DNA from: Butyrivibrio fibrisolvens 16/4
Lineage (GTDB): Bacteria > Bacillota > Clostridia > Lachnospirales > Lachnospiraceae
DNA length: 53,566 nt
Assembly (NCBI GenBank): GCA_000209815.1
Contig: FP929036.1
Location: 2,622,058-2,675,623, forward strand
Direction of reading: 5' to 3'
The translations under genes were made by a program, and so were the position numbers. The notes under the pieces are model-generated. The model had not been told where the DNA came from and made no database searches. It saw only the letters and a list, made by a program, of their open reading frames with translations. Shown one piece after another: positions 1-53,566 of the stretch. How positions within the stretch are numbered: the first letter of the stretch is position 1; every line of letters starts with the position of its first letter.

Positions 1-324
1 TTCAGCTCAGCTGGAATATTTTCAATCTCCGAATCCCCTTTATTTTCTACATCTACCGAGCCTTGCATGGACAGATATCTTTCCACATCTGCCACGTTAT
101 CTAATGCTTTTATTTTTCTAATTCATCCTCTGTAAAGTTCTCACCATACAGCCATAGGTCCTGCAGATTATTCTTTTCGTAAAATTCAACGGATGAGAAT
201 TTCAATCCATCAGAAAAAGCACTGATTCCTGAAAAAGCCATAATCGCCAAAAATATCATGGCAAATATAGTAAAGAACTGTCCAAAGTTTCCCTTTATTT
301 CTCTGAATAATTTTTTCTAAACAT
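1..324 (-). CDS. ABC transporter permease, FtsX/MacB-like, N-terminal part, runs off the window
   Basis: The minus strand from the ATG at 324 encodes the start of an FtsX-type permease: a short basic cytoplasmic N-terminus, one hydrophobic segment (FFTIFAMIFLAIMAFSGISA) and then the beginning of an extracytoplasmic domain that leaves the window at base 1. The reading frame is broken twice, at A/T runs 311-316 and 113-117 (plus strand T runs); adding one base to each restores continuous coding. The ATG lies two bases beyond the restored stop of the ATPase gene, so the two form one operon and one MacB/LolCDE-type or antimicrobial-peptide-type ABC system. The remainder of the permease is outside the window, so the substrate cannot be inferred. 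Confidence 0.7.
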
Positions 325-325
325 T

Positions 326-1032
326 TTACCATTGAACCTCATCTATGTTTGCTGGGTTTGCGTTCTCTTCAACACTCTTAATCTTTCCGTTTTTACGCGG
401 ATAACAACATCTGCAATGTCCGCAATGAGTGCATTATGGGTAACGATAATAACTGTGTTATTACCTCTTTCCTTCGTAGTCTGCTTCTTCAAAATCTTTA
501 AAATCATTACACCAGTCTGAGAGTCAAGGGCTCCTGTTGGCTCATCACATAAAAGTAATGCTGGATTTTTAGCAATAGCGCGGGCAATTGAAACACGCTG
601 CTGTTCTCCACCTGAAAGCTGATTAGGGAACTTATTTATGTGCTCCAACAAACCTACATCCTCAAGTGCTTCTGTGGCATCCAAAGGATTCTTTACGATT
701 TCATTAATCAACTCCACATTTTCTTTTACTGTAAGTGAAGGAAGAATGTTGTAAAACTGGAATATAAAACCAACTGATTCTGCTCTAAAATCGCTGAGCT
801 TATTCTCAGAGTAGCCAGTTATGTTTTCCCCATTTACAATTACTTCTCCCTCTGTTGGTACATCCATACCACCAATGAGATTTAGTAATGTAGATTTTCC
901 TGCACCTGAAGGTCCAAGTATTACTACAAGCTTGCCTTCCTCGATATCCAAATCTACATGATCCAATGCGCGATATTCCTTCTCTCCCACGTTATAAACC
1001 TTTGATACATTTCTTAAAGATACTTTATTCAC
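326..1032 (-). CDS. ABC transporter ATP-binding protein, MacB/LolD type
   Basis: This is the ATPase of an FtsX-type ABC transporter. Visible motifs in order are Walker [10 protein letters not shown], the Q-loop, signature LSGGEQQR, Walker [13 protein letters not shown] and the H-loop histidine in VTH. I choose the GTG at 1032 because AAGGAGG sits 6 bases upstream; an ATG at 1050 would place that ribosome binding site inside the gene. As read, the frame ends at 343, but the plus-strand T run 390-394 appears one base short: restoring it changes the tail to one ending NIDEVQW with a stop at 326, immediately before the permease ATG at 324. The restored product is 235 residues, normal for the family. 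Confidence 0.9.
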
Positions 1033-1091
1033 TTGGCTCCTCCTTAACATCTAGCAATTACATAAGAACACATTCCAACCAACCCTTAACT

Positions 1092-1129
1092 AAAAAAGAT
1101 AACAGCGTTATTTACATAACACTGTTATC
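1092..1129 (-). terminator. Intrinsic terminator
   Basis: A 14-bp stem with one mismatch (GATAACAG/CTGTTATC core, arms 1098-1111 and 1116-1129) is followed on the minus strand by six T residues (1097-1092). It lies downstream of the Fic gene and upstream of the ABC operon, so it separates the two units. Confidence 0.75.
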
Positions 1130-1286
1130 TTAAATCTTTAGGTTAGTCATGTCAAACCCCAGTTATATAGTTGATACTTGTTGATTCTCTCCTTTATTCC
1201 CAATCTCTTAACACATCCAAACCTAATAGCAATGCCTTTTACCTCTTTCTTACGTCATTCACACTTTAAATTGTGAAGCAGGCGAG

Positions 1287-2345
1287 CTAGTCTATGTACT
1301 TTACATTAACATACTTTGTAGCTCTTGCTTGTCCAATCTTTTTTACAGAGCCCTCCTTTACCATTTTACCAAGAACAGCTTCTACTGTTGTTGGACTAAC
1401 ATCTATCAGCAATTCACATATTTCAGATTTAGACACTGGTAGTACACTATTTAAAACTGTTTGTTCTATTCTTTCGCTTTTAGGAATTTTCTTTCCATTA
1501 ACTGTCGAGAATCTTTTATCTAGTTCTTTATAGCATCTGTATAAAGTTGATAAAAAATTCTTCATAAACTCAAAATAGGAATTTTCATTCTCATGCCATC
1601 CTTGTGAAGAATCATGTAACGCTTCATAATAAAAATCCTTCGAATTATTAATTTGCTCCTCAAATGAAACGTATTTACAAACATCATATCCACTCTTATA
1701 CAGTAATAAAATAGATAGCAATCTGGAAATTCGTCCATTACCATCTGAAAATGGATGTATACATAAAAAATCTAAAATTACACAAGGAATTAAGAGCAAC
1801 CTATTAATTTTAGGATTATCTCTAGCATCTATATAAGCTAATATAAGCTGTTCCATTGCTTCATTAGTCTCATTTGCTGGAATTGGAGTAAAACGTACTT
1901 TTCGTCTTCCATTCTCATCAACTTGTAGAATCAAATTATCCTCTTCCTTATATTTTCCGGATAATTCATAACCAGCTAGATTTGTCATCATATGATGCAT
2001 GTGTAAAATTGTATTTTCACTAAAGCTCATAGATTGATGATTCTTATGAATCTCATCTAATGCATCTCTGTATCCTGCAATTTCACATTCACTATGATTT
2101 AATGGTGCACTATCACCATCTACAATTTCCTTAATTCTTGCATCAGTCGTAATGATTCCTTCAATAGCATTAGAACCCTTTACAGACTGCACTCTAGCGA
2201 TTTTTTCAAGTTCTGTATATATACTTTGATTTCCATCCTTGCGCTCAGATGATATTGCATCAAATGCAGCAATTGATGCTGTCAAATTAACCATTTCAGC
2301 AGGCAACATTCCTTCATCTAAAAATGAATAATCAAATTTATGCAT
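1287..2345 (-). CDS. Fic family protein (class II AMPylator) with C-terminal winged-helix domain
   Basis: Fic enzymes transfer AMP (or another nucleotide moiety) from ATP to a hydroxyl of a target protein. The catalytic motif HPFSDGNGRISR is intact at about residues 197-208. The N-terminal inhibitory motif S-x-x-x-E-G is present at residues 58-63 (SNAIEG), which places the protein in class II, where this glutamate restrains the enzyme. The last about 60 residues (around SKSEICELLIDVSPTTVEAVLGKMV) look like a winged helix, a common arrangement in Fic/DOC-type chromosomal proteins and compatible with autoregulation. The start is the ATG at 2345, with AGGAGGT just upstream; an in-frame extension to 2453 would read through the operator palindromes and is unlikely. 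The product is 352 residues. No antitoxin gene is adjacent. The target is unknown. Confidence 0.92.
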   Translation of the reverse strand: MHKFDYSFLDEGMLPAEMVNLTASIAAFDAISSERKDGNQSIYTELEKIARVQSVKGSNAIEGIITTDARIKEIVDGDSAPLNHSECEIAGYRDALDEIHKNHQSMSFSENTILHMHHMMTNLAGYELSGKYKEEDNLILQVDENGRRKVRFTPIPANETNEAMEQLILAYIDARDNPKINRLLLIPCVILDFLCIHPFSDGNGRISRLLSILLLYKSGYDVCKYVSFEEQINNSKDFYYEALHDSSQGWHENENSYFEFMKNFLSTLYRCYKELDKRFSTVNGKKIPKSERIEQTVLNSVLPVSKSEICELLIDVSPTTVEAVLGKMVKEGSVKKIGQARATKYVNVKYID

Positions 2346-2361
2346 ACTGTACCTCCTCAAG

Positions 2362-2448
2362 CATCTGCATATAATATACAAAAAAATATGCAGATATTCA
2401 AGCAGTATCTGCATATAATTCTCTATTTTATATGCAGATACTGCTTGA
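2362..2448. promoter_or_regulatory. Nested palindromic operator region of the fic gene
   Basis: Four half-sites of the form TATCTGCATAT or its complement alternate in orientation in the 100 bases upstream of fic: about 2362-2372 (+), 2387-2397 (-), 2405-2418 (+) and 2428-2440 (-). The outer pair forms a perfect 21-bp inverted repeat (2398-2418 and 2428-2448, 9-base spacer). An inner pair forms an 11-bp inverted repeat (2387-2397/2407-2417), also with a 9-base spacer. The location over the expected promoter suggests repeated binding sites for a dimeric regulator, possibly Fic itself through its winged helix. The palindrome is seen; the regulator is inferred. Confidence 0.6.
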
Positions 2449-2453
2449 TTCAT

Positions 2454-2940
2454 CTACTTGATATCATGTGCAGTAGGATTCTTGTTGGCAGTGCTACTAT
2501 CAAAATCTTCTTCGTAACTACGACTTTTTCGAACTGATTAACTAACAAAAAGATTCATAATTCATTGACTTATCCAATTCAGTTGCTATAAGAATCTTAG
2601 GCAAGAAATGAAATAAGAATTTCCAATGAAGCACCCCCTTTCTGATGCCTAGTCTAGGGGTGGCAACGTCCATTTGTATATCACTGTAAATATATCTCCA
2701 CAAGTAATTCAGCAGTTAAATAATTATGTGCTTTCTCTTGATGTATCACATAGATTAGAAGTAGTCAATCGATATATGAGCTTGCGTTGACCCTCTATAT
2801 GCACACGCTAATCAAACCAAATGAATATTTTTCTTCATCATCTAGGGCTGGATACATCAACTCGCGTGTTCCAACCGCACATAAACGACCCACGTAAACT
2901 CACATATCTTGTGAGTCTATTTGTGCCTAAAAGAAAAAAA
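2454..2940. other. Intergenic region without an intact gene
   Basis: About 490 bases with no convincing gene. On the minus strand around 2790-2885 there is a short open stretch (ends near 2800) whose composition looks protein-like (it contains RELMYPALDDEEKYSF), followed by further short stretches in a shifted frame, which may be a decayed gene. I cannot name a family. No start codon with a ribosome binding site is evident. Confidence 0.35.
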
Positions 2941-2963
2941 GCCCGATACATTTCGTATCGGGC
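2930..2963 (-). terminator. Intrinsic terminator of the secreted-protein gene
   Basis: A perfect 9-bp stem GCCCGATAC/GTATCGGGC (2941-2949, 2955-2963) with loop ATTTC is followed on the minus strand by a T-rich tract (2940-2930). It lies 22 bases beyond the stop of the gene at 2985-3983. Confidence 0.9.
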
Positions 2964-2984
2964 CTGTAATTCAGGTTTTAGATG

Positions 2985-3983
2985 TTAAAACTCTGATAAA
3001 AATGTTGTGACCTTTCCATCAACATCTGTGATTGTTTGTACAGCACCAAGCCATTCATATGTCTTTGCATTCTGAATCGAGATGTCTGTATTTGTGACCT
3101 TAGCCTGTCTTTCATTGAGATAACCGACAACTGTTTCTGGAATATATGTATTATGCTGTTCAACAAATTTACTACCACCGTCTTCATAAACAGTGACTCT
3201 ATCACCATTGACGTATTCACCACCAGTTGTGACTACGCCATCCATTGCATAAGCTGTTTGAACCATTGTCTTGAATCTAATATTGTAACCATTCACTGTT
3301 GCTATAACACCTACTTGTGTCTGGTCACCGTTAGAATATGTATTCCAAGAATCATCTGTAAATTTAACACCATTAGCTACTAAATAATTATAGATATCTA
3401 AAGCTGACATCATATTATTTGACTGCATATATGTTGCTAATGTACTTGCGTTTACATTGTTAGCTACTAAATCAGCTGTGTAATAACCTTTTGCACTATC
3501 CCAAATGTTAGCCATTGTACTACAATGACCAACATTATCAAGTGTGGCAGTATACATATCTAAGCCATCAGCGCTATCCATATGAATAGAATTCTGCAAA
3601 GCCTGTAAATAGTCTTCTGAAAATGGATTATCATTGTAAATATCTTCCTGATAATACATACCATCTACATAACCAGAAATCTGTGAGTGTCTATAATAAG
3701 ATTCTGGGTTAAAATATTCATCGTAAATTCCCTGCGCATCAGCTGCTGTATCAACATAACCTGATACTGTCTTCAATGATGGGTCATTAGTTTTAAGCTT
3801 TTCAGCAATCTGATTTGTTGTAAGCTTCTGACCATTAACTGTCAAACCGTCAGACGCTAAAACAGTATTAATAAATGTTTTGGCTGGCGTTGCACCCTTT
3901 GCTTCAGATGTGATTGATGTGCCTGTCACAACCATCGCACATACGAGAGCAAGTGTTAATACTTTTGATAAAAACTTTTTCAT
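2985..3983 (-). CDS. Secreted protein of unknown function
   Basis: A 332-residue protein with a clear signal peptide: MKKFLSKV, a hydrophobic core LTLALVCAMVV and a probable cleavage after SEA near residue 28. The mature part is acidic and rich in Y, N, D and T, with no transmembrane helix, LPXTG motif or cell-wall repeat visible, so release into the medium or loose surface association is likely. There is one HC pair near the middle (VGHCST), but no recognised catalytic signature. The ATG at 3983 follows AAAGGTAGGTAAC. It appears monocistronic, with terminators on both sides (2941-2963; 4119-4152). I do not recognise the family; a lineage-specific secreted protein is the safest description. 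Confidence 0.8.
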   Translation of the reverse strand: MKKFLSKVLTLALVCAMVVTGTSITSEAKGATPAKTFINTVLASDGLTVNGQKLTTNQIAEKLKTNDPSLKTVSGYVDTAADAQGIYDEYFNPESYYRHSQISGYVDGMYYQEDIYNDNPFSEDYLQALQNSIHMDSADGLDMYTATLDNVGHCSTMANIWDSAKGYYTADLVANNVNASTLATYMQSNNMMSALDIYNYLVANGVKFTDDSWNTYSNGDQTQVGVIATVNGYNIRFKTMVQTAYAMDGVVTTGGEYVNGDRVTVYEDGGSKFVEQHNTYIPETVVGYLNERQAKVTNTDISIQNAKTYEWLGAVQTITDVDGKVTTFLSEF

Positions 3984-4112
3984 AAAATTGTTACCTACCT
4001 TTCATCCCCTCGCGGAGATTTCAAACATAAATCCAACATCGTTATTCTACCCCCCCTATTTGCAAATTGTCAATACTTTTATAACTTTCTTTGTATGGCG
4101 CTTCATTTATAC

Positions 4113-4152
4113 AAACAAAAAAGCACTGAATCATTGTAGATTCAATGCTTTT
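4113..4152 (-). terminator. Intrinsic terminator of lysS
   Basis: Stem AAAAGCAcTGAATC/GATTCAaTGCTTTT (4119-4132, 4139-4152) with one mismatch and loop ATTGTA. It is followed on the minus strand by a T-rich run, 30 bases beyond the lysS stop. Confidence 0.85.
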
Positions 4153-4181
4153 ATCACACTATCGCATGTTCTCTTTTTGTT

Positions 4182-6227
4182 TTAATACAATTTTGCACCA
4201 GCTGGGATGTGGTTATCAATCATAAGAAGGTGAAGCTCTTCACCATCTGAATCCTTAAGGTTGTTAACTGCTGAAAGTAACATACCGCAAGACTCGATAC
4301 CCATCATAGCACGTGGTGGAAGGTTTGTGATTGCTACAAGTGTCTTACCAACAAGCTCTTCTGGCTCGTAGAACTCGTGAATTCCTGAAAGGATAGTTCT
4401 ATCTGTGCCTGTTCCATCATCAAGTGTAAACTGAAGAAGCTTCTTTGACTTTGGTACTGCCTGGCAAGCCTTAACCTTTACAGCTCTGAAATCACTCTTT
4501 GAGAATGTCTCAAAATCAACCTGCTCCTCAAATAATGGCTCGATAACTACATTTGAGAAATCAATGCTTGAGTTTGGAGCAAAGAAGCCGCTCTTGTCAT
4601 CAGCTGCTGTAGCAGACTTCTTTGGTGCATCAAGACTCTTCATAGTTGGGAAGAGAAGCACATCACGAATAGCCTGACTATCTGTAAGTAACATACAGAG
4701 ACGATCAAGACCATATCCGATACCGCCTGTAGGTGGCATACCAATCTCAAGTGCGTTGAGGAAGTCCTCATCTGTGTGCTCAGCCTCATCATCACCAGCT
4801 GCTGCATTAGCATCCTGAGCAGCGAAACGCTCACGCTGGTCGATAGGATCATTAAGCTCTGAGTATGCGTTACACATCTCCCATGTATTGATAAAGAGCT
4901 CGAAACGCTCTACCTTTGTAGGGTCTGTAGGCTTCTTCTTTGTAAGTGGAGAAATCTCGATTGGATGATCTGTAATAAATGTAGGCTGGATAAGATTCTC
5001 CTCGCAGAATTCCTCGAAGAAGAGGTTAAGGATATCACCCTTCTTGTGACGGTCCTCAAACTCAACGCCCTTTTCACGAGCGATAGCCTTTGCTGCCTCA
5101 TCATCAGCAATAGTATCAAAATCAACGCCTGCAAACTTCTTTACAGCATCTGTCATTGTCATTCTCTCGAAAGGCTTGCCAAGGTCGATTTCGATTCCGT
5201 TGTAAGAAATCTTTGTAGAACCAACAACCTTTTCAGCAAGACGACGGAACATTGTCTCTGTAAGCTCCATCATACCTTCGTAATCTGTGTATGCCTGGTA
5301 AAGCTCCATAAGTGTGAACTCAGGATTGTGACGAGTATCAACACCTTCGTTTCTGAATACACGGCCGATTTCGTAAACACGCTCGAAACCACCAACGATA
5401 AGTCTCTTAAGGTAAAGCTCAAGAGAGATACGAAGCTTAACATCCTCATTAAGTGAGTTGTAGTGTGTCTCGAATGGACGAGCTGCTGCACCACCTGCAT
5501 TTGAAACAAGGATAGGTGTCTCAACTTCCATGAAATCACGCTCTGCAAGGAAATTACGGATTTCCTTCATCATAAGTGAACGCTTAACAAATACATCACG
5601 TGAGTCCTTGTTCATAACAAGATCAACGTAACGCTGACGATATCTCATATCTGTATCTGTAAGACCGTGGAACTTCTCAGGAAGAATCTGAAGTGACTTA
5701 GAAAGTAAAGTCATCTCCTCAGCGTGGATTGAAATCTCACCTGTCTTTGTTCTGAAAGCCCAACCCTTGATACCATAGATATCACCGATATCAGACTTCT
5801 TGAAATCTGCATATGGCTCCTCGCCGATTGCGTCTCTAGCAACATAAACCTGAATATCACCCTTGCGGTCACGGATGTTGCAGAAGCTAGCCTTACCCAT
5901 AACACGCTTGAACATCATACGTCCAGCAATGCTAACGTGAATTGGCTGAGCATCCATAATAGCACGACGCTCATTGTAATCGTCGTTAACTGCCTGCTTT
6001 GCAGCCTCTTCGTCCATGCCATCTGTATTAACTGGCTGACGACCTGCAAGAAGCTTTGCCTCGTGCTCTTCATATAAATTTCTAGCCTCATCTGTGTGAT
6101 GAGTCTGGTCAAACTTTGTAATCTGGAATGGGTCCTTGCCTGCCTCCTGAAGTGCAGCAAGCTTTTCACGGCGAACCTGAAGTAACTGATTTACATCCTG
6201 GCTGCCACCATTGTTCTGCTGTGCCAT
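4182..6227 (-). CDS. lysS: Lysyl-tRNA synthetase (class II) with C-terminal tRNA-binding domain
   Basis: LysRS charges tRNA-Lys with lysine. The protein has an N-terminal OB-fold anticodon-binding domain (about residues 95-215, including HVSIAGRMMFKRVMGKASF), then the class II catalytic core with motif 2 (FRNEGVDTRHNPEFTLME) and motif 3 (GGIGYGLDRL). At 681 residues it is about 180 longer than the usual bacterial enzyme. The extra C-terminal part (about residues 565-681, VDFETFSKSDFRAVKVKACQ onward) resembles the Trbp111/EMAPII-type tRNA-binding OB domain usually found at the C-terminus of MetRS. There is also an acidic, Ala-rich insertion (AAAGDDEAEHTDED) between catalytic blocks. The start ATG at 6227 has AGGAGAAA upstream. 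No T-box is seen in the leader. Confidence 0.97.
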   Translation of the reverse strand: MAQQNNGGSQDVNQLLQVRREKLAALQEAGKDPFQITKFDQTHHTDEARNLYEEHEAKLLAGRQPVNTDGMDEEAAKQAVNDDYNERRAIMDAQPIHVSIAGRMMFKRVMGKASFCNIRDRKGDIQVYVARDAIGEEPYADFKKSDIGDIYGIKGWAFRTKTGEISIHAEEMTLLSKSLQILPEKFHGLTDTDMRYRQRYVDLVMNKDSRDVFVKRSLMMKEIRNFLAERDFMEVETPILVSNAGGAAARPFETHYNSLNEDVKLRISLELYLKRLIVGGFERVYEIGRVFRNEGVDTRHNPEFTLMELYQAYTDYEGMMELTETMFRRLAEKVVGSTKISYNGIEIDLGKPFERMTMTDAVKKFAGVDFDTIADDEAAKAIAREKGVEFEDRHKKGDILNLFFEEFCEENLIQPTFITDHPIEISPLTKKKPTDPTKVERFELFINTWEMCNAYSELNDPIDQRERFAAQDANAAAGDDEAEHTDEDFLNALEIGMPPTGGIGYGLDRLCMLLTDSQAIRDVLLFPTMKSLDAPKKSATAADDKSGFFAPNSSIDFSNVVIEPLFEEQVDFETFSKSDFRAVKVKACQAVPKSKKLLQFTLDDGTGTDRTILSGIHEFYEPEELVGKTLVAITNLPPRAMMGIESCGMLLSAVNNLKDSDGEELHLLMIDNHIPAGAKLY

Positions 6228-6338
6228 ATTTTCTCCTTTGTTATTTCATATATATTTAATTAGATTAGTAATTACATAAAAAGTCATTCAATTATAGACC
6301 TAGAAAACTCTAGGTGTCAAGGGCGCATCCCTGAGAGC
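6228..6338. other. lysS leader and MATE trailer
   Basis: Short gap with a 6-bp hairpin (ACCTAG/CTAGGT around 6298-6315) that could weakly end the MATE transcript. I found no T-box specifier or antiterminator signature here. Confidence 0.4.
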
Positions 6339-7724
6339 TTATACCATCTGAACCAACCACACGTCACTCTTCACCATGAAGTATCCCATGACGTTTTTGA
6401 TTAGCTCTGTGCCCTGTACAAGGAAATATACCCATACAATTCCAAGCCCTGTATAGTGAGCAAGGATAAATGCACATGGAGCTACAATTACCCATGTAAA
6501 TACTGAATCGAAAAGGAATGTAACAAGTGTTTTTCCTCCTGAACGAAGTGTAAAATATGAGCAATGGCTAAAGCTGCAAGATGGCATCCATATAGCTGCA
6601 ACTGCAATAAAACGAGTAGCAAGTGCTCTGATATCTGGATCTACATTGTAGATTCGTGGGAATAGTCCTCCAAATGCAAACATAATAATGGCCATAACTG
6701 TACAGCAGAATACACTGAAGGCTATCATCTTGTTATCAGAATCCTTAGCCTCCTCCAGCTCACCTGCACCTAAATGCTGACCAACTACAATACTGATACA
6801 TGCACCTAGCTGAATGAATACGATATTGAAAAGGTTTGCAATAGTATTTGACATACTAAGGGCTGTCAGCACATTCATTCCTCTGACTGAGTAGCTCTGA
6901 GTGACCATACTCATACCTGCTGCCCAAAGAACTTCGTTCAACATAAGTGGTGCACCCTTTATAAGAATCTGTCTGAATACATTCGTAGGCAATCCAAATC
7001 CTGTATAGGCACCCTCTAAATACCTGTTTAACTCTCTATGTGAGTGAGCCCATATAATAACAATTGCACACTCGATATATCTGGCAATAACTGTGGCAAG
7101 TGCGGCTCCTCTTACACCCATCTCTGGGAAAGGTCCAAATCCAAAGATTAAGCAGTAATCCAAAATGGCGTTAGTAGCTACTGCCACCATACCTGCTACC
7201 ATTGGCACAACTGTCTGTCCTGTCTCTTTAATATTGGTCGCATATGCCTGGTTAACAGCAAATGGAATAAGTCCCACAAGAATTATTCCTAAATACTGGA
7301 GACCATATTCCAATGCAAGCTCTGGTGATGCACCTTCACTTTCTGTAAGGAAAAGTGAAATCAGCTGACTGCCAAATACTGTAAAAATCAAAATACCAAT
7401 AAATGTTGCAAGCAATGTAGCATAAAGCTTGAAACGGAAAGTGTACATGTGACCTTTGTGGTCGCCCTTTCCAAAATACTGAGCGCCGTAAATACTACCT
7501 GCCGAAGCTGCACCAAATACTGCCAAAGCAAATACAAAGTGAAGCTGGTTGACTGTTGCAACAGCTGAGATTGCTTCCTGTCCCAGCTGACCTACCATAA
7601 TGTTATCCAGAAAACTTACAAAGTTTGTAATGAAGTTTTGGATAATCATTGGGGTTGCCAGGAAAATATATCTTCTATAAAAAGCTTTGTCACCAATAAA
7701 TGTTTTCTTAAATTTTGCTAGCAT
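6339..7724 (-). CDS. MATE family efflux transporter
   Basis: A 461-residue integral membrane protein with about 12 hydrophobic segments in two halves, as expected for MATE Na+ or H+ driven drug/metabolite antiporters. The N-terminal half contains FLDNIMVGQLGQEAISAVA, typical of the family's first helices. I choose the ATG at 7724, preceded by AAGGAGGAAAA, over the in-frame ATG at 7793, because the latter would run through the greA terminator. It is transcribed in the same direction as greA but separated by a strong terminator, so it probably has its own promoter. The substrate is unknown. Confidence 0.93.
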   Translation of the reverse strand: MLAKFKKTFIGDKAFYRRYIFLATPMIIQNFITNFVSFLDNIMVGQLGQEAISAVATVNQLHFVFALAVFGAASAGSIYGAQYFGKGDHKGHMYTFRFKLYATLLATFIGILIFTVFGSQLISLFLTESEGASPELALEYGLQYLGIILVGLIPFAVNQAYATNIKETGQTVVPMVAGMVAVATNAILDYCLIFGFGPFPEMGVRGAALATVIARYIECAIVIIWAHSHRELNRYLEGAYTGFGLPTNVFRQILIKGAPLMLNEVLWAAGMSMVTQSYSVRGMNVLTALSMSNTIANLFNIVFIQLGACISIVVGQHLGAGELEEAKDSDNKMIAFSVFCCTVMAIIMFAFGGLFPRIYNVDPDIRALATRFIAVAAIWMPSCSFSHCSYFTLRSGGKTLVTFLFDSVFTWVIVAPCAFILAHYTGLGIVWVYFLVQGTELIKNVMGYFMVKSDVWLVQMV

Positions 7725-7741
7725 TTTTCCTCCTTGTGTAT

Positions 7742-7777
7742 AAAAAATGCCGCAACCCGTTTGCACGAGTCGCGGCA
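7742..7777 (-). terminator. Intrinsic terminator of greA
   Basis: A GC-rich stem TGCCGC...GCGGCA (7748-7777, 13 pairs with two imperfect positions) is followed on the minus strand by six T residues (7747-7742), 17 bases after the greA stop. Confidence 0.9.
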
Positions 7778-7793
7778 CCAAAATTATCATCAA

Positions 7794-8273
7794 TTACTTA
7801 GACTTCTTTGCTGCAAGAATCTTGTACTGGAACTCACCAGCCTCAGTCTCAACTGTGACTGTATCGCCCTTCTTGTGTCCAAGAATAGCCTTACCTACTG
7901 GTGACTCATTTGAAATCTTGCCCTTAAGGCTGTTAGCCTCTGTAGAACCAACGATTTTATACTCTACTTCCTCGTCAAACTCTACATCAAGAAGTGTAAC
8001 TGTCCAACCGATGTTGATATTCTTTGTGTCGTGCTCGTCTGTAACTACCTCAGCGTTTTTAAGAATCTTCTCGATTTCTTCGATACGAGCCTCGATATCT
8101 CTCTGCTCGTCCTTAGCTGCATCGTACTCAGCGTTCTCTGAAAGATCGCCCTGCTCTCTAGCTTCCTTAATCTTCTGAGATACTTCTTTACGTTTATTGA
8201 CCTTGAGATCTTCAAGCTCATCCTCTAATACTCTAAGTCCTTCGGCTGTAAGTAAATTCTTCTTTGCTTCCAT
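7794..8273 (-). CDS. greA: Transcription elongation factor GreA
   Basis: GreA enters the secondary channel of RNA polymerase and stimulates cleavage of backtracked transcripts. The 159-residue length is standard. The N-terminal coiled-coil hairpin carries the family signature EQGDLSENAEYDAAKDEQ, including the acidic D/E pair at the tip that helps position the metal. The C-terminal FKBP-like domain ends with LGHKKGDTVTVETEAGEFQYKIL. A ribosome binding site (GAGAGGAAAAATT) precedes the ATG at 8273. It is the last gene of the argF-to-greA run before a terminator. Confidence 0.98.
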   Translation of the reverse strand: MEAKKNLLTAEGLRVLEDELEDLKVNKRKEVSQKIKEAREQGDLSENAEYDAAKDEQRDIEARIEEIEKILKNAEVVTDEHDTKNINIGWTVTLLDVEFDEEVEYKIVGSTEANSLKGKISNESPVGKAILGHKKGDTVTVETEAGEFQYKILAAKKSK

Positions 8274-8376
8274 AATTTTTCCTCTCTGTACGGATATATT
8301 TTTGAACGGATTTTATAGTAAAAATCCTTGTAAATCTTAGTAACTTTTTGAATTATAAGCCACCCACATATTGATG

Positions 8377-9360
8377 TCAAGAATTCCCATATTGTTTCAT
8401 AAATTCTTCAAAAAGTGCTTCTAATTCTTCGTATGATTCCACATCATTTATTCTGCCACGAAGCTTGCTGGCGCCCTTGTAACCTGCGGTGTACCAGGCA
8501 GCATGCTTTCGCATTTCTCTAATGCCCAAATAGTCACCTTTGAACTCTATCTGAAGCTTTGCGTGACGAAGCATTGTCTTCACCATTTCTTCCATAGGTG
8601 GCTTCCCAATAAGCTCTCCTGTTTCAAAATAATGAAGAATCTGATGGAAAATCCAAGGGTTGCCCTGAGCACCTCTTCCTATCATAAAGCCATCGCAATT
8701 TGTCTGCTCTTTCAGGGCGATTACATCCTTTGCATCAAGGATGTCTCCATTTCCAATAACAGGAATTGAAACCGCATTTTTTACGTCGGCAATGATGCTC
8801 CAATCAGCCTTTCCAGAATAGAACTGCTCACGGGTTCTACCGTGAACTGCCACTGCTGCAGCACCAGATTCCTGTGCCACGTGAGCCATCTCAACAGCGT
8901 TAACATGTTCTTCGTCAAAACCTTTTCTAATCTTAACGGTGACTGGCTTCTCTATGGCCTTTACCATGCTCTCAATAATCTTTCCTGCCAAAACAGGGTT
9001 TTTCATAAGAGCAGATCCATCACCATTGTTAACAACCTTTGGAACAGGACATCCCATATTGATATCTAAGATATCAAAATTTCTGTGCTCAATTTTTGCA
9101 GCCATTGCTCCCATAATCTCTGGGTCGGAGCCAAAAAGCTGAAGGCTAACAGGACGTTCCCTTTCATCAACTGTAAGAAGGCTTTCTGTATTTTTATTGT
9201 TGTACATAATTCCTTTGGCGCTGACCATTTCCATGCAACACAGAGCTGCTCCCTGTTCTTTGCATAGCAAACGAAATGGCAGGTCTGTTACGCCTGCCAT
9301 TGGTGCCAAAATCAAATTATTCTCTAAAGTTACGTTTCCAATTTGTAATTTTTCTATCAT
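8377..9360 (-). CDS. dusB: tRNA-dihydrouridine synthase (DusB-like)
   Basis: An FMN-dependent enzyme that reduces uridines in the tRNA D-arm. The 327-residue protein opens with the FMN-binding TIM-barrel strand LAPMAGVTDLPFR, has the catalytic cysteine in NMGCPVPKV, and shows the phosphate-binding GRGAQGNPWIF near residue 230. The start ATG at 9360 is 8 bases beyond the coaX stop at 9368, supporting co-transcription. DusB rather than DusA/C is preferred by the length and by the frequent Firmicute linkage with coaX and greA (established knowledge), but the paralog is not proven. Confidence 0.95.
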   Translation of the reverse strand: MIEKLQIGNVTLENNLILAPMAGVTDLPFRLLCKEQGAALCCMEMVSAKGIMYNNKNTESLLTVDERERPVSLQLFGSDPEIMGAMAAKIEHRNFDILDINMGCPVPKVVNNGDGSALMKNPVLAGKIIESMVKAIEKPVTVKIRKGFDEEHVNAVEMAHVAQESGAAAVAVHGRTREQFYSGKADWSIIADVKNAVSIPVIGNGDILDAKDVIALKEQTNCDGFMIGRGAQGNPWIFHQILHYFETGELIGKPPMEEMVKTMLRHAKLQIEFKGDYLGIREMRKHAAWYTAGYKGASKLRGRINDVESYEELEALFEEFMKQYGNS

Positions 9361-9367
9361 AAAATAA

Positions 9368-10138
9368 TTATTTCTTCTGCTTATCGTAAATAAACTTCAT
9401 ACCGTAAAGTGTAAGATTTGGATTGTAGATATCGATGCACTGTGTCTCGCTTGCAATAAGATTTCCAAGACCACCAGTAGCTACAACCTTTACATCATCG
9501 TATCCGCTTTCCTCAATCATGTGCTTAACGATATATTCTGTTTGACCAATCTGTCCATATACAAGACCTGCCTGCATAGAAGAAATAGTCTCCTTTGCAA
9601 GAATCTTTTCTGGCTTTTTAATTTCGATTTCTGGAAGCTTTGCAGCATCTTCCCAAAGAGCCTTAGCGCTGATACGAATACCCGGTGCTGTAACACCAGA
9701 TACAAATGCGCCGTTTGCATCTACTAAGTCGTAGGTGGTAGCTGTACCAAAATCAAGTACCAGAACAGGGCCACCGTAAAGCTCGTATGCACCTGCGGCA
9801 TCAACGATACGGTCTGCGCCAATCTGCTTTGGATTCTCTGTAGCAATTCTGATACCAGTCTTGATGCCAGCCTCAACGATGATAGGCTGAATATCGAAGT
9901 ACTTGATGATTGAGCTTGTAAGAGAGTGCATTACGTTTGGTACTACCGATGCAATAATTACGTCATCAATCTTAGAATAGTCTAAATCATTTGAACGAAG
10001 AATCTCGCGGAATGTAATTCCGAATTCATCTGATGTACGATTGATCTTTGTGGTAACACGGAAGCTTCCTAAAAGCTGGTCTCCATCAAAGACACCTAAT
10101 GTGATATTTGTATTTCCAACGTCAATTGTAAGAAGCAT
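9368..10138 (-). CDS. coaX: Type III pantothenate kinase
   Basis: Phosphorylates pantothenate in the first committed step of coenzyme A synthesis; the type III enzyme is insensitive to CoA feedback. The 256-residue sequence has the ASKHA phosphate motifs: [12 protein letters not shown] at the N-terminus, [11 protein letters not shown] in the middle and [12 protein letters not shown]. The C-terminal ATGGLG is the adenosine-binding loop. The ATG at 10138 overlaps the stop of the upstream gene by one base (TAATG), so the two are translationally coupled. Confidence 0.98.
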
Positions 10139-10470
10139 TACATGCCCTCCCCTAGAAAAACTACTTTGTAATATGTTTCAAGAGCCTCGAACAATTCTGT
10201 ACGCTCTCGTTGCATTTTCTTTACTATTAATGCTGAACCGATTTCATCGTAGAGTAAATCGTCCTCGTTGTGATCTACCTGGATACGAAGACTGCCATCC
10301 TCATCATAAATCATCTGGATGGTTCCGCTGACTTCTTCTGTGTACATAACGCACATAATCTTCAGCTCATCCTTTACCATTGGAGGGAGTCCCTCAAATT
10401 CTGGATTCAAATAATATTTCTTAGTGTAGCAGCTGGCGCCGCATAATACTACCTCTTCTTCCATATACAC
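10138..10470 (-). CDS. Small conserved protein, probably DUF6145 family
   Basis: A 110-residue soluble acidic protein with no signal peptide or transmembrane helix. The N-terminal half contains two cysteines in [19 protein letters not shown] and the motif [20 protein letters not shown]; the C-terminal half is helical. I believe it corresponds to DUF6145, a Lachnospiraceae family found beside coaX, but I recall this rather than having checked it. The translational coupling to coaX (TAATG overlap) suggests a connected role, for example in CoA metabolism or in sensing it; this is inference. Confidence 0.7.
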
Positions 10471-10535
10471 CTCATCACCGCTAAACGGCTATACATATCC
10501 GTAAATACCTCGCACCGAAACCTCGCCAGTACGAA

Positions 10536-11258
10536 TTATTTTTCTTCACCCTGATAATCTACTATCAATTCGCCCTGATTATTAATACCAAGAGCTGTTG
10601 CCTCGTAGGAATCATCCTGAGCCTCTATTCTAACACGATTGCCGCGATTAGCAAGATATCTTTCATATTCTTCTTTTAGACCAGACATATCCTGTGTCTC
10701 AATGAAGATATTATAATACTTTTTAAAACTATTCCATATCTCTTTTGTAAGCTCTTTTCTGCTTCCTCTTTTTTCACCGGTTTTAGAAAGTTCAATATCA
10801 ATAGAAGTGGCCTTAAATGCAATCTCCTTAGGGAAGGTTTTATTGTGAACATTTACCCCAATGCCCACAACTACGTACCAGACCTTTCCGTCTCTCATTT
10901 CCATTTCGGTAAGGATACCACAGATTTTCTTTCCGTCAATGACAATATCATTAGGCCATTTAATCTGGCCCTCTAATCCGTATATACGATGTATGGCATC
11001 TCTAACCGCCATTGCAGCGACTACTGTTATGGTAGGGATAGCCTCCAGTGAAATCTCTGCCGGTGTAAGAAGCAGTGAAGTAGCAATTGATTCGTGGCTA
11101 GGTGACTCCCATTTACGTCCAATTCGTCCCTTCCCTGCAGTCTGATGACCAGCAGAAATCACGAGCCCCTGGGACTCATCCTGGTGGGCTCGTGACTTTA
11201 TTCTCTCATTTGTTGAATCTACTGATTCATAATATTCATATCTAATTTCGTTAAGCAT
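10536..11258 (-). CDS. birA: Biotin--[acetyl-CoA-carboxylase] ligase, monofunctional (no HTH)
   Basis: Activates biotin to biotinyl-AMP and attaches it to the biotin carboxyl carrier lysine. The 240-residue protein contains the adenylate-binding loop [12 protein letters not shown] and the catalytic KWPNDI, plus GIGVNV. The N-terminal DNA-binding domain of bifunctional BirA (about 80 residues) is absent, so this copy cannot be a biotin repressor. The ATG at 11258 overlaps the end of argF by 8 bases. It is followed by the DUF6145-like gene after a 65-base gap. Confidence 0.96.
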
Positions 11259-12245
11259 TTCCTAATGTTGCGTACATAATGGCTTTGATTGAATGCATAC
11301 GATTCTCTGCCTCATCAAAGACAATTGAACGCTCGCTTTCAAATATTTCGTCGGTTACCTCCATACAATCGATTCCAAATTTCTTATGAATCTCTTTTCC
11401 GATGGTGGTATTTAAATCGTGGAAGGCTGGCAGACAGTGCATAAACTTTGCATTTGAATTCGCATATGCGAATGCCGCCTTATTAACCTGATATGGTGAA
11501 AGGTCCTTGATACGCTCCTCCCATACCTCATCAGGCTCTCCCATCGATACCCAAACATCAGTATAAATCACATCTGCATTCTTGCAACCCTCGGCTACAT
11601 CCTCTGTAAGTGTGATTGTAGCGCCTGTCTCCTTTGCAATCTCCTGACACTTTTCTACAAGCCAGCTTTCAGGAAAATATTTTTATTAGTGCAAGCTACA
11701 AAATCCATACCTAGCTTTGCGCAGGTAACCATAAGTGAGTTACCCATATTATAACGAGCATCGCCCATATATACAAACTTTATTCCTGCAAGTTTTCCAA
11801 AATGTTCCTTTATGGTCATCATATCCGCAATCATCTGGGTAGGGTGTGACTCGTTTGTGAGACCATTCCATACGGGAACCCCTGCATATTTAGCAAGGTC
11901 CTCTACTATGGTTTGCTCAAATCCACGATATTCGATTCCATCATACATACGGCCAAGAACCCTTGCTGTATCAGCAATAGATTCCTTCTTTCCAATCTGT
12001 GAGCCAGATGGATCCAAATATGTAACATTCGCTCCCATATCGTAGGCAGCTACTTCAAAAGAACAACGGGTACGTGTAGATGTCTTTTCAAATATTAATG
12101 CAATATTTTTTCCAGACATATAGTCCTTCTGTGACTTTCCCTGTTTCTTCTCTGCCTTTAATCGCAAAGATAAATCAATCAAGCCATTGATTTCTTCAGG
12201 TGTAAAGTCCAACATCTTCAAAAAATTCTTTCCTTTTAAATCCAT
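11251..12245 (-). CDS. argF: Ornithine carbamoyltransferase (frameshifted in this sequence)
   Basis: Makes citrulline from ornithine and carbamoyl phosphate in arginine synthesis. The carbamoyl phosphate loop [12 protein letters not shown] and the ornithine/catalytic HCLPAFHD are both present. The reading frame breaks at the plus-strand T run 11680-11684. Adding one base joins the two halves into a 331-residue protein of normal length, including the intervening segment around residues 190-225. I treat this as a sequencing or assembly error because argF would otherwise be dead while everything around is intact. The ATG at 12245 follows AAGGAGGTACGTT; the ATG at 12278 is rejected because it would lie upstream of that ribosome binding site and inside an ARG box. 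Two ARG boxes lie just upstream. Confidence 0.93.
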
Positions 12246-12261
12246 AACGTACCTCCTTGTT

Positions 12262-12303
12262 CCTGTATATTTATGCATTATTTATGAGTTATTATGCATT
12301 ATA
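12262..12303 (-). promoter_or_regulatory. Tandem ARG boxes and -10 element of argF
   Basis: Read on the minus strand, two 18-base sites AATGCATAATAACTCATA (12300-12283) and AATGCATAAATATACAGG (12279-12262) each match about 10 of 12 constrained positions of the bacterial ARG box consensus TNTGNATWWWWATNCANA. They are separated by 3 bases, the usual spacing for an ArgR hexamer. A TATAAT -10 candidate (12303-12298) overlaps the upstream box. This predicts arginine/ArgR repression of argF and possibly of the genes behind it. The match is by eye. Confidence 0.6.
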
Positions 12304-12338
12304 CAATAAAAAGCCCTTGGGTAAAGACCAAGAGCTTT
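12304..12338 (-). terminator. Intrinsic terminator of the SH3/hydrolase gene
   Basis: Stem AAAGCcCTTGG/CCAAGaGCTTT (12310-12320, 12328-12338), one mismatch, with a T-rich tract on the minus strand. It separates the hydrolase gene from the argF promoter. Confidence 0.85.
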
Positions 12339-12353
12339 GAATAATTAATTATT

Positions 12354-13583
12354 TTAGTAGAAAACGTGGTTTCCGATGATAAGACCATCCTTAGAACCTG
12401 CACGTCTAAAGTGTACACGTCCACCTGTAGGATCTGAACCAGCTAATGCATCCTGAGCTGCCTGAAGGCAAGAAGCCTTAGGTCCTCTTGAAATAACTGA
12501 TGACATACGTGATGTAGCGAACTGTCCTCTTGCAAAAATAACATCGTGGATATTATTTGCATATGAACCACTAAGGACACGATTCATAACTACAGCGCCT
12601 ACTGCTACCTGTCCATCATAGCACTCACTGCCTGCCTCAATCTGAATGATTGCTGCAAGTAAAGTAATATCATCTGCTGAAGCAATAACAGCCTGCTTTG
12701 CTGCAGCTGCTTCTGCTGCTGCGACCTTTGCCTGCTCTGCAAGTGCTGCCTGCTCTGCTGCCTTTCTAGCAGTCTCTTCTTCAGCTGCCTTCTTTGCAGC
12801 TGCCTCTTCTTCGAGAGTAATAGCCTCACCTGTAGCCATATCTACGTCTACATAATCGGCCTTAACATAACCTGTATCATTTCCAGAAGTAACGGCTACC
12901 CAGCCATCAATCTCTTCTGCATCTGAACATACCTCAAGCTTTGTTCCCTTAGAAACAACCTTGAGAATCTTAGAATCCTCTGATGCCTCGCTTCTAATAC
13001 GAAGACCATTAACATCTGTAGTAGCATATGAATCGCAAACATCTAATGCATACTCATAAGCTTCCATACCTGTAACGCAATAGTCTGCAGAAACAAAACC
13101 ATGTGCATTACCAGACTCGATTTCGTACCAACCATCAAATACATCAATAAGTGTAGCGATATCATTAGTACGAAGCTTTCCTATAACTTCTGATGAACCG
13201 TCAGCCTCTGAACGAATAGATAAATAATCGTTAATGTCCTTAGCCATTACCTTATCTGACCACTCATCGTAAACATCATCCTCATAAGGGCCTGCCTGAT
13301 CTGAAGTAGCTGAAACCACAACTACACCTGCTGATGCATATACAAGATCAGAAGAGCCAGCACTGAGCTCCATAGCTGAGACAGCAGCAAATACACCTGC
13401 TGTACTAGCTGGCTTAATATCAACATCTGTTGTAACCTTTTTTTCTTCAGGAGCGCAAACTACTGCACCTGAGATTAAAAGCACCATGGCCATCGATAAA
13501 GCTGCTGACTGCATGGTTCGCTTGTTAAAATATTTCTTGTTCTTTGTATAGAATGAAGAAATTGTATTGCTAAATCTACTCAT
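12354..13583 (-). CDS. Secreted SH3-domain cell wall hydrolase (SleB/Hydrolase_2 type)
   Basis: A 409-residue exported peptidoglycan hydrolase candidate. Order of parts: a basic N-terminus and hydrophobic segment (about 24-45, signal anchor or signal peptide ending near VCAPE), two bacterial SH3 domains (about 112-165 and 183-240, each with LSIRSEA or LRIRSEA), an Ala/Glu/Lys-rich probable coiled-coil linker (about 250-300), and a C-terminal Hydrolase_2 domain beginning LLAAIIQIEAGSECYDGQ, whose glutamate is the likely catalytic residue, followed by VAVGAVVMNRVLSGS. SleB-type domains act as lytic enzymes on peptidoglycan. The SH3 repeats should bind the wall. It is divergent from murG. Confidence 0.92.
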   Translation of the reverse strand: MSRFSNTISSFYTKNKKYFNKRTMQSAALSMAMVLLISGAVVCAPEEKKVTTDVDIKPASTAGVFAAVSAMELSAGSSDLVYASAGVVVVSATSDQAGPYEDDVYDEWSDKVMAKDINDYLSIRSEADGSSEVIGKLRTNDIATLIDVFDGWYEIESGNAHGFVSADYCVTGMEAYEYALDVCDSYATTDVNGLRIRSEASEDSKILKVVSKGTKLEVCSDAEEIDGWVAVTSGNDTGYVKADYVDVDMATGEAITLEEEAAAKKAAEEETARKAAEQAALAEQAKVAAAEAAAAKQAVIASADDITLLAAIIQIEAGSECYDGQVAVGAVVMNRVLSGSYANNIHDVIFARGQFATSRMSSVISRGPKASCLQAAQDALAGSDPTGGRVHFRRAGSKDGLIIGNHVFY

Positions 13584-13689
13584 AATCCTCCGCTTTTTTA
13601 TAGCTTTTTACAAAAAATAATAAAATATTACAAACTTGTTACGAGGGTTAATATAACATTCTTACAACGAAAAGTCAAATTTCGAGGGT

Positions 13690-13717
13690 TTGACATTTGC
13701 TCATGTCTTGATATTAT
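13690..13717 (+). promoter_or_regulatory. Sigma-A type promoter of murG
   Basis: TTGACA (13690-13695), 16-base spacer and TATTAT (13712-13717), 60 bases before the murG ATG. A perfect -35 element makes this the clearest vegetative promoter in the window. Confidence 0.75.
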
Positions 13718-13776
13718 AGTGTTTGTAGCCATTTTATGGTGGGTTACATAATCTATAATTATCCGAGGATTTATAT

Positions 13777-14838
13777 ATGAAAACAATAGTTATGACTGGT
13801 GGTGGCACAGCAGGCCACGTTACTCCAAATCTAGCCCTTGTTCCTTATTTAAAAGAGGCAGGCTATGATATTTACTACATCGGTTCCTATACTGGAATCG
13901 AGAAAAAGATGGTGGAAAATGCTGGAATTACCTATTATGGTATCTCTTCAGGAAAGCTTAGAAGATATCATGACTGGAAGAATTTTACTGATCCTTTCAG
14001 AGTAATAAAGGGCTTCTCCGAGGCCAATCAGCTTTTAAAACATCTTAAACCAGATGTTGTATTTTCAAAAGGTGGCTTTGTTTCCGTACCAGTTGTAATG
14101 GCTGCCGGGCGTCAGCACATCCCTGCAATCATTCACGAGTCTGATATGACTCCAGGTCTTGCAAATAAGCTTGCTATCCCATTTGCTTCAAAAGTATGCT
14201 GCAATTTCCCTGAGACAATGGATTATCTTCCAGAAGGAAAGGCTGTACACACTGGTTCTCCTATTCGTCAAGAGCTTTTCAGTGGTAATAAGGAAGCTGG
14301 CCTTTCATTCTGTGGCTTCACTTCAGACAAGCCTGTAATGCTAATTATGGGTGGAAGCATCGGCTCTAGATTTATTAATAATGCTGTTTGGGATTCTCTT
14401 GATACCCTTCTTGAGAAGTTTCAGATTGTACATCTCGTTGGTAAAGGAAATATCAACAATGATTTAACAGGAAAGCCTGGTTATCAACAGTATGAATTCA
14501 TCAGCGAACAGCTAAACGATATTTTTGCTATGACTGATTTGATGATTAGCCGTGCCGGAGCAAACTCTATCAGTGAGATTCTAGCTCTTAAGATTCCTAA
14601 TATTTTGATTCCACTTTCTGCAAAAGCCAGCCGTGGAGATCAGATCCTTAACGCAGAAAGCTATGAAAAGCAGGGATTTTCTACTGTGCTTCAGGAAGAA
14701 GATTTAACAGGCGAAATCCTGATTAATTCTGTAGACGATGTTTATAACCATCGCGATGAAATTCGTAAGCGTATGGAAGAATCTAAATTACTTGATGCGA
14801 ATAAAGTAATTATGAATTTAATAGAAAACATAAAATAA
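13777..14838 (+). CDS. murG: UDP-GlcNAc:undecaprenyl-PP-MurNAc-pentapeptide GlcNAc transferase
   Basis: Peripheral membrane glycosyltransferase that converts lipid I to lipid II. The 353-residue sequence starts with the acceptor-side GGGTAGHVTPNLALV and has FSKGGFVSVPVV, the linker HESDMTPGLANKL, the UDP-GlcNAc region GGSIGSRFIN and the donor-binding SRAGANSISEILALKIPNILIPL. It is monocistronic, with its own sigma-A promoter and a terminator directly after the stop, and is not in a dcw cluster. Because most bacteria keep murG in the dcw cluster, a second murG elsewhere in the genome is possible. Confidence 0.96.
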   Translation: MKTIVMTGGGTAGHVTPNLALVPYLKEAGYDIYYIGSYTGIEKKMVENAGITYYGISSGKLRRYHDWKNFTDPFRVIKGFSEANQLLKHLKPDVVFSKGGFVSVPVVMAAGRQHIPAIIHESDMTPGLANKLAIPFASKVCCNFPETMDYLPEGKAVHTGSPIRQELFSGNKEAGLSFCGFTSDKPVMLIMGGSIGSRFINNAVWDSLDTLLEKFQIVHLVGKGNINNDLTGKPGYQQYEFISEQLNDIFAMTDLMISRAGANSISEILALKIPNILIPLSAKASRGDQILNAESYEKQGFSTVLQEEDLTGEILINSVDDVYNHRDEIRKRMEESKLLDANKVIMNLIENIK

Positions 14839-14862
14839 GAGCCTGCTAACAGGCTCTTACTT
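14839..14862. terminator. Bidirectional terminator between murG and the HIT gene
   Basis: Perfect 7-bp stem GAGCCTG/CAGGCTC (14839-14845, 14850-14856) with loop CTAA, flanked by T-rich sequence on both strands. It serves two convergent genes. Confidence 0.75.
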
Positions 14863-14873
14863 AGTTTAGATTT

Positions 14874-15287
14874 TTACATACTTAATTTCTTTACAATCTC
14901 TTTTGCATCAGCATCTGAAAGCTCTCCTGGCTTCCAGGCAACTAAAGATTTGTCTCCATCCTCATAACGAGGGATCAGATGAATATGGAAATGATGAACT
15001 GTCTGTCCAGCAGCTTCACCATTATTTTGTACAATGTTAAGACCTGCACAACCTAACTCCTTCATCATTTTATTAGCAATCTTCTTTGCAAGTGGAAGTG
15101 CTTTTGCAGCCACATCATCATCAATCTCAAGTAGATTTGCAAAATGGTTCTTAGGTAAAATAAGTGCATGTCCTTTTGTAGCAGGTGAAGCATCAAGTAT
15201 TACCTTAAAATCATCATCCTCGTAAATAGAGTTTGTTGGAATATCTCCATTTGCAAGCTTGCAGAAAATACAATTGTTGTCCTTCAT
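14874..15287 (-). CDS. HIT family nucleotide hydrolase
   Basis: Histidine-triad protein of the HINT/Hit type that hydrolyses adenylated or AMP-linked substrates. The catalytic triad HFHIHLIP is at about residue 108. An N-terminal zinc-type cysteine pair IFCKL is present. I prefer the ATG at 15287 (137 residues) because GGAGG lies 8 bases upstream; that Shine-Dalgarno sequence would fall inside the gene if the ATG at 15302 were used. The gene is convergent with murG. Confidence 0.93.
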   Translation of the reverse strand: MKDNNCIFCKLANGDIPTNSIYEDDDFKVILDASPATKGHALILPKNHFANLLEIDDDVAAKALPLAKKIANKMMKELGCAGLNIVQNNGEAAGQTVHHFHIHLIPRYEDGDKSLVAWKPGELSDADAKEIVKKLSM

Positions 15288-15306
15288 TTCATTATCCTCC
15301 ATTTAT

Positions 15307-16299
15307 TTAATTAAAAGTAAAAATCTCATCCAGTGTTTTAAGGGTTCTGAAATTACCCTTTGCTGTCATATCTCCTACTGAAAAAGCCCTTTGGAAAGTC
15401 TCCCGACCTGCCACAATATTATCCATAATGCTTTCGTTTAATTTCATATAAACATCAATATTATCTTCCTTGCCATAATGGCAGTCCATACGGTCGCCTG
15501 ATACGCCAAGGAAAAGTGGCTCATCTTTGCCATCTATCATAAACAGATATTTAGCTGCAAATTCAGGATTTCCCTTGAAATGAATCTCAAAATCATTGAT
15601 ATATTCATCTGCGCCATCTTCCTGCTTATTCCCCATCATATCCCTAAAAATGCTGGTCAGGTCTGCAATATCAGCCTTTTGTGTCTGGACATATTCATCA
15701 TCTGAAACAAATTTTGAAAGCTGCTCTGTCTCTTGTGGAGATAAATCCAACTGTTGTGTGCGAAGAATGCTTCTGGTGACAGCCTGATTACTGGTAGGAA
15801 GTCCCTTTGTGTGCTGAGAAATAGTGCGATAAAGAGTCTCCACCTTCTTTTCTATAATATGAGCATACTCGGAATTCTCTCTGAATTCCTTTAAGTCCTC
15901 TACATAGCCGCAAAAACCAGAGCATGGCAATCCTCCAAGAATCTCCCAGGCATTTTCCAGTGTGACCATAGCCTCTCGCTCTCCGTAGGTTGTGGACATA
16001 ACCACAGGCTGCATATAAGTAGTAGCAAGAGCTGTCTTATCTGCGTATAGCCAGCAAGCATCCAAAAACTGATTCATATATCCACCGATGCCTAGCCACT
16101 CAACTGTAGTAGCCAGAATTATTCCATCGGCATCCTTTAGCGTCTGTGGAAGCATAGAGATAGCACTTTTCTGCTCATAGATGTTGTAGAGATGAACCTC
16201 CACCTGAAGCTCTGTAAGAACCTGCTCCATTTTGTTGATAACATAAAGTGTTGGGTCCTCAAGTAGACCCCTACCGCCGTAGTAAATGTTTACTTTCAT
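15307..16299 (-). CDS. Flavodoxin-like / NADPH-dependent FMN reductase domain fused to SCP2-type domain
   Basis: A 330-residue cytoplasmic protein. The N-terminal about 180 residues resemble NAD(P)H-dependent flavoproteins: MKVNIYYGGRGLLEDPTL, DADGIILATTVEWLGIGGYMNQFLD, and a GGLPCSGFCGY segment with two cysteines. The C-terminal about 100 residues (FEIHFKGNPEFAAKYLFMID onward to SVGDMTAKGNFRTLKTLDEI) look like an SCP2 sterol-carrier-type lipid-binding domain. The start ATG at 16299 follows GGGGGG; the upstream ATG at 16359 lies in the rhomboid gene. The physiological substrate is unknown. Confidence 0.8.
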   Translation of the reverse strand: MKVNIYYGGRGLLEDPTLYVINKMEQVLTELQVEVHLYNIYEQKSAISMLPQTLKDADGIILATTVEWLGIGGYMNQFLDACWLYADKTALATTYMQPVVMSTTYGEREAMVTLENAWEILGGLPCSGFCGYVEDLKEFRENSEYAHIIEKKVETLYRTISQHTKGLPTSNQAVTRSILRTQQLDLSPQETEQLSKFVSDDEYVQTQKADIADLTSIFRDMMGNKQEDGADEYINDFEIHFKGNPEFAAKYLFMIDGKDEPLFLGVSGDRMDCHYGKEDNIDVYMKLNESIMDNIVAGRETFQRAFSVGDMTAKGNFRTLKTLDEIFTFN

Positions 16300-16327
16300 A
16301 ATAACCCCCCCGACCTTCTGTCTTATT

Positions 16328-17002
16328 TTAAGTATAGGTATTTTCCTCATCAAAATCAACGGCGCCCTTATTCTTACTATCCCTAATATTATGTATAATT
16401 GTAGGTATTCCGTATGAGAAGAAAGTAAGTATAATACCTGCCATCAATCCGCCCAGGTGCCCTACATTATCTGTGCCTGCAGTGGCAAATCCAAAATACA
16501 ATGTAAGCAGCGCCATGAATACCATTCTTCTAACACTGATTCCTTTATATCTTCCCTTATTTACTATTACCACAACAACCATTCCACCAACGATTCCAAA
16601 TATGGCTCCTGAGGCACCTGCAACAATGTCATTTTTCCCCACGAGACACATATAAAAGAACGACAAAAAGGAACCTGCCAAGCCTGAGCCTAGATAGATT
16701 CCTAAATATCTGGTTGGTCCCACTGCCCTCTCAAACATCTGCCCCAATAGGAATAACAAAAGCATATTATTTGCCAGATGATTGATTCCAAAGTGCATAA
16801 ATGTAGCAGTAAACAAACGATACCACTCGTGACCATATAAAACGAGATACGGATTCATAGCACCATTAAGTAACATAAAGGTGCCATCCTCTGTATCTCC
16901 CATAATTTCCAACACAAGAAAGACAATTATATTAATTGCCACTAGTATAAATGTTATTGGACCATTTTTCGGTTGTAAAAATTCTTCTTTATTACTATTC
17001 AC
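16328..17002 (-). CDS. Rhomboid family intramembrane serine protease
   Basis: A 224-residue protein with about six transmembrane helices. The catalytic serine is in GASGAIFG (S131) and the catalytic histidine in GHLGG (H182); the HFGINHLANN motif of helix 2 is also present. The gene starts 2 bases past the dapA stop, so it is the distal member of the dapF-murE-dapA operon. Substrate unknown. Confidence 0.95.
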   Translation of the reverse strand: MNSNKEEFLQPKNGPITFILVAINIIVFLVLEIMGDTEDGTFMLLNGAMNPYLVLYGHEWYRLFTATFMHFGINHLANNMLLLFLLGQMFERAVGPTRYLGIYLGSGLAGSFLSFFYMCLVGKNDIVAGASGAIFGIVGGMVVVVIVNKGRYKGISVRRMVFMALLTLYFGFATAGTDNVGHLGGLMAGIILTFFSYGIPTIIHNIRDSKNKGAVDFDEENTYT

Positions 17003-17003
17003 G

Positions 17004-17897
17004 TTATGCGAGCATTTCCTGTGGCATGCGGCTTAACAACTGGCTCATTGCCACCTTATGCTTATCCTCCATCTCTGTAAGTGGAAGTCTAAGACTACCT
17101 ACATTAAATCCTAACATATTCATAGTGGATTTAACAGGGATAGGATTTACCTCGCAGAAAAGTGCATCCACAAGCTCGAGGTAATCAAGCTGAAGCTTGC
17201 GGGCTTTTTCCTCGTGTCCTTCGAGATAATTCATTACCATATCGTGTGTGCCCTTTGGTGCTACATTTGAAAGAACAGAGATAACACCGATTCCTCCAAG
17301 TGAAAGGATTGGAATAACCTGATCATCGTTTCCAGAATATATATCAAGACATCCACGGCAAAGGCTGGCAAGCTTTGTAATCTGAGAAATATCACCACTG
17401 GCTTCTTTGATTCCTACGATGTTTTTAAACTCAAGACCAAGCTTCATAGCTGTCTCTGGTAAGATGTTGCAACCTGTACGACTAGGCACGTTGTACATGA
17501 TGATAGGAAGGTCAATCTCCTTTGCGATTGTAGAATAATGCTGGTATAAGCCTTCCTGTGTGGCCTTGTTGTAGAAAGGTGTAACAATAAGAAGTCCATC
17601 TACACCAAGGGCCTCAAGCTTCTTTGAAAAATCAATTACAAGCTTAGTAGAGTTGGCGCCTGCACCTGCGATTACAGGGATGCGGTGGTTAACTCTTTTT
17701 ACTGTATATTCAATAACTGAAAGCTTTTCTTCCTCGCTCATTGTGGCTGGCTCACCTGTAGTGCCACACACAACAATAGCGTCGGTGTGTCCTTCAATCT
17801 GTCTATCGATAAGTTGTCCAAGCATGTCATAATTTACGGTCTCGTCTTCATTGAATGGAGTGATTAGTGCTACTCCTGCGCCCTTAAATAATGTCAT
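17004..17897 (-). CDS. dapA: 4-hydroxy-tetrahydrodipicolinate synthase
   Basis: Condenses pyruvate and aspartate semialdehyde in the lysine/DAP pathway. The 297-residue protein contains the GTTGEPATMSEEEK loop, the catalytic YNVPSRTG tyrosine motif and the Schiff-base lysine in GIKEASGD. The ATG at 17897 begins the family's standard MTLFKGAGVALITPF and overlaps the murE end by 14 bases. The 42-residue in-frame upstream extension is a shadow of murE. Confidence 0.98.
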   Translation of the reverse strand: MTLFKGAGVALITPFNEDETVNYDMLGQLIDRQIEGHTDAIVVCGTTGEPATMSEEEKLSVIEYTVKRVNHRIPVIAGAGANSTKLVIDFSKKLEALGVDGLLIVTPFYNKATQEGLYQHYSTIAKEIDLPIIMYNVPSRTGCNILPETAMKLGLEFKNIVGIKEASGDISQITKLASLCRGCLDIYSGNDDQVIPILSLGGIGVISVLSNVAPKGTHDMVMNYLEGHEEKARKLQLDYLELVDALFCEVNPIPVKSTMNMLGFNVGSLRLPLTEMEDKHKVAMSQLLSRMPQEMLA

Positions 17898-19356
17898 TGC
17901 CGTCCTCCTTAATAATCTCTGCAATGAGCTCTCGCTCGTCCATGTGGTGCTTAACACCCTTAATTTCCTGATAATCCTCGTGACCCTTACCTGCAAGAAC
18001 GATGATGTCACCCTCCTTAGCATTTGTAAGGCAATATCTGATGGCTTCCTTGCGGTCTGGCACTGTCACGTACTCACCGTCAGCCTTTTTAACACCGATT
18101 AAGATGTCGTTAATGATGTCCATTGGCTCTTCATTACGTGGGTTGTCTGATGTGACAACTGTAAGGTCTGCAAGCTTTGAAGATACCTCGCCCATCTCGT
18201 AACGACGGCTCTTAGCACGGTTTCCACCGCAGCCAAAGAGGCAAACCAATCTGCCTGGCTCGTAAGCCTTAAGTGTTGTAAGAAGGCTCTCAAGTGCCAT
18301 GGCATTATGTGCATAGTCAATCATAACTGTAAACTTGCTTGAAACTGGAACAAGCTCGATACGTCCCTTTACATGCACATTCATAAGTGCAGACTTAATC
18401 TTGTCCTCAGCCACATTAAACTGCTTGCAGATAGCCACTGCAGTAAGTGAATTGTAAACAGAGAATGTACCTGGTACATTTACCTCTACTGTCATATCTT
18501 CCTTGCCAGTGATGTGATAACGAACTCCAAGAGCACCGTTTTCATTAAGAAGCTCTACATTTTCAGCAATAAGGTCGTTGTCCTTGCCATATCCATATTT
18601 GATAACATCGCAAGTGTGTCCCTTAAGGATACCTTCGATGTGCTCACTGTCTCCGTTGAAGATACCTACCTTACACTGCTGGAAGAGAAGGCTCTTGCAG
18701 TGCATGTAATCCTCAAAATCCTTGTGTTCGTTCTCACCGATATGATCTGGTTCAAGGTTTGTAAATACACCAATGTCAAAAGTGAAGCCTGAAACTCTGT
18801 GAAGCATAAGTGCCTGTGAGCTTACTTCCATAACTACTGCATCAAGCCCTGCATCTACCATCTGACGGAATAATTCCTGTACTCGATAAGATTCAGGTGT
18901 TGTGTTAACAGCTGGAATGCGCTCCTCGCCAACGATAGACTCGATTGTGCCTATAAGACCTGTCTTGATACCAGCCTTTTCAAGGATAGACTTAACCATG
19001 TAGGTAGTAGTTGTCTTGCCCTTTGTACCTGTGATACCGATGGTCTTAAGCTCCTTTGCTGGATGACCAAAGTAAGCAGCTGAAAGAATCGCAAGTGCCT
19101 GACGGCTGTTTGCAACCTTGATATATGTAATGCCATCTACTGGCTCTACGTCCTTTTCAATGATGATAGCAGTAGCGCCCTTTTCGATTACATCAGGGAT
19201 AAAATCGTGTGCATCTCTAACTGTACCTGAGATGCAGACAAACACGCTATCCTTCTCTACCTTTCTAGAGTCGTATACTAATGTGGAGATTTCTTTATCA
19301 AGCTCTCCTGCATATAATTCATAATCTAATTCTTCTAAAAGAGTTGTTAATTTCAT
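17884..19356 (-). CDS. murE: UDP-MurNAc-L-Ala-D-Glu:meso-diaminopimelate ligase
   Basis: Adds the third amino acid to the peptidoglycan stem peptide. The 490-residue sequence has the Mur ligase ATP loop GITGTKGKTTTTYMV, the carbamylated-lysine region and the substrate-selectivity motif DNPRNEEP; the DNPR form is characteristic of meso-DAP-adding enzymes (established knowledge). This agrees with its neighbours dapF and dapA, which make meso-DAP, so the cluster couples precursor synthesis to its use. Confidence 0.98.
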   Translation of the reverse strand: MKLTTLLEELDYELYAGELDKEISTLVYDSRKVEKDSVFVCISGTVRDAHDFIPDVIEKGATAIIIEKDVEPVDGITYIKVANSRQALAILSAAYFGHPAKELKTIGITGTKGKTTTTYMVKSILEKAGIKTGLIGTIESIVGEERIPAVNTTPESYRVQELFRQMVDAGLDAVVMEVSSQALMLHRVSGFTFDIGVFTNLEPDHIGENEHKDFEDYMHCKSLLFQQCKVGIFNGDSEHIEGILKGHTCDVIKYGYGKDNDLIAENVELLNENGALGVRYHITGKEDMTVEVNVPGTFSVYNSLTAVAICKQFNVAEDKIKSALMNVHVKGRIELVPVSSKFTVMIDYAHNAMALESLLTTLKAYEPGRLVCLFGCGGNRAKSRRYEMGEVSSKLADLTVVTSDNPRNEEPMDIINDILIGVKKADGEYVTVPDRKEAIRYCLTNAKEGDIIVLAGKGHEDYQEIKGVKHHMDERELIAEIIKEDGNDII

Positions 19357-19359
19357 TTT

Positions 19360-20193
19360 TTATACCTCTATTTCTCCTGAGAATACCTCCGTAGCTGGTC
19401 CCGTCATAAACACATGATTGCTCTCGCGGTCGTATTCAATAGTCAAATCTCCACCACGAAGGTGTACAAGAACCTTATCCTCTGTCTTTCCATTTAAGAT
19501 GCACGCCATAACACAAGCGCAGGTACCTGTGCCGCATGCCCAGGTCTCGGCGCTACCGCGCTCCCAAACTCGCATATTAGCCTCTGTTCTGCTGATAATC
19601 TGAACAAATTCTGTATTGGTGCGCTTTGGAAATCTTTCGTGATTTTCAAATAGCGGACCGTAGGTCTCAAGAGGGAAGCTTGCTGTATCATCTACAAACA
19701 CAACTGCATGTGGGTTGCCCATTGATACGCAAGTCATGTTCCATGTCTTTCCACCTACCTCGATTGGCTCATCAATCACCTTGTCCCCATCAGCCACCAC
19801 TGGAATCTCAGCTGGTGTATGGATTGGCTCGCCCATATCTACGCGCACCTGCTGCACCTTACCATTCTCTGGAAAAAGAATCAGTGTCAGCACGCCAGCA
19901 CCTGTCTCCACTGTGATTTCAGTATTGTCTGTGAGATGGTGGTCATAAACATATTTGGCAACGCAACGGATACCATTTCCGCACATCTCCGCCTCTGAAC
20001 CATCTGCATTATATATGTGCATTCTGAAATCTGCCTTGTCAGATGGGCCTATGGTGATGAGTCCGTCTGAACCGATTCCAAAATGTCTGTCGCTTACTTT
20101 AATAGAAACTTCTGCTGGGTTTTCAACCTTCTCTTCAAAAAGGTTTACATAAACATAGTCATTACCGCAGCCGTGCATTTTAGTAAATTTCAT
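19360..20193 (-). CDS. dapF: Diaminopimelate epimerase
   Basis: Interconverts LL- and meso-diaminopimelate with two catalytic cysteines, seen in MCGNGIRC and WACGTGTCA. The N-terminus MKFTKMHGCGNDYVYV is typical. 277 residues, slightly under 4 bases from murE. It is the first gene of the operon and is divergent from the araC-type gene. A TATACT -10 candidate for dapF lies around 20244 on the minus strand. Confidence 0.98.
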   Translation of the reverse strand: MKFTKMHGCGNDYVYVNLFEEKVENPAEVSIKVSDRHFGIGSDGLITIGPSDKADFRMHIYNADGSEAEMCGNGIRCVAKYVYDHHLTDNTEITVETGAGVLTLILFPENGKVQQVRVDMGEPIHTPAEIPVVADGDKVIDEPIEVGGKTWNMTCVSMGNPHAVVFVDDTASFPLETYGPLFENHERFPKRTNTEFVQIISRTEANMRVWERGSAETWACGTGTCACVMACILNGKTEDKVLVHLRGGDLTIEYDRESNHVFMTGPATEVFSGEIEV

Positions 20194-20268
20194 AGGATGT
20201 CCTTTCGAATCATTTACGTAGTTCCCTCAATCTTAATTTTAGTATACTCCGCACTTTTTCATTTGCTA

Positions 20269-20319
20269 AGCACTATTAGTGCGCAAAATATTGCAAATAG
20301 TGCTATCGAGTTTTATACT
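20269..20319 (+). promoter_or_regulatory. Promoter and palindromic operator of the AraC-type gene
   Basis: TTGCAA (20291-20296), 17-base spacer, TATACT (20314-20319), 45 bases before the ATG. A perfect 9-bp inverted repeat AGCACTATT/AATAGTGCT (20269-20277, 20296-20304) with an 18-base spacer overlaps the -35 element, a likely operator for autoregulation or for control of the divergent dapF. The repeat is seen; the regulator is inferred. Confidence 0.6.
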
Positions 20320-20363
20320 CAAGGGAGAATCATAATATAAGCTTGTTAAAAAAAGGTGAAGCT

Positions 20364-21220
20364 ATGACCGAATACAGCAAAAAGGTTACCTATATTCAAA
20401 CTTCAAAATATTCCATCTTTCTGACTCCAATCTTGGAGAAATCGATTTCCACTACCACGATTTCCACAAGGTCTTGATTCATTTGTCCGGAAATACTTCC
20501 TATTCTATTGAAGGTCAAACCTTTGATTTACAGGCTAACGATATTGTGTTTGTAAATGCCGGCGAGGTTCATCGCCCTATTTTTCATGATAATTCCACTT
20601 ACGAGCGAATTATCATATATATATCTAAGGAGTTTTTGGCTGAATATAGTCAAACTGATAATGATTTATCCTATTGCTTTAGAAATGCAATAGAGAATGG
20701 TTCACATGTTTTGAGACTACATTCCTTTAAGAATTCTCGTGTAGCTGCCACAGTAGGCAAGCTTACTTCAAATCTTGGAAAAGATGATTATGCAAACGAA
20801 CTTTTCATGCAGGTACTCTTCCTTGAATTTATGGTAGAGCTTAATCGCGCTGCCATAAGTAATGAGGTGGAATATCTATCTACAAGCTACTCTGGCAGCA
20901 AAATCAATTCCATCATTAATTATATTAATGAAAACCTAACATCCGATTTGTCAGTTGACACTATAGCTGGGCAGTTCTATCTTTCCCGCTACTATCTCAT
21001 GCATACCTTCAAGGATGAGACTGGCTACACCATCGGAAACTACATTACTATCAAGCGCCTAGCCCTAGCTCAGTCATTAATCGATGCTGGCAAGCCAATC
21101 GCTGATGCCGCAGAACAATCTGGCTTTGGTACCTATTCCACTTTCCTGCGTGCATACAAAAAGACCTATGGCACCAGCCCTAAAAAGAAGGCGGCGTCAC
21201 AGGCCTCACTATCATTTTAA
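20364..21220 (+). CDS. AraC family transcriptional regulator with cupin sensor (frameshifted in this sequence)
   Basis: The restored protein has 285 residues: an N-terminal cupin-type effector domain (FHYHDFHKVLIHLSGNTSYS, VNAGEVHRP) and two C-terminal AraC HTHs, with INENLTSDLSVDTIAGQFYLSRYYLMHTFK and GFGTYSTFLRAYKKTYGTSP. The ATG at 20364 follows AAAAGGTGAAGCT. A plus-strand A run at 20398-20400 seems one base short: CAAAC should be CAAAAC. Without the correction translation stops near 20475. The gene is convergent with the ABC operon, and its ligand is unknown. Confidence 0.88.
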
Positions 21221-21222
21221 TC

Positions 21223-22425
21223 TTACTCTTCACGATATACTAATACTAATGTCATAATCACTAATGCTAGTATCGTATATACGAAGGCGGCTATCATAGC
21301 TGACCCCATCGTTATCAAACCTTCGCTAGTTAAAATGTCACTTATTTTTAACAATCCGATTGGATTATATTTTGTGTGAATAAAATCACTACTAAGTAGA
21401 TATAAACAATTAAAGAAAAAGAAAACACCAAGTGAATTCACACTATCCTTTAGTAGAATGGATATTAGAAGCACAAATGTAACAATAAATCCACAAACCA
21501 CAAAAACATATAGCATTACACTTTTTAAATACTCTGCCTGCGTAATCGCCACATACTTTCCATTTTCAAGAATTGCAATATAATCATTCAATCCTGTTCC
21601 ATATTTTCGCATCCCTAGAAGCATCATTTCTCCAGCAAATAAGAGCATTACCATATTAGTAAGGATAATTCTAACAAACCATCTTGCCAAAGATATCTGC
21701 GTTCTGCTATATGGCAGTGTAAATGTGATGATGTAACTTCTGTCTTCAAACTCTTTGCACCACGCATCATAATTTAAAAAGAAAATAATACATAAAACGG
21801 CGAAAAACACCATTCCTTTTCCGTCAAACAATGAAATAATAGAAAAGGCTCCTGTTGGGATGTAATGGCAAAGAGGCTCTACTCTTTCCTCTTTCTCATA
21901 AGCTTTATGCAATGCCATTCTCTTAGCCCAGTCTACATGGCCGTGCTTATAAATCCCCTGATCCTCCAGCTCATCAGCAATATCCTCATATTTCTCAAGT
22001 GAATAGTCCGCTTTAGTGTATAATTCCATCGCTTTGTCTTCATCTTTTGGATCCTTGCCCTCATAATACCATGCCATAATTGTGAACTGCTCACAGTCCT
22101 TCCAGGCATCTACCACTTTCTGATATCCCTGAATTTCAAAATCTGCAAACTGGGCATCTAACTCAGATTCTACTTTATTACTTTCAGTTTTAGATTCCAA
22201 ATCATACTGCGTTGCACGAATTCTATCCGTATAATCTTGGGCATGAACTTTATATTCCTCAAGGAACGTGTCTATATCTGCCCTATCATACTCTGGATAC
22301 TTCTCATATTCTGCTTCATATCTATAGTGGAATAAAGCTGCCACAGCTATCATACAAACTATAATTGTAAAAATATTTTTTCGTGAAAAAAATCTTTTAG
22401 CTTCTAGTAATAATAAGTTAGTCAA
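21223..22425 (-). CDS. ABC-2 type permease subunit
   Basis: A 400-residue membrane protein: one N-terminal helix (about 18-33), a large about 160-residue extracytoplasmic acidic, coiled-coil-like domain, then about five helices in the second half. This N-TM plus large loop arrangement is common in ABC-2 permeases for lantibiotic immunity or Na+/peptide export. It overlaps the ATPase stop by 4 bases, so it is part of the three- or four-gene operon 21223-24687. Substrate unknown. Confidence 0.85.
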   Translation of the reverse strand: MTNLLLLEAKRFFSRKNIFTIIVCMIAVAALFHYRYEAEYEKYPEYDRADIDTFLEEYKVHAQDYTDRIRATQYDLESKTESNKVESELDAQFADFEIQGYQKVVDAWKDCEQFTIMAWYYEGKDPKDEDKAMELYTKADYSLEKYEDIADELEDQGIYKHGHVDWAKRMALHKAYEKEERVEPLCHYIPTGAFSIISLFDGKGMVFFAVLCIIFFLNYDAWCKEFEDRSYIITFTLPYSRTQISLARWFVRIILTNMVMLLFAGEMMLLGMRKYGTGLNDYIAILENGKYVAITQAEYLKSVMLYVFVVCGFIVTFVLLISILLKDSVNSLGVFFFFNCLYLLSSDFIHTKYNPIGLLKISDILTSEGLITMGSAMIAAFVYTILALVIMTLVLVYREE

Positions 22426-23143
22426 TTTTTCATAGTATTATTCGTATAAATCCTTATACATTTTTCTAGCTCACCGTACTGATCCTTGATTTCTGCAATT
22501 GTGATATTCTTAATAACCTGACCATCTTTCAGTGCCACTACTCTATCAGCAATCTTTTCCATCTCACCAAGGTAATGTGAGGATACTAATATTGAGCATC
22601 CGCTTTCCTTCAACTCCAAAAGTTTTTCACGAATTTTAATTACTGCATCTACATCCAAGCCATTGGTTGGCTCGTCAAGAATTATAAGCTTTGGTTTTCC
22701 TAGCATCGCCATTGAAAGACCCAAACGCATCTTCATGCCTAGTGAGTATGTACGCACTGGTCTGTCGATGCTGTGTCTAATTCCAGAAAAATCAATAACC
22801 TCCTCAATCTGATCTTTAGGAATTTTCTTTGCACTGGCTATAAACTTTAAATTATCCATTCCAGATAAATCATTAAATGCAGATGGCGTTTCCATACAAA
22901 GTCCAAGATTCGAATATGCGTTATTGCGTTCCTTTTTATATCGTGTCCACATATGGATATGCTTCCCTTATTTAGCTTAAATAGTCCTGTAACACATTTG
23001 ATGATTGTAGTCTTTCCACTTCCGTTTGGTGCAAGTAAACATACAATTTCCTGTTCTCCAACATCAAAAGTCACACCCTGTAATATTTTCTTGGTTCTTT
23101 TTCTTTTATATATGTCATTTATTTCTAGTACTTTTTCTGCCAT
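22422..23143 (-). CDS. ABC transporter ATP-binding protein (frameshifted in this sequence)
   Basis: Restored length 240 residues. Walker A is GSGKTTIIK (preceded by LLAPN), the signature is the divergent YSLGMKMRL, and Walker B is LIILDEPTNGLD, as in exporters of the ABC-2/bacitracin type. A run of plus-strand T at 22933-22937 appears one short; adding one base joins GHDIKK to ERNNAYSNLG without loss. It sits between two permeases (23147-24512 and 21223-22425) and forms a single exporter with them. Confidence 0.9.
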
Positions 23144-23146
23144 AAC

Positions 23147-24512
23147 CTACTCCGTGTCTTTTAGTGAAATTACAATGTTGAAGAATACATAAAGGATGAC
23201 AATAGATGCTACCAACAAAACAACTGCATTTAACCATGTCATTCCGTAACCGCCCAAGGTGATGTTCCAACAGCTGCCTACAGAAAATGGACTCCACCCT
23301 TGCGGATCAAACCTTGGTTGACCTAATATTGATAAAATACTTATAAGTAATCCTACTACTACAGCTTTCGCTTTATCATTAAAAATAAAACCTATTCCTG
23401 AGCCAAGCAAAACATAAAAACAATTTTCAGTATCGCTAAAATTACTGTGTAAAACATAAAATCACACAACTTTATAATTTTATATCTATGAACTGTAAAT
23501 TCCATATATGGAGTAATATAGTCATAGAATACTTTTGATAATCCTACTCTCAGAAATCCCTCTTCATGGTCAAATTTTGAAAAACTAGTAAAATTCCCAT
23601 CATCAATCATCATTTTACTTTCCAAACCTTCAAAACCACTTCGGAAGCCCCATGCAATAAAAAATATCCCACAAAATATCAATAAACACATACAAACTAC
23701 TATGGTAATGGAACTAACATATTTTGAAAAAAAGAAACATCAGAACAATTTATACTTGTCTTTATTCTATAAGAATATTCTTCTTTCCAACTCATGACTA
23801 CTTCTATAGCAAAATATAATAACGAAATAGGTATTATAATATCTGTCAGATTAAAATCTCCGAATAACATACTCAAAAATGTATATGGCGATGCCATATT
23901 ATAATCAATCAAGCCGTTATCTATACTATCAAACACTACTTTTGCCTGAAGAATAAAATTCTGATTTGCTTCAGATAAAGCTGAATCATAGCCCCCTTGC
24001 CCACAATATGCTAATTTATTAAAATCAAATGGCAATTCATCAAGTTTAAGATAATCACCATATTTTTCTAAATCTTCTACGCAAGCCTCGTCTAATGGGA
24101 TATCACCATTTGGTACGCTAATATTTGCTTGAATTTCACATAGACTTTGAATAATCCTATAACGTCTTTGTTCCTCTAAAAACTCTTCTGTAACCGTGCC
24201 TTCCTTCTCCAATTCATTGACGAATGCTTTATCAATCTTTAGACACCACATTAAATAAGAAATCCAATTAACATTTCCTTCTACGGTTCCCATTCCCGGA
24301 TTGTTTTGTTTTAAAAAATAACGTTCACGCATTATTTCTATACGTGTACTAATTATTTCAGATTTATACTGGAAAATATAGTCATCAGCATCGTAATAAT
24401 GCACTGTCTCTCTTAATTGTAATGTAACAATAACACATAAAAAAGAAACAACAAGGATAAGCAATTTTGTATATTTATTTTTCAATATTATTTTCAGAAA
24501 ATAGTAGTTCAT
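23147..24512 (-). CDS. ABC-2 type permease subunit (frameshifted twice in this sequence)
   Basis: Restored length 455 residues. An N-terminal helix (LLILVVSFLCVIVTL) is followed by an about 180-residue extracytoplasmic acidic domain and then about six helices. Two runs appear one base short: plus-strand A run 23727-23733 (7, expected 8) and A run 23409-23412 (4, expected 5). With both restored the three open segments join seamlessly, which argues for a single intact gene. The overall architecture matches the permease at 21223-22425, so the pair probably forms a heterodimer with the ATPase between them. Confidence 0.8.
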
Positions 24513-24687
24513 ACGCTCTCCTGCTGCCTATTATTTTTAATTTATACTCAACTATGTTTCCCAATAGCACCACGCTCCATAAACTAGCAAGAGTAGTACC
24601 TATATTTAGCAACACGTAGACTATATACCTTAATTTGTCTAAATTTGTATTTATTATTTGTAGTATTATTTTAATTTTGTTCCACAT
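24475..24687 (-). CDS. Small membrane protein at head of the ABC operon
   Basis: A 70-residue ORF with one or two hydrophobic stretches (YIVYVLLNIGTTLASLWSVVLLGNIV) that overlaps the first permease by 38 bases. It could be a genuine small subunit or peptide, or the N-terminal remnant of a truncated exporter with a transmembrane domain; no ribosome binding site stands out. I do not recognise a family. Confidence 0.45.
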   Translation of the reverse strand: MWNKIKIILQIINTNLDKLRYIVYVLLNIGTTLASLWSVVLLGNIVEYKLKIIGSRRAYELLFSENNIEK

Positions 24688-24738
24688 ATGCTCTCACCTG
24701 CGCATTTGTGAAGATTATACATTATTCACCGATAACAA

Positions 24739-24786
24739 AAAACCGACAAAGTTGTAGACTTTGTTGTCTACAACTTTGTCGGTTTT
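24739..24786. repeat. Perfect 21-bp inverted repeat between divergent genes
   Basis: Arms 24739-24759 and 24766-24786, loop TTTGTT, both arms perfect (core ACCGACAAAGTTGTAGAC and complement), with T tracts on both strands. It has the form of a bidirectional intrinsic terminator, but lies between the start of the minus-strand ABC operon (24687) and the start of the plus-strand peptide gene (24842), where no transcript is expected to end. It may be an attenuator, an operator or a relic of a rearrangement. Confidence 0.85.
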
Positions 24787-24841
24787 CTTTTTCTGGTGTC
24801 TTTTATATAATAATTTAAGTTTTAAATGGAGGCGACAAACC

Positions 24842-24961
24842 ATGAAGTTACACAAAAAAATATTTATCCTAGCTCTACTGTTTTCACTTACTTTATCCGC
24901 TCCTATTGCACAAACTTTTGCAATCCCAGGTGACGGACCTATTGTATATGAAGACAATTAG
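24842..24961 (+). CDS. Small exported peptide precursor (39 residues), candidate signalling peptide
   Basis: GGAGG lies 9 bases before the ATG and a TATAAT -10 candidate is at 24806-24811. Residues 1-27 form a textbook signal peptide: basic MKLHKK, hydrophobic FILALLFSLTLSAP, cleavage motif Q-T-F-A. The predicted mature product is the 12-residue acidic peptide IPGDGPIVYEDN. No cysteine or lanthionine precursor pattern is visible. It is convergent with the double-HTH regulator (15 bases apart) and divergent from an ABC-2 exporter. This combination resembles a secreted-pheromone circuit, but the function is inference. Confidence 0.7.
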   Translation: MKLHKKIFILALLFSLTLSAPIAQTFAIPGDGPIVYEDN

Positions 24962-24975
24962 TGTATATATCAAAA

Positions 24976-26778
24976 TTATTTTAAATATTTAATCATTGCC
25001 ACTTCATTACAAAAGAGCGCGAATTCATGAGCTATTTTTTTGTAGGTAGTGGCTCTAGCATCTTTATTTGATAGACCTTTCTTTTTTAGATTATTCCATC
25101 CTATGTTATATAAACATGAAGATATCATATCCAAGTTTCTACAATTTAATCCTAGCAATATTAAATCACTGAATAAATTAGTTGATGCATCATATTGCCC
25201 ACTATTTGCCAAAATTCTATCAGCATACCACCTCATAGCCATCATATATCTGATTGAATACTTATATATATTATCACTGGCATAATATAAGCACGCCTTT
25301 ACAATGCTTTCATAATCAGTATTTGTAGATATACATCTATTTAATATTGATACAAACTCACCTCGTGTTATATAAAAAGATTCTATCTTTTCCACAGCAT
25401 TAAGAGGGAGCGAGGTTATAATAGCATGTCTAATATTTTCCTCATACTCATTTTGACTTATGAGCTTCAATTTGAAATTAATTGTATTTGACAATCTTTT
25501 TAATGTCTGTTCATTTATAATATATCCTTTATCTAAACTGGACGCCAACATATCATAGTGATTCTTTGCCATTTCAAATTCATAATCATTAATCAATCGT
25601 TTGCATTGCCTACAAGCCAATATGTCTTTCTTCTTGTCTGTTATAATTCCATATCTTCTGTAAACAAAATCAAGATTAAGTTTCTTGAAAAGCCCAGACA
25701 CCACAGCATATTGTCCAGATGAATGCTTTGCCTCAATTCTTTCTAACGTACGAACACTACATACTCCCTCAGCCAATTCCTCTCTTGATATTCCAAAAGC
25801 CTTTCGCCTTGATCTTATTACTTCTGAAATGTTATGAACTTCCGATGAGCGATAAATATATCCGCTATGTTCCATATCGGAAATATTGGATTCATCCAAA
25901 AGTTCAGCATATTCTTGTGCAAACCTATTCTCAAATTCACTGGTTTCAAATTGAATGCCGAATTTATTACTGATTATTCTTCTCAGTTCCAAAAGTTCCA
26001 ACAAATAGAAACTAGACTTGCTATCTCTTAAAGCTTTCAACGCTTCATTGCTATATTCCCACAAATCAATTTCAAGCTTATTATCCTTTATAGCACTATG
26101 GTCGATGAAGTCATAAAACTTATAAAGTGCCATAGGTAGAACCTTCGCCTTTGTAATATCTCTACCACAAACAGCTACAATGGACTTACATAGATTTTCG
26201 AATCCACTCTTTACTCTTAGTTGCTCCAGCTTGCCACAAATCTTCCCATAGAACTCCAAATATCTAATCAGATAATAAAACTCTTCTGGTGCTGCTAATA
26301 TTCTATTGTCAGAATATAAATCTATTCCAGATAATGAGCACTCCACTGCCTGCTTATATCTTTCAAATATATCTTCATTGGATGCACCCTTTTGCATTAG
26401 TATTCTTGCTTCCATGTCCAATAGGAATTGCTCTTCTATAATATTTTTCGTTTCCCACTTTTCTTTTAGCTCCGCAAGTAATATAGCAGCTTCTTGCGTA
26501 CTTCCAGCTTCAACCAGCTGGAGCAAACGCTCTGATTCCAACCATCGTTCATACTCATCAAAACATACATAATCCTCATATCCCTCAGCAGATACCCCTA
26601 GCCTTCCCATTATGCGATTTCTCATCTGGTAATCGGGTAGTCTCTCTCCTGAGGTTATAAAATTCATCTGGCTCCGTGAACAAAGCCCAGTCCTCAGTTC
26701 TTCAGTTGTTACTCCACGCTCTTCTAACATCAGATTTAAAAGTGCGTGAAAACCTATTATGTCCTTCTCGTGTCGCAA
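24976..26778 (-). CDS. Large regulator with two helix-turn-helix domains and helical repeats
   Basis: A 600-residue cytoplasmic protein. The first XRE-like HTH is at about residues 8-62 (LLNLMLEERGVTTEELRTGLCSRSQ), followed by about 240 residues of probable TPR-like helical repeats. A second, clearer XRE HTH is at about 317-371 (VIRSRRKAFGISREELAEGVC then SVRTLERIEA), followed by a further about 230 residues of helices. The two halves look like a tandem duplication. HTH-TPR architecture is shared with the RRNPP peptide-sensing family (Rgg, PlcR, PrgX; established knowledge). A peptide gene ends 15 bases from its stop. Upstream, 37 bases away, is an AAA ATPase in the same direction. Ligand not known. 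Confidence 0.65.
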   Translation of the reverse strand: MRHEKDIIGFHALLNLMLEERGVTTEELRTGLCSRSQMNFITSGERLPDYQMRNRIMGRLGVSAEGYEDYVCFDEYERWLESERLLQLVEAGSTQEAAILLAELKEKWETKNIIEEQFLLDMEARILMQKGASNEDIFERYKQAVECSLSGIDLYSDNRILAAPEEFYYLIRYLEFYGKICGKLEQLRVKSGFENLCKSIVAVCGRDITKAKVLPMALYKFYDFIDHSAIKDNKLEIDLWEYSNEALKALRDSKSSFYLLELLELRRIISNKFGIQFETSEFENRFAQEYAELLDESNISDMEHSGYIYRSSEVHNISEVIRSRRKAFGISREELAEGVCSVRTLERIEAKHSSGQYAVVSGLFKKLNLDFVYRRYGIITDKKKDILACRQCKRLINDYEFEMAKNHYDMLASSLDKGYIINEQTLKRLSNTINFKLKLISQNEYEENIRHAIITSLPLNAVEKIESFYITRGEFVSILNRCISTNTDYESIVKACLYYASDNIYKYSIRYMMAMRWYADRILANSGQYDASTNLFSDLILLGLNCRNLDMISSCLYNIGWNNLKKKGLSNKDARATTYKKIAHEFALFCNEVAMIKYLK

Positions 26779-26815
26779 AACTATAGTCCCTCGATATTCT
26801 GGTAATATTTCTTCT

Positions 26816-27853
26816 CTACATCATATCTATAATGTAATCTTTAAAAAATGGCAATGCAAATGACAGCTTGCCCTTTGTTTTTGAGGCTGATAAAACACCA
26901 GACTTAATCAATGTGGCTCTGTATGTTGAATAGTTATTATCATCGATTCCCAATGCTGTCTTTATATCACTAGCCATAGAGTCCTGATTAGATTTGGCAA
27001 TTTCAATACATATTCTTTGTTCATTAGCCGATAATTCTTCCCATATTTTTTCATAAGATTTTTCATATAAAGCGTACCTAAGCTCACTGCATATTTCATC
27101 ATCAGTCTTTAACTTATTATTTTTGAACAGAAGATACCCTAACATTTGAAAAGCATAAGAATAACCTTCAATCATATTTGATGCTTCTATTGCATCATCA
27201 AAATTCATTTTTAAAGTATCCTTGTATTCTGTTGCTATCCTATATGAATCCAAAGGAGTTAGATTAATTTTTTCTGCCCTTCGTAAAAAAGTAAGTGATT
27301 TATTATTTTCTAATGCTCTAATATTCTTAAATAGGCCAGTCATAATAACATATACTGGATATTCTTTTCTCAAGCATTGCTGAAAATATGTTGCAAACTC
27401 CCTCATTGAAACTGAATTTACAGCCTCATCAATTGTAATCAAAAGTCTAATTTTATCCTTTGCTAGCTTCTCTAGAATTTTGCTTAATTCAACCTTTATG
27501 GTACTATACCTGGCTTCTTTTGATTCAACTTCTACATTGAGTGCTTTCAAGTTTACAGATATATTTAATTTAGGCAGCTTTGACTTACATTTATTTTCAA
27601 GTTCAGATATAAAATCCTGCATAACATTTTCGGATGAAAGATCTATGTGAATCCAATTATCCTGTTCTTCTATCTTCTGTGCGATTGAAGTCATCATTAC
27701 AGTCTTCCCCATGCCTCTGGCACCAATTATCATGTATAAATGCGTAGATGGTTCCTCTGCCAAAAAAGTATTTAGTACTGTCTCTTCCTCTTCAATTCTA
27801 GGAATATAAAGCTTTGGCTTTGCTCCAAAGTCTAATCTAAATGGATTATTCAT
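26816..27853 (-). CDS. AAA ATPase (archaeal-type ATPase/STAND-like)
   Basis: A 345-residue protein with Walker A GARGMGKTVMM (residues 44-54), Walker B LLITIDEA (D142, E143), a sensor-like threonine in VIMTGLFKN and, in the last about 100 residues, an HTH-like helical domain ending KLSFALPFFKDYII. This matches the PF01637 archaeal ATPase pattern, widespread in bacteria with unknown roles. It is co-transcribed with the double-HTH regulator 37 bases downstream. The two may form a regulatory complex; this is inference. The ATG at 27853 is preceded by a GGAGGAATTTTAAT site. Confidence 0.8.
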   Translation of the reverse strand: MNNPFRLDFGAKPKLYIPRIEEEETVLNTFLAEEPSTHLYMIIGARGMGKTVMMTSIAQKIEEQDNWIHIDLSSENVMQDFISELENKCKSKLPKLNISVNLKALNVEVESKEARYSTIKVELSKILEKLAKDKIRLLITIDEAVNSVSMREFATYFQQCLRKEYPVYVIMTGLFKNIRALENNKSLTFLRRAEKINLTPLDSYRIATEYKDTLKMNFDDAIEASNMIEGYSYAFQMLGYLLFKNNKLKTDDEICSELRYALYEKSYEKIWEELSANEQRICIEIAKSNQDSMASDIKTALGIDDNNYSTYRATLIKSGVLSASKTKGKLSFALPFFKDYIIDMM

Positions 27854-27880
27854 ATTAAAATTCCTCCACTATAAATTCGT

Positions 27881-28100
27881 ATTACTGTTTATTACAGTTT
27901 ATTACTATTTATTACTGTTTTCAAGATTATATTACTGTTTATTACTGTTTTAATATTTTAGGTACTTTATAAGATATATTGCTTTAAGTGTTGTGTTTCA
28001 CTGTCTAAGATAAAGGTTTTATTCATTTCCGAGCTACTTGTATTACAACTTATTACAGGTTTTATTTTTTATTACAACTTATTACAGGTTATTACAACTT
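27881..28100. repeat. Two clusters of 10-bp phased repeats upstream of the AAA ATPase
   Basis: Left cluster: ATTACTGTTT at 27881, 27911, 27931 and 27941, with variants ATTACAGTTT (27891) and ATTACTATTT (27901), one decamer slot (27921) degenerate. Right cluster: ATTACAACTT or ATTACAGGTT at 28042, 28052, 28071, 28081 and 28091. The period within each run is exactly 10 bases, so every copy faces the same side of the helix. The clusters cover 27881-27950 and 28042-28100, upstream of the ATPase start at 27853. Confidence 0.85.
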
Positions 28101-28120
28101 TTATGCTAACTTTCTTCTAC

Positions 28121-28168
28121 AAAAAAGACCTGTGCCCCCAGCCCTTGTTAAAGACTGAAGCACAGGCC
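28121..28168 (-). terminator. Intrinsic terminator of the hipT gene
   Basis: Stem GGCCTGTGC/GCACAGGTC (minus strand arms 28168-28160 and 28135-28127) followed on the minus strand by six T residues (28126-28121), just after the hipT stop. Confidence 0.8.
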
Positions 28169-28183
28169 TCGCTGTCGCACTAT

Positions 28184-29127
28184 CTACTTAAATACATCAC
28201 ATCGATTTGAAATTAAGCTAATTAATTCCTCCTGCATGTGCATAGGAATATATGACTGATTTACTTCTTTTATTATCTTTTGCTCCATTTTCAAAAGCTG
28301 TGATATTAGTCGTTCTGCCACTTTTTTTGTAATACCAAGGTTCTCCGCAAGTATTAGAAAATCCTTTTTCTGATGTTTCGTTTTTACCATTTACTGTAAG
28401 AGCCATTTGTTCTTTATCTTCCGGCATTATTATATTCACTGGCAACATATCATAAGCTGCGGACAAACCAAACACTCTACTTCCAGGTGAATCTTCTATG
28501 AGAGAAAAATTCTTTAAATGCATATCCGAATTTCCTGTCAAAAAACAGAAAACAAGTCTATAAAAAAGTTCAGTTTCATCCAAACCTACATTTTTGGAAT
28601 ATTTCTGAATTACTCTGCCACAGCCTTCATAAGAGCCTTTATATTTGTCCGAGGTAATCCTATTTGAAAGCTGACAGAAATCCTCCATTGCATACATTTC
28701 TTTACCTCTTCTATCAATTCTTTTCGTAATGTATGCGTATGTATTATTCATTTTAATTAGGGCATTCGGTACTGTTTTTATTCCTACAAGCTCTGCTAAC
28801 TTCATAGATAGAAATTCAGCTTCAGGCAAAGCATCAAAATCATCTGATTCAGGTTTCAGAATATATCCTGTTGGATAATCTACAATTGTAAAACGAGCAG
28901 ACTTATCCTCCGCATCCAGATGTAGTGATAGTTTTTCTGAACACCGGGTACAGTTAGTCCTTTAGTTACTGTAGAATTTGCCAGCTCTTCCAATTGTTTT
29001 TCTGAAATATCTATAATTGGCATCGATGCAACTCCAAAGAATTGCTTTATACAATGAGAATGCCAGCTATTTATTTTTCCTGTTCAGTTGGATTATTTAT
29101 TTCCTTGTTACAACATAAACATCTCAT
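28184..29127 (-). CDS. hipT: HipT-like serine/threonine kinase toxin (frameshifted in this sequence)
   Basis: HipT kinases phosphorylate a tRNA synthetase and halt growth. Restored product about 315 residues: an N-terminal CLCC (CxxC) element, the nucleotide-binding loop region TKGLTVPGVQKKLSLHL, and the HipA-type catalytic motif GNSDMHLKNFSLIEDSPG followed by the metal-binding AYDMLP. HipA's N-subdomain-1 is absent and is instead encoded by the separate gene next door. Three A/T runs disrupt the frame: 29074-29078 and 28932-28936 (one short each), and 28381-28385 (two short or one long). The ATG at 29127 is 3 bases after the hipS stop. Confidence 0.82.
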
Positions 29128-29129
29128 AA

Positions 29130-29446
29130 TTATTCTGCCTCTATGTACACATCACCTATGCAGTCTCTGCATGCCGCTAATAGCAATCCAAATCTATCTT
29201 TTCCATCTATTTTCCAGTTTCTTTCTACAACACCAAGCAACCAGCCTTCTGGAATGAGTCCATCAAAAAAGGAAATAGGATGTTCGATTTGTATAAATCT
29301 GAAGATAAAGGCAATGTCATACTTACAGCTACAGCATTATCTTGCGAGATATAGCTAGAATCATACTCGAATGCATAGCCTTCATCAGTTTCATAGATTC
29401 GTCCGGCATAAGTATTTTGAACAAAAACTCTTCCTGCTCTATTCAT
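29130..29446 (-). CDS. hipS: HipS-like protein (HipA N-subdomain-1 homologue), frameshifted in this sequence
   Basis: Restored length 105 residues. The first half (VQNTYAGRIYETDEGYAFEY) matches the HipA N-terminal domain 1, and the second half contains the typical FFDGLIPEG and GDVYIE motifs. In the HipBST system this small protein acts as antitoxin of HipT (established for E. coli O127). Plus-strand A run 29265-29270 seems one short; without it the frame would diverge from FFDGLIPEGW. It overlaps hipB by 8 bases. Confidence 0.82.
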
Positions 29447-29654
29447 CTAATTTGCTCCTATCTATTTCTCCAGGTACAGCTTCCATGCCAAACATGCTTA
29501 GCGCTTGGTTCACCTTGTCAAGGCGCACTGTCTCCTTCCCCTGCTCTAATTCGCGCACAAAACGAAGGCCTAGCCCTGCCCTCATGGCAAACTCCTCCTG
29601 TGTAAGTCCTGCTTTTTTTCTTTCAGTTTTTATGTATTCTCCAATAGTATTCAT
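29439..29654 (-). CDS. hipB: HipB-like XRE family antitoxin/repressor
   Basis: A 71-residue DNA-binding protein with a single XRE helix-turn-helix (YIKTERKKAGLTQEEFAMRA, then FVRELEQGKETV). First gene of hipB-hipS-hipT. Three operators lie directly upstream, in agreement with the known autorepression of hip operons. Confidence 0.88.
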   Translation of the reverse strand: MNTIGEYIKTERKKAGLTQEEFAMRAGLGLRFVRELEQGKETVRLDKVNQALSMFGMEAVPGEIDRSKLDE

Positions 29655-29664
29655 AATATAAATA

Positions 29665-29764
29665 TATACCCGATAAGGTATAATTTCAATAGTTATAGTA
29701 CTATTTATACCTTATCGGGTATATTATGTTCTTTCTAGAAGAATTTTATACCCGTTGGGGTATA
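29665..29764 (-). promoter_or_regulatory. Three HipB-type operators TATACC-N6-GGTATA
   Basis: Identical dyad half-sites occur three times: O1 29665-29682 (spacer CGATAA), O2 29706-29723 (TTATCG) and O3 29747-29764 (CGTTGG). The starts are exactly 41 bases apart, about four helical turns. E. coli HipB sites are TATCC-N8-GGATA (established), so this is a related variant. O1 and O2 spacers are complements of one another, so the two form a longer inverted repeat. Confidence 0.85.
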
Positions 29765-29777
29765 CTATCTTCTTCCC

Positions 29778-30941
29778 TTATTTATATATGGACCTATCTA
29801 CAGCGAGATATTTATCATTCTCTCTCAAATCTCTTGCAATTGGATTTATTAACAACACATAGCTAATCCTATTGTTTTGCGAATCCATAAGGGCATATTC
29901 AAATACTTTATTTGTGCTTTGTGATGGGTCTTCAAAATTTGTGACTTCTTCGCCGCCAAATAAAACATATGCTGGATATTCATAAGTGTCAGCATCAAAG
30001 GTCGTGTAACTTATTTCTTCATCCTTAAGTCGAGCCTCTTCTGCTTTATAATCATCTTCTGAATACTCTGCTTCCAAAGTTACATATCCGCTATCATCAT
30101 CTCTACTATATTTGAAATATCCATCCTTCACACTGCTAATATCCTTTGGAAATACAAGTAATCCTGATATTCCCGCAAAGGCATTTTCCAATTCCACCTT
30201 GTTGTATGATTTTAGTCCGTAGCTTACGCTATGCCCCTTATACATTGGTGGCTGATATATATTATAGGCGGTAGATTTTTCATCAAGATAATTACTATAT
30301 CCACCATTTTCTAATGTCAGACTTTCCTCATAATCTGTAGGAAGGTATTCCTTAGGAATCTTTTTTAAGCTTTTCTCAGATGTTTTGTAGGCAACATAAA
30401 TATATGCAATGCTATTATCTCCCAAATCCATAGCATACTCATAAGAAAAATCATTATGGTCAATTGCTATATAGACTGGATGTGCAAATCTATCTGAATT
30501 ATCGTAAATCAGTTTTTTCTCTCTATCATCATATTTTGTATATGTCTGTGACGATTGGGAAAGTCTATCGATTTCGTTTTGGTAATCCTCATCGCTGTAC
30601 TGACATTTGAGATACACTTCATAGGTTGGGTCATCCCAGGTATCCTGAAATGAATTATAAAATACAGGCTTGCTCTCCTGCTCAAATGCGCTTTCCGGCA
30701 CCTTCTTTGGGAAAGTCAAAAACTCTGTTCTGGCTTTTCCATATTCACGAGTCGTGTTTTCCTTCATTGTCTGCTCGTACTTTTCTATACCCTTTGTAAC
30801 CTTAGGAGGGCCTCCAAAGAAGAATAATAAAATAAATATAAAGATAACGGCAATAACAGTGATTATCCCGATGATTAAACCACCTATAATTCCTAATGCT
30901 ATTTTTGAACCTTTTTCTGTAACATTTGCTTCTCCTATCAA
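29778..30941 (-). CDS. Membrane-anchored protein of unknown function in ECF operon
   Basis: A 387-residue protein with one long hydrophobic N-terminal segment (GIIGGLIIGIITVIAVIFIF and onward, about residues 16-42) followed by an extracytoplasmic domain, acidic and tyrosine-rich. Two internal repeats can be seen around YSDEDYQNEIDRLSQ and YSEDDYKAEEARLKDEE, suggesting two copies of one domain (about 75-250 and 260-370). Last gene of the sigma/anti-sigma operon, overlapping the previous gene by 4 bases; a likely envelope stress output or sensor. No known family recognised. Confidence 0.75.
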   Translation of the reverse strand: MIGEANVTEKGSKIALGIIGGLIIGIITVIAVIFIFILLFFFGGPPKVTKGIEKYEQTMKENTTREYGKARTEFLTFPKKVPESAFEQESKPVFYNSFQDTWDDPTYEVYLKCQYSDEDYQNEIDRLSQSSQTYTKYDDREKKLIYDNSDRFAHPVYIAIDHNDFSYEYAMDLGDNSIAYIYVAYKTSEKSLKKIPKEYLPTDYEESLTLENGGYSNYLDEKSTAYNIYQPPMYKGHSVSYGLKSYNKVELENAFAGISGLLVFPKDISSVKDGYFKYSRDDDSGYVTLEAEYSEDDYKAEEARLKDEEISYTTFDADTYEYPAYVLFGGEEVTNFEDPSQSTNKVFEYALMDSQNNRISYVLLINPIARDLRENDKYLAVDRSIYK

Positions 30942-31255
30942 CTATTCATTGAAATTACCATCACCCATAGTATAAATAGCAGCAATGCCCCTATTGGTAT
31001 TCCTGCACCTATGGCCATGCCAATTACATAATGTTTATACTTCTTTATTCCCTTTATAAAAGCAGCATCCTTTTGCTGATTTTGAATTTTTCCTTCTGCC
31101 AGCTCCAGTTTTATATCACTGAGTTTTATCCTACACTTTTCGCAACTATTCAAATGTATTTGAACACTTTCACTAACCTCATTGGATAAAATCTCGTCTA
31201 TATATGATGGCAACAAATCTTCTACTATTTTGCACGGTATATTATTCTTTTCCAT
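30938..31255 (-). CDS. Second zf-HC2 anti-sigma-like protein
   Basis: A 105-residue protein: N-terminal zinc-finger signature HLNSCEKCR (HxxxCxxC) preceded by CKIVEDLLPSYID, and a C-terminal transmembrane helix (VIGMAIGAGIPIGALLLFIL). It starts at the last base of the previous gene's stop (ATG at 31255). Together with the upstream anti-sigma this gives two paralogous zinc anti-sigma genes in one operon. Confidence 0.85.
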   Translation of the reverse strand: MEKNNIPCKIVEDLLPSYIDEILSNEVSESVQIHLNSCEKCRIKLSDIKLELAEGKIQNQQKDAAFIKGIKKYKHYVIGMAIGAGIPIGALLLFILWVMVISMNS

Positions 31256-31551
31256 TAAAGCACCCCGTTCACAATAATATAGGTGAAAGCAACTAATCCT
31301 AGTACCACAACTACCAGATAACCTAAAACTATTAATCCCATTTTTCCTATACTATTAATTCTAAATTTCCTCTTATTAATCACTGGTCTATCTGCTACAA
31401 CAACATCACCTATCATTGCCTCATAAAGTTCTCGACATTCCTGACAACTTTTAATATGTCTTTCAACAAAAATATTGGTCTCATTTGATGTTTTCCTATC
31501 AATATATCCAGGTAGAAGATCTGCCACTAAATCACATTCAAAATTACTCAT
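31255..31551 (-). CDS. zf-HC2 anti-sigma factor
   Basis: A 98-residue protein with the zinc anti-sigma motif HIKSCQECR (HxxxCxxC) after CDLVADLLPGYID, and a C-terminal transmembrane helix (LIVLGYLVVVVLGLVAFTYI). It overlaps the sigma gene by 8 bases, the standard arrangement for a cognate pair. Confidence 0.88.
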   Translation of the reverse strand: MSNFECDLVADLLPGYIDRKTSNETNIFVERHIKSCQECRELYEAMIGDVVVADRPVINKRKFRINSIGKMGLIVLGYLVVVVLGLVAFTYIIVNGVL

Positions 31552-32035
31552 AATCGCACATCTCCTTTCCTATTTTTGCCTTACCGCGATAGAAGGTTAC
31601 CCTAGCCCAGTTTTCAGTCTTGCCTTTTAATTCTCCTATTTCTTTGAATGAAAGCTCACCCTTTAACCTGTAGAGCATGACATCTTTTGTAGTGCTATCT
31701 AGCTTTTCGATAGCCGCGTACAGAGCCTTGTTTGTTTCATTTTTGATGTACATCTCTTCAACCAGCTCACCAGTGGATATCTCCATGGCTTCTTCCATTG
31801 GAAGCTGTTTGAATTTATTGCTTTTTTCAAGATGCTGCCAGAAGGTGTATTTTGCTATTTGGCATAGCCAGGTTGAAACCTTTGCATCACCTCTGAATGT
31901 ATCGCTTCGTCTGATTGCACGAAGGAAAGTCTCCTGAGTTAGGTCCTCGGCCAAGTCCCTATCTCCGTTAGTAAGTGTCAGAAGAAAGCCCAACACAAGC
32001 TGATAGTATTCTTCGCACATATTCTTGATGTTCAA
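31544..32035 (-). CDS. RNA polymerase sigma factor, ECF family
   Basis: A 163-residue sigma factor with region 2 (DRDLAEDLTQETFLRAI, STWLCQIAKYTFWQ) and region 4 (LSFKEIGELKGKTENWARVTFYRGK). I choose the TTG at 32035, preceded by GGGAGG at 8 bases; the first ATG (32020) is too far from it. It is the first gene of a four-gene operon with two anti-sigma genes. An ECF-type promoter is present upstream. Confidence 0.93.
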   Translation of the reverse strand: MNIKNMCEEYYQLVLGFLLTLTNGDRDLAEDLTQETFLRAIRRSDTFRGDAKVSTWLCQIAKYTFWQHLEKSNKFKQLPMEEAMEISTGELVEEMYIKNETNKALYAAIEKLDSTTKDVMLYRLKGELSFKEIGELKGKTENWARVTFYRGKAKIGKEMCDYE

Positions 32036-32071
32036 GCTTTCTTCCTCCCTTTTTATTTGCTTTCACTACAT

Positions 32072-32099
32072 TAGTCCGATTATGTAGAATTTCGTTACA
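32072..32099 (-). promoter_or_regulatory. ECF-type autoregulatory promoter, operon 1
   Basis: Minus-strand TGTAAC (32099-32094), 15-base spacer, CGGACTAATG (32078-32069). The TGTAAC/TGAAAC-to-CTAATG distance is the same as in the second ECF promoter at 35551-35578. Confidence 0.65.
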
Positions 32100-32170
32100 A
32101 GCTTTTTTACCAAGAATAGAAGTTTCTGTCAAACTTGTCTATATCATGTTATATAAAGAAGTTTGTATTC

Positions 32171-32206
32171 TAAAAAAGAGCCGACAGTTCAATTTGTCGA
32201 CTCTTA
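32171..32206 (-). terminator. Intrinsic terminator of the nitroreductase gene
   Basis: Stem AAGAGtCGACA/TGTCGgCTCTT (arms around 32176-32186 and 32196-32206, one mismatch) with six T residues on the minus strand. Confidence 0.8.
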
Positions 32207-32234
32207 CTAATCATCTACTATTAAGATTATATTC

Positions 32235-33043
32235 TTACCATACGTAGCTTGCTATATATTCAGTTTTCTCTGGAGTTGCAATACCAGGGTCTGCCTGCTT
32301 GAATGTAAGCTTTTTACCGTCCTCTCGACACTGGTTTTCAAAATGATAAAGAGCAATTCCTAGGTCTATCTTCTGTAAATCATAAGTTCCATTATCGTAG
32401 CCCTTATCCTTTTTCTCATAGAAATGAACTCCATTCTCTGTGACAACAACACGCCATGGCTGCTTGTTTACAGCTGATGGTGCAAGACGAACTGCTTCGA
32501 GAGCTGTCTTAATTCCAAGCTCTTCTGCTTTAGCTTCTGTAAGCGGTGTATCGAAGCTGTCTGCAAAAAACAGATCAGAAAAATTATATCTGCTATCAGC
32601 CTTAACTCCTTTTCGCATAAGAACTTCCTTAACACCCATTTTATCTGCGGTGTATCCTATAGGACTCATGCATGGCATGATTTCATCTTCCTTAAGATTA
32701 GAAGCTTTCTCAAACTTATCTCTTGGCATGGTGCCACCAATCCATACTGTACCAAGATTCTTGCTTACTGCGTACATAAGAAGTTTTTCAAAGCTATAGC
32801 CGTATGCTACATCAGCATTTGTTCCCTTCTTCACTTTAGCTGCGATGTATTCCTTTTCACCAGAGAGAACCGGGCTAGAAAGACCATGTTCATCCTTATT
32901 TAAGAATACGAATTCAACAGGGATATTGTATGGATTTACGATGCTCCCTGCATATTCTTTCAAATCATCTATTACTGCGTTGCCTATACCATTGCCGTCA
33001 AAGGTTCTTACACTTCGTCTGTTTTTACGTCATTAATAAACAT
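32235..33043 (-). CDS. Nitroreductase family protein (frameshifted in this sequence)
   Basis: FMN-dependent NAD(P)H oxidoreductase of the TM1586-like nitroreductase type. Restored length 269 residues. It begins MFINDVKNRRSVRTFD, the FMN-phosphate arginine motif, and later has LLMYAVSKNLGTVWIGG, RLAPSAVNKQPWRVVV and DLGIALYHFENQC. The A run 33022-33026 (plus-strand T) is one base short and the ATG at 33043, preceded by GGGAGG, would otherwise be cut off after 11 codons. No cognate regulator is seen nearby. Confidence 0.88.
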
Positions 33044-33226
33044 ATTCAGGTCCTCCCGTAGTATATAGATTTCACACTATTCGTTAGTGCACAATTTGCA
33101 TACATATTATCCTATTTTTACTAGTAATTCAATCCCTTTACTGAAGAATTATTTATTTCAGATTAAGCTTGTTTATTTATATTAATATGTTAATATTGAA
33201 ACCAATAATCACGCGGGAGGGGCAAA
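33044..33226. other. Divergent intergenic region, nitroreductase / GNAT
   Basis: AT-rich; it holds the ribosome binding sites of both flanking genes (GGGAGG at about 33053 for the minus-strand gene; GGGAGG at about 33217 for the plus-strand gene). No inverted repeat long enough to call an operator was seen. Confidence 0.5.
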
Positions 33227-33697
33227 ATGAATATTAGAAGAGCCAATGAAAAAGACATCGACAGCTTGATTAAGCTATTACAGGAAGTGTTGGAAATACA
33301 TGCCAATATCAGACCTGATATATTTATTTCCGGGACAACTAAGTATACTAAAGTTGAGCTGATTGAAAAGATTGCAAATGACGACGAACCAATCTATGTT
33401 GCCGTTGATGAAAATGATGAGGTAATGGGTTATGCATTTTGTGCCCTCAAACATCAGCCATTCTCTACCAACATGGTTCCTTTCAAATCACTTTATATCG
33501 ATGATCTATGTGTTGATAGCAACTACCGTGGTCAGCACATCGGCGAGCAGCTTTTCGAATATGTTAAAGCTGAAGCAAAGCGCCTAGGCTGCTACGAAAT
33601 TACTCTGGCTGTTTGGGCTGGAAATGATGGGGCAGAAAGATTCTATGATAGAATCGGTTTCAAAACTAAAGAACGTATTATGGAATACATCTTATAA
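33227..33697 (+). CDS. GNAT family N-acetyltransferase
   Basis: A 156-residue acetyl-CoA-dependent acyltransferase. The acetyl-CoA pyrophosphate loop appears in DDLCVDSNYRGQHIGEQLF (R/Q-x-x-G-x-G/A variant) and the fold continues through GNDGAERFYDRIGFK. GGGAGGGG lies just upstream of the ATG. The gene ends in its own terminator. Substrate cannot be inferred. Confidence 0.92.
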   Translation: MNIRRANEKDIDSLIKLLQEVLEIHANIRPDIFISGTTKYTKVELIEKIANDDEPIYVAVDENDEVMGYAFCALKHQPFSTNMVPFKSLYIDDLCVDSNYRGQHIGEQLFEYVKAEAKRLGCYEITLAVWAGNDGAERFYDRIGFKTKERIMEYIL

Positions 33698-33700
33698 AAA

Positions 33701-33734
33701 ACAGATGGCTCAAAACCGGGCCATCTGTTTTTTG
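33701..33734. terminator. Bidirectional terminator
   Basis: Perfect 9-bp stem ACAGATGGC/GCCATCTGT (33701-33709, 33720-33728), followed by T residues on the plus strand and T-rich on the minus strand; shared by the convergent GNAT and DUF4179 genes. Confidence 0.9.
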
Positions 33735-33741
33735 TGTATTG

Positions 33742-34952
33742 TTAGAATGAAAGGACTCCACTCCACAATGCTTTTTCATCAAGAATATCCTTAGCTTTAT
33801 CTGTCTCTAGTTGCTTCCCTTTTATTTCATCCATATAATCATAATAATCACAAACATATAATGTAATTTCTGAAACATCATGTCCTTTAACTGGAAGCAT
33901 ATCCAAATTATCCTCTGCCTCCATGTGTTTTCCATCTTTATCAAGTGCAACAACTATATAATTAGCATAAGGATCATCATAATCCAATTGTAATTCAAAT
34001 GGTGTCTTGCTGACAGTTATATAGCTAATTCCTGACAAACCTTCAACGTCAATAGTTTTTGATGTGGTGTTCTGTCTATCCACATTTACTTCAAATGAGA
34101 ATTTCCATGGACCTTCAATCCACCAATTCTCATATTCGTTTTTCCAGCCCAGTGCATCTCGCTCGTCTACAGTCAGCTCTGAAGCGGCTGGATTATCAAT
34201 ATCTGTCACAATAGAATTCAGTTCAAGATCTACAGTAAATGAATCTGGCAAATCATAATGAGAAACTGGAGTATCAGCATCTGTATAAAAATCACTATCG
34301 TCCAAAATATCTTTTGAATAGTAATTTAGCACATAATCCAAATCCACTTTTACAACTCCCTGGAATGTATTGTCATCGATAAAATCTCCCTTTAAGTACT
34401 CCAACGAATTATCATTATAACTGCTATCTTCTGTCTCAAAGCTATATTTTACCTTTGAATCAAATAGATAGAACATATACATATCTTTATCATCCAAATC
34501 AGGATACATTTGGCTAATAGGGAAAGGATCTTTGCTCTCAACTATCATACTAATGTACATAGCCTTTTCGTCACAGTAAATATCCTGAAGTGTGACAGTG
34601 TTGCCATCAACTGTCTGTGTCAGCGCTACTGCCTCGTTCAATGAGTCTGATGCTATGGGATTTGCGTATTTTTCATAATCTCCGCCAAACCCAAGCTTGT
34701 GACCCAAGCTAGAAAATACATTTCCTACAACAGGAACCTCCTTAGCAAATGTAGGATTTGTAATGCATACTCCTGAGAAAACTACCACGCCAAGTGCTGC
34801 AGCTGTTGCTACGATTGTTTTTATTAGTCTGAAACTTCTTTTTTCATTGTCCTCTCCTCTTCCTCATAAATCTGAGTAAAGGCAAGGTCTACTTTCTCCT
34901 GAACTATTGTAGGAATCTCAGCATCAGATATTATTAATTTCTTTTTATCCAT
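33742..34952 (-). CDS. DUF4179-type anti-sigma factor (RsiV-like), frameshifted in this sequence
   Basis: Restored length 403 residues. The cytoplasmic N-terminus (ISDAEIPTIVQEKVDLAFTQI) matches the DUF4179 sigma-binding region, followed by a transmembrane helix (LIKTIVATAAALGVVVFSGV) and a long acidic extracytoplasmic domain rich in Y and D. A run of A (plus-strand T 34839-34844) has 6 bases where 7 are needed; adding one restores MKKRSFRLIKTI. The ATG at 34952 follows a GGAAG site. It is adjacent to and co-oriented with an ECF sigma gene, supporting a sigma/anti-sigma pair. Confidence 0.86.
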
Positions 34953-34968
34953 TTTACTGTCTTCCTTT

Positions 34969-35478
34969 CTACTCAACTATCTCGTAATATCTGGCCAATC
35001 GCTCTCGGCCACGTTTCAATCTTGTTTTGACGGTATTTGTTGGAATATCTAGCACTCTAGAAATTTCATCCAAGGAATATCCCTGCCAATAAAACATAAT
35101 TATGATTACTCTGTATTTTTCCTCAAGCTTGCCTAAAGCCTCTTTGAGCTCTAAATTACAGTTATCCTCATAGGTAGGTTCTTCCCATTCGTTTAACTCA
35201 ACCTGAGCCTGCTTCTTTCTAATGATGTCATAACAATTATTCATGAGAATCTTTGTAAGCCAGGTCTTGAAATACTTGTTAAACTTAAGTGTATCGATTT
35301 TCTCCCAACAATTAAGGATAGTCTCTTGGATGGCATCTGCCACATCCTCATCATTCATAAGAATTGCCAGTGCCACCTTGTACATATCCTGCATGTGTCT
35401 GTTAATCAGTTCAGTAAAAGCATCCTTATCACGCCTTTTCGCTCTTACTATAAGTTCATTTATGTCTCGTTTCTGCAT
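34969..35478 (-). CDS. RNA polymerase sigma factor, ECF family
   Basis: A 169-residue ECF sigma factor: region 2 (DVADAIQETILNCWEKIDTL, FKTWLTKILMNNCYDIIRKK) and region 4 (GYSLDEISRVLDIPTNTVKTRLKRGRERL). I choose the ATG at 35478, preceded by AGGAGG at 10 bases, over the ATG at 35502, which would put the ribosome binding site within the gene. A classic ECF promoter lies upstream, so the operon is likely self-activating. Confidence 0.94.
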   Translation of the reverse strand: MQKRDINELIVRAKRRDKDAFTELINRHMQDMYKVALAILMNDEDVADAIQETILNCWEKIDTLKFNKYFKTWLTKILMNNCYDIIRKKQAQVELNEWEEPTYEDNCNLELKEALGKLEEKYRVIIIMFYWQGYSLDEISRVLDIPTNTVKTRLKRGRERLARYYEIVE

Positions 35479-35550
35479 TTGATGCAGCCTCCTGTTGTGC
35501 ACACAGTATTAAGAATAATCAAAGCGTCCTTCAATTGTTCTTACATACAT

Positions 35551-35578
35551 TAGACGTGTGAGGATTTAAAAAGTTTCA
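35551..35578 (-). promoter_or_regulatory. ECF-type autoregulatory promoter, operon 2
   Basis: Minus-strand TGAAAC (35578-35573), 16-base spacer, CGTCTA (35556-35551): the canonical form of SigW/SigV-like ECF promoters (TGAAAC-N16-CGTC). Confidence 0.85.
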
Positions 35579-35604
35579 CATATTTTTAAATTTATGTAAA
35601 AAAA

Positions 35605-35643
35605 GGATAAATAAAGGGTACAAACCTCATTTGATTTGTACCC
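35605..35643 (-). terminator. Intrinsic terminator of queT
   Basis: Stem GGGTACAAA/TTTGTACCC (35616-35624, 35635-35643), then a T-rich tract on the minus strand. Confidence 0.85.
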
Positions 35644-35661
35644 TTAAAATATTTTTTGAAT

Positions 35662-36168
35662 CTAATTAAAGATGGCTCTTTTATTCTTATCTAATGCAAA
35701 CTTAAGAATTAATCCTAAGATGCAAACGCTAATTACTTCACCGATTCCTACTGTCACTACCATAAACCAATATGCATCTTCTGACATATATGCATAGCGG
35801 AGTACGAATGGAACAATTACCATATTGGCAATCACTGGTGGTAATGTGAAAATAAACTTTGTCTTTCTAAGGAAGTATGTTCCAAATGCTCCGATAAGTG
35901 TTGCTAAGCTTCCAAAAATAATATCCCAAATCACGCAGCCATTTACAATATTAGAAATAAGACATCCTACAAATAATCCTGGGATGGCTGCTGGTGTAAA
36001 TACTGGAAGAATGCAAAGTGCCTCGGAAAATCTAACCTGAATGGCACCATTTGCAAGACCTAGCACATTTGCTACCCAAGTAAGTACCACATAAAGAGCT
36101 GCTATCATAGCGCCCTGTGTAATCATAAGAATATTCTCACGTGTTGTTCTTTTGTTGTTATTACTCAT
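35662..36168 (-). CDS. queT: QueT-type ECF transporter S component
   Basis: A 168-residue six-helix substrate-binding subunit for an energy-coupling factor transporter; QueT proteins take up queuosine precursors such as preQ1 (established for the family). The N-terminal TQGAMIAALYVVLTWVANVLGLANGAIQVRFSEALCILPVF matches the family. No T or A components are near, which is normal for group II ECF systems. I looked for a preQ1 riboswitch in the 90-base leader and did not find the consensus. Confidence 0.88.
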   Translation of the reverse strand: MSNNNKRTTRENILMITQGAMIAALYVVLTWVANVLGLANGAIQVRFSEALCILPVFTPAAIPGLFVGCLISNIVNGCVIWDIIFGSLATLIGAFGTYFLRKTKFIFTLPPVIANMVIVPFVLRYAYMSEDAYWFMVVTVGIGEVISVCILGLILKFALDKNKRAIFN

Positions 36169-36379
36169 TTTATTACTCCAATCTTCTTTTTCCCCTATTT
36201 TTCACTAGGTAAGACTAACACTTTGATTTTATTATTACAACCCTTTTGTACGATTGTGCATAATGCACAGTTTTTGTTTAGCTAATTTGTATAGTTTGGC
36301 ATTCTCATCAATAGAAGTTTTGAAAATTCGTGGTATTCTATAACTGTTGATTGATATTTAGTATTCAGGAGGTTTTATA
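36169..36379. other. Divergent intergenic region with small palindrome
   Basis: Holds the queT leader, the 7-bp dyad TGTGCAT/ATGCACA (36255-36269) and the ribosome binding site (AGGAGG) of the small ORF. No preQ1 aptamer was recognised. Confidence 0.5.
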
Positions 36380-36466
36380 ATGAATATTTTCAAAGAGTTA
36401 TTTGATAGTGAAAACGGAACTGTTATGACATTCATTGATTACTTAAAGAGCGGTTATATCGACTAA
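36380..36466 (+). CDS. Orphan 28-residue ORF
   Basis: AGGAGG is 8 bases upstream of the ATG (36380). The 28-codon ORF runs to a TAA and is followed 14 bases later by a perfect 12-bp terminator hairpin. The product is acidic and amphipathic, beginning MNIFKELFDSENG and ending LKSGYID, with no signal peptide or cysteine. Strong Shine-Dalgarno and dedicated terminator argue for a real small protein or translated small RNA. Function unknown. Confidence 0.6.
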   Translation: MNIFKELFDSENGTVMTFIDYLKSGYID

Positions 36467-36480
36467 TTATCATAAAAGAT

Positions 36481-36512
36481 GCAGCTACATCAAATTGATG
36501 TAGCTGCCTTTT
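36481..36512. terminator. Bidirectional terminator after the small ORF and pepF
   Basis: Perfect 12-bp stem GCAGCTACATCA/TGATGTAGCTGC (36481-36492, 36496-36507), loop AAT, then CTTTTTG on the plus strand; serves the convergent pepF gene on the minus strand as well. Confidence 0.9.
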
Positions 36513-36514
36513 TG

Positions 36515-38322
36515 TTATGCAAGTTCTTTATTTAATTCTTCAATCTCATCAATAATTCCGCCGATGTAATCGATAGTATCAAGAAGTGCTGCATCTGTGG
36601 TTACGTCAACACCTGCCATCTTTGCAAAATCTACCGGTGCAACGGTACCGCCTGCTGCAAGAGTCTTTTTCCAGTCATCGACAGCTGGCTGTCCTTCCTT
36701 ACGGATTCGCTTCATCACCTGTGTTGCGATTGTAAGGCTGGCACTGTAGCTGTAAGAATAAAGTCCCATATAATAGTGTGGCTGGCGCATCCAGGTAAGC
36801 TCGCAACCTTCTGTAAGCTCTACCTCATCGCCCCAGAATTTCTTTAGGACGTTTTTGTAGATTTCATTCAATGTCTCTGCTGGCACTGCCTCGCCCTTAT
36901 CCACAAGCTTGTATACCTCTCTCTGGTAAGCTGCCTCCAAAAGATGAGTTACAAAATTGTGGTAATAAGTATTTGAAATCTGAGATGCAAGAACCCATCT
37001 TCTAAATCTCTTGTCATCACCACTCTTTTCCTTAAGGTACTCAGCCATAAGAAGCTCGTTGATAGTAGATGGCGCCTCCACAACATAGTTGGAAACCTCT
37101 ACATCAAGAGCACTCTGTGCCTTTCCGCATGCAGCAAAATGTCCTGCGTGGCCAAGCTCGTGAGCAAGTGTGAATACATCACTCATTCTATCATTCCAAG
37201 ATAAAAGGATGTACGAACCCTTCTGATATGGGCTTGCGCAGAAACCACCTGTAGACTTTCCAATATTTTGAGCAAAGTCTACCCATCTCTCCCTGTAGGC
37301 AGTCTCAAGCATTTCCTTGTATTCATCTCCCATAATTGAAAGACCATCGATAATGTATTTCTTTGATTCCTCGATAGTAACATGTGGATCATAATCTGGA
37401 TCCATTGTGATTTTCAAATCAGCATATGTCATCTTATCTAGACCGTGTGCCTCTTTAAGAAGACGAGCATACTTTCTCATATGAGGCGCAAGCTTTTCCA
37501 TAATAAGGTCAATCTGACGATCATACATTTCGCGAGTTACCTTCTGTTCAAAAAGGAGGCTGTCGATTACACTATCGTATTTACGTAATTCAGAAATAGT
37601 TTTTCTGTGCGAACATGGCTGCCATATACTGTAGCTGTTGTGTACAGATACTCACGAATCTTCTTAGAGAAAGCATCAAAGGCTGCTCTACGAATGTCTG
37701 TGTTTCTCTCATATTCGTAATTGTCCTCAAATAAAGAATATCCTAATGGATGCTTCTCTCCGTTCACCTCAAAATCTGGGAACTGAATATCAGCAAGCTT
37801 ACTTGTTTCGTAGATTGTATATGGAGCGCGAATAGTCTCTGTAAGGGCTGCAAGTGCCGCCTCAGTTTCAGGTGTAAGTCGATGTGGACGCTGACGTTCA
37901 ACATCCTCCAAATAATGCTTACCTACTGTAGCAGTCTTGATAGCTTCTTCAATGACATCCTTTGGTGCAACGGCAAGCTCACTATCAATAAATGATACAG
38001 TGCTGAGTGCTTTCGAAAACTCGCTCATAACGATTGCCTGCTCCTTTTGAGCTTCTCCATTTGTATAATCTACTGATACGTTGAGCTCAACGTAGTTAAA
38101 TAAATGATCAGCCTCAATATTCCACTCATTATATTTGTCCAGGCATCCATTTATCGCTTCTGGTGTAGTGAGCTTTCCCTTATAATCCTTCTCAATCTCT
38201 GCTGTTAAATTTTTAAAATCTTCAAGGGCCGCCATAAGCTCCTTAGATGATTTAAAAAGTCTTGATGTATCCCATGTTAATTCAACTGGGATTTCACTTC
38301 TTTTTTTCAATGTCTCTGCCAT
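36515..38322 (-). CDS. pepF: Oligoendopeptidase F (frameshifted in this sequence)
   Basis: A zinc metallopeptidase of family M3 that degrades short cytosolic peptides. Restored length 602 residues, the family size. The N-terminal helical domain and C-terminal catalytic domain with HELGH (in FTLAHELGHAGH) and downstream E (NELLMAEYLKEKS) are intact. A run of plus-strand T at 37600-37604 is one base short; adding one joins the N-terminal part to TISELRKYDSVIDSLLFEQK. The ATG at 38322 follows AAAAGGGGAAT. Confidence 0.94.
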
Positions 38323-38426
38323 AATTATTCCCCTTTTATTGTTGTTAATTCTAATTATTTCCTGAAATATATCTCTTTAATGATATTTGATTTGGCTTTT
38401 ATTGTCAGTAATTTACTGGCAAATTT

Positions 38427-39779
38427 TTAGTTATCGGTATTATAGATTTTTGCTACTTCTTTTCGGTTGCCTCCGATAATTGTAATAGCTGCTATTAATG
38501 CAATCATATTTCCGCCTAGTACAATAAATCTTTCATCAACTCTTTGAGAAATCAATCCCGCTGACATCTGGCCAATCAAAAGTCCTATTGTAGTTATCAA
38601 CTGGAACGCACCATTGTATCGGCCCTTCTTTTCATCCGGCACGTAGCCCTGTGTGGATGAAATCCTTATGGTGTAGCTGGTAACACCTGATATTCCTGTA
38701 ATGAAGCATACAACTGCGGCCAATCCTATAGGTAAAAACATGTATGTTCCCTCACCAATAGCAATTATAATGTATATGGTCAGCGCAAATAGGAATTTTA
38801 GCTTTGTTGGAATCTTAAACTTATAATGAATTCCACCGCCTACTGCTCTACCTATAAAACTCATTCCGAAGACTAGCGCATAAATATACTCACCATTATG
38901 AAAGTTTTGTTTGTAATAAGGTAAACACAAAACATCCATGGCGCCACAGGCAAACATATTCAGGCCAAAATACGCTACTACTGCTAACAATCCCGGCTCA
39001 GAAGCCATATATTTGATGCCTTCCTTTATATCTAAAAGCATCTGATTAAGCTTGCCTTCGGCCTTTGTGCATTCAGCTTCGCGCTTTGAGATATATTCTT
39101 CTTCATGTTTAATTTGCATCTCAAATAAAGCTGCTATCGCAAAAGATACTGCGTTAATTATCATAAGTGGCCCGATTCCTACAAGATTGTAAACAAATGT
39201 AGATACCGGTACCATCACAACTGTCATTGTCTCAAGCATACTGGAAATTGAATATGCCTTTTGATAATTTCCTTCCGTAATCAGCAGTGGATAAAAACTA
39301 TCGTATGCTATGTAGTAGGTGCTCTGAATTACTCCCAGGAGCAATACTATCATTGCAAACATAGGGAAATTAAATATCCCATTCAAAAGAGTAATCGCCA
39401 TTATCAGATAGATTCCTGCACTTATGAAATCCAATGTATAAATCATTTTCTTTCTAGAAAATCTATCTAAGATTGCACCTGAGATTATTGGTGTAATCAG
39501 CTGTGGCAATGTGTATAGCACCATGTAGATTGCATACAGCATAGATGAATTTGTATAGTCTAAAACCATCAAACTCATTGCAAATCCCACTAAGGAATTA
39601 CCAAGCATTGATATCACACTGCCAATTGTGATGATTGTAAAATCTCTGGTCCATAAAGTATTTGTGGAGTCTGCTGGATTTGGCGGGTTTGTTGTATCTG
39701 TCTGGTCTACTGAGTTTTCCTGGTTTTTTTGGTTTTCCTGGGTTGTTTGGTCACTTGTTGTCATCATAATATCTGTCAT
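38427..39779 (-). CDS. MFS transporter, Mef-like efflux type
   Basis: A major facilitator with 12 predicted helices. After a polar Q/N/T-rich N-terminus (QTTQENQKNQ, TTNPPNPADSTNT) the first helix is DFTIITIGSVISMLGNSLVGFAMSLMVL and the loop 2-3 motif is GAILDRFSRKKMIY, typical of MFS_3 (EntS/MefA-type) exporters. The start is uncertain: ATG at 39779 follows GGGAGG closely (4 bases); ATG at 39767 is possible. Upstream lies a leader ORF and terminator (see 39829-39989), so expression is probably controlled by ribosome stalling. A drug or other ribosome inhibitor may be the substrate; inference. Confidence 0.88.
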   Translation of the reverse strand: MTDIMMTTSDQTTQENQKNQENSVDQTDTTNPPNPADSTNTLWTRDFTIITIGSVISMLGNSLVGFAMSLMVLDYTNSSMLYAIYMVLYTLPQLITPIISGAILDRFSRKKMIYTLDFISAGIYLIMAITLLNGIFNFPMFAMIVLLLGVIQSTYYIAYDSFYPLLITEGNYQKAYSISSMLETMTVVMVPVSTFVYNLVGIGPLMIINAVSFAIAALFEMQIKHEEEYISKREAECTKAEGKLNQMLLDIKEGIKYMASEPGLLAVVAYFGLNMFACGAMDVLCLPYYKQNFHNGEYIYALVFGMSFIGRAVGGGIHYKFKIPTKLKFLFALTIYIIIAIGEGTYMFLPIGLAAVVCFITGISGVTSYTIRISSTQGYVPDEKKGRYNGAFQLITTIGLLIGQMSAGLISQRVDERFIVLGGNMIALIAAITIIGGNRKEVAKIYNTDN

Positions 39780-39828
39780 ATGTCCTCCCATAAACACTCT
39801 TTTTGCACTTGAAAATAGTTTGTTAAAC

Positions 39829-39865
39829 AAAAAAATCCCCTTGAAGTTTATTACCTCAAGGGGAT
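39829..39865 (-). terminator. Leader terminator upstream of the MFS gene
   Basis: Stem ATCCCCTTGA/TCAAGGGGAT (39835-39844, 39856-39865) followed on the minus strand by seven T residues. It precedes the MFS gene by only 50 bases and therefore stands inside its leader transcript rather than after a structural gene. Confidence 0.88.
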
Positions 39866-39911
39866 GCTATTTCGTATATGCGATAATTTTTATTAGACTT
39901 TTATGTCGCAA

Positions 39912-39989
39912 TTATCGGTGCAAAAAGAGCGCATCATTCTTAAAGTAATCAGTTATAATTTTTAATTCTCTGCCATAATTGTTCATCAT
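39912..39989 (-). CDS. Leader peptide ORF of the MFS attenuator (25 residues)
   Basis: Ribosome binding site AAAGGAGGG precedes two adjacent ATG codons (39989, 39986); the ORF begins MMNNYGRELKIITDYF, ends FLHR and stops at 39912. The stop codon lies within AATTATCG (39910-39917), which can pair with CGATAATT (39881-39888), so a stalled or terminating ribosome would influence that stem and the terminator further on. This is the layout of ribosome-mediated attenuators that control antibiotic resistance genes. Confidence 0.7.
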   Translation of the reverse strand: MMNNYGRELKIITDYFKNDALFLHR

Positions 39990-40055
39990 GACACGCCCTC
40001 CTTTCTTCACAATTTTTCTAGATTGTAGCATAGTCTTTAGTTGGTTGCAATTGTT

Positions 40056-40607
40056 TTATTTAAATTGCTTCATCATCCAGTAGGAATCTCTGTAGCTGCC
40101 ATCCTTATACTTCATGTTATTTGGAAATGTTCCATATTTTTTAAAACCGAGTTTTTCGTAAAGAGCCATGGCATTTGTATTTCCTTCAATCACTTCTAAT
40201 TCTGCCTGCTCATAGTGAGCTTTACGTGCTATGTCTAACGCTGTCTCTAGCATCACTCTTCCAATACCACATCCACAATATTCTTGATACAAAGCTATTG
40301 CCACTCCACATCTGTGGCTAACTCTTTTATATGAGCCGATACTTGCGATAGAGCAATTACCCACATGCTTTCCGTCTATTAAGCCAATCAACATTATCTC
40401 CCGTTCAGAATCAAGTATTCCCTGTAAAAAGGCCTCCTCATTCTCAAGTGTAATACTGCACTCATCAGGTTCTCTAAGTAGAAATGGTGTTTCGGCATTT
40501 ACAACCTTTAAATAATCTATAAGCGCTTGTGCATCCTTTGGCTCAGCTGCTCTCAGTGTAACAGTCCGCCCCATTTTATCTGTAAAAGTAATTGGCTCAA
40601 TCTTCAT
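40056..40607 (-). CDS. GNAT family N-acetyltransferase
   Basis: A 183-residue acyltransferase (RimI/RimJ/ SpeG-like broad type) with the acetyl-CoA loop CGVAIALYQEYCGCGIGRVMLE and the C-terminal GNTNAMALYEKLGFKKYG. I choose the ATG at 40607, preceded by AAAGGAGAGAGG. It is immediately upstream of the MFS attenuator in the same direction; whether it belongs to the resistance unit is uncertain. Confidence 0.88.
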   Translation of the reverse strand: MKIEPITFTDKMGRTVTLRAAEPKDAQALIDYLKVVNAETPFLLREPDECSITLENEEAFLQGILDSEREIMLIGLIDGKHVGNCSIASIGSYKRVSHRCGVAIALYQEYCGCGIGRVMLETALDIARKAHYEQAELEVIEGNTNAMALYEKLGFKKYGTFPNNMKYKDGSYRDSYWMMKQFK

Positions 40608-40673
40608 TATCCTCTCTCCTTTGAGTGTGCATATTTTTCCATAAAATATACTAAAATGCATATTTGAAAGCAA

Positions 40674-40790
40674 GTATTATCGAGGTAATTTTACCGTATG
40701 CAGGGAAGTTTCGGAGAGGGCAGCTTGTGGGATTTAGGTAAGTTTTTGGGAGTTGATTTTTTTGAGGGACTTGGTAAGTTTGAAGGACTC
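40674..40790. other. Intergenic region upstream of the nuclease-like gene
   Basis: G/T-rich on the plus strand; an open frame from 40698 (minus-strand genes on both sides) has no good ribosome binding site and overlaps the nuclease-like gene's 3 prime end, so I do not call it. No hairpin seen. Confidence 0.4.
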
Positions 40791-41600
40791 TCAAAGAAAC
40801 ATGTTTTTGATGTACATTTCTACTATTTTTGTATTCATCCCCTGTTTAGTAGACTCCATTGAAATAAACAAATTCTCTCCCAGTACTATGCCACTATCTT
40901 CATAGCTCTGAAGTTTCAAAAGATTTTTTACCGCATATTCTTCTTGATCAATAAGACCTAAATGTTCCCAATAGATTGTTTTTCTTTGTCTTGTATTTAA
41001 TAAGACAAAATCAGGACTTACTACATGTCCATTTTTTAACTTCAGCATCGGCTCGTATACGTAGGGAATGTCATATTTTTCAAAAAGGTCTGCTAAAATC
41101 TTTTCTGATTTAGAACGTACATGTTCTCCTCTGGCTGTATAAATGATTCCTTCTATTGGGTATGTATTCTGACCACTTTGATTTCTTTCATACCATCTGG
41201 CGATAAATTCTTCGTCGCTTTCTATAATTGGGGTGATGTAGGGTTTCTTTGCAGATGCCATTTTTTCGTATATCCCTGTGATTTGCTCTAAATCTGCATC
41301 TTTGATATCTCTTGATATTCTGGATAATTTCTTCTGGATTTTTTGAAGCTTGTAGTTAATCAATAAATCGTAATCACGCTGAATAATGCCAGCATATTTT
41401 ATGATTTCACCAGACTTCAGGTACTTCCTTGTGTGAGTCGTGCCATCAAAACAATAGAACTGTTCGCGCCCATTAGTCACTGATGTTTGAATGTGAATAT
41501 CTTGGGTGCTACTATAATTTATGAGTTGCTTGTTTGATATATTCAATAGTTTATTTACTTCTTCTAATCTTTCATTTATTACTTTTTCTATAGCTTTCAT
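40791..41600 (-). CDS. PD-(D/E)XK nuclease-like protein of unknown function
   Basis: A 269-residue protein. The N-terminal half is helical and basic. The C-terminal half contains a probable PD-(D/E)XK fold: conserved GEHVRSKSEKILADLFEKYDIPYVYE, then VSPDFVLLN (the PD motif) and IYWEHLG (E-x-H in place of the usual E-x-K), then the end VLGENLFISMES. An H at the ExK position and the WEHLG motif recur in related proteins I recall from Lachnospiraceae, whose function is not known. It might be a degenerate nuclease. A 52-bp tandem repeat array lies 60 bases upstream of its ATG. Confidence 0.65.
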   Translation of the reverse strand: MKAIEKVINERLEEVNKLLNISNKQLINYSSTQDIHIQTSVTNGREQFYCFDGTTHTRKYLKSGEIIKYAGIIQRDYDLLINYKLQKIQKKLSRISRDIKDADLEQITGIYEKMASAKKPYITPIIESDEEFIARWYERNQSGQNTYPIEGIIYTARGEHVRSKSEKILADLFEKYDIPYVYEPMLKLKNGHVVSPDFVLLNTRQRKTIYWEHLGLIDQEEYAVKNLLKLQSYEDSGIVLGENLFISMESTKQGMNTKIVEMYIKNMFL

Positions 41601-41658
41601 TTGTACTCCTTGTTCTAATATTTTTCTTTAATTTTTTGAAAGTGGGAAACTACTTTTG

Positions 41659-42035
41659 GGCAGTACTGCAGCTTATTTTTGCTCTAGTACTGCTCGATTT
41701 ACCTGCATCAGGCAGTACTACATTCTATTTTTATTCTAGTACTGCTCCGGCTACCTGTTTTGGGCTGTACTGCACTCTATTTTTGTTCTAGTACTGCTCC
41801 GGCTACCTGTTTCGGGCCGTATTGCATTCTATTTTTATTCTAGTACTGCTCGATCTGGCTGTTTCGAGCAGTACTGCATTCTGTTTTTACTCTAGTACTG
41901 CTCCGCCTACCTGTTTCGGGCAGTACTACATTCTATTTTTGCTCTAGTACTGCTCTGGCTACCTGTTTTGGGCTGTACTACATTCTATTTTTGTTCTAGT
42001 ACTGCTCGGACAGGCTGTTTCAGGCAGTTACTAAG
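41659..42035. repeat. Seven-copy 52-bp tandem repeat array with paired palindromes
   Basis: The period is exactly 52 bases: equivalent positions at 41661, 41713, 41765, 41817, 41869, 41921, 41973 and a degenerate eighth at 42025. Each unit holds GCAGTACT (variable arm) and, 24 bases on, the invariant TCTAGTACTGCTC. GCAGTACT and AGTACTGC are perfect complements, so each unit can form an 8-10-bp hairpin with an about 18-base loop. Copy 5 (starting 41867) has the longest stem, GAGCAGTACT/AGTACTGCTC. The repeat period is not a multiple of 3, so the array is not coding. Confidence 0.93.
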
Positions 42036-42146
42036 CCTATTTCAGTATTCTAGTCGTTTAATGATTGGGAAAAAGGTCAGCGCAAGCCGCCACAGCGGCT
42101 GCACTGGTGAAATTATAAGAGATATTACTATGATGATGTGATTTTA

Positions 42147-43008
42147 CTATTTCTGAAGGATGTCGACTGTGTGTGCGCTGGCGCCGAGCAAGTCGGCGCG
42201 CTCGCAGACGGCCAGCTGATACTGTATGAAGGCCGCAAACTGCTCCTCAGAAAGCGCATTGACCTCCCGGCGCATGTGATTAGCAGGGCCGTCTGGCGAT
42301 ATGATTTGTACGCGGCGCACCCCGGCAGCCTCATTCAAAGCCTCGATGTCCTCGGTACGCATAAACGCGTACAAATCATCAGCGCCCGGCCGTACGTGGT
42401 AGGCTTCGTCCAACTTTCCTTCAGCAATATTCTCTAAGACGTGACCCTCCTTGATTCCATAAGCAAGGAAGGCATACTCATTCATTACGTATGCTACAAG
42501 AATATATCCACCTGGTCGGGTCACGCGTTTGGCTTCAAGCAAAGCTTGAAGCTGCTCTTCATAGGTCTTTAGATGATACATAGGACCAAACAAAAGTGTA
42601 AGGTCAAAGCTATTGTCTTCAAATCGCCTTAACTTCAAAGCATTCCCCTGGAACGCCTTTACACCCGTGCCCTTTGCCTTAAGCATTCCCAGGTTGTGCT
42701 TTACCAGCTCAACAGCGGTGACATCGTAGCCCTCGTTCCAAAGGGGGATGCTATAGCCGCCGGTGGCGGCGCCTATATCTAAAAATCTTTATGTCAGATT
42801 TTGCTTTTCTTGAAGCAGAATCAGAAACACTATCATCAGCAGAATCCCTGGCATCCCCAGTAGCTTCTTTTCCTATTTCGCCACGCTCTAGTATGTCTAA
42901 ATATTTGTGAACGTATTTCATAGTCACTGTGAATTCCATGATGCCATGGCGGCTTTTAAGGCGTTTGTCTTCGTTGAATTTGTTGTAGTATTCTTCTAAG
43001 TTTGTCAT
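42147..43008 (-). CDS. SAM-dependent methyltransferase, class I (frameshifted in this sequence)
   Basis: Restored length 286 residues, with motif I LDIGAATGGYSIPL, the acidic end of strand 2, and motif TLLFGPMYHLKTYEEQLQALLEAKRVTRPGGYILVAY. The N-terminal NKFNEDKRLKSRHGIMEFTVTMKY is typical of an uncharacterised methyltransferase family. About 35 residues of Ser/Asp/Ala-rich linker (ATGDARDSADDSVSDSASRK) separate this from motif I. The frame breaks at the plus-strand A run 42781-42785 (5; expected 4, or 7). The 3 prime half (42147-42420) is noticeably more GC-rich than its surroundings. I use the ATG at 43008, with GAGGG upstream. Confidence 0.75.
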
Positions 43009-43019
43009 ATTACCCTCAT

Positions 43020-43205
43020 CCACCGCTAACGCGGTCCCCCTTCCCCCTGCTCTCAGGGGGAAGGCTATATCTTAAAAGGCCTCATACTTTGTATGAGGCC
43101 CCCATAATTAGTAATTTAGTTTTTGGCTTGCTAGCGGGAAGACACGCCCATTTAAAATTTGCCTTCGGCAAAGGGCGTGTCGTAGAAGCAATTTTTCTTA
43201 AAGCA
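43020..43205. other. Cluster of hairpins between secA and the methyltransferase
   Basis: Four hairpins in 190 bases: ACCGC/GCGGT (around 43022-43035), TTCCCCCTG/CAGGGGGAA (43040-43062), GGCCTCATAC/GTATGAGGCC (43078-43100, likely terminator of secA on the minus strand, TTTTAAG follows) and GACACGCCC/GGGCGTGTC (43139-43181, enclosing a TTGCCTTCGGCAA hairpin). They could be a composite terminator or an accumulation of mobile intergenic repeats. Confidence 0.7.
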
Positions 43206-43219
43206 AAGCTTTAGAAAAA

Positions 43220-45787
43220 TTACTTCCTGCCGCAACACTGCTTATATTTTAAACCTGATCCGCAAGGACATGGATCATTTGGAAATACCTTCTTGTCTGC
43301 GCGCTTCTTTGGTGCGCGTGTTGCTGTGTCATCCTTGTTTGTTCCAGTAACCTTAGCAACTTCTTCACGCTCTACCTTCTTCTCAATGCGGATTCTGTAA
43401 AGCATTGTAAGTGTATCATTGATGATAGCTGCATTCATTGCATCAAGCATATCGTAGCTTGCTGCCTTGTACTCATCAACAGGGTTACGGTTACCATAAG
43501 CCTGGAGACGGATACCCTGACGAAGCTGCTCCATATCATCAATCTCTTCCATCCACTTGCGGTCGATTACTCTAAGTAAGATAACTCGCTCAACCTCACG
43601 GAACTGCTCTGGCTGCTCGAATTCCTTTTCCTTAGCATCGTACATCTTAAGAGCTATGTCTGTAAGAGTATTCTTTAACTCCTTCTTGCTCTTGATATTC
43701 TGGATAGAAAGCTGTGTCATAACAGGAACCGGAATTACTGGGCAAAGGAGGTGATTAAGCTCCTGAAGCTCCCAAAGTTCCTTCTCAACATCATCTGGAA
43801 TTGTCTTTTCAACGCACTCGTCTACCTTATCACGAATCATACCAAGAATCTGATCGTGCATATCCTCGCCCATAAGTACTCTGTGACGCTGTGCATAAAT
43901 AAGCTCTCTCTGCTCGTTCATAACCTGATCGTAATCAAGAAGGTTCTTACGAGCTGAGAAGTTGTTTTCCTCAATCTTCTTCTGAGCCTTTTCGATGGCA
44001 TCTGAAAGCATCTTGTGCTTAATCTGCTCGCCTTCTGGAACGCCGAGAGCATTAAACATATTGATAAGTCTCTCTGAACCAAAGAGTCTCATAAGATCAT
44101 CTTCAAGTGAGATGAAGAACTGTGACTCACCAACGTCTCCCTGACGACCTGAACGTCCACGGAGCTGGTTATCAATACGACGTGACTCGTGACGCTCTGT
44201 ACCGATAATCTTAAGACCACCTGCTGCACGAGCATCCTCATCAAGCTTAATATCAGTACCACGACCAGCCATGTTAGTAGCAATTGTAACTGCGCCGTGC
44301 TTTCCTGCCTCAGCAACAATTTCTGCTTCCTTCTCGTGGAACTTGGCATTTAATACATTGTGCTCGATTCCTTCGCGGCGAAGAAGCTTTGAAACGTGCT
44401 CTGAAATATCAATATCGATAGTACCAACAAGAACAGGCTGGCCCTTTTCGTGAGCCTTCTTTACCTCTTCTACAACTGCCTTGTACTTTTCGTTCTTTGT
44501 CTTGTAAACAGCATCATCGTGATCGATACGCTGGATAGGACGGTTTGTAGGAACCTCTACAACGTCCATTCCGTAGATATCGCGGAACTCCTGCTCTTCT
44601 GTAAGAGCTGTACCTGTCATACCAGCCTTCTTATCGTATTTGTTGAAGAAGTTCTGGAATGTGATGCTGGCAAGAGTCATAGACTCTCTCTTTACCTCTA
44701 CGTGCTCCTTAGCCTCGATAGCTTGATGAAGTCCATCAGAGTAACGACGACCTGGCATGATACGGCCAGTGAATGAATCAACAATCATAACCTGACCATC
44801 TGAAACAACATAATCCTGATCCTTAAACATAAGGTTGTGAGCACGAAGTGCAAGGATGATGTTGTGCTGAATCTCGAGATTCTCTGGGTCTGCAAGGTTC
44901 TCAATGTGGAAGAACTGCTCAACCTTTGCAACACCGTCTGCTGTAAGGTTAACTACCTTGTCCTTTTCGTCTACGATGAAATCTCCAGTCTCGTTTCTCT
45001 CAACGCCCATGATAGCGTCCATCTTAGAGAATTCTGGAAGATCCTCACCACGCTTCATCTGACGTGCGAGAACATCGCAAAGCTCATAAAGCTTTGTAGA
45101 CTTTCCTGACTGACCAGAAATGATAAGTGGTGTACGTGCCTCGTCGATAAGAACTGAATCCACCTCATCGATGATGCAGTAGTGAAGGCCTCTCTGAACT
45201 AAGTCCTTCTCGTAAACACACATATTGTCACGGAGGTAATCGAAACCAAGCTCGTTGTTTGTGATGTAAGTAATATCACAATTGTAAGCTGCCTGGCGCT
45301 CCTCCTTTGTCATATCATTAAGAACAACACCTACTGTAAGGCCAAGGAAACGGTGAACCTCTCCCATCCACTCAGCATCACGCTTTGCAAGGTAATCGTT
45401 AACAGTAACGATGTGAACACCCTTGCCTTCAAGTGCATTAAGGTATGCTGGAAGTGTAGAAACAAGAGTCTTACCTTCACCAGTACGCATCTCTGCAATA
45501 CGTCCCTGATGGAGGATGATACCACCGATTAACTGAACACGGAAGTGCTCCATACCAAGGGCACGCTTACCTGCTTCACGAACTGTAGCGTATGCCTCTG
45601 GAAGAATGTCATCTAATGTCTCTCCCTTAGCAAGTCTCTCCTTGAATTCAACTGTCTTTCCACGAAGCTCCTCATCAGTGAGGGCCCCCATAGCATCCTT
45701 ATACGATTCTATCTTATCAACGATAGGCTTAATTCTCTTAAGCTCTCGCTCTGAATGTGTACCAAATACCTTGTCAATAATGCTCAT
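43220..45787 (-). CDS. secA: Preprotein translocase ATPase SecA
   Basis: The motor of the Sec export system, which pushes unfolded preproteins through SecYEG. 855 residues, intact. Walker A is [16 protein letters not shown] near residue 101, followed by [15 protein letters not shown] and the helicase-type motif [11 protein letters not shown]; the C-terminus has the zinc-binding SecB/ribosome tail [16 protein letters not shown]. Standard single-gene transcription on the minus strand. No SecA2-type features are visible. Confidence 0.99.
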
Positions 45788-45912
45788 TATAACTAATCTC
45801 CTAACCTAAGGGACTCACTAATCTTGAATCCCACAAACTGCATCTATTTTAACAGAAAAAGGGATGTTACTCAATGATTTATTAGATATATAGCTACATG
45901 GTCCATCAATTA
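45788..45912. other. Intergenic region, secA leader and FHA trailer
   Basis: No gene. Upstream on the minus strand a weak promoter for secA may be present; no secM-like arrest peptide was found. Confidence 0.4.
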
Positions 45913-47012
45913 TCACCAAAATGTGTAATTAACATTAGCAAAGCTAATTTTGTCCATTATCTTAAGCTTTACTTTTGTGCGATATGGTAACTCTACATTG
46001 TTGACGTAGGTTGAATTTGTAGAATTTAAATCTGAGATGTAATAATCATTTCCATCTTTTTCGATTTTAGCGTGATTACTGCTGACTGTTTTTGCTTTTA
46101 ATACGGCATCATTTCCCTTCCCAGAACCAATTCTAAACACATCTTTGTTTACTAGAAAGTCATCTTCCTGATTCTGCCCATCATAAACAAGCTTACCTGA
46201 TGGATTAACATCAGTAAGCAACACAGTTTTTCTTCTATTTCATAATCAGGATCCACTATAAAATCCTCGGATGCTTCCTCATAAGAATCATTAAACTGAA
46301 TCCTTGTATTTAAAAATCCTTTTACGGAATCAAAAAAATGATTTAGCTTACCAGACTTCTTTTCCTTTTCATTTTCAAACCAGTCGTCCAAGGTCTCTCC
46401 CTGCACAAAAGCAGGTTCTACTACCTCTTCATAAGGGTCAACCCGTTCAACATATATTTCATCCTCTAAGCCATCATCTTGAAGACACTCAAGTATTTCA
46501 CTGATTGTAAAATCATTCTTGAGACACAGATCATAGGCACTAAAGAGCTTTTCTGTAAACTGCCTGTCCTCTGAGCTGGTGAGCTGCAAAAAATATTCCA
46601 TCAATTCTCTAAACTGCTGCTGCACTGAGCCCATATCCATAGGACAATAGCACAGGCTTAATTTAAAGCTATCATTTGATTTCTCCAGAAAAACTGTCTC
46701 CTTACTAAGATATATGTGATTTTCATTAATCAGATATTTTGCAATCTCCTCATACCCAAGCTGGATATTCAAAATGATTCTCTGTAAAAGCCCCAGGTTC
46801 AAATCCCTTGCTTCGAGATAATCCTCCAGATTCTCTTTTCTACTGATGCAGTAATTGTACTGCTGAACTCCATTAAAATTCACCTTTGAGAACTGCAGCA
46901 AAGATGATATTTCGTTTTCCTCAATCATCTTTTCCTCGTATCCTAATGACTCCTCATTTATTTCCAGCACCATATAGCTTTCATTGTGCTGACGTTTATA
47001 TTTAACTTCCAT
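45913..47012 (-). CDS. FHA-domain protein with N-terminal DUF6382-like domain (frameshifted in this sequence)
   Basis: Restored length 366 residues. The N-terminal about 190 residues contain a family I believe is DUF6382 (VNFNGVQQYNYCISRKENLEDYL, LNHFFDSVKG), and the C-terminal about 95 residues a forkhead-associated (FHA) phosphothreonine-binding domain (FRIGSGKGNDAVLKAKTVSSNHAKIE, ISDLNSTNSTYVNN). Run 46227-46231 (plus-strand T) is one base short; correction joins the two. I use the ATG at 47012. Last gene of the Tad operon; a role in phospho-dependent regulation of pilus assembly is inferred. Confidence 0.85.
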
Positions 47013-47014
47013 AA

Positions 47015-47221
47015 TCAATCTCTAAGGGCATTTATTACGCCCACTACACCCTCCTTTAATCTAAATAAATAAACTGCATCAAAGCTGTCTGGCTTGTAAC
47101 TGACATACTCTAATGCATCAATAAACAAATCAAAAGCAATACACAGGGCCATTCCTACCACAAAGAAGCAGAAGCTGAAAATGTATGCCGCTTCTACTGT
47201 ATAACTTCCCTTTAGCTGCAT
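47015..47221 (-). CDS. Small TadE-like pseudopilin
   Basis: A 68-residue protein: MQLKGSYTVEAAYIFSFCFFVVGMALCIAF is the TadE-type N-terminus with G/E processing-like site (KGSYTVEAA). Single transmembrane helix, short acidic tail. I prefer the ATG at 47221 because AGGAGGA lies upstream; it overlaps the prepilin peptidase stop by 10 bases. Confidence 0.8.
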   Translation of the reverse strand: MQLKGSYTVEAAYIFSFCFFVVGMALCIAFDLFIDALEYVSYKPDSFDAVYLFRLKEGVVGVINALRD

Positions 47222-47658
47222 ACCACCATTCCTCCTACGCAAGATATAAAATATATAATCAAATATCCCATTAATAAAAATGGCACAAATGGAATTTCAA
47301 AATCCGTATTTACGTTATTTTTTCTGATGATAATTGATCCTATTACAGCTGCCAAAATTGTACTAAGCCAAACCAAAAGAAGAGTATTTTGAAATCCAAG
47401 ATAAAGCCCTGTAACCATAACAACTAACGCATCCCCTTTTCCGATTTTCTCTTTTGTTAATACACTAAAAAGATAGACCATCAAGCCTACCATCACGCCT
47501 CCTAGGATTGACAAAAAGCTGTAGGGTCTAATGCTAAAATCTATTATTAATCCAACTATTCCAAATATTATTATTTCAATTACTCTTACTTTTTTGCTTC
47601 TTACATCATCCCAGGTAGCAAGTCCGTAAAAGCAGATAAGTCCAATTTCTTCCAAAAT
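47212..47658 (-). CDS. Prepilin peptidase, A24 (TadV/CpaA-like)
   Basis: A 148-residue membrane aspartic protease, with catalytic aspartates in ATWDDVRSKKV and GKGDALVVMV, and about five helices. I choose the TTG at 47658, preceded by GAGGAG at 8 bases and positioned 14 bases after the TadE stop; the ATG at 47685 would overlap tadE and lacks a ribosome binding site. It would process Flp and TadE-type pilins. Confidence 0.9.
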   Translation of the reverse strand: MLEEIGLICFYGLATWDDVRSKKVRVIEIIIFGIVGLIIDFSIRPYSFLSILGGVMVGLMVYLFSVLTKEKIGKGDALVVMVTGLYLGFQNTLLLVWLSTILAAVIGSIIIRKNNVNTDFEIPFVPFLLMGYLIIYFISCVGGMVVCS

Positions 47659-47671
47659 ATTTACTCCTCTA

Positions 47672-48657
47672 TTATTCGCCTGCACATTTACTGCAGGGTC
47701 TCATAGTATCTTTTACTTCCAGATACAAAACTTTCTGAATGTTATGCTTGATTTCGGTGCAATTCACATCATTGTGAAACGCAGTTCCATAATCAGTAAC
47801 ATACAAAAATCCACCTTGTTCCTTAGATTTACATCTTTTACATTCATAGTAAATTCCACCGCTGAGATTTCTCGCCTTAGCAAGTTCCTCTTTAGTGATT
47901 TTATGAACAGAGGGATTTAGATATGTGCAGTTATAATTTCTATGGTATGCTTCACCCTTTTCAGTAATAAAAACATATTCCCCGTCAATAGTATTTTCAG
48001 CCTTATCATATCCAATCCACTTGCGAGTTCTGGCTCGTTGTGACATATCAAAGGTGTAATGTCCAAGCAAACCTATTGGAAAACTCATCTGGTAATCCAC
48101 CTGTAAATCTATGTAATTTCCATCTACACTGGTATTTGTAAAATCAAAGCCTATAGCTCCTCCATCCACGTATTCCAAAGGGACCTTATTTTGAACCATC
48201 TCATAGCCAGCCTTTGCAATTGTTGCTGCAAGAAGAGCAGCTTCCGACAGTTCTCCTGTTACAGTGGGTTCCTGCTCTGACGGGTCAACATCCTTATCAG
48301 ATTCACCCAAATTTGCCATATTCCCAAGGGTTACAGCCATTTCTCTACTGGTATTATTCAGCGACTGCTGCACTCCGGACTGAACCTGAAGCATTCGAAT
48401 AATAAACATTCCAAATACCATCAACGTAATAAATAATGGCAATATAACTGCTGCCTCGATTGTATAGCTTGCTTTTTTAAAGGAGGCATAAAAAGGCATC
48501 TCTTTTGGGGTAATAGAAATTTTTCCGTAAGGTTGATCTTGAATCCGGGTCACTTTCATAAGACTCAAGAAATGTTTATAGTAACGTTTTTCATTGGAGG
48601 ATAAACTCCTGGAATTCGGTGCAAATGAATTCCTGTCTTTTTCGTTGCAAGAGACAC
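47672..48657 (-). CDS. TadE-like pseudopilin with Cys-rich C-terminal domain (frameshifted in this sequence)
   Basis: Restored length 328 residues. A 65-residue cytoplasmic N-terminus precedes a pilin-type segment (KASYTIEAAVILPLFITLMVFGMFII). The C-terminal about 100 residues contain two copies of a Cys/His pattern: YHRNYNCTYL...CKRCKS and FHNDVNCTEI...CSKCAGE, which look like zinc- or disulfide-forming repeats. The GTG start at 48657 follows AGGAGG at 9 bases. The run 48638-48642 is one base short. Fourth-from-last in the Tad operon. Confidence 0.78.
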
Positions 48658-48678
48658 CTTTTTACACCTCCTTTCTGT

Positions 48679-50181
48679 TTAATAAGATATTGATTTATTG
48701 GTAACAAAATAATATTTTCCAATCTCTCCTCTTTTAGCATTTCCTCCAGCAAACAGTGATAAAAACTTTTCCTCAGCAGAATATGTAAGCTCCATATCCG
48801 CTGCCCAAAGCATATTGTCTACCTTGGTTTCCTTGTAATCTTCAGTTGAATTAAGTGCGTTTTCCATTATGTCCAGAGCTCTCATTGCTAATTTCTCATT
48901 AGCGCGAAGAGCCAGAAATGCCATAAGATATTCCTTGTAGCCTGTGCCCGAACCACAGTCCTTTGCCTTGAAATTTACATTGGTCACCTTTGATAAATGC
49001 CATATATCAGATGTCCATTGATCTAGCGTTTTTATAGGTGCTACCTTTCCGCCACTCAGCAAAAGTCTAACGTCTAAAACTGCTTCTGCGTATGCCCAGG
49101 CACCTATCACTCCATACTTTACTGCCTCCACGATTGCTGGGTTCATAGTAAATCCTGCTAATGTTTCTGCGATTGCTCCTGCCTGTGCCACCATAGAAGG
49201 ATTATTTAAGATGGTTTTATAATTGGCACATTCCCTCACGATTAAAATTTGCTCCACCACTGATGCCAAGCATTGTGGGTCCGTACCTTTTCCTGACAAT
49301 AAATATTCCACCTCATACTTTAGGCCATCATGATTTATGTCACTTCCAAAATAACTATAATTTGTCATTAGATAATCAATGAACAAGGCTTTATCCACCA
49401 GGGAATAACCATTTTCTATATCCCTTGTTCCTTCTAGCAGCTTTCTATGTGAGGGCAATGCTCCCATATTTTCCACTGATGAATCAGATAATTTATCTGT
49501 ATTTATAACCGTTGCCAGCACCCCTCTAGAAAATGATTCCTTTAATAAATCGAATGCATCTAACGGATTATCCTCCACCTCACCAGGCTCTGGATAATCG
49601 GTAGCCACTGTGTCATCAGCCTTGCTCTCTCTGGCCTTTCTTTTTTCTTCTTCAAGGGCTTCCCTTGCATTATTAAGTGATTCTTTGGCAGCCTTGGCTT
49701 TCTCTTCCACAGGAATCTTTTCGATGTTATTTACACTATCAATATGATCTTGTATTCCATCAATTATCTGAGAGGCCATTTCCTGCTTGGATGCCTTTAT
49801 ACCAAGGCTAATTACGCCTGCTCCTTTTTCATCAGTAAGAAGAGAATAATCCTTTGTGTTACAGCTATCTATTGATAATCCGAAAAAGTTGTAGCCGTTA
49901 TCTATATTGGTATTAAACTTACAGTAATCATAAGTTTTTTGTTCCATTATTCCTGGTCCTTCATTCATAGAACCGTAGCCTAAATCTATAGCAAGAATCT
50001 TGTAGTTTGTCCAAAGGTAAGGGTTGTACTCTGAAAAGGTACTTTCTACTGCCATATCTGTATCCTGTTTTGCAAAATTCTGTATCTCATACAGTCTTAC
50101 ACATTCACCCATGGTAAAAAGCACACACATAATCGATACAAGAATCATTGCAAAAAATACAGACAGGGAACCCTTTGCCAC
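48679..50181 (-). CDS. DUF5702-type Tad-associated protein
   Basis: A 500-residue protein with one N-terminal transmembrane segment (LSVFFAMILVSIMCVLFTMGE) followed by a long extracytoplasmic domain, including an EEEKRKARESKADD coiled-coil-like stretch and a Cys in VRECANYKT. I believe it matches DUF5702, found in Lachnospiraceae tad loci. The start is the GTG at 50181, overlapping the Flp stop (TAGTG). Probably a minor pilus/pseudopilin component. Confidence 0.8.
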   Translation of the reverse strand: MAKGSLSVFFAMILVSIMCVLFTMGECVRLYEIQNFAKQDTDMAVESTFSEYNPYLWTNYKILAIDLGYGSMNEGPGIMEQKTYDYCKFNTNIDNGYNFFGLSIDSCNTKDYSLLTDEKGAGVISLGIKASKQEMASQIIDGIQDHIDSVNNIEKIPVEEKAKAAKESLNNAREALEEEKRKARESKADDTVATDYPEPGEVEDNPLDAFDLLKESFSRGVLATVINTDKLSDSSVENMGALPSHRKLLEGTRDIENGYSLVDKALFIDYLMTNYSYFGSDINHDGLKYEVEYLLSGKGTDPQCLASVVEQILIVRECANYKTILNNPSMVAQAGAIAETLAGFTMNPAIVEAVKYGVIGAWAYAEAVLDVRLLLSGGKVAPIKTLDQWTSDIWHLSKVTNVNFKAKDCGSGTGYKEYLMAFLALRANEKLAMRALDIMENALNSTEDYKETKVDNMLWAADMELTYSAEEKFLSLFAGGNAKRGEIGKYYFVTNKSISY

Positions 50182-50372
50182 TAAATTCTTTTAGCCTGAG
50201 CATTAATTGTTTTGAACAGGCTCTCCACCAGTGAATTCAGATTGTCCTTAAAAATTAGAACAAGTCCAATTAATACAACCAGAATAAGAATCATCTCTAC
50301 GGTTCCTACTCCATCTTCCTCTTTCACAAATCTATATAAACTATTTTTTATTCTAAGCATTAATAAATTCAT
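50181..50372 (-). CDS. flp: Flp-type IVb pilin
   Basis: A 63-residue class IVb pilin: short leader ending FVKEEDG, then the processed start GVGTVEMILILVVLIGLVLIF with E5, and a short tail. The prepilin peptidase at 47212-47658 would cleave after the glycine. Major subunit candidate of the Tad pilus. Confidence 0.9.
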   Translation of the reverse strand: MNLLMLRIKNSLYRFVKEEDGVGTVEMILILVVLIGLVLIFKDNLNSLVESLFKTINAQAKRI

Positions 50373-50397
50373 TTCTTTCCTCTTTCTATATCAAATC

Positions 50398-51617
50398 TCA
50401 ATTTACCTGCATTAGTGCTGGTACAATCAGCACAACTATCACTAAAAAAAGCATTCCAGCCAAAGGGATTAAAAGCTTTGTGGAAGCCTCCTCACCTAAT
50501 CTTAGAGCTCGCTGTTTTCTCATTTCAAAGGCAGCACTTTCCTCTTTTTCAAGTGATTCCAAAAGATCCTTAGAACCCTTTTTCAAATTCTGGACCAGTA
50601 GCATAGATAGCTTTCTATATTCCTTGCATTCGCTACTTTTACCAAGTTCTTCCAATGCCTGTATCTCGCCTTTACCATCTACTATCTTTCTGTAGGTTTT
50701 AAGAATTTCTTCAAATCCAGGTCTTTTTTCCTGCCCATTATTTACACCATCCGAATACCTTTTAACTATTCTCTCAAGGGCTTTTCTAAAGCTCATTCCT
50801 GCCCCCATCAAAATAGAAAGTTGATTAACAATGAGTGGGTAATCCTTTTCCATCTCTTCTGCACGCTTTTTAGCTTCTTTTTACTATCAAGCCTTTTCCC
50901 ATATAAAATAGCTCCTACTGCAGCAAACCCAAGAAGAATAATTTGCAGTCCTCTGTAATTCATCCTTCGCTTCCAATCAAGTTTTATACCCTCTACTTCA
51001 TCGGGAAGCTTTAAATACTTTTTATCTCTTGTTTTTAAATCCTTTTTCTCTACAGCACGATTTATAGCCTCTAGCTGTCCATCTAATGTATCTAAACTTT
51101 TTTGATTAACAAACACTGAAAATGAATAGATTCTTTCTTGTTCCTCATAAAAAAGTGTGCTTGTAATATTTATCAATTCTCCATCCTCAGGAATGTTCTC
51201 TACCTTTAGTTTTCCTTCTGATGAAATAATTCCGTATGGAGATAATTTCCACTGAGCACTAATTAGACCATCTACATATTCGCTTCGTAAATCTAAATCA
51301 TAGGTAACATTATTGGCATCTTTATTTACTCCAAGATATGTACCTTCTATTTCCTTGATTGCCATATCAAAGCTTTTTTCTATCTGGTCATCCGATAATC
51401 TTCTATCAGATACATCTATTTCTAAATCTTTAGTTTGATCTAAAAACTCCAGCCTTAAACCTTCTGAAATATTCCCTTTGCCTGCATCTTTTCTTTTTAT
51501 AGTTCCATCAAAATTCGTATTTACGAAGTCATATATTAATATCCCTAATCCGAGAATTATGGTTACTATCAGTATTTCTATTAACTGCTTTTTGGTTAAA
51601 TCATGACTTTTTTGCAA
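50398..51617 (-). CDS. tadC: TadC-like inner-membrane platform protein with extracytoplasmic N-terminal domain (frameshifted in this sequence)
   Basis: Restored length 406 residues. Residues about 14-32 form a transmembrane helix, followed by about 190 residues outside the membrane, another helix (LQIILLGFAAVGAILY), and then the T2SF/TadC core: EEMEKDYPLIVNQLSILMGAGMSFRKALERI. The large external N-domain is unusual for TadC. I choose the TTG at 51617 with GGGAGG at 9 bases. The A run 50878-50882 is one base short. Confidence 0.82.
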
Positions 51618-51653
51618 GACATCCCGCCTCCCATTTTTAGATCTTAATATCAA

Positions 51654-52391
51654 TTATTTTCTTCCAAGAATTATCAAAGCGCCATACACTATCAAACAAA
51701 GGCTCATCAACCCTGCTCCTAAAACATTTCCATATATGGGAGCAATAAAATTAGGTGATGTAAGAGAAATATAGGCAAGTATTCCTATTGGCATAATGCA
51801 CATTACCTTTAATTCCAGCCTTTTTTCAGTTGTGATAGTTTCAATCTCCTGCTTTATGAGAATGTTTTCCTCTATTTTCAAAGCAGTATCTCTTATGTGT
51901 TTTCCATAATTTCCACCACTTCTTTTGGCAAAGGAAATAATCTCCGCCAGACTGAGAGCCTCTTCAAGCTCTATAGCCTTTGCAAATTCAAAGAAAGCTT
52001 TTTCTAGCTGTACATTCATTGCAATTTTTTGATTAAGTATGTGGACCTGTCCTGCAATAATACATCCATTTGGGTACAGCTTATGTAGCTCCACTTCCGA
52101 TTGTTTGATGGCTCTTTCCAGTGAATATCCGGTTTGTAAAGATGCCACAATCAGCATCATAAATTCCTTAAACTCTGCAGATAATCTTCCTCTTTTTTCA
52201 GCTTTAATTTCTTCTGATTTAAGCTTTAACCAAAAAGGAACTATTAATAATCCTGAAAGGATGCCGTAGATTGATTTATAAAATAAAAATGCTACTATCA
52301 CACTGATTCCCAGTGCTTGAAAGAACGGAATTAAATCTTTCCACTTGCCACTAATTTTTCTGTATGTATTAAATCTCCCATTTTTTTCCAT
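51654..52391 (-). CDS. tadB: TadB-like type II/IV secretion platform protein
   Basis: A 245-residue T2SF protein: N-terminal helix, cytoplasmic AEFKEFMMLIVASLQTGYSLERAI, and two C-terminal helices. It overlaps the CpaF gene by 61 bases. Works with TadC as the pilus motor platform. Confidence 0.88.
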   Translation of the reverse strand: MEKNGRFNTYRKISGKWKDLIPFFQALGISVIVAFLFYKSIYGILSGLLIVPFWLKLKSEEIKAEKRGRLSAEFKEFMMLIVASLQTGYSLERAIKQSEVELHKLYPNGCIIAGQVHILNQKIAMNVQLEKAFFEFAKAIELEEALSLAEIISFAKRSGGNYGKHIRDTALKIEENILIKQEIETITTEKRLELKVMCIMPIGILAYISLTSPNFIAPIYGNVLGAGLMSLCLIVYGALIILGRK

Positions 52392-53539
52392 TGGCCTGTA
52401 ATCCTTCCATTTTCCTCACCTGTTTCTCTAAATTTGTACAGTGTATTAAGCTTGATTTCTCCAGCCTCTATCCCAACAATTTCAGCAATTTCTAAAAGCT
52501 TTCTGCTCTTATCTCTCAGTCTTCCAAGCTGGACTATCACATCTATTCCTGCTGCAATTTGTTGCCTTATTGCAGCAAGGGGGATTTCCGCTCCCATTAG
52601 AACCATAGTCTCTAGGCGAGAAAGCATATCCTTGCAAGAATTGCTATGACCTGTGGACAAAGAACCATCATGGCCTGTGTTGAAAGCCTGTAGCATTTCC
52701 AACGCCTCCGGTCCACGACACTCTCCTACGATGATTCTATCTGGCCTCATACGAAGACTAGATTTCAATAAATCTCTTATACTGATTTCATTTTTGCCCT
52801 CCAGATTTGCATTTCTAGCCTCCAAACGAACCAAATTTTGCACATTTCTTAATTGAAGCTCAGCGGAATCTTCAATAGTAATAACTCTTTCATCACTTGG
52901 AATAAATTCTCCCAATGCATTCAAGAAAGACGTTTTACCGCTTCCTGTACCACCAGAAACGAAAATGTTGTATCCACTTTCCACTAGTTTCCTTAGAAAC
53001 TCCACCTGTTCTTTTTCTATTGATCCAAAGCTCTGTAGCCTTTCCATAGTCATTTGTTCCTTTGGAAACTTTCTAATGGAGATAATGCTGTAATCTACCG
53101 CTGCAGGCTTTAGAACAATATTGACTCGACTTCCATCCTCAAGCCTTGTGTCTACAATAGGATTTGATTCGTTAACAATTTTATTTGCACTTGCAACTAT
53201 ATTTTGAATAATGTCATTTAGCTTTTCCTCTGATGAAAACCTTTCAGCGCAATGTATTACCTGACCTCTTTTTTCAATGAAGATATTGTCAGGTCCATTT
53301 ATCATTATTTCTGTTATTTCTTCATCAGCTAATAAATCTTCCAGTACATCCAGCTTGCGAAGAGAATTGAAAACATGATTTTCTATTTGCTGACGCTGGA
53401 TAAGTGAAACTGGAATAGTTTTAGATTTTTCCATGATTTTATTTTTTATTAGCTGTAGTATCTCATCATCTGTAACGTCATAAGATAAATCAATTTCATT
53501 CATTACCTCCTGACGAATCTCTTCTTCTATGTTATGCAT
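52331..53539 (-). CDS. cpaF: CpaF/TadA type secretion ATPase
   Basis: A 402-residue hexameric ATPase powering the Tad pilus. Walker A GGTGSGKTSFLNALGE, Asp-box ITIEDSAELQL, Walker B RMRPDRIIVGECRG and His-box TGHDGSLSTGHSN are all intact. The C-terminal NTEKL-like segment (HTEKLVASG) confirms the end, despite the 61-base overlap with tadB. Upstream, the last few bases of the window (53540-53566) appear to end another ORF, perhaps cpaE/tadZ, but too little is present to call it. Confidence 0.96.
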   Translation of the reverse strand: MHNIEEEIRQEVMNEIDLSYDVTDDEILQLIKNKIMEKSKTIPVSLIQRQQIENHVFNSLRKLDVLEDLLADEEITEIMINGPDNIFIEKRGQVIHCAERFSSEEKLNDIIQNIVASANKIVNESNPIVDTRLEDGSRVNIVLKPAAVDYSIISIRKFPKEQMTMERLQSFGSIEKEQVEFLRKLVESGYNIFVSGGTGSGKTSFLNALGEFIPSDERVITIEDSAELQLRNVQNLVRLEARNANLEGKNEISIRDLLKSSLRMRPDRIIVGECRGPEALEMLQAFNTGHDGSLSTGHSNSCKDMLSRLETMVLMGAEIPLAAIRQQIAAGIDVIVQLGRLRDKSRKLLEIAEIVGIEAGEIKLNTLYKFRETGEENGRITGQWKKMGDLIHTEKLVASGKI

Positions 53540-53566
53540 AATTCTCTACTACTTGTTTTGGTTTTC

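Follow-up and report, generated by a model that had tools for sequence, protein, structure and literature searches.

A propeptide gene convergent with a double HTH-TPR receptor in Butyrivibrio fibrisolvens 16/4: a candidate RRNPP-type quorum-sensing pair with relatives across Lachnospiraceae

The locus and its genes

The window, i.e. the whole stretch of DNA that was analysed, comprises 53,566 nucleotides of Butyrivibrio fibrisolvens 16/4. Its features around the peptide gene are listed below, with positions counted from the first letter of the window.

21223..24687, minus strand: divergent ABC-2 transporter region, broken into frames 22422-22952, 22847-23143, 23147-23410, 23392-23691, 23700-24512 and 24475-24687 (ORFs and domain matches)
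24739..24786, no strand assigned: palindrome with 21-bp arms, terminator-like on both strands; candidate receptor operator and/or receptor-mRNA terminator
24806..24811, plus strand: TATAAT, -10-like element of the peptide gene (from sequence; absent from the program-made promoter list)
24828..24832, plus strand: GGAGG Shine-Dalgarno, 9 nt 5' of the ATG (from sequence)
24842..24961, plus strand: gene for a 39-aa Sec-type propeptide, candidate pheromone (ORF and sequence; layout common to 49/70 double-receptor loci)
24976..26778, minus strand: 600-aa double RRNPP-type receptor, HTH-TPR-HTH-TPR, TTG start (ORF, profile, AlphaFold2, hhalign)
26602..26751, minus strand: first XRE-type HTH, residues 10-59 (AlphaFold2; PrgX, Lmo0325 and Rgg-type chains are matched by the family profile in its N-terminal part)
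25891..26562, minus strand: first TPR-like helical array, residues 73-296 (AlphaFold2)
25681..25830, minus strand: second XRE-type HTH, residues 317-366 (HTH_3 just above cut-off; AlphaFold2)
24982..25632, minus strand: second TPR-like helical array, residues 383-599 (AlphaFold2; PlcR 2qfc matched at E 4.2e-15 over the C half of the family profile)
26816..27853, minus strand: AAA ATPase of another widespread family, adjoining the receptor 37 bp upstream on the same strand (ORF, domain match)
27869..28100, minus strand: two direct-repeat clusters of GTAATAA upstream of the ATPase, mostly at 10-bp multiples, belonging to the ATPase family

The propeptide, MKLHKKIFILALLFSLTLSAPIAQTFAIPGDGPIVYEDN, is read from an ATG at 24842 to a stop ending at 24961 and consists of a lysine n-region, a hydrophobic core, a TFA/IPG-like site and the acidic C-terminus IPGDGPIVYEDN. 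Release of a 12-residue mature peptide by cleavage between TFA and IPG is only a prediction. The gene converges on the receptor gene, with 14 bp between the two stops. Thus, the original prediction of a 39-codon ORF with a strong Shine-Dalgarno and a signal peptide, converging on a regulator, is confirmed by the ORF, the GGAGG and the stop gap. Inspection of the sequence upstream of the TATAAT revealed no good -35, a feature that would suit an activator-dependent promoter.

Architecture of the double receptor

The regulator was modelled with AlphaFold2 on a 6-sequence alignment (pLDDT 81, pTM 0.84); a model made without an alignment was discarded (pLDDT 42). The resulting order HTH-TPR-HTH-TPR, together with the homology of the N and C halves to one another (hhalign E 2.3e-30), bears out the claim that two XRE HTHs are embedded in TPR-like helices. 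Comparison of the family profile with the PDB gave PlcR as best match over the C half, while PrgX, Rgg and ComR were reached via the HTHs. P0001 alone matched no RRNPP structure. In Foldseek, the top match of the model was the PlcR-PapR-DNA complex 3u3w (E 2.6e-4), followed by a human APC/C subunit (E 5.4e-4), with Rgg2 at rank 7, Rap at rank 10 and most further matches to generic TPR proteins. PF18768 RNPP_C is present in 2/12 receptor-family members, and Pfam TPR or RNPP_C models match just a minority of these 12. A TPR-like fold, whose absence had been named in advance as telling against the proposal, is predicted by family profile, AlphaFold2 and Foldseek alike.

Most double receptors are 580-710 aa long. 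RRNPP_detector accepts receptors of 250-500 aa, according to the excerpt of PMC10075063, and would therefore skip double receptors of ~600 aa, including the 600-aa chain described here, whereas a single half (~300 aa) would fall within that range. At some loci (e.g. L011, L016, L045) two adjacent single-unit genes stand in place of one double gene.

Recurrence of the pair, its palindrome and its peptides

The receptor family was matched in 49/396 genomes of the bacterial family, the own genome and single-unit relatives included, and several genomes carry it in at least three places. Within the own genus only 4/29 genomes matched at E 1e-20, and in a phylum-wide draw of 398 genomes at E 1e-40 the own genome alone did so; a contig scan with a 4-row alignment gave 6 loci. 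A search of plasmids returned no match. Among phage records there was one weak match, an unverified 6-kb fecal record that is probably a bacterial contig, and 35 pattern matches in viral contigs contained no relative.

In the enlarged set, a signal-peptide ORF lies convergently at the 3' end of 49/70 double receptors, compared with a codirectional one at 1/70; by the same ORF rules, whose thresholds were fixed after the first loci had been viewed, 21/70 double receptors have no peptide gene. In the earlier set the convergent ORF was found at 35/53 double receptors, vs 1/105 further ORFs of these loci and 1/1060 dinucleotide-shuffled windows. One double and one C-type receptor were left out of the 53-double set for having <250 bp downstream, and likewise one of each in the 70-double set. 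The arrangement is far beyond chance, and the synteny check suggested at the outset, as regards the small secreted ORF and the double-HTH gene, shows a pairing conserved across Lachnospiraceae. The stops lie within 15 bp of each other in 39/49 cases, 16 of these at exactly -4. Both own-genome relatives, L002 and L003, have a convergent peptide ORF too; L003 was scored as a miss in the tallies, its receptor being broken into frames.

The gene beyond the peptide gene is divergent in 36/42 loci and is often radical-SAM, transporter or unclassified. In the window this place is taken by the ABC-2 region, which begins at 24687/24512, runs left and is interrupted by frame breaks that leave several ORFs. 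The ABC-2 exporter had been placed correctly as divergent to the peptide gene, where it is one of many different genes across the loci.

A strong inverted repeat precedes 24/44 peptide genes (34 of the 44 beside double receptors), as compared with 0/132 shuffles. The core of the window palindrome is unique in its own genome, where only the locus itself matched. A palindrome that serves only as transcription terminator of the receptor mRNA, with the receptor binding elsewhere, is a real possibility, though one we rate below even odds. T-rich flanks accompany 14 of the 24 strong palindromes (antisense 12, sense 7), which could thus be terminators; the window copy scored terminator-like on both strands. 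Furthermore, 2/11 extended CATGAC dyads found genome-wide in 7 genomes lie away from any receptor, and one CATGAC dyad sits between two unrelated genes (G194:C14). Against this, the CATGAC half-site turns up again at receptor loci of 7 genomes from different genera, a shared sequence that is not expected of terminators. The other 9/11 extended dyads are at receptor-peptide loci, one of which was found from the dyad alone, and 22/24 strong palindromes have their 3' edge at -130 to -40 relative to the start codon. The roles of operator and terminator are not exclusive; both are possible together.

The last 15 residues are net negative in 40/49 propeptides and positive in 7, and together with the acidic C-terminus IPGDGPIVYEDN this supports the claim of an acidic peptide. 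A loosely defined AXA-like site occurs in 35/49, and one propeptide contains GDEDVGYAAE in two copies. Sequence is kept between close receptors only and varies widely overall. A Mantel test of receptor-peptide coevolution on 46 of the 49 propeptides (3 left out) was not significant for the mature part (rho 0.06, 296/2000 permutations, 46 receptors), and the signal-peptide part was no worse (107/2000). When the mature part from the window is compared with the peptides of the three listed receptors closest to its own, the scores are only 13-17, as low as those of distant-receptor pairs in that list; an alignment by eye of IPGDGPIVYEDN to the relatives' peptides was dropped as not significant. 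Conservation of the peptide beside homologous regulators, on which the original prediction was to be judged, therefore applies to the presence of the gene (49/70) but not to the sequence of the window's mature part, which does not resemble its closest relatives significantly. The ratio pN/pS was 0.33-0.83 in 9/9 related pairs tested, though in several of them the sites were few or saturated.

Signalling model, related systems and alternatives

We attribute the locus, with a probability of about 0.78, to an RRNPP-type peptide quorum-sensing pair with a duplicated receptor. The RRNPP-like logic proposed originally is supported by a propeptide with predicted export and by the HTH-TPR receptor, which is homologous to the reference receptor PlcR at family-profile level and has two predicted TPR-like arrays. 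The propeptide rule, i.e. an adjacent gene of 10-100 aa with an export signal, describes the 39-aa product encoded 14 bp from the receptor stop, export being predicted. Sec would export the propeptide, and trimming would leave a short, acidic pheromone of about 8-15 residues from its C-terminus. The pheromone would then be re-imported, probably via an Opp-type transporter (three SBP_bac_5 proteins are encoded in the own genome), and captured by the receptor in one TPR half or in both. The ~45-bp palindrome that separates the peptide gene from the divergent cargo gene would be the target of a receptor dimer with two HTHs in each chain. Switched by the peptide, the receptor would cause the peptide gene (positive feedback) and the cargo to be transcribed together.

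More tentatively, and with clearly less confidence than in the pair itself, the family can be read as a Lachnospiraceae branch of quorum sensing in which the receptor is inherently a pseudo-dimer. Each of its two fused RRNPP units would contribute a DNA-reading head and a peptide groove, so that one chain might combine two inputs, either its own and a neighbour's signal or two forms of peptide, and a four-HTH dimer might read the 45-bp palindrome, its half-sites having diversified with the receptors. The adjacent single-unit gene pairs would then represent an ongoing fusion, or an ongoing splitting of the fused form.

The best profile and fold match is PlcR of the PlcR/PapR system (Bacillus cereus group; PDB 2qfc, 3u3w), which likewise has an XRE HTH followed by TPR-like repeats. 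PlcR/PapR also combines a neighbouring exported peptide, positive feedback and a palindromic operator. PlcR is a single HTH-TPR unit (293-residue chain), and its subfamily has a single N-terminal HTH plus TPR domain at about 285 aa, whereas two such units are fused here in one chain of ~600 residues. In addition, papR is codirectional with plcR, while the peptide gene is convergent here. Convergent gene order and a Phr-type propeptide are found in TprA/PhrA of Streptococcus pneumoniae, whose PlcR-like receptor is, in contrast, single-unit. The streptococcal systems Rgg/SHP and ComR/ComS resemble the present one in pairing an HTH-TPR receptor with a small peptide gene, and some shp genes run opposite to rgg and overlap its 3' end. 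A link to radical-SAM peptides is a further common trait (PMC13361665). According to the excerpt of PMC10075063, PptAB exports the SHPs, which are short and hydrophobic. The present system differs from SHP/ComS in its Sec-type leaders and double receptor where those have a single one, and the mostly net-negative tails set it apart from the short hydrophobic, uncharged peptide of Rgg/SHP. Several RRNPP pairs per genome are found here as in Qsr/Qsp of Clostridium acetobutylicum (excerpt of PMC7376267) and with the Alo receptors of Paenibacillus polymyxa, for which small ORFs were sought at the receptor-gene 3' end (excerpt of PMC7425212). These receptors have one HTH each as described there, N-terminal in Alo. 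The Qsp precursors (39-50 aa) have a charged and hydrophobic N-terminus, and their mostly hydrophobic tails have L, P and W in common, according to the same part of PMC7376267.

Lachnospiraceae are major bacteria of gut and rumen. No RRNPP quorum-sensing system of this family was found in the literature among the matches listed, and the recurring pairing of peptide and double receptor points to a class of bacterial cell-to-cell signalling that was apparently overlooked. Since many loci offer both a predicted peptide and a predicted operator, along with a candidate target next to them, community signalling is directly testable with synthetic peptides.

It is improbable that the exported peptide is instead an effector, a bacteriocin or a modified-peptide precursor under control of a receptor that senses something else. 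The wide variation of the peptide sequences would fit such a product, as would the radical-SAM (6) or SPASM (1) genes, a kind found in modified-peptide clusters, at 7 of the 30 divergent neighbours scanned (out of 40 listed ORFs). Still, in 23/30 cases a peptide gene stands beside a scanned neighbour of neither kind, the Sec-type leader is followed by an acidic tail in 40/49, and the classic way to encode a ligand, in the excerpted text of PMC10075063, is a propeptide next to a receptor of RRNPP homology.

A circuit in which peptide, regulator and AAA ATPase act jointly is rated as very unlikely. The 37-bp gap and shared strand make co-transcription of receptor and ATPase plausible in the window. 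Among 71 receptor loci, however, an ATPase homologue was present only at the window's own locus, which served as positive control (upstream flank of 1 kb or more was available for 64/71 double receptors), and the 20 ATPase loci revealed no recurring partner gene. The ATPase occurs in 35/200 family genomes, only 5 of which are in the receptor-genome list. The ATPase is consequently outside the conserved peptide-receptor module, and its proposed role as partner is not supported. Its profile matched no solved structure at E 1e-3. The ATPase family carries a striking phased repeat array of its own.

Least likely of all is type I toxin-antitoxin logic, with the small ORF as a membrane toxin that the receptor mRNA silences through its antisense 3' end: the hydrophobic N-terminus, the overlapping or almost adjoining stops of most loci and a receptor transcript that would run through the peptide gene if it ended at the palindrome agree with it, but the partner gene encodes an RRNPP-type receptor, the tails are acidic and variable, and both the AXA-like sites (35/49) and the doubled GDEDVGYAAE speak against it.

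The convergent peptide gene and its recurrence

The peptide ORF, the 600-aa regulator, the AAA ATPase and a leftward ABC-2 region all lie at the positions claimed for them in the original prediction.

Features of the window locus, read from the sequence
24739-24786: palindrome with 21-bp arms, before the peptide gene
24806: TATAAT without a good -35, before the peptide gene (our reading of the sequence)
24842-24961, + strand: peptide ORF, a 39-aa predicted Sec-type propeptide
24976-26778, - strand: regulator, 600 aa
26816-27853, - strand: AAA ATPase
27869-28100: GTAATAA array, the window's copy of the repeat array of the ATPase family

The stop codons of the peptide ORF and the regulator have 14 bp between them. 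Both the ABC-2 transporter genes (21223-24687) and a hipBA-like region (28218-29654) are split into several frames, a sign of decay or of sequencing errors at homopolymers in this assembly.

The strain's own genome holds two further regulator relatives, at 37% and 28% identity. At both loci (L002 and L003) the 3' end of the regulator is met by a convergent short ORF with a Shine-Dalgarno sequence and a signal-peptide-like N-terminus; the L003 regulator, broken into several frames, was described piecewise and scored as a miss in the tallies. With the window protein as query, relatives were found in 11 of 200 Lachnospiraceae genomes, own genome included, and a 12-sequence profile matched 49 of 396 across 40 of 280 genera; single-unit relatives are counted here, and scoring stopped at three places in any one genome. 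The fetched loci yielded 97 distinct regulator ORFs, namely 54 double-HTH, 23 C-half-like, 19 N-half-like and one unclear.

Peptide ORFs were called by an ATG start, 30-75 aa, a Shine-Dalgarno word and at least two K/R ahead of an 11-residue hydrophobic stretch of mean hydropathy at least 1.8, located between 150 bp inside the regulator end and 420 bp past it. Under these thresholds, which were set after the first loci had been seen, a convergent peptide ORF was present at 34/53 double receptors, versus 1/53 codirectional downstream; on the upstream side the counts were 0/52 (same strand) and 1/52 (divergent). Single-unit receptors had a convergent ORF in 6/22 (C-half type) and 5/19 (N-half type) cases. 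A slightly widened scan gave 35/53 doubles versus 1/105 other ORFs of the same loci and 1/1060 shuffled windows. In a set enlarged with loci from later searches (ORFs of 30-80 aa), 49 of 70 double receptors carried a convergent signal-peptide ORF versus 1/70 codirectional, so that the proposed association of the peptide gene with homologous regulators extends across Lachnospiraceae; the single-unit values were 7/26 (C-half type) and 5/21 (N-half type). The stops of receptor and peptide overlap by exactly 4 bp in 16 of the 49 pairs and lie within 15 bp of each other in 39.

Affiliation and range of the double receptor

A 12-member family profile matched PlcR (2qfc) at E 4.2e-15 across its C half; through its HTHs it matched PrgX, Lmo0325, Rgg and ComR, and generic TPR proteins were matched as well. 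The window regulator as single query found none of these, and the RRNPP link therefore depends on the fold and the family profile. AlphaFold2, run with a six-sequence alignment, gave a confident HTH-TPR-HTH-TPR model; together with the family profile and Foldseek it recovers the two HTHs and TPR-like repeats that had been predicted. Foldseek ranks the PlcR-PapR-DNA complex first, at E 2.6e-4 and a target-length TM-score of 0.45, followed by a human APC/C subunit, with Rgg2 and Rap within the first ten amid generic TPR proteins. The Pfam RNPP_C domain occurs in 2/12 family members, and NCBIfam gave no matching name for the window regulator, its two matches being far under cut-off.

The two halves of the regulator align against each other with E 2.3e-30, and two adjacent single-unit genes, N-half type then C-half type, occur at five loci (L011, L016, L045, L048, L093) and in reverse order at L097. 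The double protein therefore seems to have arisen from PlcR-like units by fusion or duplication, the adjacent genes being possible unfused ancestors or split descendants.

In contrast to the single unit of PlcR, two HTH-TPR units stand in one chain here, and at 600 aa the receptor exceeds the 250-500 aa that RRNPP_detector admits according to the available text of its paper (PMC10075063), a text in which the word Lachnospiraceae is absent. Neither Lachnospira nor "two HTH" was found mentioned in the available parts of PMC12700828 and PMC9765709. In the openly licensed PMC literature no paper was found that combines RRNPP, quorum sensing and Lachnospiraceae, and none of the matches listed concerned RRNPP systems in Lachnospiraceae or double-HTH RRNPP receptors. 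The pair resembles RRNPP signalling and is homologous to it by profile, with a putative function in signalling. Since the duplicated receptor departs from both the length limit and the one-unit layout, we call it a new RRNPP variant.

Phylum-wide sampling (E 1e-40) recovered only the own genome among 398, and order-wide sampling (E 1e-30) 17/392, of which 15 belong to the family, own genome included. Within the genus 4/29 genomes match, thus the distribution is patchy; receptors from two same-genus genomes collapsed with those of named Pseudobutyrivibrio records, which makes Pseudobutyrivibrio the probable genus of the window. No relatives were found in plasmids or viral contigs. MT837868.1, a 6-kb human fecal record labelled "Bacteriophage sp." and marked as unverified, encodes a 627-aa relative and is probably a bacterial contig.

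Propeptides, palindromes and divergent genes

A loosely defined AXA-like site follows the hydrophobic core in 35/49 propeptides, and the last 15 residues are net negative in 40/49. Nine related peptide pairs, aligned as proteins and in several cases with few or saturated sites, gave pN/pS of 0.33-0.83, a range consistent with translation of the ORFs. Among the matches listed, the predicted mature tails score at least 36 in nine of the 12 closest receptor pairs (the other three 18, 23 and 9), with kept tails such as ISTYSDDEP/VSTYSDEDP (L030, L110) and CQxLxEDDxP (L034, L051). Over 46 receptors, receptor and tail similarity showed no significant correlation (rho 0.06; 296/2000 permutations), and the signal-peptide part fares no worse in the same test (107/2000). 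The tail of the window propeptide has no significant similarity to its neighbours' tails. The L100 propeptide, beside a 629-aa relative, contains two copies of GDEDVGYAAE; internal duplication is already known for RRNPP propeptides, according to the available text of PMC9765709. Orthologous propeptides at L171, L172 and L173 are near-identical save for the last 7-8 residues (RNVLFNQ, ISILRNQ, THRVNVNQ), differences that resemble pherotype divergence at the sequence level.

Strong inverted repeats lie within 200 bp upstream of 24/44 peptide genes versus 0/132 shuffles, with the 3' edge 130 to 40 bp ahead of the start codon in 22/24. The core of the window's palindrome occurs only once in its own genome. 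An ATGAC-containing half-site opens seven of the 24. A scan for CATGACN{20,46}GTCATG, covering the own genome and seven others selected for carrying this half-site at their loci, gave 56 forward matches, zero of them in the own genome. Eleven extend as dyads (at least 6 of the next 8 positions complementary), nine of which sit at receptor-peptide loci; one such locus, G286:C150, was previously unrecognised and has, besides regulator fragments, a signal-peptide ORF in convergent orientation. Of the two dyads away from receptor loci, that on G194:C14 (L156, 2612) lies between genes we take to be MATE-like and MecA-like and may represent either a terminator or a site of the regulon; the other (G194:C125:91) is close to a contig end, beside a presumably transposase-like ORF. 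With T-rich flanks on at least one side, 14/24 strong palindromes may also be read as terminators. The palindrome is best described as a candidate operator that may double as terminator.

Beyond the peptide, the nearest ORF with 100 aa or more is directed away from it in 36/42 loci. Pfam, applied to 30 of 40 listed divergent genes, returned six radical-SAM, one SPASM, two ABC transporters and one MFS, other families including glycosyltransferase, EAL, LytTR, GH43, ThiF and M16 peptidase; 12/30 had no Pfam family, several of these with N-termini that we read as secreted-looking. The pattern fits a module of receptor, peptide, palindrome and cargo. At L159 (G239:C15, 1906-12440) a radical-SAM gene, an ABC-like gene and one further ORF lie between two double receptors, one paired with a peptide gene and the second of 890 aa, in what looks like a peptide-regulated modified-peptide cluster.

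The AAA ATPase

The proposed role of the AAA ATPase as circuit partner was not borne out: among 71 receptor loci scanned, a homologue was present at the window locus only, which served as positive control. The ATPase is outside the conserved receptor-peptide module. It occurs in 35/200 family genomes, five of which are also receptor-positive. By a measure defined after the first arrays had been seen, a 6-mer recurs four or more times immediately ahead of the start, at spacings of 10, 19-20 or 29 bp, in 19/20 ATPase loci (L116-L135) versus 0/196 other genes. The word itself is mostly not shared between loci, which would fit coevolution of ATPase and array, and this widespread family with its phased repeat array deserves a study of its own. 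At L002 and L111, relatives of the window receptor stand next to genes that we take to be SbcCD-like, so the gene upstream of the receptor varies.
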